64,000 nucleotides of DNA from contig NZ_QFYS01000004.1 in the NCBI RefSeq assembly GCF_003254525.1, positions 1 to 64,000 of the forward strand. The letters are read 5' to 3'. Both the position numbers and the translations under genes were made by a program. Under the pieces are notes generated by a model that did not search any database, was not told the DNA's origin, and saw nothing but the letters and a program-made list of their open reading frames with translations. The number at the start of each line of letters is the position of its first letter. The stretch's first letter is position 1. This DNA is from Phenylobacterium kunshanense (GTDB lineage Bacteria; Pseudomonadota; Alphaproteobacteria; Caulobacterales; Caulobacteraceae). Of the stretch, positions 1-64,000 are shown piece after piece.

Positions 1-1
1 G

Positions 2-67
2 CTGGTGCTGCGCAGCGTGGACGACGCTGCGCGTACGATCTGGGCTCGGCTGGAAGAGGAAGACTGA
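2..67 (+). CDS. C-terminal fragment of a gene cut by the window start
   Basis: One frame stays open from base 2 to a TGA at 65-67 and encodes the last 21 residues of a protein, ending in RLEEED. The charged helical end (DDAARTIWARLEEED) suggests a cytosolic protein, but there is too little to assign a family. It is called coding because a GC-rich hairpin follows 40 bases after the stop. Confidence 0.5.
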   Translation: MVLRSVDDAARTIWARLEEED

Positions 68-106
68 GACGCCGCGGGCGTGAACCCCCTCCGGCCCTTT
101 GGGCCA

Positions 107-125
107 CCTCCCCCTGTGGGGGAGG
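107..125. repeat. GC-rich palindrome, possible terminator or intergenic repeat
   Basis: The 19 bases read CCTCCCCC-TGT-GGGGGAGG, a perfect 8-bp inverted repeat with a 3-base loop, lying just after the truncated upstream gene. There is no T-run, so it may act as a weak terminator, or be one copy of the dispersed CCTCCCCC/GGGGGAGG intergenic elements common in Caulobacteraceae. The second idea is inference from family knowledge; no other copy was seen in this window. Confidence 0.5.
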
Positions 126-314
126 ATCTCAAGGTCGCCTGAGGGGGCCTTGTGCAGAACCGCATAGCCGTCAGGCGAAATCGCTGATCTGTGCAGTGTT
201 TAGTTTCTGGTACTCAATAGGTGTCCGGAACCGGACAGCCCCGCTCCCCCGGGGTTTCCCCAGAACGATCCGCGCCCCACCCCAGGCGCGGGTCCCAACT
301 TCAAGGTGTGTGTC

Positions 315-407
315 ATGTCTCTCGCGAACCTCGAGCGGCTGGTCCCCTCGTTCTTGCTGTTCCTCGGCTTCATCGCCGCCGGCGGCACGGCGGGCCTGGG
401 GGTCTGA
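315..407 (+). CDS. Small hydrophobic peptide, 30 aa
   Basis: ATG at 315 opens a 30-codon frame with a short polar N-terminus (MSLANLERL), one hydrophobic stretch of about 16 residues (residues 10-25) and a small-residue end, GGTAGLGV. A weak ribosome site (AAGGTG, 304-309) sits at suitable spacing. A textbook intrinsic terminator begins 32 bases after the stop, which argues for transcription of a very short unit. Its C-terminus resembles that of the 31-aa peptide at 622-717 (GATAVLGA). A single-pass inner-membrane peptide is the likely form. Function unknown. Confidence 0.5.
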   Translation: MSLANLERLVPSFLLFLGFIAAGGTAGLGV

Positions 408-438
408 CCGAAGCTCCCCACGTCCCGGTCTTACGGAG

Positions 439-466
439 AGGGGTCCATCCGGGCCCCTTTTCTTTT
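439..466 (+). terminator. Intrinsic terminator after the 30-aa peptide gene
   Basis: An 8-bp stem, AGGGGTCC (439-446) pairing with GGGCCCCT (451-458) and including one G-T pair, closes a 4-base ATCC loop and runs directly into TTTTCTTTT. This is one of the clearest intrinsic terminators in the window. It isolates the 315-407 unit from the next one. Confidence 0.85.
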
Positions 467-528
467 GGGCGCGTCTGAGACGCCCTCCCGACCTATGCGG
501 AGACGCATAGCGGGCTGGCAAAAACGAC

Positions 529-575
529 TATCTAGACATCGTTCAGATACGTGTTATCTAAACAGCGTCCAGATG
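529..575. promoter_or_regulatory. Tandem dyad repeat, putative operator
   Basis: TATCTA at 529 and again at 555 begin two 21-base copies that agree at 17 positions (period 26 bases), each with the frame ATCT-N11-AGAT. The junction forms an inverted repeat, GTTCAGATA (541-549), CGTGT, TATCTAAAC (555-563), with 8 of 9 pairs matched. Such arrays bind dimeric regulators cooperatively. It lies 46 bases upstream of the 31-aa peptide start, so it probably controls that gene. The regulator is not known. Confidence 0.5.
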
Positions 576-621
576 ACTCGCGGATGGCCGCGGTCCGGAC
601 GATGAGACAAGGAGATTCCAA

Positions 622-717
622 ATGGCTGTGAACCGTCTGCTCGACGTGGTCGTCACCTTCGCGGCGCTGGCCCTGACCTTCACTGTCGCCGGCGCGACCG
701 CCGTCCTCGGCGCCTGA
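622..717 (+). CDS. Small hydrophobic peptide, 31 aa
   Basis: ATG at 622 follows a strong ribosome site, AAGGAG at 609-614. The 31-residue product starts MAVNRLLD, then has a single hydrophobic segment (residues 9-30) ending GATAVLGA. The layout and end match the 30-aa peptide at 315-407 (GGTAGLGV), so the two look like diverged tandem copies. A hairpin follows 18 bases after the stop. A membrane-inserted peptide is likely. No family is recognised, and a type I toxin-like or regulatory role is only a guess. Confidence 0.6.
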   Translation: MAVNRLLDVVVTFAALALTFTVAGATAVLGA

Positions 718-735
718 CCCATGCGCCGCGCCTAG

Positions 736-764
736 GCCTCGCCCCCTCGGAAACGGGGCGAGGC
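736..764 (+). terminator. Hairpin after the 31-aa peptide gene
   Basis: GCCTCGCCCC (736-745) pairs perfectly with GGGGCGAGGC (755-764) across a 9-base loop. There is only a weak T-rich stretch downstream (GGCCTTTCACC), so termination may be partial or may stabilise the 3' end of the small mRNA. Confidence 0.6.
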
Positions 765-914
765 GAATGGCCTTTCACCTACCCAGCCGTCGTAGAGTTG
801 TCTCCGAATCGGGCCTATAGTTTTCCCCAGTTCGTCGAATTCCGTTTCGTTGGGGGTGCGTCTTCAGTCCCAAGTCGAACGTCATAGACGCCCGCGCGCC
901 GAGGAGGCCCTGCC

Positions 915-1475
915 ATGCAGGTGCTTAAGGCTGCGCCCTCCGGCTGGCCCTGTCTGGTGCTCAACGCAGACTTCCGGCCGCTCTCCTACTATCCCCTGTC
1001 GCTGTGGCCGTGGCAGGAGGTGATCAAGGCGGTGTTCCTCGATCGGGTGGACGTGGTCTCCACCTACGACCAGGAGGTCCGCTCCCCGTCCTTCTCCATG
1101 AAGCTGCCCAGCGTCGTCTCGCTGAAGAGCTATGTGCCGCAGGATCGACCGCCGGCCTTCACCCGCTTCAACCTGTTCCTGCGCGACAGCTTCACCTGCC
1201 AGTACTGCACGACGGGCGAGGACCTGACCTTCGACCACGTGATCCCGCGCTCGCGGGGCGGGCGGACCACCTGGGAAAACATCGTCACCGCCTGCGCCCG
1301 CTGCAACCTGGCCAAGGGCGGCCGCACGCCGCACGAGGCCCATATGCACCCGCGGCTGAAGCCGCAGCGTCCCAGCGCCTTCGAGCTGCAGGAACGCGGT
1401 CGCCGCTTCCCGCCGCACCACCTGCATGAAAGCTGGCTCGACTACCTCTACTGGGACATCGAGCTGGAGGCCTAA
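915..1475 (+). CDS. HNH endonuclease family protein
   Basis: The 186-aa product carries a complete HNH motif. CQYC (C95, C98) and C127/C130 form the zinc ribbon, DH at 107-108 opens the HNH core, and the segment RSRGG, TWEN and ACARCN follows. This is the short stand-alone HNH family widely found in alphaproteobacteria, probably a metal-dependent DNA nuclease of unknown cellular role. GAGGAGG at 901-907 supports the ATG at 915. No restriction methyltransferase or phage gene is adjacent, so a housekeeping or repair role seems more likely than a restriction system. It converges on the TetR gene. Confidence 0.9.
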   Translation: MQVLKAAPSGWPCLVLNADFRPLSYYPLSLWPWQEVIKAVFLDRVDVVSTYDQEVRSPSFSMKLPSVVSLKSYVPQDRPPAFTRFNLFLRDSFTCQYCTTGEDLTFDHVIPRSRGGRTTWENIVTACARCNLAKGGRTPHEAHMHPRLKPQRPSAFELQERGRRFPPHHLHESWLDYLYWDIELEA

Positions 1476-2050
1476 GGCCCCGCCACCTTCAGCACGGCCG
1501 ACTGCAGCACCTCGCAAGCCTTGTCCGGCGACAGGCCCTGGTCGAGGCGCAGGCGCGTCCAGGCCTCGAAGCTGGTCAGGAGGTCGAGGGCCTCCAGCTT
1601 CAGCGGATCGGCGGCGATCTCGGGCGGCAATACGGCCATCAGGAGCCCGCGGAGCGCGGTGGCGAGCTTGCCGTGGTCGCCGGCCAGGAAGCGGGAGCGG
1701 TGGCGGACGGTGTCGGACGCGCGCTTGAAGGGCGAGATCCGCTCGAACGCCTCGCCCCGCCGCTCCACCAGCTCGGCCAGGCGGCCCTGCCAGTCGGTGG
1801 CGGCGAACGGCCGCTCGACGATGGCCCGCAGCTCGGCCTCGATGAAGCCGGACATCTCCCGATAGAGGCTGTCCATGTCGTCGAAGTGCCGGAAGACGGT
1901 ACGCAGCCCCACCTCGGCCCGGGCCGCCACCTGCTCGGCGCTGGGCGTCATGGCGCCCTCGCGGATCAGGTCGAGCATGGCGGCGACAATCCGGGCCCGG
2001 TTGTCCTGGCCGCGGCGCCGGCGCCCGTCGATCTCGGTGGAGAGACTCAT
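1472..2050 (-). CDS. TetR family transcriptional regulator
   Basis: The product is 192 aa from the ATG at 2050; an alternative ATG lies three codons upstream. Residues 15-58 form the N-terminal TetR helix-turn-helix, with AEQVAARAEVGLRTVFRHF as core and recognition helix. The rest is the ligand-binding all-helical domain. It is divergent from a haloalkane dehalogenase, with a near-perfect inverted repeat between them (2113-2135), so autoregulation and control of the dehalogenase are likely. A similar site lies ahead of the sulfatase gene at 5895-5917. Its last bases overlap the HNH gene stop. Confidence 0.9.
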   Translation of the reverse strand: MSLSTEIDGRRRRGQDNRARIVAAMLDLIREGAMTPSAEQVAARAEVGLRTVFRHFDDMDSLYREMSGFIEAELRAIVERPFAATDWQGRLAELVERRGEAFERISPFKRASDTVRHRSRFLAGDHGKLATALRGLLMAVLPPEIAADPLKLEALDLLTSFEAWTRLRLDQGLSPDKACEVLQSAVLKVAGP

Positions 2051-2112
2051 CCCCCGCATCTCGCCCAGGCGGGCGGTCCCTGTCGAGCGCCATCCGGCTT
2101 GACGACACCAGA

Positions 2113-2135
2113 TAGTGGCATTCATAGTGTCACTA
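2113..2135. promoter_or_regulatory. Putative TetR operator
   Basis: TAGTGGCA (2113-2120) and TGTCACTA (2128-2135) form an inverted repeat with 7 of 8 pairs and a 7-base spacer, a usual TetR geometry. It sits 62 bases ahead of the TetR start and 21 bases ahead of the dehalogenase start. The same spacing and 17 of 23 bases recur at 5895-5917 upstream of the sulfatase gene. Confidence 0.65.
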
Positions 2136-2156
2136 ACGAAGTCTCGAGGAAGCGAC

Positions 2157-3062
2157 ATGCAGGTTCTCCGCACGCCGGACGCGCGGTTCGAGGGGCTGGC
2201 CGACTGGCCGTATGCGCCGAAGTACGCCGAGGTGACCGACGCCGACGGCACGGTTCTGCGGATCCACTATGTGGACGAGGGGCCGCGCGACGGCGCCCCG
2301 GTGCTGCTGATGCACGGCGAGCCGTCGTGGGCCTATCTCTACCGGCACATCATCAAGGGGCTCGTCGCGAAGGGGCGGCGCGTGATTGCGCCTGACCTGA
2401 TCGGCTTCGGCCGCTCGGACAAGCCGGCGGACCGGGCGGACTACACCTACGAGCGCCACGTGCACTGGATGAGCCAGTGGCTGACGGGCTTGGACCTCAA
2501 GGGGCTGACCCTGTTCTGCCAGGACTGGGGCGGGCTGATCGGCCTGCGCCTCGTGGCGGCCTACCCGGAGCGGTTCGAGGGGCTGGTGGTGGCGAACACC
2601 GGGCTGCCGACCGGCGGCGGCGCCATCACCGAGGGCTTCAAGGCCTGGCTGCAGTTCAGCCAGACGGTCCCGCAGATGCCGATCGGGATGCTGCTGAACG
2701 GCGGCAGCGCGCGCGAGCTCTCGGCGGCGGAGATGGCGGCGTACGACGCGCCGTATCCGGACGAGACCTACAAGGAGGGCGCCCGGCAGTTCCCGACCCT
2801 GGTCCCGGTCACCGACGACCACGCCTCGGTGGCCGAGAACAAGGCGGCCTGGAAGGTGCTGGAAGCGTTCGACAAGCCGGTGATCACCGCCTTCAGCGAC
2901 GGCGACCCGATCACCAAGGGCGGCGAGGCCGTGTTCCAGGCCCGCGTGCCGGGAACCAAGGGCCAGCCGCACGTCACGCTGCATGGCGGCCACTTCCTGC
3001 AGGAGGACAGCCCCGCCGAGATCGTCGATCTGATCGACGGCATGATCCGGCGCCGCGGCTGA
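2157..3062 (+). CDS. Haloalkane dehalogenase-like alpha/beta hydrolase
   Basis: The 301-aa product has the haloalkane dehalogenase layout. HGEPSW (53-58) forms the oxyanion and halide site. CQDWGG places nucleophile D123 next to halide-binding W124. D250 in FSDGD is the catalytic acid, and H279 in HGGHF is the general base. These enzymes hydrolyse carbon-halogen bonds through an Asp ester in the cytoplasm. ATG at 2157 is chosen because GAGGA precedes it; a GTG at 2115 would lie inside the operator. The DUF1330 gene follows 17 bases downstream, so the two probably form an operon under the TetR regulator. A related epoxide-hydrolase-like activity cannot be excluded. Confidence 0.88.
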
Positions 3063-3079
3063 GCAGGAGGGACACGCAG

Positions 3080-3496
3080 ATGAAGGTCGAGAACGCCGTC
3101 TTCCCCGGGCCGGAACAGATCGCCGGCTTCTTCGGAGCGCCCGAGGACGGGCCCTTCGTTATGGTCAACCTGCTGAAGTTCAAGCCCAGGGCCGAGTACG
3201 AGGACGGTTCGGACGCGCACCTGACCGGCGCGGAGGCCTATGGCCGCTACGGCGAGGCGGTGCGGGTGCTGGTGGAGAACCTGGGCGGGAATATCCGCTA
3301 CAGCGGCCGGGTGACCGGTCTGCTGCTGGGCGAGGTGGAGGACCTGTGGGACGCGGTCGCGCTGGCGGAGTACCCCTCGCTGGCCGCCTTCCAGGCCATG
3401 GCCATGTCGCCCGAGATGCACGCCATCGAGCATCATCGGAAGGCGGGTCTGGCGGGCCAGCTCAACATCCGCACAAAGCCCGGCGTGGGGTTCTAG
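3080..3496 (+). CDS. DUF1330 family protein
   Basis: The 138-aa protein contains the ferredoxin-like dimeric alpha/beta barrel signature of DUF1330 (FVMVNLLKFKP near residue 25, then YGRYGEAV and the late segment ALAEYPSLAAF). Members are small cytosolic proteins, often beside catabolic enzymes and of unknown activity. ATG at 3080 follows GCAGGAGG (3063-3070), 17 bases after the dehalogenase stop. Co-transcription suggests an accessory role in the same degradation pathway, but this is inference. Confidence 0.8.
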   Translation: MKVENAVFPGPEQIAGFFGAPEDGPFVMVNLLKFKPRAEYEDGSDAHLTGAEAYGRYGEAVRVLVENLGGNIRYSGRVTGLLLGEVEDLWDAVALAEYPSLAAFQAMAMSPEMHAIEHHRKAGLAGQLNIRTKPGVGF

Positions 3497-3538
3497 GCGG
3501 GGCGGATGTCACAACTGGCTTGGCCATGACGTCCAAGA

Positions 3539-3563
3539 CCCGCATTCTGCCGTAGAATGCGGG
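3539..3563 (+). terminator. Hairpin after the dehalogenase operon
   Basis: CCCGCATTCT (3539-3548) and AGAATGCGGG (3554-3563) form a perfect 10-bp stem with a GCCGT loop. No T-tract follows, so termination could be inefficient, but the position 43 bases after the DUF1330 stop fits the end of that operon. Confidence 0.6.
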
Positions 3564-3616
3564 CGGCCGCGGTTCGGTCGCGCCGTCACCCAATTCCAGC
3601 CAGAGAGACCTTCCGG

Positions 3617-4126
3617 ATGCGCCTTCGGCATCTTGCCCTGATCTTCGCCCTCCTCGCCCCCTCTGCCGCCCTGGCCCAGGGCAGTTCGCAGCAGATGCTG
3701 AACCTCGCCAAACAGCTCCGCACCCAGGCCGAGCAGATGAAGGACAGCCTGCCGCCCGAGGACATCGCCTCGCTGATCAGCCAGGCCGAAGAGATCGAGA
3801 AAGGCGTGCGCGACGGGGCGTACTCCACGCCGGTCGCGGCCCAGCCGGTCAGCGTCTCCAAGCGCATCGCCGACGCGCACCAGGGGCGGCTGGACTGGCT
3901 GGACGGCGAGGCCGCCTGCGTCGGCTACGGGTGGGAGAACCACCGGACGTTCAAGTCCAACTACGGCGATCCCAAGCGGGACGAGCTCTGCCGCGCGGCC
4001 TTCGCCCGCTATGAGGAATACTTCCTGAAGGCCCGGAACGGGGCGGGATCGGCGGCTACCGACCCGCTGCTCGAGGCCTACGACCGCGCGGCGCAGGCGG
4101 CGGTCGACTACTACGCGGGCAAGTAG
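3617..4126 (+). CDS. Secreted protein of unknown function, 169 aa
   Basis: The ATG at 3617 is chosen because it opens directly on a signal peptide (MRLRHLALIFALLAPSAALAQ, cleavage after ALAQ likely). The mature part is helical and rich in Gln, Glu and Lys in residues 22-60, then has a compact region with two cysteines in the middle (AACVGYGW and ELCRAAF) that could form a disulfide in the periplasm. No family is recognised. It stands alone between a hairpin upstream and a convergent sulfatase gene. Confidence 0.8.
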   Translation: MRLRHLALIFALLAPSAALAQGSSQQMLNLAKQLRTQAEQMKDSLPPEDIASLISQAEEIEKGVRDGAYSTPVAAQPVSVSKRIADAHQGRLDWLDGEAACVGYGWENHRTFKSNYGDPKRDELCRAAFARYEEYFLKARNGAGSAATDPLLEAYDRAAQAAVDYYAGK

Positions 4127-4143
4127 GGCGGCGGCCGCTCCGG

Positions 4144-5823
4144 TCAGTTATCCCAGAGGACATATTCGTCGCCGGGCTGCTGCTTCACGCCGCCAGGCTT
4201 GTCGACGAACACCGGCCCCTGCAGCAGCGAAGGCCAGATCGGCCTGGCGCTCTCGGCGTCTTGGGCTTTGAGCAGCCCCAGCATCGCCTGGGTGCGCGCG
4301 GGCTCGGCCTTGGAGAGGTCAGTCTTCTCGGTGGGATCGGCCGCGAGGTTGTAGAGCCAGACCTTGTTCCGGGCCTCGTTCGACTGGAGCTTCCAGTCGC
4401 CGTCGAGCACGGCCTTGTACTGGCCCGAGCGCCAGAACAGCGTCTGGTGCGGCCGGCCCTGGGCCTGGCCCTGGAGGTAAGGCAGCAGGTCGACGCCGTC
4501 GATCTTGCGGTCCGCGGGAACCTGGGCCCGGGCGGCGCCAGCGGCGGTGGCGAAGATGTCCACGTGGCCGACCGGATAGGGGTAGCGCGAGTTGGGCGCG
4601 ATCATCCCGGGCCAGCGCATGAAGAACGGCGCGTGGATGCCGCCCTCGAAGAAGGTCGACTTGAAGCCGCGATAGGGCTTGTTGACGTCGGGCAGGCCGA
4701 CGTAGCCCGCGCCGCCGTTGTCGGTGGTGAAGATCACCAGGGTGTTCTGGTCCAGCCCCTCGTCCTTCAGCGTCTGCAGCAGCCGGCCGATGTTGGCGTC
4801 GAGGTTGCGGATCATCGCGCCGTAGACGCGGGTGCGGTGGTCCTGGATCTGGGGCAGGGCGTCGTAGTCGGCCTTCTTGGCCTGCAGCGGCGTGTGTGGC
4901 GCGTTGGGCGCGAAATACATGAAGAAGGGCCGGTTGCGGTTGGCCTTGATCGACTTGATCGCCTCGTCGGTGAGGTAGTCGGTCATGTAGCCGCGCGGCT
5001 CGAAGAAGGCCGAGCCGTTGTACTGGACCATGTAGGGCAGGTTCGGCCACAGGAAGCGGTCGATGGCGTCCCACGGCTGCTTGGAGTTGACCACGTCCGG
5101 ATGCTTCTCGGGCAGGTACATGGAGCCGCCGGCGATGAAGCCGAGGCTTTCCGCGAAGCCCTGTTGCTCGGGCCGCGAGCCCTTGGCGCCGCCCAGGTGC
5201 CATTTCCCGAAGTGCAGGGTGTGGTAGCCGCGCGCCTGCAGGACCTCGGCGATGGTGACCTCGCCGGTGGGCATGCTGAGCACGTTGACGGCTTCCGGGT
5301 TGGACGCCGTGCTGCCGGGGGGCATGTCGGCCAGCCGGTCCTTGAAGAACTTCGGCTTCACGATCGCGCCGGGCTCGGCCTCGGTGCCGACCATCCGCTC
5401 GAAGGCGACGGGGGCCGGCGTGAACTCGAAGCCGAAGCGGGTCGCGTAGCGGCCGGTCAGGATCGCCGCGCGCGAGGGGGCGCAGGTGGCGTTGCCGGCG
5501 TAGCCGTTGGCGAAGCTGACGCCCTGGCGGCCGATGGAGTCGATGTTCGGCGTCTGGACGAGGCCGTTCGCCACCCCGCCGCCATTGAAGCTGATGTCGT
5601 TGTAGCCGAGGTCGTCGACCAGGATGAACAGCACGTTCGGGGGGCGCTCGCCGGTCGGCGGCGTCGCCGGACCCTGGGCCCAGGCCACCTCGCGGTTGGG
5701 CGCCACGTCGGGCATCCGCGAGCGGGCGATCATCGACAGGATCGTCCCTCGGTTCAGGAACGCCGCGCCGGCGATCAGGGCCACGCCCAGGACGGCCACG
5801 CCCAGCCAGGTCCACAGCTTCAT
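4144..5823 (-). CDS. Arylsulfatase-type sulfatase
   Basis: The 559-aa protein has an N-terminal hydrophobic anchor or signal (residues 6-23), then a type I sulfatase domain. D70-D71 bind the metal. C114 in CAPSR is the residue oxidised to formylglycine. K207 and H209 in FGKWH, H310 and D368-N369 in TTDNGG complete the active site. Export to the periplasm and hydrolysis of a sulfate ester are expected. It needs a formylglycine-generating enzyme, which is not in this window. An operator-like site at 5895-5917 resembles the one beside the TetR gene, suggesting co-regulation with the dehalogenase. Confidence 0.93.
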   Translation of the reverse strand: MKLWTWLGVAVLGVALIAGAAFLNRGTILSMIARSRMPDVAPNREVAWAQGPATPPTGERPPNVLFILVDDLGYNDISFNGGGVANGLVQTPNIDSIGRQGVSFANGYAGNATCAPSRAAILTGRYATRFGFEFTPAPVAFERMVGTEAEPGAIVKPKFFKDRLADMPPGSTASNPEAVNVLSMPTGEVTIAEVLQARGYHTLHFGKWHLGGAKGSRPEQQGFAESLGFIAGGSMYLPEKHPDVVNSKQPWDAIDRFLWPNLPYMVQYNGSAFFEPRGYMTDYLTDEAIKSIKANRNRPFFMYFAPNAPHTPLQAKKADYDALPQIQDHRTRVYGAMIRNLDANIGRLLQTLKDEGLDQNTLVIFTTDNGGAGYVGLPDVNKPYRGFKSTFFEGGIHAPFFMRWPGMIAPNSRYPYPVGHVDIFATAAGAARAQVPADRKIDGVDLLPYLQGQAQGRPHQTLFWRSGQYKAVLDGDWKLQSNEARNKVWLYNLAADPTEKTDLSKAEPARTQAMLGLLKAQDAESARPIWPSLLQGPVFVDKPGGVKQQPGDEYVLWDN

Positions 5824-5894
5824 GTGCGTCCTCCCGCCCCGCCGCCGCGTCGGTCCGGCCGACGCGTTCCGGAGGGGCCCGGACGCAATCTAGA

Positions 5895-5917
5895 TAATGG
5901 CAGTAAGAGTGTCGATA
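5895..5917. promoter_or_regulatory. Second copy of the putative TetR operator
   Basis: TAATGGCA (5895-5902), 7 bases, TGTCGATA (5910-5917) matches the 2113-2135 site at 17 of 23 positions with the same register, including the shared core TGGCA and AGTGTC. It lies 72 bases upstream of the sulfatase ATG and just after the end of the 64-aa membrane protein gene. It is probably bound by the same TetR protein. Confidence 0.5.
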
Positions 5918-5935
5918 GTTTTCGGGCGGCCGGCG

Positions 5936-6130
5936 TCAGGAGGGACGGATGTGCTCCTTCAGCCGCTCGCGCGTCTCGGGATAGGTGTCGGGGTGCGAGT
6001 ATTCCTCACGGGTCGCGGCCTCGGTGAGCGGGTCGTTGGCCTTGTTGCGGCGGTGGTACTGGGTGGCGGCCCAGACCATCACGGCCAGGAGGACGAGGGC
6101 GCCGACGCCCCAAAGGACTTCTGGTGTCAT
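5936..6130 (-). CDS. Small single-pass membrane protein, 64 aa
   Basis: ATG at 6130 has a perfect AAGGAG ribosome site just upstream on the minus strand. Residues 5-23 form one transmembrane helix, followed by a basic stretch (YHRRNK) that favours a cytosolic C-terminus. The soluble tail is acidic and ends HPDTYPETRERLKEHIRPS. No family is recognised. It lies about 110 bases upstream of the sulfatase on the same strand; the operator between them suggests separate transcription. Confidence 0.75.
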   Translation of the reverse strand: MTPEVLWGVGALVLLAVMVWAATQYHRRNKANDPLTEAATREEYSHPDTYPETRERLKEHIRPS

Positions 6131-6605
6131 GGCGGATCTCCTTGCCGCTTCAAGCGCGGGGCGCCCCTGGCGGTTCCGAAGCTCAGAGGGCGGGCAGCGT
6201 GACGCGCGAAGAGGCTGCCTCCAGCCTGGATGAGCTCGACCTCGCCGCTGTGCGCCCGGTCCATCGCCTTGGCGTCGGTCGCGGTATGGACCTGGAAGCC
6301 GTGCTCGGCGAGGCGACATTGCGGCATTGTGTTGCGAGCGTGGGTGGAAGCGGGGCGAAAAGGTCACGCTTGCGCCCAACGTCCGCCGCAAGGGGCCGCG
6401 ATCCTGTGATTGTCGACGACGCGGCCCTCCTCCTTCCCCCACGGGCCCGGCTGACGACAGCTCCGGCCGCCACTCCCCCCCGGGCGGTCCTCGGAACGCG
6501 GCTCCCCTGATCTTCCCCAAGCCGGGGGAGCCGCACCTTTCCGACACTCATCCTTTGGCGCCGCCCTTGCTCCTTGCCAGGCCAAACCCAGGCAGGAGCC
6601 TCGAC
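6131..6605. other. Intergenic region of about 475 bases
   Basis: No convincing gene lies here. A 66-codon minus-strand frame (to about 6327) has no ribosome site and ordinary shadow-like composition. An inverted repeat GGCTCCCC (6500-6507) and GGGGAGCC (6525-6532) followed by a short T-run could be a terminator or a leader hairpin for the PEP-CTERM gene downstream. The rest is GC-rich and featureless to the eye. Confidence 0.5.
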
Positions 6606-7409
6606 GTGTCCCGATTCAGCGCATTCACCGACGCCACTCGCGCCCTGAAGGGCGCCGCCGTGATCGCCGCCTTCGCCTGTGGCGTGGCGCTGGCCACGCC
6701 GGGCCAGGCCGCGCAGTACTTCCTGCAATCGGCTACGATGAACACGTCGCGGACCGCCAGCATCAACGGCCCGGGCGGCTTCCACCAGAACGTCTATCTG
6801 GGGCCGATCCAGTTCACGGCGTTCGAGGGGACGGACGCCACCGGCCCGTCGGCCGACTTCCTGGGCTTCTGCGTCGACATCTTCCACAGCATCAGCCTCG
6901 GCACGCTGAACCTGAAGTACGACGACAACTACGACCTGACGACCAACTCCAAGTACCTGACGACAACGCCGTTCGTGGGCGGCACGGCCCTGACGCAGGG
7001 CCAGATCACCCAGGTCGGGCGCCTCGTGAACTACGGGACGGCCATGTTCGAGCAAGCCCCCAACACCACGGACCGGACCAATCGCCTGGCCGGTCTGCAG
7101 GGAGCGATCTGGCAGGTCATCAATCCGGGCTACACCGTGACCAGCGGCACGGCGGCGGTGAACAGCTACATCTCCGCCTACTCGGGGGCGAACTACCTGT
7201 CGAACCTGACCGGCTACGGCCCGGTCCGCAGCGATATCAACTTCATCACCGAGACGGGCAAGTACGGCACCAGCCGCGCGCGCCAGAGCTTCGCGTTCGC
7301 AGGCGCCATTCCCGAGCCCTCGACGTGGGTGATGCTCATCGCCGGCTTCGGCTTTGCCGGCGCAGCCCTGCGTCGCGCGCGCTATCAGCCGGTCCGGGTG
7401 CGCGTCTAA
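6606..7409 (+). CDS. PEP-CTERM sorting-domain protein
   Basis: GTG at 6606 is chosen because AGGAG lies at 6594-6598 and the frame then gives a signal sequence (hydrophobic residues 15-33, ending near GQAAQ). The 267-aa product has a long beta-rich, Thr/Asn/Gly-rich body. It ends with a PEP-CTERM tail: PEP at 236-238, a hydrophobic helix (241-255) and a basic end, RRARYQ. Such proteins are cleaved and sorted by an exosortase at the cell envelope and are often tied to exopolysaccharide. No exosortase is in this window. The stop overlaps the convergent gene at 7406. Confidence 0.85.
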   Translation: MSRFSAFTDATRALKGAAVIAAFACGVALATPGQAAQYFLQSATMNTSRTASINGPGGFHQNVYLGPIQFTAFEGTDATGPSADFLGFCVDIFHSISLGTLNLKYDDNYDLTTNSKYLTTTPFVGGTALTQGQITQVGRLVNYGTAMFEQAPNTTDRTNRLAGLQGAIWQVINPGYTVTSGTAAVNSYISAYSGANYLSNLTGYGPVRSDINFITETGKYGTSRARQSFAFAGAIPEPSTWVMLIAGFGFAGAALRRARYQPVRVRV

Positions 7410-7690
7410 CGGAAGACGTGGATCCCGCCGGCGCCGCCACCCGGCGCCTCGGCCAGGCCGCGGATCTCCAGGCTGGCCTGGCGCGCGCCGCAGACGCAGC
7501 GCAGCCGGTGCTCCAGGTCATGCAGCGTCTGACGGCTCAGTCCCTGGCTCAGCCAGGGGTGGGGATCGATCGCCGCCTCGCGCCCGCAGCCGCACCGCGC
7601 CCAGAGGCTGGAGCGCGCCGCCGTGGCCCAGCCCAGGCGCGCTTCGCCATAGGCCCAATCCCGTACCAGTTGTCTGCTTCCGTCCGCCAT
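7406..7690 (-). CDS. Small zinc-ribbon-like protein, 94 aa
   Basis: The product has two Cys pairs spaced like a zinc ribbon: CGCG in the middle (ARCGCGREA) and CVCG near the end (RLRCVCGARQA), four or five potential ligands in all. Between them is a helical segment (PWLSQGLSRQTLHDLEHRL). ATG at 7690 gives the natural N-terminus MADGSRQL. The family is not named here. A nucleic-acid-binding or zinc-stabilised cytosolic protein is likely. Its stop (7406-7408) overlaps the PEP-CTERM stop on the other strand (7407-7409). Confidence 0.65.
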   Translation of the reverse strand: MADGSRQLVRDWAYGEARLGWATAARSSLWARCGCGREAAIDPHPWLSQGLSRQTLHDLEHRLRCVCGARQASLEIRGLAEAPGGGAGGIHVFR

Positions 7691-7725
7691 CGCCTGACTC
7701 CCTGATGTGAACAAAAGCAGAACTC

Positions 7726-7759
7726 CAGCCGTGTGACTACTGCATACCGGCTGTTTTTT
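7726..7759 (+). terminator. Hairpin with T6 run
   Basis: CAGCCG (7726-7731) and CGGCTG (7748-7753) enclose a 16-base loop and are followed by six T (7754-7759). It fits a plus-strand intrinsic terminator, although the nearest plus-strand gene ends 317 bases upstream. In the other direction it follows the HxlR gene, where the tail is less T-rich, so it may act on both strands. Confidence 0.55.
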
Positions 7760-7768
7760 CGAGTCGGC

Positions 7769-8104
7769 TCAACCCGTCGTTGGCGGCTCGTCCACAGGCT
7801 TCGCCCACTGCTCGGCGAAGTCGTAGAGCGGCATGAAGGCGGCCAGCAGTTCGCTTCCCTGATCGGTCAGGCCGTAGCCTCGCCCAGGCGCATGATCGAC
7901 GAGCCCGGCGCCCCTCAGTTCGGAAAGCCGGGCCTGCAGCACCGTGGGAGAGGCCTCGTCGCAGGCCGCCCGCAGCGCGCGGGAGGTCAGCGGGCCGCCG
8001 CGCAGCTCCCACAGGATTCGCAGCGTCCAGCGCCGACCCAGCAGGTCGAGCAGCGCCATGATCGGGCGGCCGGTGCGCGAGCCGCGGACAGGAGCGCCGG
8101 TCAT
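7769..8104 (-). CDS. HxlR family transcriptional regulator
   Basis: The 111-aa product is a single winged helix-turn-helix of the HxlR family. RRWTLRILWEL (residues 23-33), then the recognition region around LTSRALRAACDEASPTVL and the wing GYGLTDQG are all present. HxlR proteins bind DNA as dimers and often respond to aldehydes, quinones or related electrophiles. It is divergent from the CMD-family gene at 8171, and a 40-bp nested palindrome lies between them, so it probably represses both itself and that gene. Confidence 0.9.
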   Translation of the reverse strand: MTGAPVRGSRTGRPIMALLDLLGRRWTLRILWELRGGPLTSRALRAACDEASPTVLQARLSELRGAGLVDHAPGRGYGLTDQGSELLAAFMPLYDFAEQWAKPVDEPPTTG

Positions 8105-8116
8105 GGCTTGACGGGC

Positions 8117-8156
8117 GCTACGGAAAATGTAGCGTTCATGCTACTGAAACCGTAGC
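8117..8156. promoter_or_regulatory. Nested palindrome, putative HxlR operator
   Basis: An outer inverted repeat, GCTACGG (8117-8123) and CCGTAGC (8150-8156), and an inner one, GTAGC (8129-8133) and GCTAC (8140-8144), share the same centre at 8136.5. The region is the divergent promoter between the HxlR gene and the CMD-family gene. Four half-sites around one axis would suit two dimers. Confidence 0.7.
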
Positions 8157-8170
8157 AAGGAGCTGCGCCG

Positions 8171-8728
8171 ATGCCAAGGATCGCGCCGCTGGACCCGCCC
8201 TATCCCGCCGAGATCCAGGCGAGCTTCGACGCCGTGATGCAGGGCGCGCCGCCGTTGATGCTGTTTCGCACCCTGGCGACGAGCGAGCGGGCGTGGCGCA
8301 AGTTCCGGGCGGGATCACTGCTGGATCGCGGGCCGCTCAGCCTGCGGGAGCGGGAGCTGGTCATCGACCGCACCTGCGCCCTGGCCGGCTGCGAGTACGA
8401 GTGGGGCGTGCACGTGGCGATCTTCGCGGAACCGGCGGGGCTGACCCCGGACGAGGTCGCGGCTACCGCCGGCGCCGGCTCGCTCTCGCCGCTGTGGAGC
8501 CCGGCTGAGCGGGCGTTGTTGCAGGCGGTAGAGGCCCTGAACGCCGGCGCGAGGCTCGACGACGATCAGTTCGCGGACCTGCGCGCCCACTATGACGACG
8601 CCCAGGTGCTAGAGATCCTGTTGCTGTGCGGGTTCTACCGGATGGTGGCCTATGTGGCGAACGGGCTGGACCTGCCCCTGGAGGCGGACGCGGCCCGGTT
8701 CTCGTCGACGTCGCGCAGCGCCGCCTAG
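8171..8728 (+). CDS. Carboxymuconolactone decarboxylase (AhpD-like) family protein
   Basis: The 185-aa protein contains the CMD-family signature around residues 65-85: L-I-D-R-T-C-A-L-A, then CEYEWGVH, with C74 and H81. The usual second cysteine of AhpD (CxxC) is replaced by Glu (E77), which places it in the CxxE subgroup whose activity is uncertain. ATG at 8171 follows AAGGAG (8157-8162). It is probably induced through the HxlR regulator by a toxic carbonyl or oxidant; this is inference. The stop overlaps the coq7 stop on the opposite strand. Confidence 0.85.
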   Translation: MPRIAPLDPPYPAEIQASFDAVMQGAPPLMLFRTLATSERAWRKFRAGSLLDRGPLSLRERELVIDRTCALAGCEYEWGVHVAIFAEPAGLTPDEVAATAGAGSLSPLWSPAERALLQAVEALNAGARLDDDQFADLRAHYDDAQVLEILLLCGFYRMVAYVANGLDLPLEADAARFSSTSRSAA

Positions 8729-9288
8729 ACTTTCTCGCTGATCTTGATGGCGGCGCGGCAGCCGGCTCCGATGACTGCGGAAAGCAGGCCGTAGCCCGGC
8801 GCCTCGCGTGCGCCTTCATCGACCGCGAGGTCTCGGTGCTCGAGCTCCTCGTCCCGGAACTTGGAGAGTTCGGCGGCGAGTTCGGGATCCTGCTCCGCCA
8901 GTTCGGCGATCTGGCCGGCGTAGTGGCCTTCGATCACCGTCTCGACCGCCTCGGTGCAGGCATGGGCGGCCTTCTCGCCCAGCAGGGCGGTGCCCGCGCC
9001 GAGGGCGAAGCCGGCCAGCCGCCAGAGCGGGGTGAGGGCGGTGGGCCGGACGCGATGCTGGGTCAGGAGCTTGTCGAAGCGGGCGAGATGCTCGGCCTCC
9101 TGCGCCTCCATGTGCGCGAGCTGGCCGGCGATGCGGCCCTTGCCGCGCGCGACGCCCAGGACGGCGCGCTGGCCGCGATAGATGTGCACGGCGCCAAGCT
9201 CGCCGGCGTGGTCCACGCGCAGGATCTCGGCGAGGCGGGCGGCGGAAGCGCCCCGGCCGGGGCGCGGGGGGATCGGCTTTTCGGTCAT
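8725..9288 (-). CDS. coq7: Demethoxyubiquinone hydroxylase, Coq7 family
   Basis: The 187-aa product has the di-iron ligands of Coq7: E30, E64 and H67 (EAEH), E116, E148 and H151 (EELEH). It hydroxylates 2-polyprenyl-3-methyl-6-methoxybenzoquinol in ubiquinone biosynthesis and replaces UbiF in many alphaproteobacteria. Its start ATG (9286-9288) overlaps the dsbB stop in ATGA, so the two genes are translationally coupled. It is a peripheral membrane protein by family knowledge, and the hydrophobic stretch at 93-105 agrees. Confidence 0.93.
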   Translation of the reverse strand: MTEKPIPPRPGRGASAARLAEILRVDHAGELGAVHIYRGQRAVLGVARGKGRIAGQLAHMEAQEAEHLARFDKLLTQHRVRPTALTPLWRLAGFALGAGTALLGEKAAHACTEAVETVIEGHYAGQIAELAEQDPELAAELSKFRDEELEHRDLAVDEGAREAPGYGLLSAVIGAGCRAAIKISEKV

Positions 9289-9794
9289 AGCTTGCGATGC
9301 TCCCGGATGGCGGCCAACGCGCTCAACGCCGCAAGGCCGAGCGAGATCAAGGCGTTCCAGCCCGCCATGGAGAGGCCGGCGAAAACCCACGGCGCCTCGT
9401 CGCAGGCCGGCGGCTTCACCTTCTCGCCCGCCAGGAAGGCCGCCATGTCGGCGGCGCTCACGCCTCCCGCCCCGGCCGAGGCGCAGGCCTGGGGCCCAGG
9501 CCAGAATTTCCACTCGGCGCCCGCGTGGTAGATCGCGATCCCCGCCCCGACCAGGAAGGCGAGGCCCAGCACCCAGCACGTCGCCGCGCGCCAGTTCGGG
9601 CCGCCGGGCATGCGCACGATCACCATGAACGCCGCGCCTAGGCCCAGGATGGTCCAGTAGACCTCGCGCTGCCGCAGGCACAGCGTACACGGCGCATAGC
9701 CGCCGAAGGTCTCGAAGGCATGCGCCGTGGCCAGCATGCCGGCGGCCACGAGAAGCGCCACGAGCCGCCAGCGATCGAGGAAGAGGTTCAGCAT
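9285..9794 (-). CDS. dsbB: Disulfide bond formation protein DsbB
   Basis: The 169-aa inner-membrane protein has four hydrophobic segments and two redox cysteine pairs: CTLC (C36, C39) in the first periplasmic loop, and C104 and C131 in the second. DsbB re-oxidises DsbA and passes electrons to ubiquinone. Coupling to coq7, which makes that quinone, is a neat functional pairing. A dsbA gene is not in this window. The start is the ATG at 9794. Confidence 0.92.
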   Translation of the reverse strand: MLNLFLDRWRLVALLVAAGMLATAHAFETFGGYAPCTLCLRQREVYWTILGLGAAFMVIVRMPGGPNWRAATCWVLGLAFLVGAGIAIYHAGAEWKFWPGPQACASAGAGGVSAADMAAFLAGEKVKPPACDEAPWVFAGLSMAGWNALISLGLAALSALAAIREHRKL

Positions 9795-9822
9795 CGGCGC
9801 GGATATGAGCCCAAACGTCCGC

Positions 9823-10401
9823 CTATAAAAAGACCTTCAGTGCGACGATGCCGCCGACCAGCAGGATCAGCAGCAGCACGCTGTAGAGGTTCAGGCGCCG
9901 CTCGAACTCCTTCAGCATGGCCTCCCCGAAGTACTTCAGGACCGCCGCCACCATGAAGAAGCGCGCGCCTCGGGTGACGATCGACGCCCAGACGAAGGTG
10001 AAGAGGTCGAAGTGGGCCAGCCCCGCCGTGATGGTCACCAGCTTGTACGGGATCGGCGTCAGGCCCTTGATGAGGATGACCGCGAGGCCCCACTGGTCGA
10101 ACCACTTCTCGAACTCGGCCTGGCCCTCGGGATGGCCGAACAGGCGCAGAATCGTCTGGCCCACCGGCTCCAGCCACAGGCCGATCGCGTAGCCGAGCAG
10201 CCCGCCCAGCACGGACGCGATCGTGCAGATCCCCGCATAGACGAAGGCCTTGTTGCGGTTCGCCAGGACCATGGGGCCCAGCATCACGTCGGGGGGGATC
10301 GGGAAGAATGAGCTCTCGGCGAACGAGATCACGGCGAGCGAGGCCGGCGCGTGACGCGAGCCCGCGAGCCGCATCACCCATTCGTACATCTTGCGGAACA
10401 T
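9823..10401 (-). CDS. DedA/YqaA-like membrane protein
   Basis: The 192-aa product has five to six hydrophobic segments and the family hallmarks of the YqaA branch: an early FAESSFFPIPPDVML motif with an acidic residue in a re-entrant loop, and G-x-x-P-I-P-Y-K in the middle. DedA relatives act in phospholipid flipping, proton-coupled transport and envelope stability. It ends 29 bases upstream of dsbB, on the same strand, and probably heads that transcript. It is divergent from hpd. Confidence 0.85.
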   Translation of the reverse strand: MFRKMYEWVMRLAGSRHAPASLAVISFAESSFFPIPPDVMLGPMVLANRNKAFVYAGICTIASVLGGLLGYAIGLWLEPVGQTILRLFGHPEGQAEFEKWFDQWGLAVILIKGLTPIPYKLVTITAGLAHFDLFTFVWASIVTRGARFFMVAAVLKYFGEAMLKEFERRLNLYSVLLLILLVGGIVALKVFL

Positions 10402-10425
10402 GCACTGTCCAGTTGGGGGAAATCT

Positions 10426-10446
10426 GAGCCCTGCCTAGCAGGGCTC
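10426..10446. repeat. Perfect inverted repeat in the hpd divergent region
   Basis: GAGCCCTGC (10426-10434) pairs perfectly with GCAGGGCTC (10438-10446) across a CTA loop. It lies 25 bases upstream of the DedA-like start and 94 bases before hpd. It could be an operator or a leader hairpin; no T-run supports a terminator. Confidence 0.55.
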
Positions 10447-10493
10447 GTGCCGAAAGTCGTCCCGGTGCGTTTCACCTTTGGTCTGCACTTGCA

Positions 10494-10517
10494 AACTGGT
10501 TTCATGTGATACTAGTT
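10494..10517. promoter_or_regulatory. Putative operator of the tyrosine-catabolism operon
   Basis: AACTGGT (10494-10500), ten bases, ACTAGTT (10511-10517) forms an inverted repeat with 6 of 7 pairs, 23 bases ahead of the hpd ATG. The MarR gene at the end of the same operon is the natural candidate to bind it, with homogentisate or a related intermediate as inducer (inference). Confidence 0.5.
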
Positions 10518-10540
10518 GAGCGCGTCAACGGAGATCGACG

Positions 10541-11638
10541 ATGAACATCCAGACCCCGGCCGCCGCCCGCGACCTGTTCGACAACCCGCTGGGCACCGAC
10601 GGCTTCGAGTTCGTCGAGTTCACCTCGCCCGAGCCCGAGCGGCTGAAGGCCCTGTTCGAGATGATGGGCTTCACCGCCGTGGCGAAGCACCGCTCCAAGA
10701 ACGTGCTGCGGTTCCGCCAGGGCGACATCAACTTCATCCTCAACATGGAGCCGGCCGGCCAGGCCGCCGACTTCCGCGCCGCCCACGGGCCCTCGGCCAA
10801 CGCCATGGCCTTCCGCGTCCGCGACGCGGCCAAGGCCTTCAAGCTGGCGGTCGAGCGTGGCGCCAAGCCCGTGCAGGGGCCGGTCGGTCCGATGGAGCTG
10901 AACATCCCCGCCATTGAGGGCATCGGCGGGTCGAACCTTTATCTCGTCGACCGCTACGGCGCGCAGGAGATCTACGACGTCGACTTCGTGGCCATCCCGG
11001 GCGCCGAGGAGGCGATGGCGAAGAACGCCGTCGGCCTGACCTATCTCGACCACCTGACCCACAACGTCCATCGCGGCCACATGGTGACGTGGGCCGACTT
11101 CTACGAGCGCATCTTCAACTTCCGCGAGATCCGCTACTTCGACATCGAGGGGAAGCAGACGGCCCTGGTCTCAAAGGCCATGACCAGCCCCTGCGGCAAG
11201 ATCCGCATCCCGCTGAACGAGAGCCAGGACGAGCACTCGCAGATCGAGGAGTTCCTCAAGGACTACAAGGGCGAGGGGATCCAGCACGTGGCCCTCGGGA
11301 CCGATGACATCTTCCACGCGGTGGAGACGATGCGGCGCCGCGGCGTGAAGTTCCAGGACACCATCGACACCTACTTCGACGGCATCGACGCGCGTCTGCC
11401 GGGCCACGGCGAGGACGTGGAGCGCCTTCGCGCCAACCGCATCCTGATCGACGGCGCGCCGAGCGAGGGCCAGGGCCTGCTGCTGCAGATCTTCACCGAG
11501 AACATGATCGGACCGATCTTCTTCGAGCTGATCCAGCGCAAGGGCAACGAGGGCTTCGGCGAGGGCAACTTCAAGGCCCTGTTCGAGTCGATCGAGCTGG
11601 ACCAGATCCGTCGGGGCGTCCTGCCGGCGAAGGCCTGA
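10541..11638 (+). CDS. hpd: 4-hydroxyphenylpyruvate dioxygenase
   Basis: The 365-aa enzyme has the two vicinal-oxygen-chelate halves of HPPD and the iron triad H171 (LDHLTHNV), H249 (IQHVALGT) and E329 (FFELIQRKG). It converts 4-hydroxyphenylpyruvate to homogentisate, the first ring-modifying step of tyrosine breakdown, in the cytoplasm. Length and ends fit the family. It is the first gene of an operon through 15534. The putative MarR-type operator lies just upstream. Confidence 0.97.
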   Translation: MNIQTPAAARDLFDNPLGTDGFEFVEFTSPEPERLKALFEMMGFTAVAKHRSKNVLRFRQGDINFILNMEPAGQAADFRAAHGPSANAMAFRVRDAAKAFKLAVERGAKPVQGPVGPMELNIPAIEGIGGSNLYLVDRYGAQEIYDVDFVAIPGAEEAMAKNAVGLTYLDHLTHNVHRGHMVTWADFYERIFNFREIRYFDIEGKQTALVSKAMTSPCGKIRIPLNESQDEHSQIEEFLKDYKGEGIQHVALGTDDIFHAVETMRRRGVKFQDTIDTYFDGIDARLPGHGEDVERLRANRILIDGAPSEGQGLLLQIFTENMIGPIFFELIQRKGNEGFGEGNFKALFESIELDQIRRGVLPAKA

Positions 11639-11641
11639 CGG

Positions 11642-12625
11642 ATGGCGCCGCGCTGGGCCCTGGTGGCGCATGGCGGCGCCGGCTCGATCACCCGCGAGCA
11701 GCTGACGCCTGAGCAGGAAACCGCCTATCGCGAGGCGATGGCCGCGGCGGCCGAGGCCGGCGCCGCCGTGCTGCGGGCGGGCGGCTCGGCCATGGATGCG
11801 GTCGAGGCCGCGATCCACGTGCTGGAGGACGACCCGCTGTTCAACGCCGGGCGGGGCGCGGCCTTCACCGCCGAAGGGCGCATCGAGCTGGACGCCTCGA
11901 TCATGGATGGCCGGACGCTGGCCGCCGGCGCCGTGGCCGGCCTGACCACGACACGCCATCCGATTTCGGCCGCCCGCGCCGTGATCGAAGGCTCCAGTCA
12001 CGTGATGCTGGGCGGGGAGGGCGCCGAGGCCTTCGCCCGCAGTCAGGGCCTGGAGCAGGTGGATCCCGCCTGGTTCTTCACCGAGCGGCGCTGGTGCTCG
12101 CTGGAGAAGGCGCTGACCCGCCAGGGCCTGCCCGTTCCGGCGCGCCCGGCCGGCGCGCCCGCGGAGGCCGCCGGCAAGGCCGCCCTGGTCCACGAGGAGG
12201 GCAAGTACGGCACCGTCGGCGTCGTGGCGCTGGACGCGCACGGCGACGTCGCGGCCGGCACCTCCACCGGCGGCACCAACGCCAAGCGCTGGGGACGGGT
12301 CGGAGATTCACCGATCATCGGCGCCGGGACCTACGCCTCCAACAAGGCCTGCGCCGTCTCCTGCACCGGGGCGGGGGAGTATTTCATCCGGCTGGGCGTC
12401 GCCCACGAGATCTGCGCCCGCGTCCAGCACGGCGGCCTGTCGCTGCAGGCGGCCGTCGATCAGGTCGTTCAGGACGAGCTGACGGCGCTGGGCGGCGACG
12501 GCGGCGTCATCGCCGTGGCGCCCGACGGCCAGATGGCGTGGAGCTTCAACACCTCGGGCATGTATCGGGCCCGCATCGCCGAGGGCGAACCGCTCGTCGT
12601 CGGCGTCTACAAGGATGATCCGTGA
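11642..12625 (+). CDS. Isoaspartyl peptidase / L-asparaginase (Ntn hydrolase)
   Basis: The 327-aa product is a plant-type asparaginase precursor. The autocleavage site is before T191 in KYGTVGVVALD, giving alpha and beta chains; GTSTGG, the RVGDSPIIGAGTYA loop and a late GGDGGVI segment follow. These enzymes hydrolyse L-asparagine and isoaspartyl dipeptides. The gene starts 3 bases after hpd and overlaps hmgA by one base, so it is embedded in the tyrosine operon. That context is unusual for the family, and whether it processes an amide or conjugate linked to aromatic amino acids is open. Confidence 0.9.
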   Translation: MAPRWALVAHGGAGSITREQLTPEQETAYREAMAAAAEAGAAVLRAGGSAMDAVEAAIHVLEDDPLFNAGRGAAFTAEGRIELDASIMDGRTLAAGAVAGLTTTRHPISAARAVIEGSSHVMLGGEGAEAFARSQGLEQVDPAWFFTERRWCSLEKALTRQGLPVPARPAGAPAEAAGKAALVHEEGKYGTVGVVALDAHGDVAAGTSTGGTNAKRWGRVGDSPIIGAGTYASNKACAVSCTGAGEYFIRLGVAHEICARVQHGGLSLQAAVDQVVQDELTALGGDGGVIAVAPDGQMAWSFNTSGMYRARIAEGEPLVVGVYKDDP

Positions 12626-13758
12626 TGGCGAAGGGCGATTGGATTCCCGTACGGGGGGCGCAGGGCGACCACTCGCGGCAGGCGCACGCCGACCTGCCCG
12701 AGGGCACCTATGAGCGCGAGATGAGCAAGGAGGGCTTCTTTGGCCCCGCCGCTTTCCTGCACCACCGCCGCCCACCGACGGGCTGGACCACATTTGAGGG
12801 GCCGCTTCGCCCCCGCGCCTTCGACCTGGCCCGGCTGAACGCCGCCGATCCGTCCCCCTGGGCTGCCGGCGTGATCCTGCGCAACAACGCCTGCGAGATG
12901 CGGTTCTGGAAGCTGGCGGAGGCCATGCCGGCTCTGGCCCGCAACGCCGACGGCGACCAGCTCCTGTTCGTGCACCAGGGCGAGGGCGACCTCTACTCGG
13001 ACTTCGGGCGCATCGCCTATGAGGCCGGCGACTACCTCTATCTGCCCCGCGGGACCATGTGGCGGCTGCGGCCCGCCTCGCCCACGGCGGTCCTGATGAT
13101 CGAGGCCACCAACGCCCACTACAAGCTGCCCGACAAGGGGCTGATGGGTGGGCATGCGCTGTTCGACCCGGCGCTGCTGGACACGCCGGTCATGGACGCG
13201 GCCTTCCGCGCCCACCAGGAGGAGCCGGGCGAGGTCCGGGTCGACATCAAGAAGCGGGGCCAGGTCTCCACCGTGACCTATCCCTACAACCCACTGGACG
13301 CGGTCGGCTGGCACGGCGACCTGGCGCCGGCGCGGCTGAACGTGAGGCACATCCGGCCGGTGATCAGCCATCGCTACCACCTGCCGCCCAGCGTCCATTC
13401 GACCTTCGTGTCGGACCGGTTTGTCGTCTGCACCTTCGCGCCGCGGCCCTTCGAGACCGATCCGGGCGCGCTGAAGATCCCGTTCTTCCACAACAACGAC
13501 GACTACGACGAGGTGCTGTTCTACCACGCGGGCGACTTCTTCAGCCGGGACCACATCGAGGCGGGCATGATGACCTTCCACCCGTCCGGCTTCACCCACG
13601 GGCCGCACCCGAAGGCGCTGAAGAACATGCTGACGCAGCCCAAGCCGGCGACCGACGAGTACGCCGTGATGATCGACACCCGCGACCCGCTCGACATCGG
13701 CGACGCCGCGTCGACCGTCGAGAACCCGGCCTACGTGGATAGCTGGAAGGGCGCGTGA
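12625..13758 (+). CDS. hmgA: Homogentisate 1,2-dioxygenase, short form
   Basis: The 377-aa cupin protein has a homogentisate dioxygenase-type C-terminal half. H289 in FFHNNDDYDEV, E296 and H325 in HPSGFTHGPHP are the likely iron ligands, although their spacing differs slightly from the classical enzyme. It is about 50 residues shorter than usual (around 430). Ring opening of homogentisate to maleylacetoacetate is expected from its place between hpd and the fumarylacetoacetase gene. ATG at 12625 overlaps the asparaginase stop (TGATG); a GTG one codon upstream is less likely. Confidence 0.85.
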   Translation: MAKGDWIPVRGAQGDHSRQAHADLPEGTYEREMSKEGFFGPAAFLHHRRPPTGWTTFEGPLRPRAFDLARLNAADPSPWAAGVILRNNACEMRFWKLAEAMPALARNADGDQLLFVHQGEGDLYSDFGRIAYEAGDYLYLPRGTMWRLRPASPTAVLMIEATNAHYKLPDKGLMGGHALFDPALLDTPVMDAAFRAHQEEPGEVRVDIKKRGQVSTVTYPYNPLDAVGWHGDLAPARLNVRHIRPVISHRYHLPPSVHSTFVSDRFVVCTFAPRPFETDPGALKIPFFHNNDDYDEVLFYHAGDFFSRDHIEAGMMTFHPSGFTHGPHPKALKNMLTQPKPATDEYAVMIDTRDPLDIGDAASTVENPAYVDSWKGA

Positions 13759-14030
13759 GCCTGGACGAGGACCTCGCGGCCGCCGCGGAAGACGAGCTGG
13801 CCCGCGCCCTGACCCTGGGCTGGCGCCAGCTTGTCGAGGTCACGCCCTGGGGCGACACCTTCGAGGGCACTACGCCCGGCGGACGGGACGCCTGTTTCGA
13901 ACGGGCCTACATGTGGGACACTGAAGCTGGCGGCGACATCCGGGTGGAGGTCACCGTCTACGAGCCGCGCGCCTACGAGTCCGGGGTGCGCAGGGCTGCA
14001 ACGATAGTCAGGGATGGGAGTGCCGAATGA
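13755..14030 (+). CDS. Unknown small protein within the homogentisate operon, 91 aa
   Basis: GTG at 13755 overlaps the hmgA stop (GTGA), and the gene ends in an ATGA overlap with the next gene, so it is firmly in the operon. The product has an acidic helical N-terminus (SLDEDLAAAAEDELARAL) and a beta-strand-rich second half with many aromatic and charged residues (FERAYMWDTEAGGDIRVEVTVYEPR). No motif or family is recognised. It could be an accessory or stability factor for HmgA. It is far too short to be the glutathione-S-transferase-type maleylacetoacetate isomerase. Confidence 0.8.
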   Translation: MSLDEDLAAAAEDELARALTLGWRQLVEVTPWGDTFEGTTPGGRDACFERAYMWDTEAGGDIRVEVTVYEPRAYESGVRRAATIVRDGSAE

Positions 14031-15031
14031 AGCTGGCGTCGCTGAAGGGGGGCCGTGACGGCCGCCTGGTGGTCGTCTCGAACGACCTGGCCTGGTACTC
14101 GCCGGCGGACCGCATCGCCCTGACGCTGCAGGACGCGCTGGACGACTGGGCGCGGTGCGAGCCCGAGCTGCGGGGCCTAGCCGAGAGCCTGGAGCACGGA
14201 TCGGTGCCGAAGGCGCGCTTCCACGAGCACGAGGCCATGAGCCCGCTGCCGCGGGCGTACCAGTGGGCCGACGGCTCGGCCTATGTGAACCACGTGGCCC
14301 TGGTGCGTCAGGCCCGCGCCGCCGACATGCCCGAGAGCTTCTGGACCGATCCGCTGATGTACCAGGGCGGGTCCGACGGGTTCCTGGGGCCGCGCGACCC
14401 CATCCCTCTGAAGGACGAGGCCTGGGGCTGCGACATGGAGGGCGAGATCGCGGTGATCACGGGCGACGTGCCGATGGGCGCCTCCCGCGAGGAGGCGCTG
14501 GCCGCCATCCGCCTGGTGATGCTGTGCAACGACGTCAGCCTCAGGAACCTGATCCCCGCCGAGCTCGCCAAGAACTTCGGCTTCTTCCAGTCGAAACCCG
14601 CCAGCGCCTTCTCGCCGGTGGCGGTGACGCCCGACGCCCTGCCGAACTGGAAGGACGGCAAGCTGCACGGCAAGCTGGAGGTGGAACTCAACGGCAAGCC
14701 GCTCGGCGAGGCCGACGCTGGCGTCGACATGACCTTCGACTTCGGGACCTTGATCGCCCACTCGGCCAAGACCCGGGCGCTCTCGGCGGGCAGCATCATC
14801 GGCTCGGGGACCGTGTCGAACCGCGGACCCGACGGCGGTCCGGGTAAGCCGATCGCCCAGGGCGGCCTCGGCTATTCGTGCCTGGCCGAGGTGCGGACCG
14901 TCGAGACGATCCTGGACGGCAAACCCTCGACCCCGTTCCTGCGCCACGGCGATGTGGTGCGGATCCAGATGGTCGACGCGCGCCGGCATTCCATCTTCGG
15001 CGCCATCGAGCAGGAGGTGGCGCCGGCATGA
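14027..15031 (+). CDS. Fumarylacetoacetate hydrolase family protein
   Basis: The 334-aa product contains the FAH fold, with an N-terminal domain to about residue 75. The catalytic domain has the metal-binding motif DMEGEIAVITGDV, CNDVSLRN, and the late GSGTVSNRG loop. It should cleave fumarylacetoacetate to fumarate and acetoacetate, the last step of the pathway. The start ATG overlaps the preceding stop in ATGA, and its own stop overlaps the MarR start the same way. No maiA is seen, so the isomerase must be encoded elsewhere or be bypassed. Confidence 0.9.
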   Translation: MKLASLKGGRDGRLVVVSNDLAWYSPADRIALTLQDALDDWARCEPELRGLAESLEHGSVPKARFHEHEAMSPLPRAYQWADGSAYVNHVALVRQARAADMPESFWTDPLMYQGGSDGFLGPRDPIPLKDEAWGCDMEGEIAVITGDVPMGASREEALAAIRLVMLCNDVSLRNLIPAELAKNFGFFQSKPASAFSPVAVTPDALPNWKDGKLHGKLEVELNGKPLGEADAGVDMTFDFGTLIAHSAKTRALSAGSIIGSGTVSNRGPDGGPGKPIAQGGLGYSCLAEVRTVETILDGKPSTPFLRHGDVVRIQMVDARRHSIFGAIEQEVAPA

Positions 15032-15534
15032 GCGTGATCCGACAGGAGGGCGGGCCGGACCTGGACGCCGGCCTGCGGCTCGACAGCTACCTGCCGTACC
15101 GCCTCTCGGTGGCTTCCAACGCCGTCTCGGGGCTGATCGCGCGGGCCTACGAGGACCGCTTTGGCCTGACCGTGCCGCAGTGGCGGGTGATCTGCGTCCT
15201 CGCCGAGGACGGCGGCCTGACCCAGGTTCAGATCGTCGCCCGCACGGTGATGGACAAGGTGACGGTCAGCCGGGCCGCCCAGGGCCTCACGAAGCGCCGC
15301 CTGGTGACGCGAGCCGAGAACAAGGCCGACGGGCGCAGCCACGTACTGGACCTGACGTCCGAGGGACGGCGCCTGTACGCCGAGATCGCGCCGCTCGCCC
15401 TGGCCTATGAAGCCGCGCTGATCTCGGGCCTGTCGCCCGAGGAAGTGGCGCTGCTCAAGCGACTGCTTGGGCGTCTGCAGACCGCTGCGGGGCAACTCGC
15501 CGGAGAGGCGCCGCCCAGCCCCAGCCTGCGGTGA
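15028..15534 (+). CDS. MarR family regulator of the homogentisate operon
   Basis: The 168-aa product has the MarR winged helix: VPQWRVICVLAEDGG (about 49-63), recognition helix DKVTVSRAAQGLTKR, and wing RAENKADGRSHVLDLT. It is the last gene of the operon, coupled by ATGA to the FAH gene. MarR/HmgR regulators of homogentisate genes are known in other bacteria, so it is likely to repress hpd through the operator at 10494-10517. Starting at the overlapping ATG leaves the usual short N-terminal arm. Confidence 0.9.
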   Translation: MSVIRQEGGPDLDAGLRLDSYLPYRLSVASNAVSGLIARAYEDRFGLTVPQWRVICVLAEDGGLTQVQIVARTVMDKVTVSRAAQGLTKRRLVTRAENKADGRSHVLDLTSEGRRLYAEIAPLALAYEAALISGLSPEEVALLKRLLGRLQTAAGQLAGEAPPSPSLR

Positions 15535-15540
15535 GCCGGT

Positions 15541-15858
15541 TTAGGCGAATGCCTCGCCGCGCACGCTCCAGCGGTGCGATCCCTCGCCGAACGGGAGGTG
15601 GAAGCCGTAGGCGGCACGCTTGCGCTCGTCCTTCCACGTCTCCTCGAAGGAGACGATGAGCTGCATCTGCAGCTCCTCGGGAATGAAACGGACGTCGTGG
15701 CCGAGATTGCGGGCCACTTGCTCGATCACCATCGACCGGTGCGCTTCGCCGCCGAGCGACAGGAGGGCCTCACGGACGCGCTTGCACAGGGTCTGCTTGA
15801 CCCTGATGGGCCGCTTGGCGACCGGCGTGTCCTGGGCGATTTCCAGCTTGTTCTGCAT
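15541..15858 (-). CDS. Conserved-looking unknown protein, 105 aa
   Basis: The product is basic at its N-terminus and has a helical middle (CKRVREALLSLGGEAHRSMVIEQVARNLG) that resembles a winged-helix or HTH fold, followed by an amphipathic segment (IPEELQMQLIVSFEETW). No family is recognised. It converges with the MarR gene, with six bases between stops, and lies about 90 bases downstream of the feoB stop on the same strand. The intervening sequence has no clear terminator, so it may be a small DNA-binding protein on its own promoter. Confidence 0.65.
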   Translation of the reverse strand: MQNKLEIAQDTPVAKRPIRVKQTLCKRVREALLSLGGEAHRSMVIEQVARNLGHDVRFIPEELQMQLIVSFEETWKDERKRAAYGFHLPFGEGSHRWSVRGEAFA

Positions 15859-15946
15859 GGTGAGAACAGCTTTGCGCCCGTGGGTTTATCGCCGAGTTAA
15901 GGCGCACGGAAAAAGAGCAGTTAACGCAACCGCTGGTTTTGACGGT

Positions 15947-17833
15947 TCAACCGGCCCCCAGGGCGACGGCTATGTGATAGGTCGCGAACGAGGCCAGATA
16001 GGCCAGGGTGACCATGTAACCGAACATCACCGCGGTCCAACCCCAAGAGTTCGTCTCGCGCTTCACGACGCCCAGGGTGGCGGCGCACTGGGGCGCGAAG
16101 ATGTACCAGGCCAGGAACGACAGACCCGTGGCCAGCGACCAGCTTTCGGCCAGCCGCGCGCCCAGGGCCCCCACATTGGCTTCCGCGTCGCCCACCGCAT
16201 AGACGGTGCCCAGCGCCGCCACCGCGACCTCGCGCGCCGCGAAGCCCGGGATCAGCGCCACCACCATCTGCCAGTTGAATCCGATCGGCGCGAACAGCGG
16301 CTGGATCGCCTGCCCCACCATGCCGGCGATGCTGTAGTCGATGGCGGGCTCGGTCGCGCCCTCGGGCGGCATCGGGAAGGTCGAGACCACCCACACCAGC
16401 ACCATCAGCGGCAGGATGATGCGCCCCGCCCGCGACAGGAAGATCTGGGCGCGCAGCAGCAGGTTGCGAAGTACGCTCTCGGGCGACGGCAGCTTGTAGG
16501 TCGGCAGTTCCATGAGGAACGGCTCCACCGCCCCGCGCCAGAACACCTTCCGGATCACGGCCGACACGATCAGCGCGCTGAATATGCCCGCGGCGTAGAG
16601 ACCGAACATCACCAGCCCCTGCAGGTTCAACCCAGGCCCGACGACCCGGTCCGGGATGAAGGCGCCGATGATCAGGGTGTAGACCGGAATCCGCGCCGAG
16701 CAGGTCATCAGCGGCGCCACGAGGATGGTCGTCATCCGGTCGCGCTTCTGGTCGATCACCCGGGCGGCCATGATGCCGGGGATGGCGCAGGCGAAACTGG
16801 ACAGCAGGGGGATGAAGGCGCGGCCGTGCAGACCGGCGCCGCCCATGATCCGGTCCATCAGGAACGCGGCCCGGGCCATGTAGCCGAAATCCTCCAGCAG
16901 GATGATGAAGAAGAACAGCACCAGGATCTGCGGCAGGAAGACCAGCACCGAGCCGACGCCGGCGAACAGGCCGTCGACGATCAGGCTTTCCGGCAGCCCG
17001 CCCAGGAACCCGTCGGGGATCAGCCCGCCGATCTGCGCGCCGAGCCAGGCGACGCCAGCCTCGATGGCGTCCGCGGGCGGTCCGGCCCAGGTGAACACCG
17101 CCTGGAACATCACGAACAGCAGGGCCAGCAGGATCGCGAGGCCCGCCACCGGATGCAGCAAGACGGCGTCGACCTTGCCGGTGATCGTGTCCGGATGCTC
17201 CGGGGGGCGCACATAGGTCTTCAGGATCCGCTGCGCCTCGCGGTGGGCGCTGCGGATCTCGCCGGCCGACGGTTCGCGCCAGACGTTCTCGTGGGCCACC
17301 GCGCCCGAGGCGATCAGGGCGTCCACCTGCTCGGCCAGCTCGCGCACGCCGCGCCTGCGGGTGGCGACGGTGGTGACGATCGGACAGCCCAGTTCGGCCC
17401 GCAGGCCGTCCAGGTCGATCCTAAGGCCCTGCCGCTGGGCGATGTCGTACATGTTGAGGGCCAGCACCATCGGGCGGCCCACGGCCTTCAGTTCCAGGAT
17501 CAGGCGCAGGACAAGCCGCAGGTTGGTGGCGTCGGCGACGGCCACCACCACATCGGGCTCGGCCTCGCCGGCCAGGCGGCCCAGCACCGCGTCGCGGGTC
17601 ACCGCCTCGTCCGGGCTTCGCGCACGAAGGGAGTAGGTGCCCGGCAGGTCCAGCACCGACAGGCTCCGCCCGCCGGGCGTCGTCAGGAAGCCTTCCTTCC
17701 GCTCAACCGTGACCCCCGCATAGTTGGCCACCTTCTGGCGGCTGCCGGTCAGGGCGTTGAATAGGGCGGTCTTGCCGGTATTGGGATTGCCGACCAGCGC
17801 CACGCGCGCCGGACGGAGGACGGCTTCACTCAT
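15947..17833 (-). CDS. feoB: Ferrous iron transporter FeoB
   Basis: The 628-aa protein has an N-terminal GTPase domain with G1 GNPNTGKT (15-22), G3 DLPG (62-65) and G4 NMYD, then a helical linker. The C-terminal permease has gate motifs and conserved cysteines (CAIPG, CSARIPVY). It imports Fe2+ across the inner membrane, using GTP hydrolysis. ATG at 17833 overlaps the feoA stop in ATGA. A late cysteine region (APQCAATL) is also typical. The start matches the family N-terminus; a GTG-type extension upstream would lie inside feoA. Confidence 0.95.
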   Translation of the reverse strand: MSEAVLRPARVALVGNPNTGKTALFNALTGSRQKVANYAGVTVERKEGFLTTPGGRSLSVLDLPGTYSLRARSPDEAVTRDAVLGRLAGEAEPDVVVAVADATNLRLVLRLILELKAVGRPMVLALNMYDIAQRQGLRIDLDGLRAELGCPIVTTVATRRRGVRELAEQVDALIASGAVAHENVWREPSAGEIRSAHREAQRILKTYVRPPEHPDTITGKVDAVLLHPVAGLAILLALLFVMFQAVFTWAGPPADAIEAGVAWLGAQIGGLIPDGFLGGLPESLIVDGLFAGVGSVLVFLPQILVLFFFIILLEDFGYMARAAFLMDRIMGGAGLHGRAFIPLLSSFACAIPGIMAARVIDQKRDRMTTILVAPLMTCSARIPVYTLIIGAFIPDRVVGPGLNLQGLVMFGLYAAGIFSALIVSAVIRKVFWRGAVEPFLMELPTYKLPSPESVLRNLLLRAQIFLSRAGRIILPLMVLVWVVSTFPMPPEGATEPAIDYSIAGMVGQAIQPLFAPIGFNWQMVVALIPGFAAREVAVAALGTVYAVGDAEANVGALGARLAESWSLATGLSFLAWYIFAPQCAATLGVVKRETNSWGWTAVMFGYMVTLAYLASFATYHIAVALGAG

Positions 17834-18150
17834 TTCGGCTCCAGGCGAACCCACACGTCCGCCGCATCGCGCCGGCGAAGGGCCACGCGCATGTCGTCCA
17901 GCTTCACCGCAATCGGATCGCCGCCGATCAGGCCCTCGTGGAGCACCTCCAGCACCGCGCCCTCGACGAAGCCGAACTCCAGCAGCCGCCGCTCCAACTC
18001 GGCGTCGTCGACGCCGTGATCCCGGTGCTGGCTCTCCCGGCGCACGTCCACGATCACGCCCCGGTCACCCGCCTTCAGGCGCGAAAGCTGGGCCGGCGGC
18101 GTCAGCGCCGTCGCGGCGTCGCCCTGCGGCGCGGCCAGCATGTCATGCAT
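17830..18150 (-). CDS. feoA: FeoA domain protein
   Basis: The 106-aa product is a single SH3-like FeoA domain: LSRLKAGDRGVIVDV, then LLEFGFVEGAVLEVLHEGLIGGDPIAVKL, and a beta-rich end. It acts with FeoB in ferrous iron uptake, probably on the cytosolic face. It carries a short N-terminal extension of about 20 residues; a second ATG at codon 4 is possible. Coupling to feoB by ATGA and an AT-rich, Fur-like sequence upstream (18177-18192) suggest iron-responsive control. Confidence 0.9.
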   Translation of the reverse strand: MHDMLAAPQGDAATALTPPAQLSRLKAGDRGVIVDVRRESQHRDHGVDDAELERRLLEFGFVEGAVLEVLHEGLIGGDPIAVKLDDMRVALRRRDAADVWVRLEPK

Positions 18151-18176
18151 CGGCAGGATCCCGTCGTCCGCAACCG

Positions 18177-18192
18177 TTGCGAACGATTATCA
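18177..18192. promoter_or_regulatory. Possible Fur box upstream of feoAB
   Basis: TTGCGAACGATTATCA lies 27 bases before the feoA ATG in an otherwise GC-rich region. Read on the minus strand it begins TGATAATCG, close to the alphaproteobacterial Fur-type consensus of AT-rich half-sites. The match is imperfect, so this rests mainly on position and on known Fur control of feoAB. Confidence 0.35.
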
Positions 18193-18266
18193 GGTACGAC
18201 CTTGGCCGCCCCGGCGCAAGGCTCGCGTTGACGCAGAAGTTCGCGGCCGTATGTTCGCGCCCCGCT

Positions 18267-18352
18267 GCCCCAGTGGCGAAATGGTAGACGCGGCAGACTC
18301 AAAATCTGCTTTCTGCAAGGAAGTGCTGGTTCGAGTCCGGCCTGGGGCACCA
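18267..18352 (+). tRNA. tRNA-Leu (anticodon CAA)
   Basis: The 86-base sequence folds as a class II tRNA: a 7-bp acceptor stem GCCCCAG (18267-18273) with CTGGGGC (18342-18348), anticodon stem GCAGA/TCTGC with loop CTCAAAA and anticodon CAA at 18300-18302, a long variable arm, and a T-arm with GGTTCGAGTCC. The encoded end is ACCA. It reads the UUG codon. It stands between divergent feoA and the convergent cyclase gene; no mobile element or attachment-site duplication is next to it. Confidence 0.95.
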
Positions 18353-18377
18353 ATCTGGCGGGCGGTCAGGCCTGGAC

Positions 18378-19163
18378 TCAGCCGTCCAGGATCGCCACCG
18401 CGCGGATCCAGCCCGCAGAGGCGCCGGCGATCTTCACCGGGAAGCATGACAGGGTGAAACCGGTGGCCGGCAGGGCCTCCAGGTTGGTCAACTTCTCGAT
18501 CTGGTAGTACTCGCGCAGGCGCCCGGCCTTGTGGCCTTCCCAGATGATCTTCGGATCATGGCTCTCCGCCCAGCGCCTTGCCGTGTGCGAGAACGGCGCG
18601 TCCCACGACCAGGCGTCGGTGCCGACCACCTTCACCCCGCGCTCGGTCAGGTACAGCGTCGCTTCCTCGCCCATGCCGCATCCGCGATGGATATAATCCG
18701 GGTCGCCGTAGGCCGCGCCGGCCGAGGTGTTCACCAGTACGATGTCGAGCGGCTTCAGGTCATGCCCGATACGCTTGAGCTCGGCCTCGACGTCGGCCGC
18801 CGTGGCGACGTAGCCGTCGGGGAACCGGCGGAAGTCCAGCTTCACGCCGGGCTGGAGGAAGTAGTCCAGCGGCCCTTCGTCGATGGTCGGCGCCGGGCGA
18901 GCGCCCGTCGCCTGATCGGTGGTGGAGTGGAAGTGCCACGGCGCATCCATGTGCGTCCCGTTGTGCGTGGACAGGCGCACCTGTTCCACGGCCCAGCCTT
19001 CGCCGTCGGGCAGGTCGCGCGCCTCGAGACCCGGAAAGAAGGCGGCGATCTGGCCCACCGTCTCGGCGTGCTTCGAATAGGTCACCTTCGGCCGCATCAC
19101 CTCCGGATCGGATACGATGTCATTGGTGATCGGGATCGACAGGTCGATCAGCCTGCGGGCCAT
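18378..19163 (-). CDS. Cyclase-family hydrolase (kynurenine formamidase-like)
   Basis: The 261-aa protein carries the cyclase-family metal motif H-N-G-T-H-M-D around residues 67-73, with H77 nearby in PWHFH. This fold includes bacterial kynurenine formamidase and isatin hydrolase. ATG at 19163 is preceded by GGAGG on the minus strand; a longer frame extends upstream, but this is the clear ribosome site. The metal (Zn or Mn) is predicted to activate water for amide hydrolysis. The substrate cannot be read from sequence, and no tryptophan-degradation genes are adjacent. Confidence 0.85.
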   Translation of the reverse strand: MARRLIDLSIPITNDIVSDPEVMRPKVTYSKHAETVGQIAAFFPGLEARDLPDGEGWAVEQVRLSTHNGTHMDAPWHFHSTTDQATGARPAPTIDEGPLDYFLQPGVKLDFRRFPDGYVATAADVEAELKRIGHDLKPLDIVLVNTSAGAAYGDPDYIHRGCGMGEEATLYLTERGVKVVGTDAWSWDAPFSHTARRWAESHDPKIIWEGHKAGRLREYYQIEKLTNLEALPATGFTLSCFPVKIAGASAGWIRAVAILDG

Positions 19164-19199
19164 GGGCGTCCTCCGAATTTTCTTTGCGTCCAGCTTACG

Positions 19200-19239
19200 T
19201 TCGGACATGGCGGTCGGACAGAAATTCACCATGTTCGGA
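19200..19239. promoter_or_regulatory. Long inverted repeat between cyclase and sugar transferase genes
   Basis: TTCGGACATGG (19200-19210) and CCATGTTCGGA (19229-19239) are inverted repeats with 9 of 11 pairs, separated by 18 bases. The site lies 37 bases upstream of the cyclase start and 77 bases ahead of the sugar transferase ATG, in their divergent region. It may be a dimeric operator. No regulator gene is adjacent. Confidence 0.35.
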
Positions 19240-19315
19240 TCGCATCGGGAACCGTATGGCAGCGCTCGGGGTTGCGCGACCAGGGACGGACGGCATCGTA
19301 TCGCGGGGCAGGGGC

Positions 19316-19975
19316 ATGACGCGGGCCGCCAAGATCGTGGAGGTTCCGGGCGGCGCGGGTGCGTCGCCTGCGCCGCCGCGCGTGGCGCGCAGCCGTCGGA
19401 AGCGAGCCTTCGATATCGTGGTCTCCGGCCTCGCCCTGCTGGCGTTCCTCCCGCTCCTCGTGGTGATCGGCACGGCCATCTGGATGGAAAGCGAGGGGCC
19501 GATCCTGTTCCGGCAACAGCGGACCGGCCTCAATGGACGACCGTTCCGGATCTACAAGTTCCGAACCATGCGGGTGACCGAGGACGGGGCCGACCTGCGC
19601 CAGGCCGTGCGCGGCGACTCCCGGGTCACGCCGCTGGGGAGCCTCCTGCGGAAGCTGAGCCTGGATGAGCTGCCGCAGCTCCTGAACGTGCTGAAGGGCG
19701 AGATGTCCATCGTCGGCCCACGCCCCCATGCCCTGGCGCACGATCAGCAATGGTCGGAACGGGTTCCCGACTACGCCGCCCGCTTCCGGGCCCGCCCGGG
19801 TCTGACCGGACAGGCCCAGGTGATGGGCTACCGCGGAGAGGTCGCCAATGACGAAGGGCTGCTGAAGCGCATCGAGGCCGACAACGCCTACATCGACGGC
19901 TGGACCTTCAGCCGCGATCTCGCGCTGGTCGCCCGGACCGTGCCCCTGCTGTTCGGGGACGCACAGGCTTTCTAG
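19316..19975 (+). CDS. Sugar transferase (monotopic phosphoglycosyl transferase)
   Basis: The 219-aa product has a short N-terminus, one hydrophobic helix (residues 33-56) and the bacterial sugar transferase domain, with YKFRTM (80-85), [17 protein letters not shown] (catalytic D117-E118) and GPRP. It is the small PglC-like form and should move a sugar phosphate from a nucleotide sugar to undecaprenyl phosphate at the inner membrane, starting exopolysaccharide or related glycan assembly. ATG at 19316 is chosen; an in-frame ATG at 19256 is an alternative. No other glycan genes are next to it. Confidence 0.87.
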
Positions 19976-20031
19976 ACATGTCCGCAGAGGGCGGTTGACG
20001 AAGCCGGGGCGCCGTCGGCTTAAGAGGCCCC

Positions 20032-20940
20032 GTGACCGCTTCCCCGCCGACCCCACAGCCCCGCGTGCTCGCGGGCATCGCCTTCCGGGTGACGGCGATG
20101 GCCTGCATGGCCCTGCTGTCGGCGCTGGTGAAATGGACCGGCTCGCGCGGGATCCCGGTCTTCGAGATCATCCTGTTCCGCAACCTCTTCGCCTTCGTCC
20201 CGCTAGGGCTCTACATCTGGCGGACCACCGGGTTCAGCGTGCTCAAGACGCGGCGGCCCTTCGGCCACCTGGTCCGCGCGACCGTCGGCTTGTCGGGGAT
20301 GGTCTGCGGCTTCTCGGCGGTGCAGTACCTGCCGCTGACCGAAGCCACCGCGCTTCAGTTCACCTCGCCGCTGTTCATGACCGCGCTGTCGGCCTTGCTG
20401 CTCTCCGAGAAGGTGGGCCGCCATCGGTGGGCCGCCGTGGTCGTGGGCTTCGTCGGGGTTCTGATCATGGCGCGCCCGCTGCCGGGCCAGATGAACGTCC
20501 CGGGCGTCACCCTGGGCATTCTCAGCGCCCTCGGCGCGGCCGGGGCCATGGTGGCCATTCGCCAGATCTCGGACACCGAGAAGGGGCCGACGATCGTCTT
20601 CTACTTCACACTCGGCGGCGTCGCGATCGGTATGGTCGGGTCTGCCTTCCACTGGGTGACGCCTGACCCGCAGACCATGGGCCTGCTGGTGGTGGCGGGG
20701 CTGATCGGTGGCGTCGGCCAGCTCTTCCTCACCGAGGCGCTGCGGCAGGCGCCCATCGGGGTCATCGCGCCGTTCGACTATACCCAGCTCGTCTGGGCCA
20801 GCCTGCTGGGCCTGGTGATCTGGGGCGAGCTGCCGCATCCGCTGACCCTGATCGGCGCCTTCATCGTCGCGGCCAGCGGCGTCTACATCCTGCATCGCGA
20901 GCTGCGACGGTTCCGCGCGGAGTCGGGCGCCGGCACGTGA
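20032..20940 (+). CDS. DMT superfamily (EamA) transporter
   Basis: The 302-aa protein has ten hydrophobic segments arranged as two EamA repeats (about 12-140 and 155-290). Typical signatures are LTEATALQFTSPLF in the first and an APFDYTQLVWASLLG segment in the second. Members usually export amino acids or metabolites across the inner membrane. The GTG at 20032 follows a weak ribosome site (AAGAGG). The substrate is not predictable. It stands alone on its strand after the sugar transferase gene. Confidence 0.88.
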   Translation: MTASPPTPQPRVLAGIAFRVTAMACMALLSALVKWTGSRGIPVFEIILFRNLFAFVPLGLYIWRTTGFSVLKTRRPFGHLVRATVGLSGMVCGFSAVQYLPLTEATALQFTSPLFMTALSALLLSEKVGRHRWAAVVVGFVGVLIMARPLPGQMNVPGVTLGILSALGAAGAMVAIRQISDTEKGPTIVFYFTLGGVAIGMVGSAFHWVTPDPQTMGLLVVAGLIGGVGQLFLTEALRQAPIGVIAPFDYTQLVWASLLGLVIWGELPHPLTLIGAFIVAASGVYILHRELRRFRAESGAGT

Positions 20941-20994
20941 ATTGACACACCGCCGTTACGGGCGGACGCTTTGCGCTCTCAAGGAGCCTCTCCG

Positions 20995-21558
20995 ATGCCC
21001 AAGATCTTCACCGTCCTGGCCCTCGCCGCCGGCGCGGGCCTGCTCGCCGCCACCGGGGCCAGCGCCCAGGCTGTCACCGTCCTGGGCGGCGGGATGGCGA
21101 GGCAGTGCTCGGATGCGGCCTTGTCCGGCGAGTCCGATCTCCGCTTCGAGGAGGTCTGCACCACGGCCCTGGCGGTGGAGATGCTGGACCTGAAGGATCG
21201 GGCCGGCACCTATGTGAACCGCGGGGTGCTCAAGTTGCGCCGTCGGGAGTTCGCCTCGGCGCAATTCGACTTCAACCGCGCGGTCGAGCTCAAACCAGAC
21301 CTGGGCGAGGCCTATGTGAACCGCGGCGCCGCGCTGGTCGGCGCGCGCCGGTACGCCGAAGGGCTGGCCGATATCAACAAGGCGTTGGAACTGGGCGTCC
21401 AGGAACCTGAGAAGGCCTACTACAACCGGGCCCTCGCCTACGAAGGTCTCGACAATATGAAGGCCGCCTACTTCGACTATCAGAAAGCGGTGGAGCTCAA
21501 GCCGGACTGGGAAATGCCCCGGCAGGAACTCGCCCGCTTCACCGTCGAGAGGCGCTAG
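20995..21558 (+). CDS. Secreted TPR-repeat protein
   Basis: The 187-aa protein opens with a signal peptide (residues 1-24, end GASAQA). Three tetratricopeptide repeats occupy about residues 70-180, shown by the repeated pattern AYVNRGAALV..YAEGLADINKALEL. ATG at 20995 follows AAGGAG (20981-20986). It is probably a periplasmic scaffold binding a partner protein. A short unknown secreted protein follows 22 bases downstream, perhaps in the same transcript. The partner is not indicated by the sequence. Confidence 0.85.
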   Translation: MPKIFTVLALAAGAGLLAATGASAQAVTVLGGGMARQCSDAALSGESDLRFEEVCTTALAVEMLDLKDRAGTYVNRGVLKLRRREFASAQFDFNRAVELKPDLGEAYVNRGAALVGARRYAEGLADINKALELGVQEPEKAYYNRALAYEGLDNMKAAYFDYQKAVELKPDWEMPRQELARFTVERR

Positions 21559-21580
21559 CGGGGCGCACCAGGGCGCCCAG

Positions 21581-21943
21581 ATGCTGAACTTGCGTGGCGC
21601 ACTCCTGATCCTCGCCCTCCTGGCGACTCCGGCTGCGGCTCAGGTCGCGGGTCCGGTCGACCAGATGCAGCTCGAAACCCTGCGGATGCAGACGGAGAAC
21701 GCCGCCCGCCGCCTGATCGATCAGCAGAACCAGCTCATGGCGACCGAAGCCCAGGCGCAGGCGGACCGCGCGGCGATGGAACTGCGTCTCCAAAGGGAGC
21801 TGCCTGTCCGAATCCCGGAGCCTGCCAGCGGACCGCGCTCCGCGTCAGCTGCGGCGCCGGCGCCGGTGTTTCCGTCCGTTCCTGCCGAGGCGCTGGCCGA
21901 CTCGAACCGCAAGGTCCAGGCGGCGGCAAGGGATCGCCATTGA
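21581..21943 (+). CDS. Secreted coiled-coil protein of unknown function
   Basis: The 120-aa product has a signal peptide (about residues 1-20, ATPAAAQ) and a Gln-, Glu- and Ala-rich helical stretch (QMQLETLRMQTENAARRLID onward) that looks like a coiled coil. A Pro/Ala-rich linker follows. No family is recognised. It follows the TPR gene by 22 bases and may form an envelope operon with it. The ATG at 21581 is the only start that keeps the signal peptide. Confidence 0.7.
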   Translation: MLNLRGALLILALLATPAAAQVAGPVDQMQLETLRMQTENAARRLIDQQNQLMATEAQAQADRAAMELRLQRELPVRIPEPASGPRSASAAAPAPVFPSVPAEALADSNRKVQAAARDRH

Positions 21944-22001
21944 CGGAACGGCTCCGCTCGTAGGCCATTCTGTCGGACGGGCACGGATAGCGAGGCGATA
22001 C

Positions 22002-22847
22002 ATGCGTTGGGGCGGCAAGGGCGGCGGCAACATCGAGGACCGGCGCGGCATGGGTGCGGTCGGCGTCGGCGGCATCGGTGTCGGCGGCGTGGTCCTGGCC
22101 CTCCTCGGCTATTTCGTGTTCGGGATCGACCCGTCGACGACCCTCGGCGTCGTGGGCGGTGGTCAGCAGGCTCAACAGCAGGAAGGCGTACGCGGAACGC
22201 CGGCCGACGAGGCCGGCCGATTTGTGGACGTGGTCTCGGGCAACGTCGACGCCGTCTGGACCGAGATGTTCCGGCGCTCGGGTGAAACCTACCGCAGGCC
22301 CGACGCCATTGTGCTCTACGATCGGGCCACCGGCACCGGCTGCGGCATGGGGCAGTCCGCCATGGGGCCGTTCTATTGCCCGGCTGATCGCAAGGTCTAT
22401 CTCGACCTGTCCTTCTGGCAGGAGCTGGAGACCAAGTTCGGCGCCGGCGGCGAGGCGGCGCGCGCCTACGTCATCGCCCACGAGATCGGCCATCACGTCC
22501 AGAACCTGACCGGCGCCAGCGATCAGGCCCGGCGGATGGGAGCCAAGGGCGCCGAGAGCGGGTCGGTGCGGCTGGAGCTGCAGGCCGACTGCTACGCCGG
22601 CGTCTGGGCGGCGCACGCCGCGACGGCCTCGAACGGCGAGGTGGCGCTCGACCCGCGCGACATCGAGGACGGCCTGCGCGCGGCCTCCGCCGTCGGCGAC
22701 GACACGTTGCAGCGCCGGTCGCAAGGCCAGGTCATGCCCGACGCCTTCACCCACGGCAGCTCGGAGCAGCGCATGCGCTGGTTCCGCAAGGGCGTGCAGA
22801 CCGGCGATCCCGCCGCGTGCGATACGTTCAGCGCGCGGAACCTCTGA
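22002..22847 (+). CDS. Neutral zinc metallopeptidase, YpfJ family
   Basis: The 281-aa protein has a Gly-rich N-terminus with one transmembrane helix (about 18-40). An extracytoplasmic zinc metallopeptidase domain follows, with HEIGHH (H160, E161, H164) and a downstream E-L-Q-A-D-C third-ligand region. YpfJ proteins are inner-membrane-anchored peptidases of unknown substrate. The start ATG at 22002 fits the family N-terminus MRWxGxRxSxNIEDRRG. It ends just upstream of a 16-bp tandem repeat. Confidence 0.9.
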   Translation: MRWGGKGGGNIEDRRGMGAVGVGGIGVGGVVLALLGYFVFGIDPSTTLGVVGGGQQAQQQEGVRGTPADEAGRFVDVVSGNVDAVWTEMFRRSGETYRRPDAIVLYDRATGTGCGMGQSAMGPFYCPADRKVYLDLSFWQELETKFGAGGEAARAYVIAHEIGHHVQNLTGASDQARRMGAKGAESGSVRLELQADCYAGVWAAHAATASNGEVALDPRDIEDGLRAASAVGDDTLQRRSQGQVMPDAFTHGSSEQRMRWFRKGVQTGDPAACDTFSARNL

Positions 22848-22850
22848 TCA

Positions 22851-22889
22851 CGCCGGCCGATGACTACGCCGGCCGATGACTACGCCGGG
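22851..22889. repeat. 16-bp tandem repeat between convergent genes
   Basis: The unit CGCCGGCCGATGACTA occurs at 22851-22866 and 22867-22882, followed by a partial third copy (CGCCGG). The stop of the racemase gene on the minus strand lies inside the repeat. It looks like a recent slippage duplication at the convergent ends of the metallopeptidase and racemase genes. Confidence 0.85.
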
Positions 22890-23584
22890 ACGTGCGGCAC
22901 GGGCTCCCAGCCCATGCAGACGGCCACGGCACGCCGCGCCAGCAGGTCACCGGGGTCGATGAGCTCAAGCTTCGTGTCGCCGGGCTCAAGCACCAGGGGC
23001 AATTCGGTGCAGCCGGCGATGAGCACCTCGGCGCCCAGGGCGCGCAAGGCTTCGGCGTGGCCGATCATCTCGCGTTTCACGTCGGGACCGAGATCGCCCG
23101 ATTTGATGCGGTACAGGGTGATCATGAACTGCTCCTGCCGCTCGGGCGGCAGGGCGATCATCCCCATGGCATGGGCGGCCAGGTACTCGCGGTAGAGTTT
23201 CAGCGCGCCCTTCGTGCCTAGCACGCCGGCCCGCATGGCGCCCGTGCGCGCCGCGGCCTCCGCGCCCAGTTCGATGAGGTTGATCAGGGGCAGGCCTGAA
23301 GCCCGCTGGATCATGTCCGCGTGAGCGTGAGCCGTGTTGCAGGGCATGGCCAGCACCTCGGCGCCGGCTCCGCGCAGGGCGCCCGCCATCTCGGCCAGCA
23401 CAGCTCCCGTGCCCGAGCCCGGCGTGTTGCGGTCGGGCACCTTCGGGTTGATGTCGGCGATCACCCTGATGTGGTCCTGGTCCCCGTCGGCCGGGGTGTA
23501 GGCCTGGATCTTGGCCAGGAACTCCACGGTGGCCGCGGGCCCCATTCCGCCGAGCACGCCGAGGATGAGCGACCGCTCAGGCAT
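22880..23584 (-). CDS. Aspartate/glutamate racemase family protein
   Basis: The 234-aa protein has the two-cysteine racemase fold: C82 in MPCNTAH and C192 in AGCTELPL act as acid/base pair on the alpha-carbon. The N-terminal GGMGP motif is typical. The likely role is conversion between L- and D-aspartate (or a related amino acid), cytosolic and cofactor-free. It overlaps the D-cysteine desulfhydrase gene by 8 bases, so the two are probably co-transcribed and both act on D-amino acids. The C-terminus is set within the tandem repeat. Confidence 0.9.
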
Positions 23585-24599
23585 CGAGCTTGCCCTCCAT
23601 CTCGGACTGATAGCCGAACAGGCCCTGGGCGCCGCCGGTGTGCAGGAACACCACCGTCTCGCCGTCGAAGGCGCCGGCGTTCGACATCGCGATAAGTCCC
23701 TTCATCGCCTTCCCCGTATAGACCGGATCTAGCAGGATCCCGTCGGTCCGCGCGATCATCGCCAGGGCGTCGATCACGCCCTGATCGATCAGGCCGTACC
23801 CCGCGCCGACGTAGTCGCAGTCGGCGACCACCATCTCGCGCGTCACGCGGTTCTCGTGCCCGAGCAGCGCCGCGGTCTCGCGGGCCAGTCGGTAGACATT
23901 GGCCTCCTGCGCATCCTTCGGCGCCCGGACGCCGACGCCCAGCACCGGGATGTCCGCGCCCATGACCGCCAGGCCGGCGACGAGCCCGGCGTGGGTTCCG
24001 GCGCTGCCGGTCGCGGTGACGATGCGGTCGATCTCCAGCCCCATCTCATTGGCCTGGGCCACCAGTTCCAGGGCGCACTCCACATAGCCGAGGGCTCCGA
24101 TCGCGTTCGAGCCGCCGCCGGGGATCACGTAGGGCCGGCCGCCGGCGTCGTCGACCTCGGCCGCGACCTTCGCGAGCTCGGCGTTCATGTCGGTCCCACC
24201 GGGCACGGTGCGGATCCTGGCCCCGAGGAGCTGGTCCAGCAGGACGTTGCCGGACCGGGTGTAGTCGACCGCCTGCGAGCCGGTGCGCTCCTCCAGGATG
24301 ATCTCGCACTTCATCCCGAACTTCGCCGCGGCCGCCGCGGTCTGGCGCACATGGTTCGACTGGACGGCGCCCTGGGTCACCAGGGTGTCGGCGTCGTTCG
24401 CCAGGGCGTCACCCAGCAGGTACTCCAGCTTGCGGGTCTTGTTGCCGCCGCCGGCCAGGCCCGTGCAGTCGTCGCGCTTGATCCACAGGGCGGGGCCGCC
24501 GCCCCCTGGGCGCGCCAGGCGCTCCGTCAGGCCGGGCAACGGCTCGAACGGTGTCGGCAGGTGGGCGAAGCGGACGGGATTGAAGCGGGAGAGATGCAT
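23577..24599 (-). CDS. D-cysteine desulfhydrase / ACC deaminase family enzyme
   Basis: The 340-aa fold-type II PLP enzyme carries K54 in [11 protein letters not shown] as PLP lysine, [11 protein letters not shown] for the substrate loop, and TGSAGTHAG for phosphate binding. The branch with [10 protein letters not shown] resembles D-cysteine desulfhydrase more than ACC deaminase. It releases pyruvate, ammonia and sulfide from D-cysteine in the cytoplasm. It precedes the racemase gene on the same strand with an 8-base overlap. Confidence 0.88.
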
Positions 24600-24622
24600 G
24601 GCTCCCGCCTAGACCCGTTATC

Positions 24623-25039
24623 TCACGGCTTCAACTTCGGCGGCAGGGCGGCGACCTGTTCGGGCGTCAGCTTCACGATCGAGCGGACGATGCAGCGGCT
24701 CTCGAATCCGCCGCGCGAGATGCCGATGTCCAGGTCGATGGGCTTGCAGATGATCGGCGAGCCGGGGGGCTGGCGCGTGATGATCGGATCCGACGAAACC
24801 GCGCCCGCGAGGCAGCCGCCGTTGACGGTGATCCGGTAGGTCTCGCGACCGTTCACGTCGATCAGCAGCGTGTCGCGGTCGGCGATCGTGTGGTTGCGGA
24901 TGTCGGCGGAGCGGAAGCACTGGCCGCTCGGAAGGCCAGTTCCATCGGCCGGCGCGGGGCCCAGGTCCGCCCGCGGCGCGGGGGTCATGGCGCACGCGCT
25001 CATCGTCGCCGCGCCGAGAACGATCATCGCCAGTCTCAT
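24623..25039 (-). CDS. DUF6491-like lipoprotein
   Basis: The 138-aa product starts MRLAMIVLGAATMSAC, so it is a lipoprotein with the acylated cysteine at residue 15. The mature part has cysteines at GQCFRSADI, NGGCLAG, IICKP and SRCIV, likely two disulfides in the periplasm, and an IxxNTIxDxxTLxIxV-type core. It resembles DUF6491, a small envelope lipoprotein family of Caulobacteraceae. Start 25039 is chosen at the lipobox; the reading frame upstream lacks a ribosome site. Confidence 0.75.
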   Translation of the reverse strand: MRLAMIVLGAATMSACAMTPAPRADLGPAPADGTGLPSGQCFRSADIRNHTIADRDTLLIDVNGRETYRITVNGGCLAGAVSSDPIITRQPPGSPIICKPIDLDIGISRGGFESRCIVRSIVKLTPEQVAALPPKLKP

Positions 25040-25167
25040 CGGCTCACTCCATCGTCGCCCATCGCAGATGATACGTCCGGGTTGGCCATCCGTCTTCGCC
25101 GATGATCGCGGCGGCTGCGCCGAATGCAGGCCCTTTCCCCGCGCCGCCAACGGGCCTACCTTGCGCA

Positions 25168-25258
25168 CATCCTCGGGGGGCCGCGCGGAAGCGGCTGAGA
25201 GGTGGGTGAGCCCACGACCCGTCGAACCTGATCCGGGTCATGCCGGCGAAGGGAAGGG
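25168..25258 (+). promoter_or_regulatory. TPP riboswitch (THI element)
   Basis: The leader of thiC contains the conserved THI-box core: GCTGAGAGGTGGGTGAGCCC (25193-25212), then GAACCTGATCCGGGTCATGC (25224-25243) and GGCGAAGGGAA. The sensing helices fold around these. Binding of thiamine pyrophosphate should shut down thiC expression. The 3' part can form a hairpin over the translation start region; the exact expression platform was not modelled. Confidence 0.95.
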
Positions 25259-25299
25259 CCCTTAGCGTTCCGACCTTACGCCTGTGATCCGTCCTGTGA

Positions 25300-27165
<1,866 letters not shown>

Positions 27166-27275
27166 GATCGTCGCTTCTTCGTCGACCTGTCGAAACTTTC
27201 ACGAAACTTCGCTGAGTTTCCCCACGTAGTTCGGCTAAGGGCGGCGCCCTGAAGCGAATACCAATGGGGGACTCC

Positions 27276-27794
27276 ATGCGCTGGATCGTTTGGATGGCCG
27301 CATCCGCGGCCGTAATGGTGTCGGCTTGCTCGAAGCCGGACGCGAAGGCGGATGCGACGGCGCCGGCCGGGCCGCGCGTCGTTGCGGCCAATGACATCGA
27401 GGCGGGTCGCTACCTGGTGCTCGTGGGCGGCTGCAACGACTGCCACACCGAGGGCTTCCCGCAATCGGGCGGCTCCATTCCCGAGGCGCAGCGACTGACG
27501 GGACGTTCCGTCGGCTACCAGGGCCCGTGGGGCGTCTCGTACGCTAGCAACCTGCGCCTCCTGGCCGCCAACATGACCGAGGACGGCTGGGTCGAGATCA
27601 TGAAGACCAAGAAGCTGCTGCCGCCGATGCCGAGCCACAACCTGGCGAAGGTGAGCGATCCGGACCTGCGGGCGATGTACCGCTACATCCATTCGCTTGG
27701 CGCGGCGGGCCAGCCCGAGCCTGAGAACCTGCCGCCGGGCGTGGCGCCCAAGACGGCGGTGGAGAACATGGTCCCCGTGCCGCCGGCGGCGTGA
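27276..27794 (+). CDS. Monohaem cytochrome c-type lipoprotein
   Basis: The product has an N-terminal lipoprotein signal (MVSAC, acylated C18) and one CNDCH haem motif (C53, C56, H57), with M118 in PPMP as likely axial ligand. It is probably a periplasmic electron carrier anchored by lipid. The body after the haem motif resembles cytochrome c subunits of dehydrogenases, but no dehydrogenase is adjacent. ATG at 27276 is chosen; the ATG at 27264 adds four residues before the signal. A Pro/Ala-rich tail ends the protein. Confidence 0.85.
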   Translation: MRWIVWMAASAAVMVSACSKPDAKADATAPAGPRVVAANDIEAGRYLVLVGGCNDCHTEGFPQSGGSIPEAQRLTGRSVGYQGPWGVSYASNLRLLAANMTEDGWVEIMKTKKLLPPMPSHNLAKVSDPDLRAMYRYIHSLGAAGQPEPENLPPGVAPKTAVENMVPVPPAA

Positions 27795-27797
27795 CGA

Positions 27798-28007
27798 TCA
27801 GTCCTCGGCGCGCGCGGTCGCCTTCGGCGGCCATACGCGGACGGCGACGGCCACGGTGATCGAACCCAGGATCGCCGTGGCGGCGCCCGCCCACTGTACG
27901 GCGTTCATGCCGATCGCGGCGTAGTGGCCGGTCGCGGCGCCCGACAGGAACACGAGGCCGGCCGAACCCCAGTCGGCGAGGTCTTTCGTCGTGAAGTCGA
28001 ACCGCAT
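27798..28007 (-). CDS. Small membrane protein, 69 aa
   Basis: ATG at 28007 has a GGGAG site just upstream on the minus strand. Two hydrophobic segments (about 15-30 and 36-56) suggest a hairpin membrane protein with cytosolic ends and a short charged tail (KATARAED). The layout is holin-like, but there are no phage genes nearby and the family is not recognised. Its stop lies 3 bases from the convergent cytochrome gene stop. Confidence 0.65.
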   Translation of the reverse strand: MRFDFTTKDLADWGSAGLVFLSGAATGHYAAIGMNAVQWAGAATAILGSITVAVAVRVWPPKATARAED

Positions 28008-28112
28008 TCTGGCGCTCCCGGGCTGGCGATGTCGTGTCGCCGAAGATGCGGGACGGTCGATGCCAAATGCTTACCGCGGCGGCCATGCGACACTCTTGCG
28101 CAGGGCCCGCCG

Positions 28113-30629
28113 CTACTCCGCGCGGAGGGCCGGCGCCGGGCGTTTCGACAGCGCCTGGAACGCCGCCAGCAGCCCGCCGGCCCCGGCGACCGCCGCGGCG
28201 CCGGCCAGCAGAGCGGCCACCCCGGCCCAGTCCACGCTCCACTCCGCCTCGAACACCTCGGTGACCACCGGCCAAGCCGCCGCGTAGCCGAGCCCGACGC
28301 CGGCCGCGCCCGCGATGACGCCGACCAGCCCGTACTCCAGGACGTAGGCGGCGAGCACCTGCGCGCGGGAGGCGCCGAGGACCTTCAGCGTCGCCGCCTC
28401 GCGGGTCCGTTCCTGCGCCCGCGCGGCGATCGCCCCGGCCAGGACCAGCAGCGCGGCCAGCAGGGCCACCGCCGCCGCGCCGCGGATGGCGAGGGCTATG
28501 CGGTCGAAGAGATCGGTCGCCGCCTCGAGCTGCTCGCGGACCGAGATGATGTTCACCTCCGGAAAGTCTTTGCCCAAGGCGCGCACGATCCGCTGCTCCT
28601 CGGCTAGCGTAGCCTTGGCGATCGCCACCTGCCTGGGCTCGGCGCCCTCCAGGGCATTCGGCGTCAGCACCACGGGAAAGCTCGCGCCGAAGCTGCCGAA
28701 GTCGATGCGCCGGATCACAGCCACCTTGGCCTCGATCTCGGCGCCCAGGATCGAGAGCGTGAGGGTGTCGCCGACCTTGAGGTCGCCGCCTTCGGCCGGG
28801 TCTTCGGACAGGGCGACCAGCGGCGGGCCGGCATAGTCCGCCGGCCACCATCGGCCCTTCAGGATGCCGGCGTTGGGCGGCTCCGCGTCAATGGCCGAGA
28901 CCGTGACGTCGTTGTCGTAGGCCCAGCGCGCCTCGCGCGGGATCTTCGCCATATCGACCGGCTCGCCGCGCACCGCGAGGATGCGGCCCGAAAGCAGGGG
29001 AGCCCGCAGGTACGAGTCGGCGTCAGGGCTGCGCCCCAGCGCCCGAGTCACCGCGGCGTCGAAGGCGTCGGCGCGCGCGCCGGGGATCTCCGTGAAGACC
29101 AGGGCTGGGGCCGTCTGCGGTGCAATCACCGAGATCTGCTTCAGCAGGCTGGACTGGATCAGCACCACGGCGGCGAGCAGGCCGATCCCGAGACCGATGG
29201 CCGGCGCCGCCGTCCGCGCCGCCGACCGGGGACCTGCCAGGTTCGCGAGCGCGATCCGCAAGGCGCCCCGCGCGCCGCCCCGCATCCGCCCCGCCAGCTT
29301 CGCCGCCGCCCAGCCGAAACCCCAGAGCAGGACGAAGGCGGCCGCCACGCCGCCGATCATGATCATGGCCGCCAGCGGCGTCGGCGCCGTCCAGATGGCG
29401 AGTGCGGCGAGGCCCGCGGCCGCCGCCAGCGCGCCCACAAGCTCCGGTCCGCACCGAAGCCGCCCCGACAGATCGCTGCGGAACAGGCTGGCAGGCGGCG
29501 TCGTCCGCGCCCGGGCCAGCGGGGCCAGCGAGAAGGCGGCCGCCGAGAGCAGGCCGAACGCGCCGGCCTTCACCAGCGGCCACGGGTAGATGGCGAACAG
29601 CGCCGGAACCGGGAGTTCGTCCCGGACGGCCGCGCCCAGGACCAGCGGCGTCACCGCGCCGATCACCAGGCCGATCGCCACGCCCGCCAGCGCCAGGAGA
29701 CCGATCTGGGCCAGGTAGACATTCCGGATCAGCGCGCTGTCGGCGCCGAGGGCCTTCAGGGTGGCGATAGCGGGCTTGCGGCCGTCCACATAGGCGCTGA
29801 CGGCCCCGAACACCCCAAGCCCTCCGGCCACCAGCGAGGCGAGGCCGATGAAACCCAGGAAGTACTCGAGCTGGTCGATGGTCCGGCTCACGCCCGGGGA
29901 GGCGTCGTTGCGGTCGCGCAGCCGGAAGAAGCCGCGCATGGCCCCGCGGGCCTGCGCCTTGGCGGCCTGCAGATCCAGCCCCGGCCGCAGCGCGACGCGG
30001 GTCGTCTCGCCGAAGGGGAGGCCGGGCTTGAGGAAGCCGCCCTGTTCCAGCGCGCCCGCCTGGGCCAGGACCCGGGGGCCGAGCGCAAAGCCGCGCGACA
30101 GGCGGTCCGGCTCTTCTTCCAGGATCGCGCCGACCCGCATGGGCACGTTGCCGGCCAGGAAGCGGTCGCCCACCTTCATGCCCAGGCGGTCCAGCAGGGC
30201 GCGCTCCACCGCCGCGCCCCATACGCCTTCGCGCCGCTCCAGCGCCGCCGCCAGCGACGGCGCGCCGGTGATCGAGACGACTCCGGCGAGCGGATAGCCG
30301 GAGTCCACGCCGCGCAGCTCGACCAGTCTCCGCTCTCCCGTGGGCCCCTCGGCCATGGCCTGGGTCGCCACCGCCACGGATACGTCGCCAAGCTTGCGCA
30401 GTTCGGCGAGTTCGATGGGGGCGAGCCGCCGGTTGCGGACCGAGATCGCCAGGTCGCCGCCCAGGATGGCGCGCGCCTCGGTGGCCAGTCCCCGCCGGAA
30501 CGCCTCGGCCGTGGAGCTCGCCGCGGCGATCGCGGCGACTCCCAGCGCCAGGCAGGCCAGGAAGATGCGGAAACCCTTGATCCCGCCCCTCAACTCCCGG
30601 CCGGCGAACCGCAGCCAGAGCGGAATCAC
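28113..30629 (-). CDS. FtsX-like ABC transporter permease (YbbP type)
   Basis: The 838-aa product has an N-terminal helix and periplasmic MacB-PCD-like region, then clusters of transmembrane helices near the middle and C-terminus, including the FtsX motif region RTREAATLKVLGASR. It is the two-FtsX-domain permease that pairs with a YbbA-type ATPase. These systems are thought to move lipids or lipoproteins outward or to act mechanically. Its start overlaps the ATPase stop in ATGA. The order beside tesA mirrors the enterobacterial tesA-ybbA-ybbP locus. Confidence 0.9.
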   Translation of the reverse strand: MIPLWLRFAGRELRGGIKGFRIFLACLALGVAAIAAASSTAEAFRRGLATEARAILGGDLAISVRNRRLAPIELAELRKLGDVSVAVATQAMAEGPTGERRLVELRGVDSGYPLAGVVSITGAPSLAAALERREGVWGAAVERALLDRLGMKVGDRFLAGNVPMRVGAILEEEPDRLSRGFALGPRVLAQAGALEQGGFLKPGLPFGETTRVALRPGLDLQAAKAQARGAMRGFFRLRDRNDASPGVSRTIDQLEYFLGFIGLASLVAGGLGVFGAVSAYVDGRKPAIATLKALGADSALIRNVYLAQIGLLALAGVAIGLVIGAVTPLVLGAAVRDELPVPALFAIYPWPLVKAGAFGLLSAAAFSLAPLARARTTPPASLFRSDLSGRLRCGPELVGALAAAAGLAALAIWTAPTPLAAMIMIGGVAAAFVLLWGFGWAAAKLAGRMRGGARGALRIALANLAGPRSAARTAAPAIGLGIGLLAAVVLIQSSLLKQISVIAPQTAPALVFTEIPGARADAFDAAVTRALGRSPDADSYLRAPLLSGRILAVRGEPVDMAKIPREARWAYDNDVTVSAIDAEPPNAGILKGRWWPADYAGPPLVALSEDPAEGGDLKVGDTLTLSILGAEIEAKVAVIRRIDFGSFGASFPVVLTPNALEGAEPRQVAIAKATLAEEQRIVRALGKDFPEVNIISVREQLEAATDLFDRIALAIRGAAAVALLAALLVLAGAIAARAQERTREAATLKVLGASRAQVLAAYVLEYGLVGVIAGAAGVGLGYAAAWPVVTEVFEAEWSVDWAGVAALLAGAAAVAGAGGLLAAFQALSKRPAPALRAE

Positions 30630-31321
30630 GCCGGCGCCCCGGCCGCTTCAGCCACCGGCCGGCCGTCGCGCAGGGTGACGACCCGCTGCGCGCGGGCGGC
30701 CAGCGCGGGATCGTGAGTCACCAGCAGCAGGGCGGCGCCGGCGTCGGCCACCAGGTCCAGCATCAGGTCGGCCACGTGGCGGGCGTTGGTGGAATCGAGA
30801 TTTCCCGTGGGTTCGTCGGCGAAGATCAGCTTTGGCCGCGGCGCCAGGGCCCGCGCCAGGGCGACCCGCTGCTGTTCGCCGCCCGAGAGCTGGTGCGGAT
30901 AGTGGCGCAGCCGTGCGGAGAGGCCCACGCGGTCCAGCCAGGTCCGCGCCTCGGCCATGGCGTTGGGCCTCCGCGCGATCTCCATCGGCGCGGCGACGTT
31001 CTCCTCGGCCGTCATGTTGGGCAGCAGGTGGAAGGACTGGAAGACCAGGCTCACCCGGCCTCGCCGCAGCTTCGCTCGCCCGTCCTCGTCCAGCTTCGCC
31101 AGATCCTGTCCGAACAGCATGACCCTGCCCGCGCTCGGCTGTTCCAGTCCCGCCGCCACGGCGATCAGCGACGACTTTCCCGACCCCGACGGCCCGACCA
31201 GCGCCACGCGCTCGCCATCGTTCAGCGTCAGGGAAAGATGGCGGAGGATCTCCACGGGTCCCGCCGCGGACGGCAAGGTCAGGCCCACGTCGTCGAGGAT
31301 CAGCGGCGGCGCGTCGTTCAA
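30626..31321 (-). CDS. ABC transporter ATP-binding protein (YbbA type)
   Basis: The 231-aa ATPase has Walker [11 protein letters not shown]-loop, signature [15 protein letters not shown] and Walker [14 protein letters not shown], with the MacB/LolD-type D-loop. It powers the FtsX-like permease next to it, overlapping by 4 bases. It is divergent from tesA with a 51-base gap. A single-transcript exporter of lipophilic molecules is likely. Confidence 0.95.
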
Positions 31322-31372
31322 GCGGAACTCCGGGAGTTGAGCGGCGTAGAGCCTCCCTTACATAGGAGCTTC

Positions 31373-32011
31373 ATGGCCACGCCAAGTCATACCCGCCGCG
31401 CGCTTCTCGCCTGGTCGCTCGCGCTCGCCGCCGGCCCTGCCCTTGCGCAGCCCGGCCGTCCGCGGGTCATCACGATGCTGGGCGACTCCATCACCGCCGG
31501 CTACGGCCTGCCGGCGGCCGCGGCGCTTCCCAACCAACTCCGGCTCCAACTCCAGAAGCTGGGCGTGGCGGCGCTGGTGCGAGCGGCGGGTGTGTCGGGC
31601 GACACCACCGCCGGCGGCCTGGCCCGCGTCGACTTCAGCGTCCGCAAGGACACCGACCTCGTCATCGTAGCGTTGGGCGCCAACGACCTGCTGCAGGGTC
31701 AGGACCCGAAGCGGACCCGGGCGAACCTCGACGGCATCCTGAAGCGGCTGAAGGCCCGGAAGGTGGGGGTGGTCCTGGCCGGGATCGCCGCTCCGGTCGA
31801 GATCGGCGGCGGCTACGCCCGCGACTTCAACGCCATCTGGCCCGCCCTGGCGCGCGCCCATGGCGTGCCGCTGTACCCGAACCTGATCGACGGCGTCGCC
31901 CGCAACCCCTCCCTGAATCAGCCGGACGGGATCCACCCGAACGCGCGCGGGGCGGCCATCATCGCCGCACGGCTTGCGCCGGTGGTGGCGCGGGCGCTGA
32001 CGCGACGCTGA
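31373..32011 (+). CDS. tesA: Arylesterase / lysophospholipase, SGNH family (TesA)
   Basis: The 212-aa product has a signal peptide (about residues 1-25, ALAQ), catalytic GDSIT with S39 in block I, GANDLLQ in block III and DGIHPN (Asp-His) in block V. TesA-type enzymes hydrolyse short acyl esters and lysophospholipids in the periplasm. AGGAG at 31364-31368 supports the ATG at 31373. The neighbouring divergent ABC genes are the classic partner pair in other genomes. A terminator follows 22 bases downstream. Confidence 0.92.
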   Translation: MATPSHTRRALLAWSLALAAGPALAQPGRPRVITMLGDSITAGYGLPAAAALPNQLRLQLQKLGVAALVRAAGVSGDTTAGGLARVDFSVRKDTDLVIVALGANDLLQGQDPKRTRANLDGILKRLKARKVGVVLAGIAAPVEIGGGYARDFNAIWPALARAHGVPLYPNLIDGVARNPSLNQPDGIHPNARGAAIIAARLAPVVARALTRR

Positions 32012-32032
32012 TTTAATCCGGCGCCCCTGCAA

Positions 32033-32055
32033 CCGCCTGGTCCAGGCGGGGTTTT
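32033..32055 (+). terminator. Intrinsic terminator of tesA
   Basis: CCGCCTGG (32033-32040) pairs with CCAGGCGG (32042-32049) around one T; the physical loop is probably five bases. GG and TTTT follow. It lies 22 bases after the tesA stop and isolates the CBS gene downstream. Confidence 0.75.
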
Positions 32056-32093
32056 CCTCAGGTCACCTCAAAACGAGGCCAGGGAGGATTCCC

Positions 32094-32525
32094 ATGAACG
32101 TTCGTGACTGCATGAGTTCCGACGTCCGCACCATCGCGCCCGACGCCACCGTCCAGGACGCTGCCCGCCTCATGAAGGCGCTCGACGCCGGGGCGATCCC
32201 GGTCGGCGAGAACGATCGCCTTGTCGGCATGATCACCGACCGCGACATCGCCATCCGCTGCATCGCCGACGGGCGGGGGCCCAGCACGACGGTGCGCGAG
32301 GCCATGACCACAGCCGACCTGCAGTTCATCTTCGAGGATGACGACCTTCAGGAGGCGTCGGCGCGGATGAGCGACCACAAGGTCCGACGGCTTCCCGTGC
32401 TGAACCGCGAGAAGCGCCTGGTCGGGATAATCTCGCTCGGCGACATCTCTCTGGGCGACATGTCGGTCAGCGGCGCGGCGCTCTGCCACGTGAGCGAGCC
32501 GGGCGGTCCGCACACCCAGCACTGA
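32094..32525 (+). CDS. CBS-domain protein
   Basis: The 143-aa protein consists of a Bateman pair: CBS 1 (about 8-60) and CBS 2 (about 70-122), with the usual VGMITDRDIAIR and LVGIISLGDIS ends. Such proteins bind adenosine nucleotides and sense energy state. A short His-containing tail follows. It is preceded by the tesA terminator, so it has its own promoter. The target is not indicated by context. It converges with a cytochrome P450 gene, with a short hairpin between the stops. Confidence 0.9.
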   Translation: MNVRDCMSSDVRTIAPDATVQDAARLMKALDAGAIPVGENDRLVGMITDRDIAIRCIADGRGPSTTVREAMTTADLQFIFEDDDLQEASARMSDHKVRRLPVLNREKRLVGIISLGDISLGDMSVSGAALCHVSEPGGPHTQH

Positions 32526-32538
32526 CGCCACTCTGGCG

Positions 32539-33729
32539 CTACGCCCCGCGAAACCGGAGCGGCATCGCCTTCGGGCCGGAGATGAAGTTGCTGGCCAGCC
32601 ACTCCACCGGCGCGGCCAGTTCGAAGTCCTTCATGCGCGTCAGCACCTCGCGCAGCATGGCGTCGATCTCGATGCGGGCGAGGTGCTGGCCGAGGCATAC
32701 GTGCGGCCCGTTGCCGAAGGCCATGTGCGGGTTGTCGGCGCGTGACAGGTCCAGCACGTCGGGGCGTTCGAAGGCGGCCGGGTCGCGGTTGGCCGAGCCG
32801 AAGTACATCACGACCTTGTCGCCCTCGCGGATCTTCTGACCGCCCAGCTCGGTGTCGCGCTTCGCCGTTCGCCGCATGTAGATCACGGGGCTGGCCCAGC
32901 GCAGCAACTCCTCCCGGGCGGTGGGCAGGCGACCTTCGAGGTCCTCCATCAGCCAGCGATACTGGTCGGGGTGCTCCATCAGCGCCAGCAGGCCGCCCGA
33001 GAGCAGGTTGCGCGTCGTGTCCCCGCCGGCGTCGATCAGCAGCAGGAAGAACAGCAGGAACTCCATGTCCTCCAGCCGGCGGCCGTCCACCTCGCAGGCG
33101 AGCAGCCGCGAGGCCAGGTCGTCGCCGGGCCGCGCCCGCTTCTCGGCCATCACCTTCGAGCCGTACTCGAACATCTTCATCACCGCCTGGCCGCCGGCTC
33201 CGGGCGGCAGCGCTTCGGGCGCGGTGTGGATGATCTCGGTGAGCTTGTAGAGCTCGCGACCGTCGTCCAGCGGCAGGCCCATCAGCTCGGCGATGACGTA
33301 GCTGGGCATCTCGCCGGCGACCTCGTCGACGAAGTCGCACTCCCCCTTGTCGGCCACGGCGTCCACGATCTGCTTCGCCAGCGCCTGGATGCGTTCGCCG
33401 CGCAGCCTCGCCGACGGCTCGGTGAACTCGGAGCGGATGAGCTTGCGGAACCCCGTGTGCTCGGGCGGGTCCATCATCAGCATCATCTTGTACGGGCCGA
33501 ACGACCCGGCCTCGGCCAGCGGGTCGGTGATCATGATCGTCGGCTCGGACGAATAGGTCTGGAAGTCGCGGTCCACCGCCCAGACGTCGGCGTGGCGGGT
33601 GACGGCCCAGAAGCCCTTGCCGCCCGGCTCGTCGTGCCAGGTCACCGGCTGGTGCTCGCGCAGCCACGCATACTGCCGGTGCGGCTGGCCGCCGTCGAAG
33701 CTGGCCGGCGACAGGAGGTCGATCTTCAT
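32539..33729 (-). CDS. Cytochrome P450
   Basis: The 396-aa P450 has I-helix AGGDTT (oxygen activation), ExxR within EELLR, and the haem loop FGNGPHVCLGQH with C345. Length is typical of bacterial soluble class I P450s, which take electrons from ferredoxin. The protein opens with MKIDLLSPASF, like steroid or monoterpene hydroxylases of actinobacteria and sphingomonads. The substrate is not predictable. No ferredoxin or reductase is adjacent. Start 33729 ATG gives the full N-terminus. Confidence 0.95.
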   Translation of the reverse strand: MKIDLLSPASFDGGQPHRQYAWLREHQPVTWHDEPGGKGFWAVTRHADVWAVDRDFQTYSSEPTIMITDPLAEAGSFGPYKMMLMMDPPEHTGFRKLIRSEFTEPSARLRGERIQALAKQIVDAVADKGECDFVDEVAGEMPSYVIAELMGLPLDDGRELYKLTEIIHTAPEALPPGAGGQAVMKMFEYGSKVMAEKRARPGDDLASRLLACEVDGRRLEDMEFLLFFLLLIDAGGDTTRNLLSGGLLALMEHPDQYRWLMEDLEGRLPTAREELLRWASPVIYMRRTAKRDTELGGQKIREGDKVVMYFGSANRDPAAFERPDVLDLSRADNPHMAFGNGPHVCLGQHLARIEIDAMLREVLTRMKDFELAAPVEWLASNFISGPKAMPLRFRGA

Positions 33730-33875
33730 GGCCCGGCGTCTCCCCTTGTTTTGCGGAAGAGGACGCCCGCTTCCCGCACGTCAGGCAAGTCCGGGGGCTA
33801 AGCCGATATCCGTGTCCTAACCTGCGAAGGGATGCACATCGACGCAACGCGTGGCCGGCGGCGGCCGGGACGTCG

Positions 33876-34535
33876 TCAGAAGACATCCAGCCAGTTCTCC
33901 TTTGCCGTGCCGGCGCTCGAGGGACTGACGCAGTAGAGGCCCGGCCGTTCGGCGCGCTGCGTTCCCTTCTTGAGCTCCCATTTGAGCTGCTTGCAGCGCC
34001 AGCCCTTGATCGGGGTCTCGCCCACGACCGTGATCGAGCCGGTGGCCGCGGCGCCGGTCCAGGTGATCGACTGCCCCATCGCCAGGCCGCCGACCTTGTT
34101 GTGGAAGGCGTTGTATTCGTAACCGACCTTCACGTGGTGCTGCGCCCAGGCGTCGTACGCATAGCCGCCTTCGCAGTCGTTGCACCGCACCTTGCTGAAT
34201 TCGAGGAACGCGTCCTTGGCGGCCTTGGTCTCGGGCGAGAATTCAAGGCGCATGGGAGACGTGACGGACCGGGATCCGAGGTTCACCGGCCAGGGCGCGG
34301 GACCGGTGGCGGGCGCCTCCTCTGCGGGGGGCTGGTCTCCGCTCGCCTCGACCGGCGCACTCTCCGCATCGGGCGTTGCCCCGGCCTGCGCCGGCGCCTG
34401 CGCGGCGTTCTGAATGGCGGCCGCGGCCGCCTGGCGCGCGAGGTTCTTGAGGAAGCTGCCTTGAGCAGCCGCGGAACTGGGCGACACCGTCGCGAGCGCG
34501 CCGATGCACAGCGCCGCATTGAGAATCTTCGACAT
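33876..34535 (-). CDS. Secreted protein with Ala/Pro-rich linker, 219 aa
   Basis: ATG at 34535 (MSKILNAALCIG..SSAAAQG) gives a clean signal peptide. A low-complexity segment rich in Ala, Pro, Glu and Gly (about 45-90) is followed by a compact domain with four cysteines: RCNDCEGG, WRCKQ and LYCVSPS. The CNDCEGGYA pair could bind metal or form a disulfide. No family is recognised. The gene lies upstream of the P450 on the same strand, separated by about 145 bases. Confidence 0.75.
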   Translation of the reverse strand: MSKILNAALCIGALATVSPSSAAAQGSFLKNLARQAAAAAIQNAAQAPAQAGATPDAESAPVEASGDQPPAEEAPATGPAPWPVNLGSRSVTSPMRLEFSPETKAAKDAFLEFSKVRCNDCEGGYAYDAWAQHHVKVGYEYNAFHNKVGGLAMGQSITWTGAAATGSITVVGETPIKGWRCKQLKWELKKGTQRAERPGLYCVSPSSAGTAKENWLDVF

Positions 34536-34619
34536 GACGGCTGCGCTAGCCACTTCGGGGCTGTCCGGCGTGGGATTTGCGGCGAAGGGGGGCGAGTTTG
34601 CGACGAGGGATCCACGGTG

Positions 34620-34635
34620 AACCCGCCGGCGGGTT
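34620..34635. repeat. 16-bp perfect palindrome
   Basis: AACCCGCCGGCGGGTT reads the same on both strands. It is 85 bases upstream of the secreted-protein ATG and 195 bases before the response regulator gene. A second inverted pair, GGTATCG (34658-34664) and CGATACC (34710-34716), lies just downstream, so the 34536-34829 gap may hold a structured leader or two operators. Confidence 0.5.
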
Positions 34636-34829
34636 TCGCCTGAGATGTTTTGTCGCAGGTATCGCGCGCGCCGGACGCATCGTGGTTTACCGGCTGTGCA
34701 GCTTTGCGGCGATACCGGTGCCATCTGCCTGGCGTTGACCAGGGCAGTGGATGAGGGGCTCATGCGAAAGGCATCGCCGGACGCTGTCCGTGTGACGGTC
34801 TGCACCGGCGGAAACGCGGGGCGGCTCGG

Positions 34830-35441
34830 ATGAGCGATGAGCCCATGCTGGCCAACCTTGCGGCGCGCATCCAGCTCCGCAAGGCGTCAATTCTCCTGGT
34901 CGAGCCCAATAGCCAGGGGATGAACGTGCTCAGCCAGGTGCTGATGGGCTTCGGCGCCACGGGCTTCGTGAAGGCCGAGAACTATGAGGAAGCGCGACAG
35001 GCCGTGAGGGGCGATCCCCTGGACCTGATCGTTTGCGAGGGCGCGCTGCAGCCCGATGAGCCGGACGGCTACGACTTCGTGTCCGAGTTGCGCCGGTCGG
35101 GCCTTCCGAACGCCATGGCGCCGGTGATCATCGTCACGTCCCATACCAGCCGTCGCAACGTGGCGCGGGCTCGCGACTGTGGCGCCCATTTCGTGGTGAT
35201 GAAGCCGTTGTCGCCGACGGTCCTGCTGGAACGCGTCCTGTGGATGGCCCAGGCCAATCGTCCTTTCGTAACCTGTGCGACCTACGCTGGTCCCGACCGA
35301 CGCTTCCAGAATCTGGGACCGCCCATGGGAGTGACCGGTCGCCGTTCTACCGATCTGACGGGCGAAATCGGAGCCGCCGTGGACCCCAATATGAGCCAGG
35401 ACGAGATCGACAACATCCTCCAGCCTCAGCGGAGAGCCTGA
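34830..35441 (+). CDS. Atypical response-regulator receiver protein
   Basis: The 203-aa product has a receiver-like fold (about residues 18-140), but the key phospho-acceptor is changed: the beta-3 position reads LIVCEGAL with E70 where an Asp is normal. The acidic pocket has E25 (LLVEPNS) in place of the usual DD. T103 and K125 (VMKPLS) are kept. It may be constitutively active-like or act as a stand-alone binding module. A C-terminal extension (about 60 aa) ends in a SQDEIDNIL motif. It overlaps the next gene by one base. Confidence 0.8.
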   Translation: MSDEPMLANLAARIQLRKASILLVEPNSQGMNVLSQVLMGFGATGFVKAENYEEARQAVRGDPLDLIVCEGALQPDEPDGYDFVSELRRSGLPNAMAPVIIVTSHTSRRNVARARDCGAHFVVMKPLSPTVLLERVLWMAQANRPFVTCATYAGPDRRFQNLGPPMGVTGRRSTDLTGEIGAAVDPNMSQDEIDNILQPQRRA

Positions 35442-35923
35442 TGAGCGCGGTCATCTACACCCGGGCTCCGAACCGCCTCGGAAAGCTGCTGTCGCAGCCA
35501 GGCGGCAAGCGCCGCGACCAGGCCATCGCCGACAGCGAGGCCGCTCTGGAGAAGATCCGTCCGGAACTTCTGGCGGAGATCGATGGCGCCCTGGCGCAGC
35601 TCGGCGATCTTGTCGGTCGGGCGGCGAAGGAGCTCGAGGTCCGGCCGGAGGTCTATACCCAGGCGCGCACGATCGTCGGGTTCGCCGGCCTGTGCGAGAA
35701 GCAGGCCCTCGGGACCGTGGCGTTCAGCCTCTGCGACCTGTGCGACCACTACATCGAGGCGGGCGTCTGGAACGCCACCGCGGTGGAAGCGCACCTCAAG
35801 ACCATGATCGTCTTTCGGACTGCGCCCTGGTCGGAAACCTCGCCTGAAGCCTCCGCCGTGCTTGAAGGGCTTCGCGAGATCGTCCGCCGCGCAGAGGAGC
35901 AGGCGGCGAAGGCGGCGGGCTGA
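35441..35923 (+). CDS. Possible CheE-like protein, 160 aa
   Basis: ATG at 35441 overlaps the preceding stop (TGATG), so this is translationally coupled to the atypical receiver. The product is all-helical, with an N-terminal basic start (YTRAPNRLGKLLSQPGGKRR) and a compact bundle; it resembles the small CheE-type proteins of Caulobacter chemotaxis clusters by general layout, which I could not verify. There is no H-box-like HPt signature. A partner for the receiver is likely. Confidence 0.6.
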   Translation: MSAVIYTRAPNRLGKLLSQPGGKRRDQAIADSEAALEKIRPELLAEIDGALAQLGDLVGRAAKELEVRPEVYTQARTIVGFAGLCEKQALGTVAFSLCDLCDHYIEAGVWNATAVEAHLKTMIVFRTAPWSETSPEASAVLEGLREIVRRAEEQAAKAAG

Positions 35924-35952
35924 GCTTGCGGCCGCGTGCGGGGTGACGAGGT

Positions 35953-36387
35953 CTACGCCTGCTCCAGCTTGCTGCGGAGCGAGCGGAGCAATTCCACCAG
36001 GGCGCGGAGATCCTCGCCCTCGTAATCCTGCAGCAACTCCCGGCTCAGCGCAGCGTCGATCTCGTCCATCTGCTCGATCAGCGGCAACGCCGCCGGCCGC
36101 AGGCTGATCAGATTGATGCGGCGGTCATCCTGCGAGGCGCACCGTTCCACCAGCCCTTGGGCCTCCAAGGCGTCGATCATCCGCACCAGCGTCGCCGGTT
36201 CGATGCCGGCCTGCTCCGCCAGCGCCTTCTGGCTGAGCCCCTGGCTGGCATGCCGGATCGCGTTCAGGACCGCCCACCGCGCCTGGCTCATCTCCAGGGA
36301 CCTGAGCCGCTCGTCCAGCCGCGTCCGCCATCGTCGCGCCACCACCGAGAGTTCTCGGCCCAAGGCGCGTCTTTTATCTCCGGTCAT
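35953..36387 (-). CDS. MarR family regulator
   Basis: The 144-aa product has the MarR winged helix: MSQARWAVLNAIRHASQGLSQ, recognition region GIEPATLVRMIDALEAQGLV and wing ASQDDRRINLISL. ATG at 36387 follows an AG-rich stretch (GGTGGACAGG); an upstream GTG start would add seven residues. An inverted repeat, CCTTGT/ACAAGG at 36449-36469, lies 62 bases upstream and is a natural operator. It converges with the CheE-like gene. The ligand is unknown. Confidence 0.88.
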   Translation of the reverse strand: MTGDKRRALGRELSVVARRWRTRLDERLRSLEMSQARWAVLNAIRHASQGLSQKALAEQAGIEPATLVRMIDALEAQGLVERCASQDDRRINLISLRPAALPLIEQMDEIDAALSRELLQDYEGEDLRALVELLRSLRSKLEQA

Positions 36388-36726
36388 CCTGTCCACCCCC
36401 CGAATCACGCGTCGGCCGTAAGTCGGCGTCGGTCAGGGTGTCGTTGATCCTTGTCAAATAAAAACAAGGTCATAGTTAACGGCAGTAGAGATCATTAGCT
36501 CTGCAATTATTGTGCGCTTTATGGTTAGCGCGGATACTGTCCTCAATCTATTCTTGTAGATTTTCCAGCCTCTCTTCTCGCGTTAACTATTAATTATGCC
36601 CTGAGGGCGGCTACTCGTATCAGAGATTCTCGTTTTCTCTGCGTAACACTTTGGGGGCCCTTCGGGGGTGTGCGTTTACGATGTCCGCAGCCCGAGAGGC
36701 CGCGGCATCGGACGAGGAGAAATTCC
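36388..36726. other. AT-rich intergenic region with operator-like repeats
   Basis: This 339-base gap holds no supported gene. About 36445-36610 is far richer in A and T than the rest of the window, with TTAACTATTAATTA-like stretches. It contains the MarR-type repeat (36449-36469) and GCGCT/AGCGC (near 36515-36535). It is probably the double promoter region for the MarR gene and the globin-coupled receptor; horizontal origin of this short stretch is possible but not shown. Confidence 0.6.
36449..36469. promoter_or_regulatory. Putative MarR operator
   Basis: CCTTGT (36449-36454) and ACAAGG (36464-36469) are perfectly inverted across nine AT-rich bases, close to the MarR consensus TTGT-N-ACAA. 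The position, 62 bases ahead of the MarR ATG, fits autoregulation. Confidence 0.6.
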
Positions 36727-38307
36727 ATGTCTGTCGCCGACTCGCTCGCTGAGCGTCTGGAATTCATGCAGCTCGACAATGCGGCGCGTGAGCGCATCCG
36801 AGCTGCGAGGGGCCCGGTCATGGATGCGCTTCCGGGCGCCCTCGACGCCTTCTACGACCAGGTCCGGCGAACGCCGGAGACAAGGCGCTTCTTCTCCAGC
36901 GACGCCCAGTTCGCCGGCGCCAAGAGTCGCCAGATCCACCATTGGGAGTTGATCTCCACGGGCCAGTTCGACGGCCGTTACGTCCAGGGCGTCACGACGG
37001 TAGGCGAGGTGCACGCCCGCATCGGCCTGGAACCGCGCTGGTACATCGGCGGCTACGCCCTGGTCCTGGAGAAGCTGCTGACCAGCCTCATCGAGGCGCG
37101 CTGGCCCCGCCGTTTCGGCAAGGCCGCCCCGGGCGGAGCCGCCGCCGCCGCCGAGGTGGGAGCCATCGTCAAGGCGACCCTGCTCGACATGGACTACGCC
37201 ATTTCGGTGTATCTCGATGCGGCCGAGGCGGCGCGCCAGAAGGCCGAGGCCGAGGTGCTGGCAGCCGAGCGCGCGACCGTGGCCGCCACGGTCGGCGCCG
37301 GACTCGCGGCCCTGGCCGAGGGCGACCTGACCTATCGGCTGCCTGCGACCATGCCGGCCGAGTACGGCAAGCTTCGCGACGATTTCAACGGCGCGGTCGC
37401 GCAGCTCCAGGAGGTCCTGCGCCTGGTGGCCGCCAACGTCGAGGGAATGCACGCCGGCGCTGGCGAGATCAGCCGCGCGGCCGACGATCTTTCCCGCCGC
37501 AGCGAGCAGCAGGCGGCCACGCTGGAGGAGACCGCCGCGGCCCTCGACGAGGTCACCGCCACGGTCACCCGCACCGCCGAGGGCGCGGCCCAGGCCAACG
37601 CCGCCGTCGCTGGCGCCCGCTCCGACGCCGAGCAGTCGGGAGTCGTCGTGCACGAAGCGGTGGACGCCATGACCGGCATCGAGGGGTCAGCCCGGGAGAT
37701 CGCCCAGATCATCGGCGTGATCGACGAGATAGCCTTCCAGACCAACCTGCTGGCGCTCAACGCCGGGGTGGAGGCCGCCCGGGCTGGCGACGCCGGAAAG
37801 GGCTTCGCTGTGGTCGCCTCCGAGGTCCGGGCCCTCGCCCAGCGGTCCGCCGAGGCTGCCAAGGAGATCAAGGCGCTCATCTCGGCGTCCTCGGCGCAGG
37901 TGGAGCAGGGCGTCGACCTGGTCGGACGGGCGGGGGAGGCGCTTCAGCGCATCGTCGGCCAGGTCGCGCAGATCAACGGCCTGGTCGCCGAGATCGCCGC
38001 CTCGGCCCGGGAACAGTCCACGGCGCTGGCCGAGGTCAACACGGCCATGAACCAGATGGACCAGATGACCCAGCAGAACGCGGCCATGGTCGAGGAGTCC
38101 ACCGCCGCCAGCCACACCCTCGCGCAGGAAGCGGCGGAGCTGTCGTCCCTGATCGCCCGTTTCCGGATCGAGGAGGGGCGGACCGCTGCGCCGGCTCCCG
38201 TCCGGGCGGCGGCGGCGGCCCGCCAGGCTCCCGTCCGCGCGATGGGCGGAGGCGGCGGCCAGGTCGTGCCCTTCGCGGCCGGCGCTTCAGAGTGGGAAGA
38301 CTTCTAG
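36727..38307 (+). CDS. Globin-coupled methyl-accepting chemoreceptor
   Basis: The 526-aa soluble receptor has an N-terminal globin-coupled sensor (about 10-160) with proximal H96 in GEVHARIG, then a HAMP-like segment ([13 protein letters not shown]), and a long MCP signalling domain whose hairpin tip reads [27 protein letters not shown]. There is no transmembrane helix, so it is cytosolic, sensing O2 through haem for aerotaxis. The tail is Ala-, Pro- and Gly-rich and ends EWEDF, like CheR-binding pentapeptides (NWETF-type). GAGGAG at 36715-36720 supports the start. A CheY gene follows 27 bases downstream. Confidence 0.93.
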
Positions 38308-38334
38308 CCGCCCCCCGCCGATCCGGAGCGCCGC

Positions 38335-38700
38335 ATGACCCGGCGAATCCTCACCGTCGACGATTCCCCGGCTACGCGCCGGATGCTGGGGTGCGTCCTG
38401 GAGGCCGCCGGATACGGCGTACTGGAGGCGGAGGACGGCGTCGCGGGTGTCGCCGTGCTGCGCCGCCAGCCCGTCGACCTGATCATCACCGATATCAACA
38501 TGCCCCGGCTCGACGGCTTCGGCCTGATCGCCCGCGTTCGCCGGGAGCTGCGCCTTCCGGCGACGCCCATACTGGTGCTGACGACCGAGGACGCGGCCGG
38601 CAAACGCCTCCGCGCCCGCAGGGCCGGCGCCAACGCCTGGATGCTGAAGCCCTTCGAGCCGGCGCGGCTGATCCACGCCCTGCATCATCTGGGCGTCTGA
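38335..38700 (+). CDS. CheY-like response regulator
   Basis: The 121-aa single-domain receiver has D9-D10 (TVDDS), phospho-acceptor D53 (ITDINMP), a Thr pair in LVLTTED (residues 80-84) and K104 (MLKPFEP). It has no output domain. It is probably in one transcript with the globin-coupled receptor and could be the CheY that answers it, although no kinase is next to it. ATG at 38335 follows AGCGC, a weak site, which fits coupling to the upstream gene. Confidence 0.92.
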   Translation: MTRRILTVDDSPATRRMLGCVLEAAGYGVLEAEDGVAGVAVLRRQPVDLIITDINMPRLDGFGLIARVRRELRLPATPILVLTTEDAAGKRLRARRAGANAWMLKPFEPARLIHALHHLGV

Positions 38701-38809
38701 GGCGTCCCGATCCGACACGCCGAAACTGGCCCGCGCCTTGCACCGTGGAGCACAGGAGCGTTCCACGACCCCATCTTGGGACGTTCCCCCGCCAACGACT
38801 TCCCTTAAG

Positions 38810-38850
38810 GGGCCGGCCGATCACCTCCTGGATCGTCCGGCCCTTTCTTT
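38810..38850 (+). terminator. Intrinsic terminator after the receptor-CheY unit
   Basis: GGGCCGG-C-CGATC (38810-38822) pairs with GATCG-T-CCGGCCC (38831-38843), with one mismatch, and runs into TTTCTTT. It ends the 36727-38700 transcript just before the convergent MDR-oxidoreductase stop at 38857, and the stem may serve both strands. Confidence 0.8.
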
Positions 38851-38856
38851 CGTCGG

Positions 38857-39999
38857 CTACAGCCCCTTGGCGGGGTTGATCAGGTATTTCGCGCCCGTAC
38901 CCTTGCGGTTGTAGGCCGTGATCACCTCGGGCTTCACGGCGTCGGCCAGCGAAATCTCGGCCGTGTAGTGGCTGGCGAATGTGGTCTTCAGCTCGTCGGC
39001 CACCCGCTTCCGCAGCCGCTGCGCGCCCTCGGCGCCGAGCTTAGCCAGGAACGGCGTCAGCAGCCAGCCGCCGACGCCCCACGCCATGCCGTAGTTGCGG
39101 GCCAACTCGCTGGGCCGCAGGTCCAGGCCGCCGTAAATGTAGACCTGCTTATGGGTGCTCGAGCCGTAGCGGCTGTAGGCGCCAGCCTTGCGGTTCAGCG
39201 CCGTCTCCATGGCGGTCAGGATCTGGCTGGCCAGCTTGCCGCCGCCGATGGCGTCGAACGCGAGCGTCGCGCCGGTCGCCTCGATCGCGTCGGTCAGCTC
39301 GGCCTGGAAGTTCGGCGAGGTCGAATCCACCACGTACTTCGCGCCGAGGTCGGTCAGGATCTTGGCCTGCTCGGCGCTGCGGACGATGTTCACCAGGGGC
39401 ACGCCGTCCTTCAGGCAGATCTTGTTGAGCATCTGGCCGAGGTTGGACGCCGCCGCGGTGTGGACCAGGGCCGTGTGCCCCTCGGCCCGCATGGTCTCCA
39501 CCATGCCCAGCGCGGTCAGCGGATTGACGAAGCAGGAGGCGCCGTCGGCCGCCGTCGCGCCCGCCGGCAACGGCAACACCTCCGCCGCTCGAACGGTGCG
39601 GTACTGGGCGTACATCGCCCCGCCCAGCAGGGCGACGGTCTTGCCCATCAGCGCCTGCGCCGCCGGGTCGCTCCCGGTCGCGATCACCACGCCGGCGCCC
39701 TCGTTGCCGACGGGCATCGCCTGGTCCAGTCGCGCCTTGAGCGCGGGGAGCACCTGCGGCGGCACACTGGCGGTGACGCTCGGCCGACCATCCTTGGTCT
39801 CTGCCTTCAGCGTCGACAGGTCGGCCGGCCCCAGCAACAGTCCCAGGTCCGAGGGATTGAGGGGGCTGGCTTCCACCCGCACCAGAACCTCGTCGGCGGC
39901 CAGCGGCGCGATCTTCACCTCGGCGAGCGAGATCTCCAGTTCGCCCGTGCTCTTGATCTCGGACCGCAGCTGCAGCCCAGACTCCGGTATTCCCGACAT
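38857..39999 (-). CDS. MDR superfamily oxidoreductase (quinone reductase-like)
   Basis: The 380-aa protein is a medium-chain dehydrogenase/reductase with an N-terminal GroES-like part (VLVRVEASPLNPSD) and a Rossmann domain (ALVHTAAASNLGQM, which replaces the classical GxGxxG by a looser loop). The zinc ligands of alcohol dehydrogenase are absent. It is closest to zinc-free quinone or enoyl reductases that use NADPH. ATG at 39999 follows GGAGGAA; extending upstream would lose that spacing. The substrate is unknown. Confidence 0.85.
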   Translation of the reverse strand: MSGIPESGLQLRSEIKSTGELEISLAEVKIAPLAADEVLVRVEASPLNPSDLGLLLGPADLSTLKAETKDGRPSVTASVPPQVLPALKARLDQAMPVGNEGAGVVIATGSDPAAQALMGKTVALLGGAMYAQYRTVRAAEVLPLPAGATAADGASCFVNPLTALGMVETMRAEGHTALVHTAAASNLGQMLNKICLKDGVPLVNIVRSAEQAKILTDLGAKYVVDSTSPNFQAELTDAIEATGATLAFDAIGGGKLASQILTAMETALNRKAGAYSRYGSSTHKQVYIYGGLDLRPSELARNYGMAWGVGGWLLTPFLAKLGAEGAQRLRKRVADELKTTFASHYTAEISLADAVKPEVITAYNRKGTGAKYLINPAKGL

Positions 40000-40098
40000 G
40001 CGCGCTTCCTCCAATTTACAGCGTCAGCGCTGGCACATGGCGGTTTGCGCGGGACTCGCCAAGCCTGGGGCGCCGAAAAGCGACCGCCCAAAGCAAGA

Positions 40099-40120
40099 AG
40101 GCGGCCCACAGGGGCCGCCT
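40099..40120 (-). terminator. Strong hairpin, minus-strand terminator
   Basis: AGGCGGCCC (40099-40107) pairs perfectly with GGGCCGCCT (40112-40120), giving a 9-bp GC-rich stem and ACAG loop. Read on the minus strand it is followed by TCTTGCTTT. On the plus strand the downstream side is CTCTGCCGCTTCTT. It sits 11 bases after the TGA of the 34-codon frame, a usual gene-to-terminator distance. Confidence 0.7.
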
Positions 40121-40131
40121 CTGCCGCTTCT

Positions 40132-40236
40132 TCAGTGTCCGCGCAGGATCGAGAGATCCTGGAAGCGCCGCGGGGCCCCACGCCCCGGCAGCCTCGCCCC
40201 GATACCGAGGTTTCGACCGCCGTTCACGAACGTCAT
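40132..40236 (-). CDS. Possible small protein, 34 aa (low confidence)
   Basis: The frame MTFVNGGRNLGIGARLPGRG, continuing to a GH end, closes with TGA 11 bases before a strong terminator. It is basic and lacks hydrophobic segments. A longer version of 80 codons starts at 40374. There is no good ribosome site, and the whole stretch may instead be a non-coding RNA. It is listed because the terminator implies a short transcript here. Confidence 0.3.
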   Translation of the reverse strand: MTFVNGGRNLGIGARLPGRGAPRRFQDLSILRGH

Positions 40237-40534
40237 CACCCAAACGGCGTTCGTCGACAAGTCTCCAGCGCAGGTGCGCGCCACGTTTTCCCGACCTTGT
40301 GACCGGCCCGCAACGCCCTGAAATGGCCCTATTCCGGACCCGCGGGGGCCACAGGCCACCCGTTCTATAGGCATCGTCGGCTGACCCGCATCCGGTCCGG
40401 ATCCTGAACAGCCCCCCCAGCCCCCCAGATCGGGCGCTAGGTCAGCCGGCGACCCTTCCAGGACATCTCCGTTGGCTTCGTTTTTCCTTCGAACGGGGAA
40501 AACGCTCGCGCGCGCGTGAGCAGCCGGCTACCGC

Positions 40535-41485
40535 ATGGCCATGCTGCGCGTCATCCTGCTCGCTGTTCTCTGTATCGCCTCGGCCTGGGGCGCCGTCGCC
40601 GTCGCCGCGGAAGTGGTGAGCCGGACGCACCGGCCGCGCGGCGAAATGATCGACATCGGAGACGGCCGACGCCTGCGCCTGGTCTGCGAGGGGCAGGCGA
40701 GCGGCCGCCCGGTCATATGGCTGGAGTCGGGAGCGTTCAGCGGCGCGGCGGACTGGGCGGCGGTGCAGCAGAAGCTGGCGGCCCAGGGCCTGCGGAGCTG
40801 CGCCTACGATAGGGCGGGCATGGGATACTCGGATCCAGGCCCCGCCCCCCGCGACGGCGACGTCATCGTCCGCGACCTGGAGGCGCTGATGGCGGCGTCA
40901 GGCGAGAAGGGGCCCTTCGTGCTGGTAGGGCATTCGATGGCCGGCCTCTACGTGCGCCAGTATGCGCTGCGCAATCCGGACCGGGTGGTGGGGCTGGTCC
41001 TGGTGGACGCCGTGACGCCCGAAATGATCGCGCTGCCCGGCGCGCAGCGGTTCGTCGACCGAATGAGCGGGATCGCGCGATTGGGCGCCGTCGCCGGCAG
41101 CCTGGGCCTGACCAAGCCGCTCTACTGGTGGGGGGACCGGATCGGGCTCCCGGCGGCCGGAAAGGCCGAGAAACGTCGCGGGTTCATCTCTGGCCGCCAG
41201 AGCCGGGCCGCCTACGCCGAGGTGAAAAGCTGGCGCGCGGCGGGCGAGCAGGCCTCGGCGGCAGGGGCGCTCAACCCCGACTGGCCGATCGCCGTGATCA
41301 CCGCCGGGCCGCCGTCGCCGCAGATGGACGCCTGGAACGCCGTCCGCCACGCCCCAGGGCGCGCGGCGCGGGATGGGATGGTCGAGAACGTCGACGACGC
41401 GAGCCACACCACGGTCCTCGGGCTGACCCATGGCGATCGGGTGGTCGCCGGCATCGACTTCGTCCTGCGCGCCCGCGGATACTGA
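40535..41485 (+). CDS. Alpha/beta hydrolase with N-terminal anchor
   Basis: The 316-aa protein has a hydrophobic N-terminus (residues 3-25, signal or anchor) and an alpha/beta hydrolase fold with the nucleophile S134 in GHSMAG. The lid region after residue 160 and the late D-x-H (near SHTTVLG) supply the triad. Export is likely, with activity on esters. The ATG at 40535 gives a two-Met start (MAML); the second could also serve. It lies in a stretch without clear operon partners. Confidence 0.85.
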   Translation: MAMLRVILLAVLCIASAWGAVAVAAEVVSRTHRPRGEMIDIGDGRRLRLVCEGQASGRPVIWLESGAFSGAADWAAVQQKLAAQGLRSCAYDRAGMGYSDPGPAPRDGDVIVRDLEALMAASGEKGPFVLVGHSMAGLYVRQYALRNPDRVVGLVLVDAVTPEMIALPGAQRFVDRMSGIARLGAVAGSLGLTKPLYWWGDRIGLPAAGKAEKRRGFISGRQSRAAYAEVKSWRAAGEQASAAGALNPDWPIAVITAGPPSPQMDAWNAVRHAPGRAARDGMVENVDDASHTTVLGLTHGDRVVAGIDFVLRARGY

Positions 41486-41550
41486 ATGCGCGCGAGGCAT
41501 CCACGGTGTCGCCCGACTCCGGGCGAGATCGCCGCAAATCCGGAGGTTGC

Positions 41551-42456
41551 GTGACCCGCCTGGTATTCGAAGACCTGACCGTCGAGCAGATGCACGGCAT
41601 GGCGGATGGCCTGCTGCGCGCCGGCCAGTACGACCTGGCCCAGAAGATGTACGGGGCGCTTCAGACGGTGACCGAGGGGCGCCGGGCGGACGTCCTTGTC
41701 CGAAAGGGAATCGCGGCCTCGCCGCACAAGCGCACGCCCATGCTTCTCGATGTGCTGGACGCCCTCGAGGCTTTTCGAGGGACGGCCTACGTCTCGAACG
41801 GTCTGGCGACCTGGAACAAGATCCTGCCGTTCTTCTACGATCCGGAGTTCGTCGCGCTCGCCGCGCGCCACGCCGGCCTGCTGCCGATCCCCAACTGGCA
41901 TTGGAACCTGCAGACCGTCGCCTGGGCGGTGCGCCAGGCCGAACACGTTCCCGGCGACTTCGTGGAACTGGGCGTGTTCAGGGGGCACACGACCCTGTTC
42001 ACGGCGGAATACGTCGGCTTCGGCGCCTGGCCGAAGACCTGGTGGCTCTATGACACCTTCGAAGGCATCCCGCAGGATCAGCTCGATGCGGGGTGGGACA
42101 AGGTGAACCAGGGGACCTATGGGGGCGGCGCATTCTCGTTCGAGGAAGTGCGCGATCGCTTCGCGGGCTTCGGCAACATCCGGGTGATCAAGGGACGGGT
42201 CCCCGAGATCCTGACCGAGGCGGCGCCGGAACGGATCGCCTTCCTGCACATGGACCTCAACAACGCCACCGCTGAGGTCGCCGCCCTGGACGCCCTGTTC
42301 GACCGCCTGTCGCCCGGCGGCGTCATTGTCTTCGACGACTACTGCTGGATGGCGTCGCGCGCGCAGCACGAGGCGGAAAAGGCGTGGTTCGCAGCGCGGG
42401 GGCTCGAGATCCTGCCGCTGCCGACCGGCCAGGGTGTCTTCGTGAAGGGGGCCTGA
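41551..42456 (+). CDS. TylF/MycF-like O-methyltransferase
   Basis: The 301-aa product contains the class I SAM-binding motif VELGVFRGHTT (about 139-149), the TylF-type loop WWLYDTFEGIPQ, the catalytic HMDLNNATAE region and DDY near the end. Such enzymes methylate sugar or polyketide hydroxyl groups with Mg2+. The GTG at 41551 follows CGGAGG at 41541-41546. An N-terminal helical extension of about 110 residues precedes the methyltransferase fold. No biosynthetic cluster is near; the substrate is open. Confidence 0.85.
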   Translation: MTRLVFEDLTVEQMHGMADGLLRAGQYDLAQKMYGALQTVTEGRRADVLVRKGIAASPHKRTPMLLDVLDALEAFRGTAYVSNGLATWNKILPFFYDPEFVALAARHAGLLPIPNWHWNLQTVAWAVRQAEHVPGDFVELGVFRGHTTLFTAEYVGFGAWPKTWWLYDTFEGIPQDQLDAGWDKVNQGTYGGGAFSFEEVRDRFAGFGNIRVIKGRVPEILTEAAPERIAFLHMDLNNATAEVAALDALFDRLSPGGVIVFDDYCWMASRAQHEAEKAWFAARGLEILPLPTGQGVFVKGA

Positions 42457-42522
42457 AGGTTGACGGCCGCAGCGGCAGCGGGCCACTAGCCTCCGACCAG
42501 CCAAGCCCCCGAGGAGCCTCTC

Positions 42523-43821
42523 ATGTCGGACCGCAGCCTTCGCCCCGAGACCCTGGCCCTGCACGCGGGCTGGCGGGCCGATCCGACCACGGGCTCGGTG
42601 GCGGTGCCGATCCACCAGACCACCTCGTACCAGTTCCGCGACGCCGAGCATGCGGCCTCGCTGTTCGCGCTGTCCGAGCTGGGCAACATCTACACCCGCA
42701 TCATGAACCCGACGACGGATGTGCTGGAGCAGCGCATCGCGGCGTTGGAGGGCGGCGTCGGCGCGCTCGCGGTCGCCTCGGGCCAGGCCGCCTCGGCCTT
42801 CGCGGTGCAGAATCTTGCGCGGGCGGGCGACAACATCGTCAGCTCCACGGCGCTCTACGGCGGCACCTGGAACCTGTTCGCCAACACCTTGAAGGATCTC
42901 GGCATCGAGGTGCGGTTCGTCGATCCGGCCGACCCGGAGAACTTCCGCAGGGCCACCGACGAGCGCACGCGGGCCTACTACGCCGAGACCCTGCCGAACC
43001 CGAAGCTTGAGGTGTTCCCGATCGCCGAGGTGGCGGCCATCGGCCGGCCGCTGGGCATTCCGCTGATCATGGACAACACCGCCGCGCCGTTGCTGTGCAA
43101 GCCGCTGGAGCATGGGGCGGCGATCGTCGTCTACTCGGCCACCAAGTACCTGGGCGGCCACGGCACCTCGATCGGCGGCATGATCGTCGACGGCGGGACC
43201 TTCGACTGGGAAGCCAACGCCGCGCGTCAGCCGCTGCTGAACACACCCGATCCTTCGTATCACGGCGCCGTCTGGACCCAGGCCGTGAAGCCCCTCGGAC
43301 CGATCGCCTACATCCTGCGGGCGCGGGTGATCCTGCTGCGCGACCTGGGCGCGGCGCTGTCGCCGTTCAACGCCTTCCAGATCATCCAGGGCGTGGAGAC
43401 CGTAGCCCTGCGGATGGAGCGACATTGCGCCAACGCCGAGAAGGTCGCCGCCTGGCTGGCGGCGCGGAAGGGCGTCACCCGGGTGATCCATCCCTCGCAG
43501 CAGTCGGGCGAGGCGCGGGCCCGCGCCGACAAGTACCTCAAGGGCGGTTACGGCGGCCTGGTGGGCTTCGAACTCGCGGGCGGCGTCGACGCAGGCCGCC
43601 GCTTCATCGACTCGCTGAAGCTCCTGTACCACGTGGCCAACATCGGCGACGCGCGGAGCCTGGCCATCCATCCGGCCTCGACCACCCACTCGCAGCTCAC
43701 CGCCGAGGAACAGGCCGCCACGGGCGTCTCGCCGGGCTATGTGCGCCTGTCGATCGGGATCGAGCACATCGACGACATCCTCGCCGACCTGGACCAGGCG
43801 ATCGCGGCGGCGGAGGCGTAG
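42523..43821 (+). CDS. metY: O-acetylhomoserine sulfhydrylase (MetY type)
   Basis: The 432-aa PLP enzyme of the Cys/Met metabolism family has K208 in SATKYLGGHGT as PLP-lysine and the phosphate-cup residues around ASGQAA. Size, the N-terminal TLALHAGWRADPTTGSVAVPI and the long C-terminal part fit O-acetylhomoserine sulfhydrylase rather than cystathionine gamma-synthase. It makes homocysteine directly from sulfide. GAGG before the ATG supports the start. No SAM riboswitch was recognised in the 66-base leader. Confidence 0.9.
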   Translation: MSDRSLRPETLALHAGWRADPTTGSVAVPIHQTTSYQFRDAEHAASLFALSELGNIYTRIMNPTTDVLEQRIAALEGGVGALAVASGQAASAFAVQNLARAGDNIVSSTALYGGTWNLFANTLKDLGIEVRFVDPADPENFRRATDERTRAYYAETLPNPKLEVFPIAEVAAIGRPLGIPLIMDNTAAPLLCKPLEHGAAIVVYSATKYLGGHGTSIGGMIVDGGTFDWEANAARQPLLNTPDPSYHGAVWTQAVKPLGPIAYILRARVILLRDLGAALSPFNAFQIIQGVETVALRMERHCANAEKVAAWLAARKGVTRVIHPSQQSGEARARADKYLKGGYGGLVGFELAGGVDAGRRFIDSLKLLYHVANIGDARSLAIHPASTTHSQLTAEEQAATGVSPGYVRLSIGIEHIDDILADLDQAIAAAEA

Positions 43822-43830
43822 GGCGGCCGT

Positions 43831-45612
43831 CTACATCCGCTCGGGGACGGCGATGCCCAGGAGGTCCAGCGCCGTCTCGAGCTGCCGCAGGACCGCGGCC
43901 GCCAGCGTCAGCCGCGAGCCGCGGACCGGCGGGGCGGCGACCAGGATCGGGCACGCGGCGTAGAACTTCGAGAACGCCTGGCTCAGCCGGTAGGCGTGCT
44001 CGGCCAGGGCGTTCGGGGCCTTCTTGTCGTAGGCCTCGGCCAGCGCGGTCTCGAAGGCGTCGAGCGTCAGCACGAGGTCGCGTTCGGCCGGCTCGGCCAC
44101 GGTGACGGGACCTGCCGCCGCGCCTTCCGTCTCGGCCTTGCGCAGCAGGCTCTTCACCCGCACCGCCTGGTAGAGAAGGTAGGGCCCGGTCTTGCCCTCG
44201 AAGCTGGTGAAGCGGTCGAGGTCGAAGACATAGCTGGTGCCGCGGAAGTTCTGCAGGTCGGCGAACTTCAGGGCCGCCACGGCCACCTTGCTGGCGATCT
44301 CCTCGAACTCGGATTCGGGCAGGTTCTCGCCGAGACCCGCCTCGTGCAGGCGTTCGCGCGCCTTGCCCCGCGTCATCTCGATCAGGTCGTTCAGCTTCAG
44401 GACGCCACCTTCGCGGGTCTTGAAGGGCTTGCCGTCGGGCCCGTTCATGGTGCCGAAGCCGATATGCTCCAGCTGGCCCTCGGCGGCGTAGCCGGCCAGG
44501 TAGGCGGCGCGGAACACGATCTCGAAGTGGTCCGCCTGGCGCTGATCCACGCAGTAGATCACCAGGTCCGGACCGAACGCGCGCTTGCGGTCCAGAATGG
44601 TGGCGAGGTCGGTGGTGCCGTACATCGCCGAGCCTTCGGACGAGACCACCAGCAGCGGCGGCAGCTCGCGCTTGTCGCCTTCGCGGGCGACCCGGACGAT
44701 CCGGGCGCCCTGGTCGTCGACCAGCAGGCCCTTGGCGTCCAGTTCGGCGACCATCTCCGGGATCAGCGGGTCGGCGTCGCTTTCGCCCTTCCACCAGTCG
44801 AAGTCGACGCCCAGGGCGTGGAAGTCGCGCTCCAGGGCGACCTGGGTCACCGCCCGGAACTGACGCCACAGGACGTAGCAGCCAGGCTTGTGCGCCTGCA
44901 GGTCGGCGGTGAGCTTGCGGGCGCGGTCGCGGTAGGTCAGGTCCTCCTTCCCCTTGGCGGCGGCCAGGGGATAGAGGCGGTCGAGATCGGCCAGGGTGAC
45001 GGCTCGGAACGCGTCCGGGATCTCGTCGGCCACGTCGCCCGTGGCGTTGAGCTGGTCGACCAGCGCGGCGATCTCAGGGTTCTCGTCGCAGACGGCGCCG
45101 ATCAGCAGGCCCATCTGGTAGCCCCAGTCGCCGAAGTGGGCGTCACCCACCACGGTGTCGCCCCGGAAGCGGTAGATGCGCTTGATGCTCTCGCCGATGA
45201 TCGAGGCGCGCAGGTGCCCCACGTGCATCGGCTTGGCCACGTTCGGGCCGCCGTAGTCGACGATGACCTTGCGCGGCTCGGCGAGCGTCTCGGCCCCGGT
45301 CCTGGGATCGGCGGCCACGGCGTTCGCGCGGTCCGCCAGCGCGGCGTCGGTGAGCTTCAGGTTGATAAAGCCGGGCCCGGCGATCTCCACCGACGCCAGG
45401 CGCGGGTCGGATTTCAGCCGCTCGGCGACGGCGGTCGCGATCTCGCGCGGGTTCTTGCCCACGCGCTTCGCCGCGGCCAAGGCGCCGTTGGATTGGAAGT
45501 CGGCCAGGTCGGGCCGGTCGGAAGGGGTCACCCGGGCGAGCTCGGCGGGCACGCCTTCGGCGGCGAAGGCGGCTTCCACCGCCTCGCCCAGGACCGTCTT
45601 GAGGTCGCTCAT
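43831..45612 (-). CDS. argS: Arginyl-tRNA synthetase
   Basis: The 593-aa class Ia synthetase has the N-terminal additional domain, HVGH (130-133) in [13 protein letters not shown], and the usual anticodon-binding C-terminus ([21 protein letters not shown]). The KMSKS loop is degenerate as in most ArgRS enzymes; the corresponding place reads [10 protein letters not shown]. It charges tRNA-Arg in the cytoplasm. The ATG at 45612 overlaps the upstream unknown gene stop in ATGA, so the two are translationally coupled. Confidence 0.96.
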
Positions 45613-46289
45613 GGGTTCGGGGTCGCGCCCGCCTGGCCGACGTTGAGGCGGAAGCGTTTGCCTTCGCGGTTGAACGTGGCCATCTGCGGCGTCACTTCGA
45701 ACCCGACCAGGATCTCGAAGTTCGAGCCCGAGGTGGTCACCGCGGCGCGGGGGATGGTGATGTTGCCGATGTTTTCGGTCACGTAGACGCGGTCTTCGCC
45801 CTCGGGGAAGGTCACCGGAAGATCGAAGGTCTCCTTGGCAAGGACGCTCCGGTTCCGGTCGGTGACGGCCACCCAGTAGCGATAGGTCTTCTGGCGCCCC
45901 TCGGCCTGAGGTCCGCGGCCCATCTCGAACAGCACCTCCATCGTCACCTCGATGGGCTGGTCGTCCTTGTAGGCGCAGCCTGCCGAGATGCCCTGAATTT
46001 CGCCCGAGAAGCCGACGGCGGTGGAGGCCTCGCGGCCGTCCTTGAACTCGACATAACGGGCCGCGTCGTACAGCGACTTCACGAACGGGCAGGGCCCCGC
46101 GTTGCGCAGGGCCGGCAGGGGCGCCTGCATGTCGCCCCACTCCTCGCGCTGGCGGCGCTTCTTGGCCGCGTCTTCCTGCTGCTTGCGCTGTTCCGCCTCG
46201 GGGTCGCGGCGACCCTGCGCGAACGAGGCCGTCGGAACGGCGGTGATGGCCGCCAGGACGGCGGCGGCGAGGAGCATCTGGCGGCGCAT
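45609..46289 (-). CDS. Secreted unknown protein coupled to argS
   Basis: The 226-aa product has a signal peptide ([26 protein letters not shown]), a highly charged helix (about 30-50, rich in K, R, E, Q) and a beta-rich domain of about 150 residues with a Cys pair ([18 protein letters not shown] and [17 protein letters not shown]). It is probably a periplasmic or outer-envelope protein of unknown role. The 4-base overlap with argS is a positional oddity seen in several alphaproteobacteria. Start 46289 is the signal-peptide Met. Confidence 0.8.
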
Positions 46290-46410
46290 GGAAGAGGCGT
46301 CCAATGGGATGGGGCCGCGCGAAGGCGCAGCGTCACGGCTAACTACAGCGGGACGATTGCGGCGGCAACGCGGCTGGCGGATTGCGCCCCGGGACACTAG
46401 GTTCCGCCCC

Positions 46411-47352
46411 ATGTCGATCCGTCGTCCCCTGACTGTCCTGCTGGCCTCGCCCCGCGGCTTTTGCGCCGGCGTGGACCGGGCGATTCAGATCGTGGAGCGG
46501 GCGCTCGAGAAATACGGGGCGCCGGTCTATGTGCGCCACGAGATCGTCCACAACCGCCACGTCGTCGACCGGCTGAAGGCCCTGGGCGCGATCTTCGTCG
46601 AGGAACTGGACGAGTGCCCCGCCGACCGGCCGGTTGTGTTCTCGGCCCACGGAGTCCCCAAATCGGTGCCGGCCGAGGCGCAGGCGCGCCGGATGCTGTA
46701 CCTCGACGCCACCTGCCCGCTGGTCTCGAAGGTGCACGTGGAGGCCCAGCGCCACCACGACGCCGGCCGCGAGATCGTTCTGATCGGCCATGCCGGCCAC
46801 CCCGAGGTGGTGGGCACCATGGGCCAATTGCCGGAAGGCGCCGTCGCGCTGATCGAGACGGTGGAGGACGCGCGGACGTTCCTGCCGCGCGACGCGGGCA
46901 ACGTGGCTTTCGTGACCCAGACGACCCTCTCGGTGGACGACACAGCCGACATCGTCGCGGCGCTGCGGGCCCGCTTCCCGGCCATCGCCGCGCCTCACAA
47001 GGAAGACATCTGCTACGCCACCACCAATCGGCAGGAGGCGGTGAAGGCGATCGCGGCCCGCTCCCAGGTGCTGCTGGTCATCGGCAGCGCCAACTCCTCG
47101 AACTCGGTCCGGCTTGCCGAGGTGGGGCGACGGAGCGGCGCCGAAGCCCATCTGATCGACGACGCCAGCAAGCTGGACCTCGCCTGGCTGGAGAGCGCGC
47201 GGACCGTGGGCGTCACCGCCGGCGCGTCGGCCCCCGAGGTTCTGGTTCAGGGCGTCATCGACAAGCTGTCGTCGAGCTTCGACGTCACCGTCGAGGAGAT
47301 CGACACGGCGCGCGAGACCGTGACGTTCAAGCTGCCGCGGGCGGTGGCTTAG
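46411..47352 (+). CDS. ispH: 4-hydroxy-3-methylbut-2-enyl diphosphate reductase
   Basis: The 313-aa iron-sulfur enzyme has the conserved cysteines in [22 protein letters not shown] and the late C in [13 protein letters not shown]. It makes IPP and DMAPP in the last step of the MEP pathway, in the cytoplasm. The length and sequence are standard. Its stop overlaps the convergent Doc toxin stop by four bases. Confidence 0.97.
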
Positions 47353-47741
47353 AGCCGCTCGCTCTTGTCCCTGAGCCAGGCCGCCGCTTGATCGATATCT
47401 CGTTCGCCGGCCGCGATGGCCAGCACACGCCGGGCGGCGTCGGCCTGTGTCGCCGTCAGCTTCCAGCCGTTCATGCGAAGAAAGACGCCGCCGGCAAGGA
47501 AAGCCGTGCGCTTGTTGCCATCCACGAAGGGATGATTGCTGGCGAATCCGATCAGGTACGTCGCCGCGAGAGCGTGCGGTTCATCGACACCTTCGTAGTG
47601 ATATCGGTTCACGGGGCGCGCCAGCGCCGACTCCAGCAGGCCTGCATCCCGTAGCCCGGGCGCACCGCCATGCAAGGCGATCGAGCGGTCGTGTAGGACC
47701 AGTAGCGCCTGTTTTGTGATCCAGCGTGGTTCTCGGCTCAC
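47349..47741 (-). CDS. doc: Doc-type death-on-curing toxin (Fic fold)
   Basis: The 130-aa protein has the Doc core [11 protein letters not shown] (H70, D74, N76, K77), matching the Fic motif HPFxxGNxR with K in place of R, the Doc hallmark. Doc kinases phosphorylate EF-Tu and stop translation. Its GTG start overlaps the antitoxin stop (GTGA), so it is second in a toxin-antitoxin operon. The toxin lies downstream of an AbrB-type antitoxin rather than a Phd, as in several alphaproteobacterial Doc loci. Confidence 0.9.
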
Positions 47742-47965
47742 TTCGCCAGCGCGCGGAAGGTGTCGCGGTATTCGTCCATGAACGCTTCGCCTGCGGCGAT
47801 TTCTTCGGCGACGCTCGGGTTGTAGGCGGAGATCCGCATCTCGCCGTCGGCTGCTTCCGTCAGGTAGACGACGTCGCCCTTCTGAACGCCGAGCTTCACG
47901 AGCGCTTCCTTGGGCAGGACCACACCCACCGAATTACCGACCTGTGAAACCTTCAAGGCGATCAT
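47738..47965 (-). CDS. AbrB/SpoVT-type antitoxin
   Basis: The 75-aa product has a swapped-hairpin AbrB DNA-binding domain (residues 1-45: KVSQVGNSVGVVLPKEALVKLGVQKGD) and a C-terminal tail that should wrap the toxin. ATG at 47965 follows GAGGAG on the minus strand; a TTG two codons earlier is less likely. It is coupled to doc and probably represses the operon from the palindrome at 48003-48029. A diverged copy, without toxin, lies just upstream at 48044-48265. Confidence 0.9.
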   Translation of the reverse strand: MIALKVSQVGNSVGVVLPKEALVKLGVQKGDVVYLTEAADGEMRISAYNPSVAEEIAAGEAFMDEYRDTFRALAK

Positions 47966-47988
47966 GTCCAACGCTCCTCAGTTGAGGA

Positions 47989-47994
47989 ATTATA
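47989..47994 (-). promoter_or_regulatory. -10 box of the doc operon
   Basis: The minus-strand hexamer TATAAT lies 24 bases ahead of the antitoxin ATG. The palindrome at 48003-48029 covers the expected -35 area, so bound antitoxin would block RNA polymerase. Confidence 0.55.
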
Positions 47995-48002
47995 ACGCAT
48001 GT

Positions 48003-48029
48003 AATACATTTTGTGCTGCAGAATGTATT
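48003..48029. promoter_or_regulatory. Putative toxin-antitoxin operator
   Basis: AATACATT (48003-48010) and AATGTATT (48022-48029) are perfect 8-bp inverted repeats across 11 bases. The position is directly upstream of the antitoxin promoter and overlaps the end of the second AbrB gene region. It is the most likely autoregulatory site of the AbrB-Doc operon. Confidence 0.7.
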
Positions 48030-48043
48030 GCGCGCTCGCCTCG

Positions 48044-48265
48044 TCACAGCTGGCTGAAGCTTCGGTTGTAGCGCTTCAGGAACGCGCGGCCTCGGGCGTG
48101 CGGATCCTCGGCCCAGCCTTCCCGCGTCTGGGCGGCGAAGGCGCCGTCGCCCGAGGGCGTCAGCAACAGGGTGTCGCCGATGTTCAGGTGCAGGGCCGCC
48201 AGGGCCTCTTCGCTCAGGACGACCGCCGCCCGGTCGCCGATCTTCTCGACCTTGAGTGCAATCAT
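48044..48265 (-). CDS. Second AbrB-type antitoxin without a toxin
   Basis: The 73-aa protein is a relative of the antitoxin at 47738-47965: both start MIALKV, share the VVLxxEALxxL..GD core and end in a similar Tyr/Phe-rich tail (RYNRSF versus EYRDTF). It has no toxin gene; the next gene downstream on this strand is the first antitoxin. It may be a leftover of a duplicated module, or a solitary antitoxin that can neutralise Doc. ATG at 48265 starts the AbrB fold at once. Confidence 0.8.
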   Translation of the reverse strand: MIALKVEKIGDRAAVVLSEEALAALHLNIGDTLLLTPSGDGAFAAQTREGWAEDPHARGRAFLKRYNRSFSQL

Positions 48266-48346
48266 GGCTTCCTCCGCCAGACGAGGTGAACGCTAGCACA
48301 GAACTCCTGTCTTGACCGACTCCGGCCGCTCGCCCATGCGGCGGGG

Positions 48347-49312
48347 ATGGCGGTCTATACGGACATCACCGACGACGAGCTGGCGGCGCTGCTGGCCGAC
48401 TACGACCTTGGCGCGCCCCTGGCGTTCAAGGGGATCGCGGAGGGGGTGTCGAACTCCAACTTCCTGCTGGAGACGGAGGCGGGCCGCTACATCCTGACCG
48501 TCTATGAGAGCCGTACGAACCCGGACGACCTGCCGTACTTCCTCGAGCTGATGCGATGGCTGGCCCGGCACGGCTATCCGTCGTCCGAGCCGATGGCCGA
48601 CCGCCAGGGCCGGCTGATCCGGCATGTGCGCGGCAAGCCCTGCGCGATCACGGGATTCCTGAATGGTCTGTCGGTGCGGCGGCCGACAGCCGCGCATTGC
48701 CGGGAGGCCGGCGGCGGCCTCGCGGCCCTGCACCTCGCCGGCGAGGGCTTTCCCATGACCCGGGCGAACGACCTCGGCCAGGCCGCATGGTCCAGCATGT
48801 TCGCGGGCCTCGAGGCGGCGGCCGAGGATCTGAAGCCGGGCCTGTCGCGAACGATCCTGTCCGACCTCGCCCTGCTGGCCGAGCGCTGGCCGCGCGGCCT
48901 GCCGACCGGCGTCTGCCACGCCGACTTCTTCCCGGACAACGTGTTCTTCACGGGCGGCAAGTTCTCCGGGGCGATCGACTTCTACTTCGCGTGCACGGAG
49001 GCGTTCGCCTACGATATCGCCGTGGCGCTCAACGCCTGGTGCTTCGAGCCGGACGGCAGCTTCAACATCACCGCGGCGCGGCAGTTCCTGGCCGGCTACG
49101 AGGCGGCCCGGCCCCTCGGTCAGGCCGAGCGCGCGGCCTTGCCGATCCTGGCGCACGGGGCGGCTATGCGGTTCTTCCTCACTCGCCTCCACGACTGGGG
49201 CGCCACCCCGGCCGGGGCGCTGGTGAAGCCCAAGGATCCGCTGGAATACGAGCGCAAGCTGGCCGTCCACCGGTCCTCGCCGGACCTGGTGCTGTTCGGG
49301 GACGGCGCGTGA
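48347..49312 (+). CDS. thrB: Homoserine kinase, ThrB type II
   Basis: The 321-aa protein is a homoserine kinase of the choline-kinase/APH fold rather than the GHMP type: G-V-S-N-S-N-F-L-L near residue 33, the catalytic loop [13 protein letters not shown], and D-F in AIDFYFA. It phosphorylates homoserine in the threonine pathway. Its stop overlaps the rnhA start in GTGA, a pairing conserved in many alphaproteobacteria. ATG at 48347 gives the full N-terminus. Confidence 0.93.
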
Positions 49313-49755
49313 CGCCCCACGTGATGATCTTCACAGACGGCGCCTGCTCCGGAAATCCGGGGCCGGGCGGCTGGGGCGCGATCCTGATCCACGGCCAGAC
49401 GGAGAAGGAGATCTGCGGCGGCGAGCCGGGCACCACCAACAATCGCATGGAGCTGATGGCGGCGATCCAGGCGCTGGAGGCGCTGAAGAAGCCCTGCAAG
49501 GTCGAGCTGCATACCGACAGCCAGTACGTCCAGAAGGGCATCGCCGAGTGGATCCACGGCTGGAAGCGCCGGGGCTGGAAGACCGCCGATGGCAAGCCCG
49601 TGAAGAACGATGATCTGTGGCGGCGCCTTGACGAAGCCCGGTCGCGTCACGACGTGCACTGGCGGTGGGTGAAGGGCCATGCGGGCCACGAGCTTAACGA
49701 GCGGGCCGACGGGCTCGCCCGGAAAGGCTTGCGGGACGCAGCGGCATCGGGCTGA
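49309..49755 (+). CDS. rnhA: Ribonuclease HI
   Basis: The 148-aa enzyme has the four acidic residues in order: D in FTDGA, E in NNRMEL, D in HTDSQYV and D in ERADGLA, and the K/R-rich handle ([14 protein letters not shown]). It removes RNA from RNA-DNA hybrids. GTG at 49309 overlaps the thrB stop; an ATG four codons inside is an alternative. A degenerate paralogue lies at 50282-50734. Confidence 0.95.
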
Positions 49756-49758
49756 TAT

Positions 49759-49790
49759 TTCAATACTGAACTATATAGTTCAATATTGAA
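49759..49790. promoter_or_regulatory. 32-bp palindrome, putative MarR operator
   Basis: TTCAATACTGAACTAT (49759-49774) and ATAGTTCAATATTGAA (49775-49790) are inverted repeats with 15 of 16 pairs, containing a perfect GAACTATATAGTTC centre. It starts just after rnhA and ends 42 bases before the MarR ATG at 49832. This is the longest palindrome in the window. Confidence 0.75.
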
Positions 49791-49831
49791 TGACATGCTC
49801 CTCCCGCCGACAGGTTCGGAGGAGCCGGCGC

Positions 49832-50278
49832 ATGGCCGCAGTCATCGAGGAACATCCCGAGGTCCAGGTTTTCGATGAGATCAGTCTCATTGAGCACGGC
49901 GTGCGGACGGCGATCACGCGCTCGCTGCCCGTGGGGCTGACCTATCCGCAGTATGAGGTCCTCAACCTGATCGCCCGGCGCGGCGACGACCTGACGCCGG
50001 CGCAGATCGCAGAGGCGCTGAAGATGACGCCCGGCGCCATCACCAACACCCTGCAGCGCCTCGAGGCGACTCGGCTCGCGATCCTGGAGCCATGCCTCCG
50101 GGATCGCCGCAGCAAGCGCGTGCGCCTGACGGCCGACGGCCGCGAGGCCTACAACCGCGCCATGGCCGCCATCCGGCCCAAGGTGGAGAAGCTGCGCGAG
50201 GGGTTCACCGAGAAGGAATTCCGAGAGGCCCTGCCGTTCCTGCGCGCCTTGCGCGTCTGGATGGCCGAGCAGACTTAG
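49832..50278 (+). CDS. MarR family regulator
   Basis: The 148-aa product has the MarR winged helix (LTYPQYEVLNLIARRGDDLTPAQIAEALKMTPGAITNTLQRL, wing LRDRRSKRVRLT). ATG at 49832 follows GGAGGAG (49818-49824). The large palindrome upstream supports autoregulation. No divergently or co-transcribed efflux gene is next to it; its target may be elsewhere. It converges with the degenerate RNase H gene. Confidence 0.9.
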   Translation: MAAVIEEHPEVQVFDEISLIEHGVRTAITRSLPVGLTYPQYEVLNLIARRGDDLTPAQIAEALKMTPGAITNTLQRLEATRLAILEPCLRDRRSKRVRLTADGREAYNRAMAAIRPKVEKLREGFTEKEFREALPFLRALRVWMAEQT

Positions 50279-50281
50279 CCG

Positions 50282-50734
50282 CTACAGCCCCTTCACCTTC
50301 GCCAGGTTGGTCTTGGGGATGGCGGAACTGAACGCGCCGCCCATCTTGGCCTTCTCGCTGGCAAGGTCGGCCCAGGCGGCGGCGAACTGCAGCGGCGTGG
50401 CGGCGGCCGGATCGCCCACGGCCAGCTTCCAGTCCTGGCCCGCCAGGGCCGCGCCGAGGGCGGCGCGCAGATCGAGGTCGGCCTCGGGCGGTTCGGCCGG
50501 CGGCTTCAGCAGGCTGTGCAGCACCAGGGCGTCAGGGCGCGGCGCGATCACGCTGAGCTGGGCGCCCGCCGGCGCATCCTTCAGGGCGGCGAGGAAGCCG
50601 GCGAGGATCATCCGCGCGCGGGTCGTCCGGCGGTCGCCGCCGGCCCAGCCCGCGGCCTCACCTCCCGAACGCACGAACGCCCAGCCGCCATTGCGATGCG
50701 CCGCGTCGTGCGCGGCGGCGATCCAGATCTTCAG
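50282..50734 (-). CDS. Degenerate RNase HI-like protein, probable CTG start
   Basis: The 150-aa product aligns by eye with the RNase HI at 49309-49755: GGWAFVRSGGEAAGW fits [15 protein letters not shown], and RRTTRARMILAGFLAAL fits [16 protein letters not shown]. Three catalytic acids are lost: the first strand has AAAHDA where TDGA stands, RMIL replaces RMEL, and APRP replaces TDSQ. Only the last Asp (WADLA) may remain. A non-catalytic nucleic-acid-binding or regulatory role is inferred. CTG at 50734 is proposed because AAGGA lies just ahead; GTG at 50674 would remove the first strand. Confidence 0.6.
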   Translation of the reverse strand: MKIWIAAAHDAAHRNGGWAFVRSGGEAAGWAGGDRRTTRARMILAGFLAALKDAPAGAQLSVIAPRPDALVLHSLLKPPAEPPEADLDLRAALGAALAGQDWKLAVGDPAAATPLQFAAAWADLASEKAKMGGAFSSAIPKTNLAKVKGL

Positions 50735-50737
50735 GGC

Positions 50738-52150
50738 TCAGTCCTTCTGGTCGGCGTAGATCTTCACCAGGCGATAGAGGAACTCGCGGCTCTCCATCAC
50801 CGACTGGACGCGGACGCGCTCGTTCAGCCCGTGCACGCCGCCGAGGTCCGGATCGAAGAACAGGCCCGAGACGCCATAGGCGGGAATGCCCGCCGCGTTC
50901 AGGAAGCTGGAATCCGTGGCGCCGGCCTCCATCACCGGGACGACGGCCACGCCCGGCCACATCTGGGCGGTGACCTTCTCGATGGGCGCTAGGACCGCCG
51001 GTGTCAGCGCAGGCGGCTTGGACTCTGGGAAGAAGCGCGGCCCCGCGGTGATCTTGACCCCCGGGTCGGCGACCGCCCGCTCCAGCGCCGCGCGCACCTC
51101 GTCGATGGGCACGCCCGGCAGGATGCGGCAGCTCACCGTGGCCCGCGCCCGCTGCGGCAGGGCGTTCCCGGCGTGGCCGGCGTCCAGCATCGTGGCGACG
51201 CAGGTGGTGCGCAGGTAGGCGTGGTAGTTCACGTCCTTGCTGAGCACGGCGTTGGCCGCCGCATCGGTCGGGTTCGCGACGATGGCCGCCATGGCCGCGC
51301 CCGTCTCGCCGCCGACGATCTTCGACATCCGCTGGAAGAAGCCGCGGTTGCCGTCGTTGAACTGCACCGGGAACTCATGCGCCGCCAGCCGCTGCAGCGC
51401 GGCCGAGAGCTGGTAGATCGCGTTGTCGGGACGCGGGCGCGAGCTGTGCCCGCCCGGATTGGTCACCTCGAAGGTGAAGGTCACCGGCGCTTTCTCGGCC
51501 ACCAGCACGGTGTTGGTCAGCCGCTTGCCGCCCGGGCCGAAGGCGCCGCCACCGCCCTCGTTCAGCGCAAGCCCCGCGTCGATCAGCTCGCGCCGATTCT
51601 TGGCGAGCCACGCCGCGCCGTTGACCTGGCCGCCGCCTTCCTCGCCGCAGGTGAGCGCCACCTTCAGCGTCCGGCGGGGCTTGAAGCCCTCCTGCCGGTA
51701 GCGGATCAGCATGTCGGTCCAGATGGCCGCCTGGGCTTTGTCGTCGGCGACTCCGCGGCCGTAGAAGTAGCCATCCTCCTCGACCATCACGAATGGATCG
51801 CGGGTCCAGTCCTCGCGCCGGGCCTCGACCACGTCGATGTGGGCCAGCAGCAGGACCGCCTTCGCCTTGGGATCCTTGCCGGGGTAGATGGCCACGAGCC
51901 CGCCGTCCTTGGGCCTGCCCTCGGGCGTGAAGAGGACGAGGTCGCTGTCGGGGAATCCCGCCGCCTTCAGGCGCGCGGCCATCCGCTCGGCCGCGAGGGT
52001 GCAGCTTCCCGCCGAGCCGGTGGTGTTGGTCTCGACCAGCTCCTTGTAGAGGCTGCGGAAGGCGGCCTCGCCGGTGTCCTTCGGCGGCGCGGCCGACGCC
52101 GCGGTTGCGAACATGGCGACGGCCGTGGCGGCTGCGGCGAACCTGAACAT
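50738..52150 (-). CDS. Secreted M20 family metallopeptidase
   Basis: The 470-aa protein has a signal peptide (about residues 1-20, ASAAP) and the M20 dizinc core: H104 in LLAHIDVV with D106, D of YGRGVADDKA, catalytic EE in TCGEEGGG, and a late His (VHGLNE). The dimerisation domain is inserted after residue 230. It is probably a periplasmic aminopeptidase or carboxypeptidase. The stop is 3 bases from the proposed CTG start of the next gene. ATG at 52150 is the natural start. Confidence 0.9.
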   Translation of the reverse strand: MFRFAAAATAVAMFATAASAAPPKDTGEAAFRSLYKELVETNTTGSAGSCTLAAERMAARLKAAGFPDSDLVLFTPEGRPKDGGLVAIYPGKDPKAKAVLLLAHIDVVEARREDWTRDPFVMVEEDGYFYGRGVADDKAQAAIWTDMLIRYRQEGFKPRRTLKVALTCGEEGGGQVNGAAWLAKNRRELIDAGLALNEGGGGAFGPGGKRLTNTVLVAEKAPVTFTFEVTNPGGHSSRPRPDNAIYQLSAALQRLAAHEFPVQFNDGNRGFFQRMSKIVGGETGAAMAAIVANPTDAAANAVLSKDVNYHAYLRTTCVATMLDAGHAGNALPQRARATVSCRILPGVPIDEVRAALERAVADPGVKITAGPRFFPESKPPALTPAVLAPIEKVTAQMWPGVAVVPVMEAGATDSSFLNAAGIPAYGVSGLFFDPDLGGVHGLNERVRVQSVMESREFLYRLVKIYADQKD

Positions 52151-52211
52151 CGAACACTCTCCCCGAAAGCGGCCGGACGATGCACCGCCCGCCCGCCGGG
52201 GACAAGCGCAG

Positions 52212-53366
52212 CTAGGCCGTGGCGGCGCCCGCCATCAGATCGCGGGAAAGCTGGCCGCTCATGCCCTCGGTGGACGTGTTGGTCATGAGGACGAAGCTGG
52301 TCTTGCCCGCGGGGTCGACGAACCAGCTATGGCCGTAGACGCCGCCCCACATCCAGGAGCCGGCCGGCAGCGGCGAGGCCGCCGCGGCGGGATCCAGCAG
52401 CACCGCGCCGCCGAAACCGAAGCCCCAGCCGGGACCGCTGGTGACGATGGCGCGCTCGCCGGTCTGGTTGGTCATCATGTCCTGGGCGGTCTCGGCGCTG
52501 ACCACCGGTCCGCCGCCCTGGCGGATCGTCTCCAGGAAGGTGAGGAAGTCGGGCGCCGAGCAGGCCATCCCCGCGCCGCCCGATGGGAACGAGCCCGGAT
52601 CGAAGATGCGGTCGGGCGCGAAGCGGATGCCGGAGAGCCCCGCGAACGGGACCACATGTGTCTCGCCCATCGGGACCGGCGGCGGGCCATCGGCATAGGC
52701 GCGGGCCAGGCGGGCGCGGTCGGCCACGGCGAAGCCGGTGTCGGCCATGCCCAGCTTCTTCGTCACCCGCTCAGCGACCACCTCGCCCAGCGTGCGGCCG
52801 GTGGCGGCCTCGACCGCGGCGCCCAGCACGTCCATCGCGACGGAATAGAGCCAGGCCGCGCCCGGCGGGAAGGTGAGGCCCGCTTCCGTGATGCGCTTCA
52901 GGTTCTCGGCGAATGATAGGCCGGGCTGGTCCATGCCATCGGAAACGCGGAGCTTCAGGTAGGGGCCGTCCTCGGGCTGCATGAACCCGTATGAGAGTCC
53001 GGCGGTGTGGGTGAGGAGCTGGCGCAGGGTGATGGTGGGCGCCTGGCCTTCCCATTTGGGCTGGAAGTCGGGCAGCCAGCGGATGATCGGATCGTCGAGG
53101 CCGATGACACCGTCCTCGGAGAGGCTCAGCACCGCGGCCGTGACGATCGGCTTGGTGAGCGATGAGGCGCGGAAGATCGCGTCGCGCGCCATCGGGCGTC
53201 CGGCCTCGATGTCGGCCTGCCCGGCGGCGCGGGCGTAGGCCAACTTGCCGTCACGCGCGACCAGCACCACGGCGCCGGCGATACGGCCCTCGGCGAGCGC
53301 GGCGTCGAGGATCGGGTCGAGCCTTGCGGACAGGGCGGTGTCGGGACGGTCCTCGAGCGTGGCCAA
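52212..53366 (-). CDS. Serine hydrolase of the beta-lactamase / EstB family
   Basis: The 384-aa protein has SxxK with S69 and K72 in RASSLTK, the second motif as YSVAM (a Tyr but without the Asn of YxN), and a late HSW region in place of KTG. This is the class C-like esterase/peptidase family rather than a true beta-lactamase. No signal peptide is seen, so it is cytosolic or uses another route. Substrate: small esters or D-amino peptides, undetermined. It is divergent from the MBL-fold gene at 53513. Confidence 0.88.
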   Translation of the reverse strand: MATLEDRPDTALSARLDPILDAALAEGRIAGAVVLVARDGKLAYARAAGQADIEAGRPMARDAIFRASSLTKPIVTAAVLSLSEDGVIGLDDPIIRWLPDFQPKWEGQAPTITLRQLLTHTAGLSYGFMQPEDGPYLKLRVSDGMDQPGLSFAENLKRITEAGLTFPPGAAWLYSVAMDVLGAAVEAATGRTLGEVVAERVTKKLGMADTGFAVADRARLARAYADGPPPVPMGETHVVPFAGLSGIRFAPDRIFDPGSFPSGGAGMACSAPDFLTFLETIRQGGGPVVSAETAQDMMTNQTGERAIVTSGPGWGFGFGGAVLLDPAAAASPLPAGSWMWGGVYGHSWFVDPAGKTSFVLMTNTSTEGMSGQLSRDLMAGAATA

Positions 53367-53512
53367 CGGCGTCTCCTTCGCTTTGCTTATGGTTTGCCGA
53401 AGGCCTAGCCCGGCGACGCCGCGTCATTCAACCGGGCGCGACGCAATCGCCGTTTGCCCTCCCCAGCGTCCGCGCGGGATAATGCCGCTCAAACAGTGGG
53501 GAGTGGGCGGCG

Positions 53513-54580
53513 TTGCGTGACGGGATCGAACAGGGCGGCTGGGAAAGCCATCGGCCGAAGCTGACCTATCCGTTCGAGCAGGCGCCGAAGACGGGCGAGG
53601 CGGTGGACATAGCCCCCGGCGTGAAGTGGCTGCGGATGCCGCTGGGCGGCTCCCTGGCCTGGATCAACGTCTGGGCGATCGCCGACGGCGACGGCTGGGC
53701 GATCGTCGACACGGGCATCTCGGGCGTGGAGACGCGCAACGCCTGGCGCGCCGCGCTGAAGGGGCCGCTGGAGGGCAAGCCGGTGACGCGGGTGTTCGTC
53801 ACCCACATGCATCCCGACCACATCGGCATGTCGGGCTACCTGACGCGCAAGTTCGACGCCCGGCTGTGGATCACCCGGCTGGAGTTCGTCACCTGCCGCT
53901 CGCTGGCCGCCGACACGGGCCGCGAGGCGCCCGAGGACGCCATCGTCTTCTTCCGCGGCGCCGGCTGGGACGAGGAAGCGCTGGAGACCTACCGCGCCCG
54001 GTTCGGCGGCTTCGGGCGGGGCCTCTACGCCCTGCCCGACAGCTACCGGCGGATCGTCGACGGCGAGCGCATCCGCATCGGTGATCATGACTGGGAGGTG
54101 GTGGTCGGCTCGGGTCACAGCCCGGAGCACGGCAGCCTCTACTGCCCCGACCTGAAACTGATGATCTCAGGCGACCAGGTGCTGCCGAAGATCTCGTCCA
54201 ATGTGTCTGTGTTCCCGACCGAGCCCGAGGGCGATCCGCTCACCGACTGGATGACGTCGCTCACGGCCATCAAGGGCCGCGTGCCGGACGACACCCTGGT
54301 GCTGCCGGCGCACAACGAGCCCTTCCGCGGCCTGCACGCGCGCATCGACCACCTGGTCGGCGGCCACGAGCGCGGACTGGAGCGCCTGAAGACGCTGCTT
54401 GCCGAGCCGAAGCGGGTCGTGGACGTCTTCCACGTGCTGTTCCGCCGGAAGATCGACGAGGGCCTGCTGGGGCTGGCCACCGGTGAGAGCCTCGCGCACC
54501 TCAACTGCCTCGTCGCCCGCGGCGAGGCGGTGCGGGAGCGGGATGATAACGGCGTCGACTGGTATCGCGTCGCCGCTTAA
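53513..54580 (+). CDS. Metallo-beta-lactamase-fold hydrolase
   Basis: The 355-aa protein has the MBL metal motif THMHPDH (H98, H100, D102, H103) and later metal ligands in GSGHSPEHG and ISGDQV, then a C-terminal helical domain as in lactonases and glyoxalase II-like enzymes. The TTG at 53513 is chosen, with GGGGAGTGGG ahead. It probably hydrolyses a thioester or lactone in fatty-acid or steroid breakdown, as suggested by the enoyl-CoA hydratase downstream. No family member can be named more closely. Confidence 0.85.
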   Translation: MRDGIEQGGWESHRPKLTYPFEQAPKTGEAVDIAPGVKWLRMPLGGSLAWINVWAIADGDGWAIVDTGISGVETRNAWRAALKGPLEGKPVTRVFVTHMHPDHIGMSGYLTRKFDARLWITRLEFVTCRSLAADTGREAPEDAIVFFRGAGWDEEALETYRARFGGFGRGLYALPDSYRRIVDGERIRIGDHDWEVVVGSGHSPEHGSLYCPDLKLMISGDQVLPKISSNVSVFPTEPEGDPLTDWMTSLTAIKGRVPDDTLVLPAHNEPFRGLHARIDHLVGGHERGLERLKTLLAEPKRVVDVFHVLFRRKIDEGLLGLATGESLAHLNCLVARGEAVRERDDNGVDWYRVAA

Positions 54581-54594
54581 CTGTAGTGTCGGGA

Positions 54595-54608
54595 CAAACG
54601 AACGTTTG
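54595..54608. promoter_or_regulatory. 14-bp palindrome, putative TetR-type operator
   Basis: CAAACG-AA-CGTTTG is perfectly symmetric. It lies 25 bases ahead of the enoyl-CoA hydratase ATG and directly after the MBL stop. Short CAAACG/CGTTTG dyads resemble sites of TetR-type fatty-acid and acyl-CoA regulators; that link is inference. Confidence 0.5.
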
Positions 54609-54632
54609 AGGCTCGGGAGGGCCCGACACTCC

Positions 54633-55412
54633 ATGACCGATCACATCCTGTCGGAGCTCTCCGGCGGCGTCCTGACGCTGACCATCAACCGGCCCGAGAA
54701 GAAGAACGCCCTGACCCGGGCCATGTACCAGGGCCTCGGAGACGGCATCGACCGGGCCTCGAACGACCCGTCGATCCGCTGCGTGCTGATCCAGGCCAAC
54801 GGCGACATCTTCACCGCCGGCAATGACCTCGGCGACTTCGCGGCGGTGAACGCCGGCGACTCGGGCGCCAACGCCGCGCGCGAGGACGGCAATCCGCTGC
54901 TCAAGGCCCTGGCCCGCGCCAAGGCGCCGATCGTGGCGGCGGTGCATGGCCGGGCGGTGGGCGTGGGCGTCACCATGCTGCTGCACTGCGACCTGGTCTT
55001 CGTGGCCGAGGACGCGCTGCTCACCACGCCGTTCGTGAACCTGGCGCTGGTGCCCGAGGCGGCCTCGTCGCTGCTGCTGCCGGCCCGTATCGGCCACGCG
55101 CGGGCGTTCTCGATGTTCGCCCTGGGCGAGGCGGTGGACGGCAAGACCGCCGCCGCCTGGGGCATCGCCAACGCGGCCGTTCCCGCGGCTGAACTCCGCG
55201 CCCGGGCTCGCGCCGCCGCCGAGGGCGTCGCGGCCAAGCCGCCGGCCGCCGTGCGCGCCACCAAGGCGCTGATGCGCGACCCGGCCGCCGTCGCCGCCCA
55301 GATGGAAGCCGAGGGCAGGATCTTCGCCGCCCAGCTCAAGTCCGCCGAGGCCAAGGAGGCGTTCGCCGCCTTCGCCGAGAAGCGCGCCCCCGACTTCTCG
55401 AAGGTGGCGTGA
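54633..55412 (+). CDS. Enoyl-CoA hydratase family protein
   Basis: The 259-aa crotonase-fold protein has the oxyanion-hole segment FTAGNDLGDF (about 60-69) and the downstream loop around AVHGRAVGVGVTMLLHCD. The Glu pair of classical enoyl-CoA hydratase is only partly recognisable (VPEAASSLLLP keeps one). It is likely a hydratase or isomerase in acyl-CoA breakdown. GGGAGG precedes the ATG. The stop overlaps the SDR start by one base (TGATG), so they form an operon. Confidence 0.88.
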   Translation: MTDHILSELSGGVLTLTINRPEKKNALTRAMYQGLGDGIDRASNDPSIRCVLIQANGDIFTAGNDLGDFAAVNAGDSGANAAREDGNPLLKALARAKAPIVAAVHGRAVGVGVTMLLHCDLVFVAEDALLTTPFVNLALVPEAASSLLLPARIGHARAFSMFALGEAVDGKTAAAWGIANAAVPAAELRARARAAAEGVAAKPPAAVRATKALMRDPAAVAAQMEAEGRIFAAQLKSAEAKEAFAAFAEKRAPDFSKVA

Positions 55413-56377
55413 TGGACGGGCGGATCACGTCGGAGTTCGGCGCCAGGTCGACGGCCCGCGAAGTGGCGGAAGGCCACGACCTGAACGGCGTCGCAGTCAT
55501 CGTCACGGGCGGCGCCTCCGGGATCGGCGTCGAGACGGCCCGCGCCCTGGCGGAATCCGGGGCCGAGGTCATGCTCGCAGTGCGCAATCCCGCGGCCGGC
55601 GAAGCCACCGCCGCCGACATCGGCAAGACCGCGCCCGGCAAGGTCTCGGTGGGCCGGCTGGACCTGTCCGACCTCACCTCGGTGGCGGCGTTCGCCAACA
55701 CCTGGGGCGACAAGCCGCTCGACATCCTGATCAACAACGCCGGGGTGATGGCCTGTCCGCTGAGCTACACGGCCCAGGACCTGGAGATGCAGATCGGCAC
55801 GAACCACTTCGGCCACTTCCTGCTCTCGGTGCTGCTGGCGCGGGCGCTGATGAACGGCGGCGAGGACGGGCGGTCGAGCCGGGTCGTGTCGCTGTCGTCC
55901 ATCGGCCACCGCCGGAGCGGCATCCACTTCGAGGACATCCACTACCGCCAGCGGCCCTACGACAAGTGGGAAGCCTATGGCCAGGCCAAGACCGCCAATG
56001 CGCTGTTCGCGGTGGGTTTCCACGAGCGCTTCGCCGACCTGGGGATCACCGCCAATTCGGTGATGCCGGGCGGTATCCGCACCCCGCTGCAGCGGCACCT
56101 GACCGACGAGGAAATGCGCGCCTTCGGGTGGATCGACGAGCAGGGTCGGGTCAACGAGCGCTTCAAGACGCCCGAGCAGGGCGCGGCGACCAGCGTCTGG
56201 GCCGCCCTGGCGCCCGAACTGGAGGGTGTCGGCGGGCTCTACTTGGAGCACTGCAACCAGGCCCTGCCGTGGACCGAGGCGAACCCGTTCGAAGGTGTGA
56301 TGCCCCACGCGCTCGATCCAGAGGCGGCCGAACGCCTGTGGGACGTGTCGGAAGAGACCACGGGGGCGCGGCTTTGA
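55412..56377 (+). CDS. Short-chain dehydrogenase/reductase (WW-oxidoreductase-like)
   Basis: The 321-aa SDR has the cofactor motif TGGASGIG (about 33-40), NNAG, and the active-site S-Y-x-x-x-K as SLSS..YGQAK. The long form with a C-terminal extension resembles retinol dehydrogenase/WWOX-type enzymes. It uses NAD(P)H on a lipophilic alcohol or ketone. ATG at 55412 overlaps the hydratase stop by one base; the GTG one codon earlier is less likely. It is followed by two acetyltransferase genes coupled by 4-base overlaps. Confidence 0.9.
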   Translation: MDGRITSEFGARSTAREVAEGHDLNGVAVIVTGGASGIGVETARALAESGAEVMLAVRNPAAGEATAADIGKTAPGKVSVGRLDLSDLTSVAAFANTWGDKPLDILINNAGVMACPLSYTAQDLEMQIGTNHFGHFLLSVLLARALMNGGEDGRSSRVVSLSSIGHRRSGIHFEDIHYRQRPYDKWEAYGQAKTANALFAVGFHERFADLGITANSVMPGGIRTPLQRHLTDEEMRAFGWIDEQGRVNERFKTPEQGAATSVWAALAPELEGVGGLYLEHCNQALPWTEANPFEGVMPHALDPEAAERLWDVSEETTGARL

Positions 56378-56859
56378 GCGCGGCCGTCAACATCCGCGTC
56401 GCGACCATGGGCGACGCGCCCCTGATCCTGCAGTTCATTCGCGAGCTGGCCGAATACGAGCGCCTGCTGCACGAGGTCGAGGCCACCGAGGCCGATATCC
56501 GCCGCGACCTGTTCGGCGAGAACCCGCGTTGCTTCTGCGACATCGCCGAGTTCGAGGGCAAGGCGGTGGGGTTCGCCCTCTGGTTCTACAACTACTCCAC
56601 CTTCCGGGGGCGGGCGGGCATCTACCTGGAAGACCTGTTCGTGCGGCCCGAGGCGCGGGGCGTGGGCGCCGGCAAGGCGCTGCTGCGCAGGCTGGCCCAG
56701 CGGTGCATGGACGCCGACCTGGGCCGGCTGGAATGGGCGGTGCTGAACTGGAACGCGCCGTCGATCGCCTTCTACGACTCGCTGGGGGCGGGGGCGATGA
56801 CCGAGTGGACGGTGCGGCGGCTGGACGGAGAGGCGCTGGAGCGCCTGGCGGTTTCATGA
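56374..56859 (+). CDS. GNAT acetyltransferase (SSAT-like)
   Basis: The 161-aa protein has the GNAT acetyl-CoA pyrophosphate loop RPEARGVGAGKALL (about 88-101) and the SSAT-like LEDLFV strand and YDSLGA end. The TTG at 56374 overlaps the SDR stop (TTGA); the next in-frame Met is too far inside. It may acetylate a polyamine, amino acid or antibiotic. A second GNAT follows, coupled by ATGA. Confidence 0.85.
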   Translation: MSAAVNIRVATMGDAPLILQFIRELAEYERLLHEVEATEADIRRDLFGENPRCFCDIAEFEGKAVGFALWFYNYSTFRGRAGIYLEDLFVRPEARGVGAGKALLRRLAQRCMDADLGRLEWAVLNWNAPSIAFYDSLGAGAMTEWTVRRLDGEALERLAVS

Positions 56860-57470
56860 GCGCCCCGCCCAAGACCGTCCTGCACGCCACCGAGGAAGAG
56901 GCCGAGGCCATCCGACAGGCGGTGCGTACGGTCGACGTGAGCGCCCTGGGGCCCGGGCGCGAGCGGGCGGATCTGCACCATGTGCCGGGTCTCGTGGCGC
57001 TGTTGTCCGACGAGCGGGTGTCGGGGCCCATCTACGACCTGCCGCGGCCGATCACCGAGGAGAGCATCACGCGCTGGGTGGCCGAGAACCAGGCCCAGAT
57101 GCTGTCTGGCGACGCCCTGCTGATCGTCAACCTCGACGACATCGGCCAGGTGGCGGGCTACTCTCGGATCAGCGTCTGGCCCGAGCGTTCGTCGGCGGAG
57201 ATCGCAGGCGCCATCCGCGCCGATCTCCAGAACATGGGGCAGGGCGGGACCGGCATGATCCGCAGCTTCTCGTGGATCTTTGAGGCCCTGGGCGTGCGCC
57301 TCATGTGCCTGACCGCCGCGCTCGACAACGTCCGCTCGCAGAAGGGCATCGACGCGGCCGGCTTCCGGCGGATGGGGGAGCGCGAGGCCGTACGTCCCGA
57401 CGGCACGACCCGGCGCTCCGTCTACTGGGAGATGACCCGCGACGAGTGGCGGGCGCGGCACACCCTGTAG
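56856..57470 (+). CDS. GNAT-fold acetyltransferase-like protein
   Basis: The 204-aa protein carries a GNAT-like core (QVAGYSRISVWPERSSAEI, then FEALGVRLMCLTAALDN..SQKGIDAAGFRRMG) without an obvious pyrophosphate loop. It could be a divergent ribosomal-protein or small-molecule acetyltransferase. The ATG overlaps the upstream gene in ATGA. No further family assignment can be made. Confidence 0.75.
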   Translation: MSAPPKTVLHATEEEAEAIRQAVRTVDVSALGPGRERADLHHVPGLVALLSDERVSGPIYDLPRPITEESITRWVAENQAQMLSGDALLIVNLDDIGQVAGYSRISVWPERSSAEIAGAIRADLQNMGQGGTGMIRSFSWIFEALGVRLMCLTAALDNVRSQKGIDAAGFRRMGEREAVRPDGTTRRSVYWEMTRDEWRARHTL

Positions 57471-57506
57471 GCAAATCCCGCCGGGCCGATTCTGCCCGCC
57501 AGACGA

Positions 57507-57935
57507 TCAGACCGATATGTCGATGATCATGGGTTGCGGCGGCTTGCCCTCTGCCGCTGCGGCTTCGCTCTCCGCTTTCATGGCGGCTTCGAGGATGGCG
57601 CGCATCTCCCGCGCGACGGCCTGTTCGATGGCCAGATCGGGCTTGTTCCAGGTCTCGGGATCGCCCTCGACCTCGCCCTTGCGCTTCGATGCGGCGCGGG
57701 CTTCCATCTCCTCGCGCAGCTTCTCCTTGATCTTCTCGTACTTCTGCTCCTGGGCCCAGGCGTAGATGCCCTTGTCCCGGATCGCTTCCAGGTCGGACTT
57801 CTGGCGCGCAGCCGACGCCTCGGCCTTGGCCTTGGCGATCTCGGCTGGATCCCGCGTCTTCTCGGGCTTTTCTCCCGGCTTCACTGTCTGCGGCGCGGCG
57901 ATGCCCAGCATCGCGCCGATCCCACTCACTGACAT
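57507..57935 (-). CDS. Unknown helical protein, 142 aa
   Basis: ATG at 57935 follows AGGAGG on the minus strand. The protein starts with a short hydrophobic patch (MSVSGIGAMLGIA) and then forms a long charged helical region rich in Lys, Glu and Ala (PEKTRDPAEIAKAKAEASAA and onward). It ends with a Pro-rich tail (KPPQPMIIDISV). It is not a known flagellar protein by eye, although a rod-like envelope or flagella-linked role is possible. A perfect palindrome (57957-57979) lies 22 bases upstream. Confidence 0.7.
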   Translation of the reverse strand: MSVSGIGAMLGIAAPQTVKPGEKPEKTRDPAEIAKAKAEASAARQKSDLEAIRDKGIYAWAQEQKYEKIKEKLREEMEARAASKRKGEVEGDPETWNKPDLAIEQAVAREMRAILEAAMKAESEAAAAEGKPPQPMIIDISV

Positions 57936-57956
57936 GCGCACTCCTCCTTGCGTGAT

Positions 57957-57979
57957 GTACAGTTAAGCAAGAACTGTAC
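57957..57979. promoter_or_regulatory. Perfect palindrome upstream of the 142-aa gene
   Basis: GTACAGTT (57957-57964) and AACTGTAC (57972-57979) are perfectly inverted across AAGCAAG. It lies just before the ribosome site of the 142-aa gene and about 34 bases from the DnaJ-like gene end. A dimeric repressor site is likely. The regulator is unknown. Confidence 0.6.
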
Positions 57980-58012
57980 CAGCAGGTGGGGCTGGCTGGC
58001 GGGATGCGGAGG

Positions 58013-58705
58013 TCAGGCCGCCCAGGCGGCGGCGAAGCGGCGAAGGAGGGACATGGCGGCGCTGTCGGCGAGGCCGGTCGCCGCCGACAGGCGGATGAAG
58101 AGATGGCCCCGCTGTCGATCTCCGCGCGCCGGGAGTCCCTGGCATTCCACCCGGACGAGCCCACGTTCGGCGGCCTTGCGGTCGATCCAGACGCTGCGTG
58201 GCCCGAGCGGGGTGTCGACCGTGATCCGGCCGCCCTTCTTCAGCAGGCCGGGCGCGACGCGTGCGGTCATCCAGACGTCGTCGCCGCGAACAAGCACCCC
58301 GTCATGGGCGCGGATATAGACGCAGAGTTCCACGCCGCCCGCCTGGACCCGGTCGCCGGACCGCAGGCCGGGGGGCAGGGTGATGCGGATGGCCCGACCG
58401 TCCGGGAAGTGATGGTCGACCTCGCCGCCCTCGAGCGCCTGCCTTGGGCTGATCTCGAGATCGGGGTCGGGCGTCGGTCTCGGACGCGGCGGCGCCTGCG
58501 CGAGGGGCGGGCTGAGAGGGTCCTGGAGGCGCTGGTAGGCGTCGACCACCTGGCGGAAGACGCTGACATCGCCACCGGCGTCGGGGTGGGCTCGGCGCAC
58601 TGCGTCGCGATAGGCGCGGCGGATCTCGGCGGGGGTCGAGTCCGCTCCCACGCCCAGCACCTCGCGGGCGTCTCGCAGCGACATCTCGGGAACCGGCCGA
58701 GTCAT
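58013..58705 (-). CDS. DnaJ-domain protein
   Basis: The 230-aa product has an N-terminal J-domain (about 8-60) with HPD at 40-42 ([10 protein letters not shown]) and a C-terminal region with DnaJ CTD-like beta structure ([22 protein letters not shown]). It lacks the zinc-finger and G/F region, so it is a short type III/CbpA-like co-chaperone that stimulates a DnaK ATPase. ATG at 58705 is chosen; MSLRD at 58684 is an alternative. It is divergent from pdxH. Confidence 0.88.
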
Positions 58706-58787
58706 GACAGCCAACACTAGGGTAAACGACGTCAACGGTCGGTTAAGAGCTGGAGAGAGCGCCGCCGGCCGCGCTATAGGCGGAAAC

Positions 58788-59453
58788 GTGACCGAAAAGC
58801 CCCCCATCCCGCCGTCCCCGACCGAGGACGACTACGTCCGCCAGGTGGCCGCCGCCGAGCCGCCGCCATTGCTCAGCGAAACCGATCCGTTCGCGCTCTT
58901 CCACGAGTGGCTGAAGGAGGCCCTCGACAAGGAGCCGAACGACGCCAACGCCATGGCTCTGGCCACGGCCGACGCCGACGGCCTGCCCGACGTGCGGATG
59001 GTCCTCCTGAAAGACGTCGATCCGGAGGGCTTCGTCTTCTACACCAACCTCGGCAGCGCCAAGGGCCGGGAGCTGGCGGCCAATCCGCAGGCCGCCCTGC
59101 TGTTTCACTGGAAGTCGTTGCGTCGTCAGGTGCGCGTGCGCGGGACCGTGAGCGCGGTGACCGACGCGGAGGCCGACGCCTATTTCGCCACCCGCGCCCG
59201 CCCCGCCCAGCTCGGCGCGTGGGCGTCGGAACAGTCGCGAACCCTGCCCGACCGCCTGGCCCTGGAGAAGCGGATCGCCGAGTTCGGCCTGAAGTTCGGC
59301 CTGGGCAAGGTTCCGCGGCCGCCGCACTGGTCGGGTTTCCGCGTGACGCCGCAGGTGATCGAGTTCTGGCGCGACCGCCCATTCCGCCTGCACGAGCGGC
59401 TGGTGTTCGACCGCGCCGAGGGCGGCTGGACGACCCGCCGGCTCTATCCTTGA
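58788..59453 (+). CDS. pdxH: Pyridoxamine 5'-phosphate oxidase
   Basis: The 221-aa FMN enzyme has the family pattern: [43 protein letters not shown] and the C-terminal signature [15 protein letters not shown] with final RLYP. It makes PLP from PNP or PMP. The GTG at 58788 is used because it gives the family N-terminus; no ATG is near. It overlaps the next gene in TTGA. The leader is divergent from the DnaJ-like gene. Confidence 0.95.
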
Positions 59454-60940
59454 GCGTTCAGTCGCTCACCGCCCTCGAGGCGGAGGTCATGGACTGGCTG
59501 GCCCCGCGCGGCGAGCGGCGGGTGGACACGGCCTGCGCCCATGTCTTCCTGGGCCCAGAGACCGCCTGGAAGATGAAGCGCCACGCCGACCTGGGCTACG
59601 CCGACTTCTCCACCCTGGGCCAGCGCAAGTGGGCCCTGGACCGGGAACTGGAGTTCAACAGGCCCGGGGCGCCGGACATCTACCGCGCCGTGCGCCGGAT
59701 CACGCGCGAGCCGGGCGGCGAACTGGCGCTGGATGGCGGCGGCGAGCCCGTCGACTACGTCCTCGAAATGCGCCGCTTCGACGACCGCGGCGTGCTGGCC
59801 GCCCAGCCCGAGGCGGTCGACGGCGACCTGGCCGAGGCCCTGGGCCGGATGGTCGCCGGCTATCATGCCAGGGCGCCGCTGCGTCCGGCCGGCGGCCTGA
59901 CAGCCCTCTCGTTCACCGTCGGGTCGAACGCCCAGCTCCTGCGCGAGACCTGCCAGGGGCTGGACCAGGCTCGCGTCGAGACGATGGTCGCCCTGACCGA
60001 GGCCGAGCTGGAGCGCCAGGCGCCGCTGCTGGCCCATCGTTCCGCGAGCGGTTTCGCGCGGCGCTGCCACGGGGACCTGCACCTGGGGAACATCCTGCTG
60101 GAGAACGGCCGGCCGGTGCTGTTCGACTGCATCGAGTTCAACGACCTGCTGTCGGATCTCGACGTCCTCTACGACATCGCCTTCCTGCTCATGGATCTCG
60201 ACTTCCGGGGCCGGCGGGACGCCGGCGTCCGCGCGCTGTCCGGCTATCTCGACGAGGCCGCGCGCAGCTTCCCGCCCGAGATGTGGGAGGGCCTCGCCGC
60301 CCTGCCGCTGATGCTCTCCACCCGCGCCGCCGTTCGGGCGCACGTCACCGCCCACTCGAACGATCCCGCCACCGCGCGCGCCTATGTGGAGGCGGCCATC
60401 GCCCACCTGTCGCCGCAGCCGCCGATGCTGGCGGCCGTGGGCGGGCTGTCCGGCTCGGGCAAGTCGCACTTCGCCCGCGCCGCCGCGCCACTGATGGGCG
60501 CCTCGCCGGGCGCCGTGATCCTGCGGACCGACGAGGTGAGGAAGCGACTGGCGGGCATGGCGCCGACCCAGCCGCTGCCCCGCGAGGCCTATACGCCGGA
60601 GGCGCAGGGGCGCGCCTATGACGAGATGTTCGACAATGCCCGCGCCCTGCTGAGGGCCGGTCGTGCGGTGGTGCTGGACGCCACCTTCCTGGACCCCGCC
60701 CTGCGCGGCCGCGCGCATGCCCTGGCCGCCGAGTGCGGCGTGCCGTTCCGCGGCGCCTGGATGGATGCGCCGCTCGCGGTGCTGGAGGCGCGCGTCGCCG
60801 GGCGCACCGGCGACGCCTCGGATGCGACGGTGCAGGTGCTGCGCGACCAGGCCGCCCGGCTCACCGAACCGCCGGGCTGGCCGCACGTGGACGCCACGGC
60901 GCCTTCAAGTGCGACCGCGCGGGCGTGGCTGGACGCCTGA
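59450..60940 (+). CDS. APH-type phosphotransferase / AAA kinase fusion
   Basis: The 496-aa protein has two parts. Residues 1-320 are an aminoglycoside-phosphotransferase-like fold with catalytic loop HGDLHLGN (207-214) and D of FDCIEF. Residues 325-496 are a P-loop kinase (GLSGSGKS 332-339, then [24 protein letters not shown]). It is a known bifunctional family in proteobacteria with unknown substrate. The TTG at 59450 overlaps pdxH (TTGA), and the coupling suggests joint expression with PLP synthesis, which may not be functional. Confidence 0.88.
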
Positions 60941-61021
60941 ACCGCCGTGCTGCGTTGCGAAAGCGGCGCGGCCTGACTAAGCGTAATCCCAAGTAACAAC
61001 TGATAACCCGGGAGACGCTCG

Positions 61022-62664
<1,643 letters not shown>

Positions 62665-62668
<4 letters not shown>

Positions 62669-63183
62669 TCCAGCTCGTCGAGGCGCTGCCGACGGACCAC
62701 GACGCCATCATCGCGCTCACAAACCGCGCCTACCGCCAGGCCGAGGGCCAGACAGACTGGAAGGTCGAGGACCTGGTCGCCGGCCAGCGCATCGACGCCT
62801 CGCTGCTGGCCGATGACCTGGCGCAGCCCGGCGCGGTGCTGCTGATCGCCCGGGACGCCGTGGGCGAGCACGTGGGCCACGTCCGCCTGGACGCCGGCGA
62901 GGGCGGCGCCTGGTACCTCTCCATGCTGACGGTCCGTCCCGACCGCCAGGACGGGGGCCTTGGCCGGGCGGTGCTCGAGGCGGCGGAAGACTATGCCCGC
63001 GCACACGGCGCCCGACGCATGCAGATGTCGGTGCTGCACGCGCGGGAGGCGCTGATCGCCTGGTACGGCCGTCGCGGGTACGGGAAGACCGGAGAGACCA
63101 AGCCCTTTCCCTACGGCGACGCCCGCTTCGGCACGCCGACGCGGGAGGGGCTGTATTTCGAGGTGCTGGAGAAGGCGCTGTAG
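62665..63183 (+). CDS. GNAT family N-acetyltransferase
   Basis: The 172-aa protein has a GNAT core: LSMLTVRPDRQDGGLGRAVLEAAEDYAR (acetyl-CoA loop) and WYGRRGYGKTGETKPFPYG. The GTG at 62665 overlaps the acyl-CoA ligase stop (GTGA). It may acetylate a small amine. It ends 20 bases before the convergent MBL gene. No more precise role can be given. Confidence 0.85.
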
Positions 63184-63205
63184 AGGGCGGCCTGTCCGCG
63201 CCGGC

Positions 63206-64000
63206 CTACGCCAGCGCGTAGACGCTGTCCGGGCCAGGCTCTCCGTCCGCCGTCAGCACGCCCTGGCGCACCAGGTGGATCATGCCCCCCAGCATCGATC
63301 GCGCCGCCGCCGGATGCAGGCGGGAGTCCACATCGGCGTAGAGCCGCGGGACCAGCTCGTTGATCCGCGCCGGCCCCGCCCTCAGCGCCTCCGTGATCTG
63401 GTCCAGCCGCTCCTGCCGGTGTTCGGCATAGGCGAGAATGAAGGCGTCGACCTCGCGGATCGGCGGGCCGTGCGTCGGCCACAACGCATCGAACCCGCGC
63501 GCGCGGATCGCCTCCAGGCTTTCCAGATAGTCGGTCATGTCGCCGTCGGGCGGCGTGATCACGGTGGTGGACCAGCCCATGATGTGGTCGCCCGAGAAGC
63601 AGGCGTTCTCCTCCGGCAGGGCGAAGCAGAGGTGATTGGACGTGTGGCCCGGCGTAGGGATCGCCTCGAGCGTCCAGCCCGGCCCCGAGATCGTCCCGCC
63701 GCCGCACAGCGACACATCGGGTTGGAACGACAGGTCGTGACCCGCCTCCATCTTCACCCCGCCGTCGTCCTCGTCGTGCGCGGCCACGGCGCAGCCGTAG
63801 ATCGTCGCGCCCGTGCGCGCCTTGAGCGGGCCCGCGAGCGGCGAGTGGTCGGAGTGGTGGTGGGTGATGACGATGTGCGTCACCCGCTCGCCCGCGACGG
63901 CCTCCAGGATCGCCTCCAGGTGCGCCGGATCGTCAGGCCCTGGGTCGATCACGGCCACCTCGCCCCGGCCGACGATGTAGGTCCCCGTCCCCTTGAAGGT
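63206..64000 (-). CDS. MBL-fold hydrolase, LACTB2-like, 5' end outside the window
   Basis: The frame is open to the window edge and encodes at least 265 residues. It contains the MBL motif THHHSDH, GHTSNH, and GDHIMGWS for metal and nucleotide or RNA binding, as in human LACTB2-like endoribonucleases and related hydrolases. The last bases of the window continue the frame upstream with TFKGTGTYIVG, so the true start lies beyond 64000. A C-terminal helical bundle (ARINELVPRLYADVDSRLH) is present. Confidence 0.88.
   Translation of the reverse strand, partial: TFKGTGTYIVGRGEVAVIDPGPDDPAHLEAILEAVAGERVTHIVITHHHSDHSPLAGPLKARTGATIYGCAVAAHDEDDGGVKMEAGHDLSFQPDVSLCGGGTISGPGWTLEAIPTPGHTSNHLCFALPEENACFSGDHIMGWSTTVITPPDGDMTDYLESLEAIRARGFDALWPTHGPPIREVDAFILAYAEHRQERLDQITEALRAGPARINELVPRLYADVDSRLHPAAARSMLGGMIHLVRQGVLTADGEPGPDSVYALA

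What the first reader, a model, noticed from the sequence alone, without database searches (positions are those of the whole stretch)
2113..5917. One TetR operator shared by a dehalogenase operon and a distant sulfatase gene
TAGTGGCA-N7-TGTCACTA at 2113 and TAATGGCA-N7-TGTCGATA at 5895 agree at 17 of 23 positions with identical spacing. The first sits between the TetR gene and a haloalkane dehalogenase, the second upstream of an arylsulfatase. A single regulator may couple removal of halogen and sulfate groups from one class of compound.
Basis: partly seen in the sequence, partly recalled or inferred. Interest (0 to 1): 0.65.

Follow-up and report, generated by a model that had tools for sequence, protein, structure and literature searches.

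The report
Repressor operator shared by dehalogenase and sulfatase
A probable DNA-binding repressor and two copies of its 23-letter landing site seem to control a dehalogenase gene and a sulfatase gene together, and the arrangement is kept in many related bacteria, which offers a handle on the unknown natural job of such dehalogenases.

Summary
Both 23-bp sites are where stated and agree at 17 of 23 positions; a Markov null of the window gives 0.0 sites at that stringency. Comparative evidence is much stronger. In same-genus loci the site TADTGNCA-N7-TGNCAHTA lies upstream of the dehalogenase in 45 of 45 usable regions (at most 1 mismatch) and of the sulfatase in 36 of 36 (at most 2); no other spacer from 0 to 15 gives any at 1 mismatch. 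A motif-blind dyad search finds the same site at both promoters. Across 90 genomes of the genus, 58 of 69 with a relative of this TetR have a perfect site, 0 of 21 without it do. Among 80 named TetR loci, many Sphingopyxis, 60 have the site within 1 mismatch. Best reading: a self-regulating TetR repressor with a small local regulon of two promoters 3.8 kb apart, so the sulfatase is not really distant. That both enzymes act on one compound is plausible but unshown. Nine paper searches found no description of this regulon. Binding and induction are untested.

The parts
1472..2050 (-). TetR-family regulator, 192 aa, divergent from the dehalogenase
   Evidence: TetR_N match at 21.8 bits, below Pfam's gathering score of 24; AlphaFold model pLDDT 93.7 that matches solved TetR proteins; relatives in 93 of 149 genomes
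2099..2128 (+). predicted dehalogenase promoter: TTGACG at 2099-2104, CATAGT at 2123-2128, 18 bp apart; the -10 would lie inside operator 1
   Evidence: hexamer scan without a null; the same register in 18 of 45 relatives
2113..2135 (.). operator 1, TAGTGGCATTCATAGTGTCACTA, between tetR and the dehalogenase
2157..3062 (+). haloalkane dehalogenase family (HLD-I type), 301 aa
   Evidence: NF002043 472.6 bits against cut-off 265; best solved structure 5esr
3080..3496 (+). DUF1330 protein, 17 bp behind the dehalogenase, probably co-transcribed
   Evidence: PF07045 24.9 bits against 23; DUF1330 hit behind the dehalogenase in many relatives
3617..4126 (+). 169-aa protein without a family, probably exported; membership of the regulon uncertain
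   Evidence: found in few relatives
4144..5823 (-). sulfatase, 559 aa, with N-terminal hydrophobic stretch
   Evidence: PF00884 185.6 bits; CAPSRAAILTG in the translation; relatives in 88 of 149 genomes
5887..5915 (-). predicted sulfatase promoter: TCGACA at 5915-5910 inside operator 2, TAGATT at 5892-5887, 17 bp apart
   Evidence: hexamer scan without a null; the same register in 10 of 36 relatives
5895..5917 (.). operator 2, TAATGGCAGTAAGAGTGTCGATA, centre 83 bp from the sulfatase ATG

Best explanation
The TetR protein (1472-2050) is a dimeric, self-regulating repressor. It binds one palindrome, about TAnTGRCA-N7-TGYCAnTA, at two promoters: the divergent tetR/dehalogenase promoter (2113) and the sulfatase promoter (5895). 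Both sites overlie predicted promoter hexamers, so bound TetR would keep RNA polymerase off; an unknown small ligand would release it and switch on dehalogenase with DUF1330, the regulator itself and the sulfatase together. Shown by sequence: the sites, their conservation and their link to this TetR. Inferred: binding, repression, ligand release, and that the enzymes serve one catabolic or detoxifying route.
For: Site upstream of the dehalogenase in 45 of 45 (43 perfect) and of the sulfatase in 36 of 36 usable regions (14 perfect, 34 within 1 mismatch), spacer 7 only. Motif-blind dyads: GGCA-N7-TGTC ranks first at the sulfatase (28 of 36) and among the top ten at the dehalogenase (23 of 46), whose top dyad is a half site plus flanking TATA of the same site. 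Perfect sites in 58 of 69 genomes with the TetR, 0 of 21 without. In 8 of 12 named TetR loci that hold neither dehalogenase nor sulfatase the site is still there, which ties it to the TetR. Helix 49-56 of the TetR is among its most conserved parts.
Against: No binding or expression data. 11 of 69 TetR genomes lack a perfect site; of the 9 of these whose loci I held, 8 have one within 2 mismatches and 1 has none. Five sulfatase orthologues outside the cluster have no site within 1 mismatch. The sites of one genome are not more alike than sites of different genomes (17.29 against 17.06 of 23, p 0.12). 25 of 78 sites in the named loci and 5 of 18 in L129-L153 have no searched gene starting within 300 bp. 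Relatedness of genomes is not corrected for.
Confidence: 0.85

Rival explanations
1. The sites are real and shared, but the regulon is a general answer to hydrophobic or electrophilic compounds; dehalogenase and sulfatase do not act on one compound class, and the dehalogenase may have another main substrate in nature.
For: Related clusters also hold GST, metallo-hydrolase and DUF2855 genes; 23 of 45 same-genus loci have both GST and metallo-hydrolase between tetR and dehalogenase. The TetR model resembles EthR, KstR and drug-binding regulators.
Against: Dehalogenase and sulfatase stay together with this TetR in 38 of 56 same-genus loci; D123, W124, W164, D250 and H279 are invariant in 59 of 59 close dehalogenase relatives.
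Confidence: 0.4
2. A paralogous TetR or another regulator, not this protein, binds operator 2.
For: Several genomes hold a second TetR at 38-47% identity, some with the same kind of site beside it. Sulfatase sites differ at position 4: C in 20 of 36, while dehalogenase sites have T in 45 of 45.
Against: The own genome has one TetR match at E <= 1e-15; sulfatase and site follow this TetR across genomes.
Confidence: 0.1
3. The two sites resemble each other by chance.
For: The loose core is at chance level in window and genome.
Confidence: 0.01

Closest known systems
TetR-family local repressors such as EthR and KstR of Mycobacterium
   Same: TetR fold; palindromic operator beside the regulator's own gene; small set of target promoters
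   Different: Low identity (15-18% for EthR and KstR rows); operator and targets differ (their operators are recalled, not looked up)
DccA haloalkane dehalogenase of Caulobacter vibrioides CB15 (PDB 5esr; organism from a table passage of PMC10619424)
   Same: Best solved relative of the window dehalogenase, 511 bits over nearly the whole length; same residues at D123, W124, W164, D250, H279 in the printed alignment
   Different: Its regulation was not seen: the paper that describes it (Carlucci et al. 2016, known from a reference list) is not held
bsd I bile-salt cluster of Caenibius tardaugens (PMC12882949, passages)
   Same: Alphaproteobacterial catabolic cluster with a TetR and proposed promoter palindromes
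   Different: The palindromes printed there do not resemble this one; the arylsulfatase mentioned there has a locus tag outside that cluster's range

Membership tests
TetR-family regulator | N-terminal helix-turn-helix of the TetR_N family | tested here: inconclusive
   21.8 bits, below the gathering score of 24
TetR-family regulator | all-helical TetR fold | tested here: met
   model pLDDT 93.7; the 50 rows shown of the solved-structure search that name a family are TetR-type regulators, TM-score to about 0.7, one match at E <= 0.001
TetR-family regulator | palindromic operator near its own gene | tested here: met
   2113-2135, conserved
TetR-family regulator | DNA binding released by a ligand | not testable with these tools
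   needs bench work
haloalkane dehalogenase (HLD-I) | family model above curated cut-off | tested here: met
   NF002043 472.6 against 265
haloalkane dehalogenase (HLD-I) | nucleophile Asp, following Trp, cap Trp, acid Asp, His (roles recalled) | tested here: met
   D123, W124, W164, D250, H279 invariant in 59 of 59 relatives at >=60%
haloalkane dehalogenase (HLD-I) | dehalogenating activity | not testable with these tools
   needs assay
formylglycine (S1) sulfatase | Pfam Sulfatase domain and C-x-P-S-R signature (signature recalled) | tested here: met
   PF00884 185.6 against 25; CAPSRAAILTG in the translation
formylglycine (S1) sulfatase | substrate specificity | not testable with these tools
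   best solved relatives are carrageenan sulfatases, 281 bits in two stretches, too far to infer the substrate

The most novel reading that the evidence does not exclude
The regulon is a dedicated pathway for natural molecules that carry both alkyl halogen and sulfate ester, for instance the chlorosulfolipids of freshwater algae (compound class recalled). The TetR senses such a molecule or its breakdown product, and sulfatase, dehalogenase and, in relatives, GST strip it. This would give a natural substrate to a branch of haloalkane dehalogenases.
Probability: 0.1. Interest if true: 0.88.

Novelty: new member of a known kind. Interest (0 to 1): 0.55.

Why it matters
What haloalkane dehalogenases do in nature is an open question: the abstract of PMC10619424 calls their biological role still poorly understood, and a passage of PMC6299022 suggests natural halogenated compounds. 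A conserved operator that ties such an enzyme to a sulfatase in many species gives a direct way in: whatever releases this TetR points to the natural substrate. The 23-bp motif also lets the rest of the regulon be sought in other genomes.

Tried and rejected
Chance resemblance was considered and rejected. A wider regulon in the own genome was sought: the pattern scans find one further near-palindrome, G000:C36:41127-41149, 5' of a PEP-CTERM protein with no relative of the cluster in the stretch read. The GST and metallo-hydrolase of related clusters have only distant matches there (38% and 43%), and besides the window dehalogenase only one partial 34% match was found. Co-variation of the two sites within genomes was tested and not seen. 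Promoter hexamers gave a common register in a minority only. Paper searches listed no description of this regulon or of bacterial breakdown of chlorosulfolipids; I judged most hits by title and start of abstract, read passages of three papers (PMC10619424, PMC6299022, PMC12882949), and the library holds open-licence PMC papers only. Not tried: structure prediction of the sulfatase, regulon comparison in Sphingopyxis.

Rows dropped: 45 of 56 same-genus loci (L074-L128 and the window) gave a usable dehalogenase upstream region (>=70% identity, start covered, >=150 bp) and 36 of 56 a sulfatase one (>=60%); the rest were left out. Control against the reading: with <=2 mismatches, spacer 9 also occurs in 14 of 45 dehalogenase regions, other spacers in at most 2; at the sulfatase other spacers in at most 1 of 36. 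In 6 of 7 loci whose dehalogenase relative is at 52-55% identity the nearest site lies about 720 to 730 bp, and in the seventh 716 bp, from the gene; I opened one, L092, where a 222-aa ORF lies between. One search used a slightly different pattern (Y instead of H). The 15 loci L263-L277 are my choice from the listing, which was cut ('more matches are not listed').
Full report
Observation. The two sites are in the sequence as described: TAGTGGCATTCATAGTGTCACTA at 2113-2135 and TAATGGCAGTAAGAGTGTCGATA at 5895-5917, 17 of 23 identical with the same 7-bp spacer. The short core with 1 mismatch occurs at chance level in the window (10 found, 11.4 expected), and the exact core is no more frequent in the genome than its reversed control (8 and 8). 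The full palindrome is different: at <=1 mismatch to TADTGNCA-N7-TGNCAHTA the window has only these two, and 10 Markov-1 resamples average 0.0. That pattern was refined on relatives first, so the decisive tests are the comparative ones below. In the own genome TARTGNCA-N7-TGNCANTA at <=2 mismatches gives 5 places (9 rows), its reversed control 75 rows.

Genes. TetR 1472-2050 (-), dehalogenase 2157-3062 (+), DUF1330 3080-3496 (+), an unassigned protein 3617-4126 (+), sulfatase 4144-5823 (-). The centre of operator 1 is 74 bp from the tetR ATG and 33 bp from the dehalogenase ATG; that of operator 2 is 83 bp from the sulfatase ATG. TetR_N is matched slightly below Pfam's gathering score, but the AlphaFold model (pLDDT 93.7) matches solved TetR proteins, EthR among them. 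The dehalogenase is far above its curated cut-off and closest to 5esr, which a table of PMC10619424 lists as DccA of Caulobacter vibrioides (passage).

Relatives. Of 149 genomes drawn as relatives, 93 have a match to the TetR at E <= 1e-15 and 88 to the sulfatase at E <= 1e-100. I fetched 80 stretches around chosen matches. Of 56 same-genus loci (55 fetched and the window), 45 hold TetR with a dehalogenase of >=70% identity, 38 also the sulfatase at >=60%; in 23 of the 45 both a GST and a metallo-hydrolase lie between tetR and the dehalogenase. In the usable upstream regions the N7 site is present within 1 mismatch in 45 of 45 dehalogenase cases (43 perfect) and within 2 mismatches in 36 of 36 sulfatase cases (14 perfect, 34 within 1); at <=1 mismatch no other spacer from 0 to 15 occurs. 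At <=2 mismatches spacer 9 also appears in 14 of 45 dehalogenase regions. A search for over-represented dyads that knows nothing of the motif puts GGCA-N7-TGTC first at the sulfatase and in the top ten at the dehalogenase, where the first places go to a half site plus the TATA beside the same site.

Link to the TetR. In 100 genomes of the genus a perfect site occurs in 63, the reversed control in 2. Over the 90 same-genus genomes common: TetR and site 58, TetR only 11, site only 0, neither 21; TetR and sulfatase 62, TetR only 7, sulfatase only 0, neither 21. Relatedness is not corrected for, and in G004, G029 and G085 the best TetR match is only 43-47% identical. Of the 11 genomes with TetR but no perfect site I held loci of 9; 8 have a site within 2 mismatches, 1 has none. 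Of 15 further loci that I chose from the cut listing, largely because the site lies away from the main cluster or beside a second TetR, 12 hold a relative of TetR, dehalogenase or sulfatase, 3 do not (L265, L268, L274). Five sulfatase orthologues outside the cluster (L278-L282) have no site within 1 mismatch: the operator goes with the cluster, not with the sulfatase gene as such.

Wider spread. Of 80 named loci chosen by TetR similarity (best 80 of 129), many from Sphingopyxis but also Parvibaculum, Hyphomonadaceae, Rhodospirillales and a Candidatus Binatus MAG, 39 have a perfect N7 site and 60 one within 1 mismatch; spacers 2-6 and 8-12 give no perfect site and at most 2 loci within 1 mismatch. 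In 68 of the 80 a relative of dehalogenase or sulfatase lies in the locus, and in 8 of the other 12 the site is still present. In L129-L153 (24 loci of other genera of the order and one, L149, of the same genus) the figures are 6 and 15 of 25. Of 78 sites in the named loci, 53 have a start of a searched gene within 300 bp (tetR with or without sulfatase 43, dehalogenase 9, GST 1), 25 have none.

Mechanism. Half sites are invariant or nearly so at TA.TG.CA and TG.CA.TA in dehalogenase sites; in sulfatase sites position 4 is C in 20 of 36. At the dehalogenase promoter a -10-like hexamer within the operator stands 18 bp behind TTGAC in 18 of 45 cases; at the sulfatase promoter the left half site doubles as a -35-like box in 10 of 36 (best pair per region, no null). 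This fits promoter occlusion and autoregulation, but it is inference. TetR residues 46-60, around the second helix of the predicted helix-turn-helix (49-56), are better conserved than the rest (0.89 against 0.61, 84 sequences, with the loci chosen by a peptide pattern from that stretch left out). Site pairs of one genome are not significantly more alike than pairs across genomes, so there is no sign of co-evolution at this depth.

Function. The residues taken as catalytic and halide-binding (roles recalled) are invariant in 59 of 59 close dehalogenase relatives; in 26 at 42-60% identity D123, W124, W164 and D250 hold and H279 is seen in 24, the other 2 being gaps; in 14 below 42% the cap Trp is seen in 11. 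The sulfatase carries its signature. Coupling to one substrate class is unproven; GST, metallo-hydrolase, DUF2855 and extra sulfatases in relatives fit either one pathway or a detoxification set. I place most weight on the shared regulon and leave the substrate open. Chlorosulfolipids are a bold candidate recalled from general knowledge; the searches listed nothing on their bacterial breakdown.

Novelty. A TetR repressor with a small local regulon is a known kind; I found no description of this regulon in the searches, all limited to open-licence papers.

Noticed in passing
L274 3128-3150 (G000:C36:41127-41149): A third palindrome of the same kind, TATTGGCACGATTTATGCCAATA, lies 5' of a PEP-CTERM protein in the own genome, with no relative of the cluster in the stretch; regulon member or chance is open.
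   Followed up: partly
315-407 and 622-717: Two ORFs for hydrophobic peptides of 30 and 31 aa in a row, MSLANLERLVPSFLLFLGFIAAGGTAGLGV and MAVNRLLDVVVTFAALALTFTVAGATAVLGA; conservation not tested.
   Followed up: no
6327-7409: ORF whose C-terminus reads PEPSTWVMLIAGFGFAGAALRR, like a PEP-CTERM sorting signal (label recalled).
   Followed up: no
L264 3354, 4389, 5927: Contig of G153 with three perfect sites around a sulfatase (50%), a TetR (36%) and a dehalogenase (46%): a second version of the module in a genome that also has the main one (L263).
   Followed up: partly
sulfatase operators, position 4; window 5914: Position 4 is C in 20 of 36 sulfatase operators, including the window's, and T in 45 of 45 dehalogenase operators; perhaps a weaker half site kept for the promoter.
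   Followed up: partly
L233, L234, L238, L244, L247: TetR loci with the operator just upstream of tetR but neither dehalogenase nor sulfatase in the stretch held; what else is controlled there was not examined.
   Followed up: no
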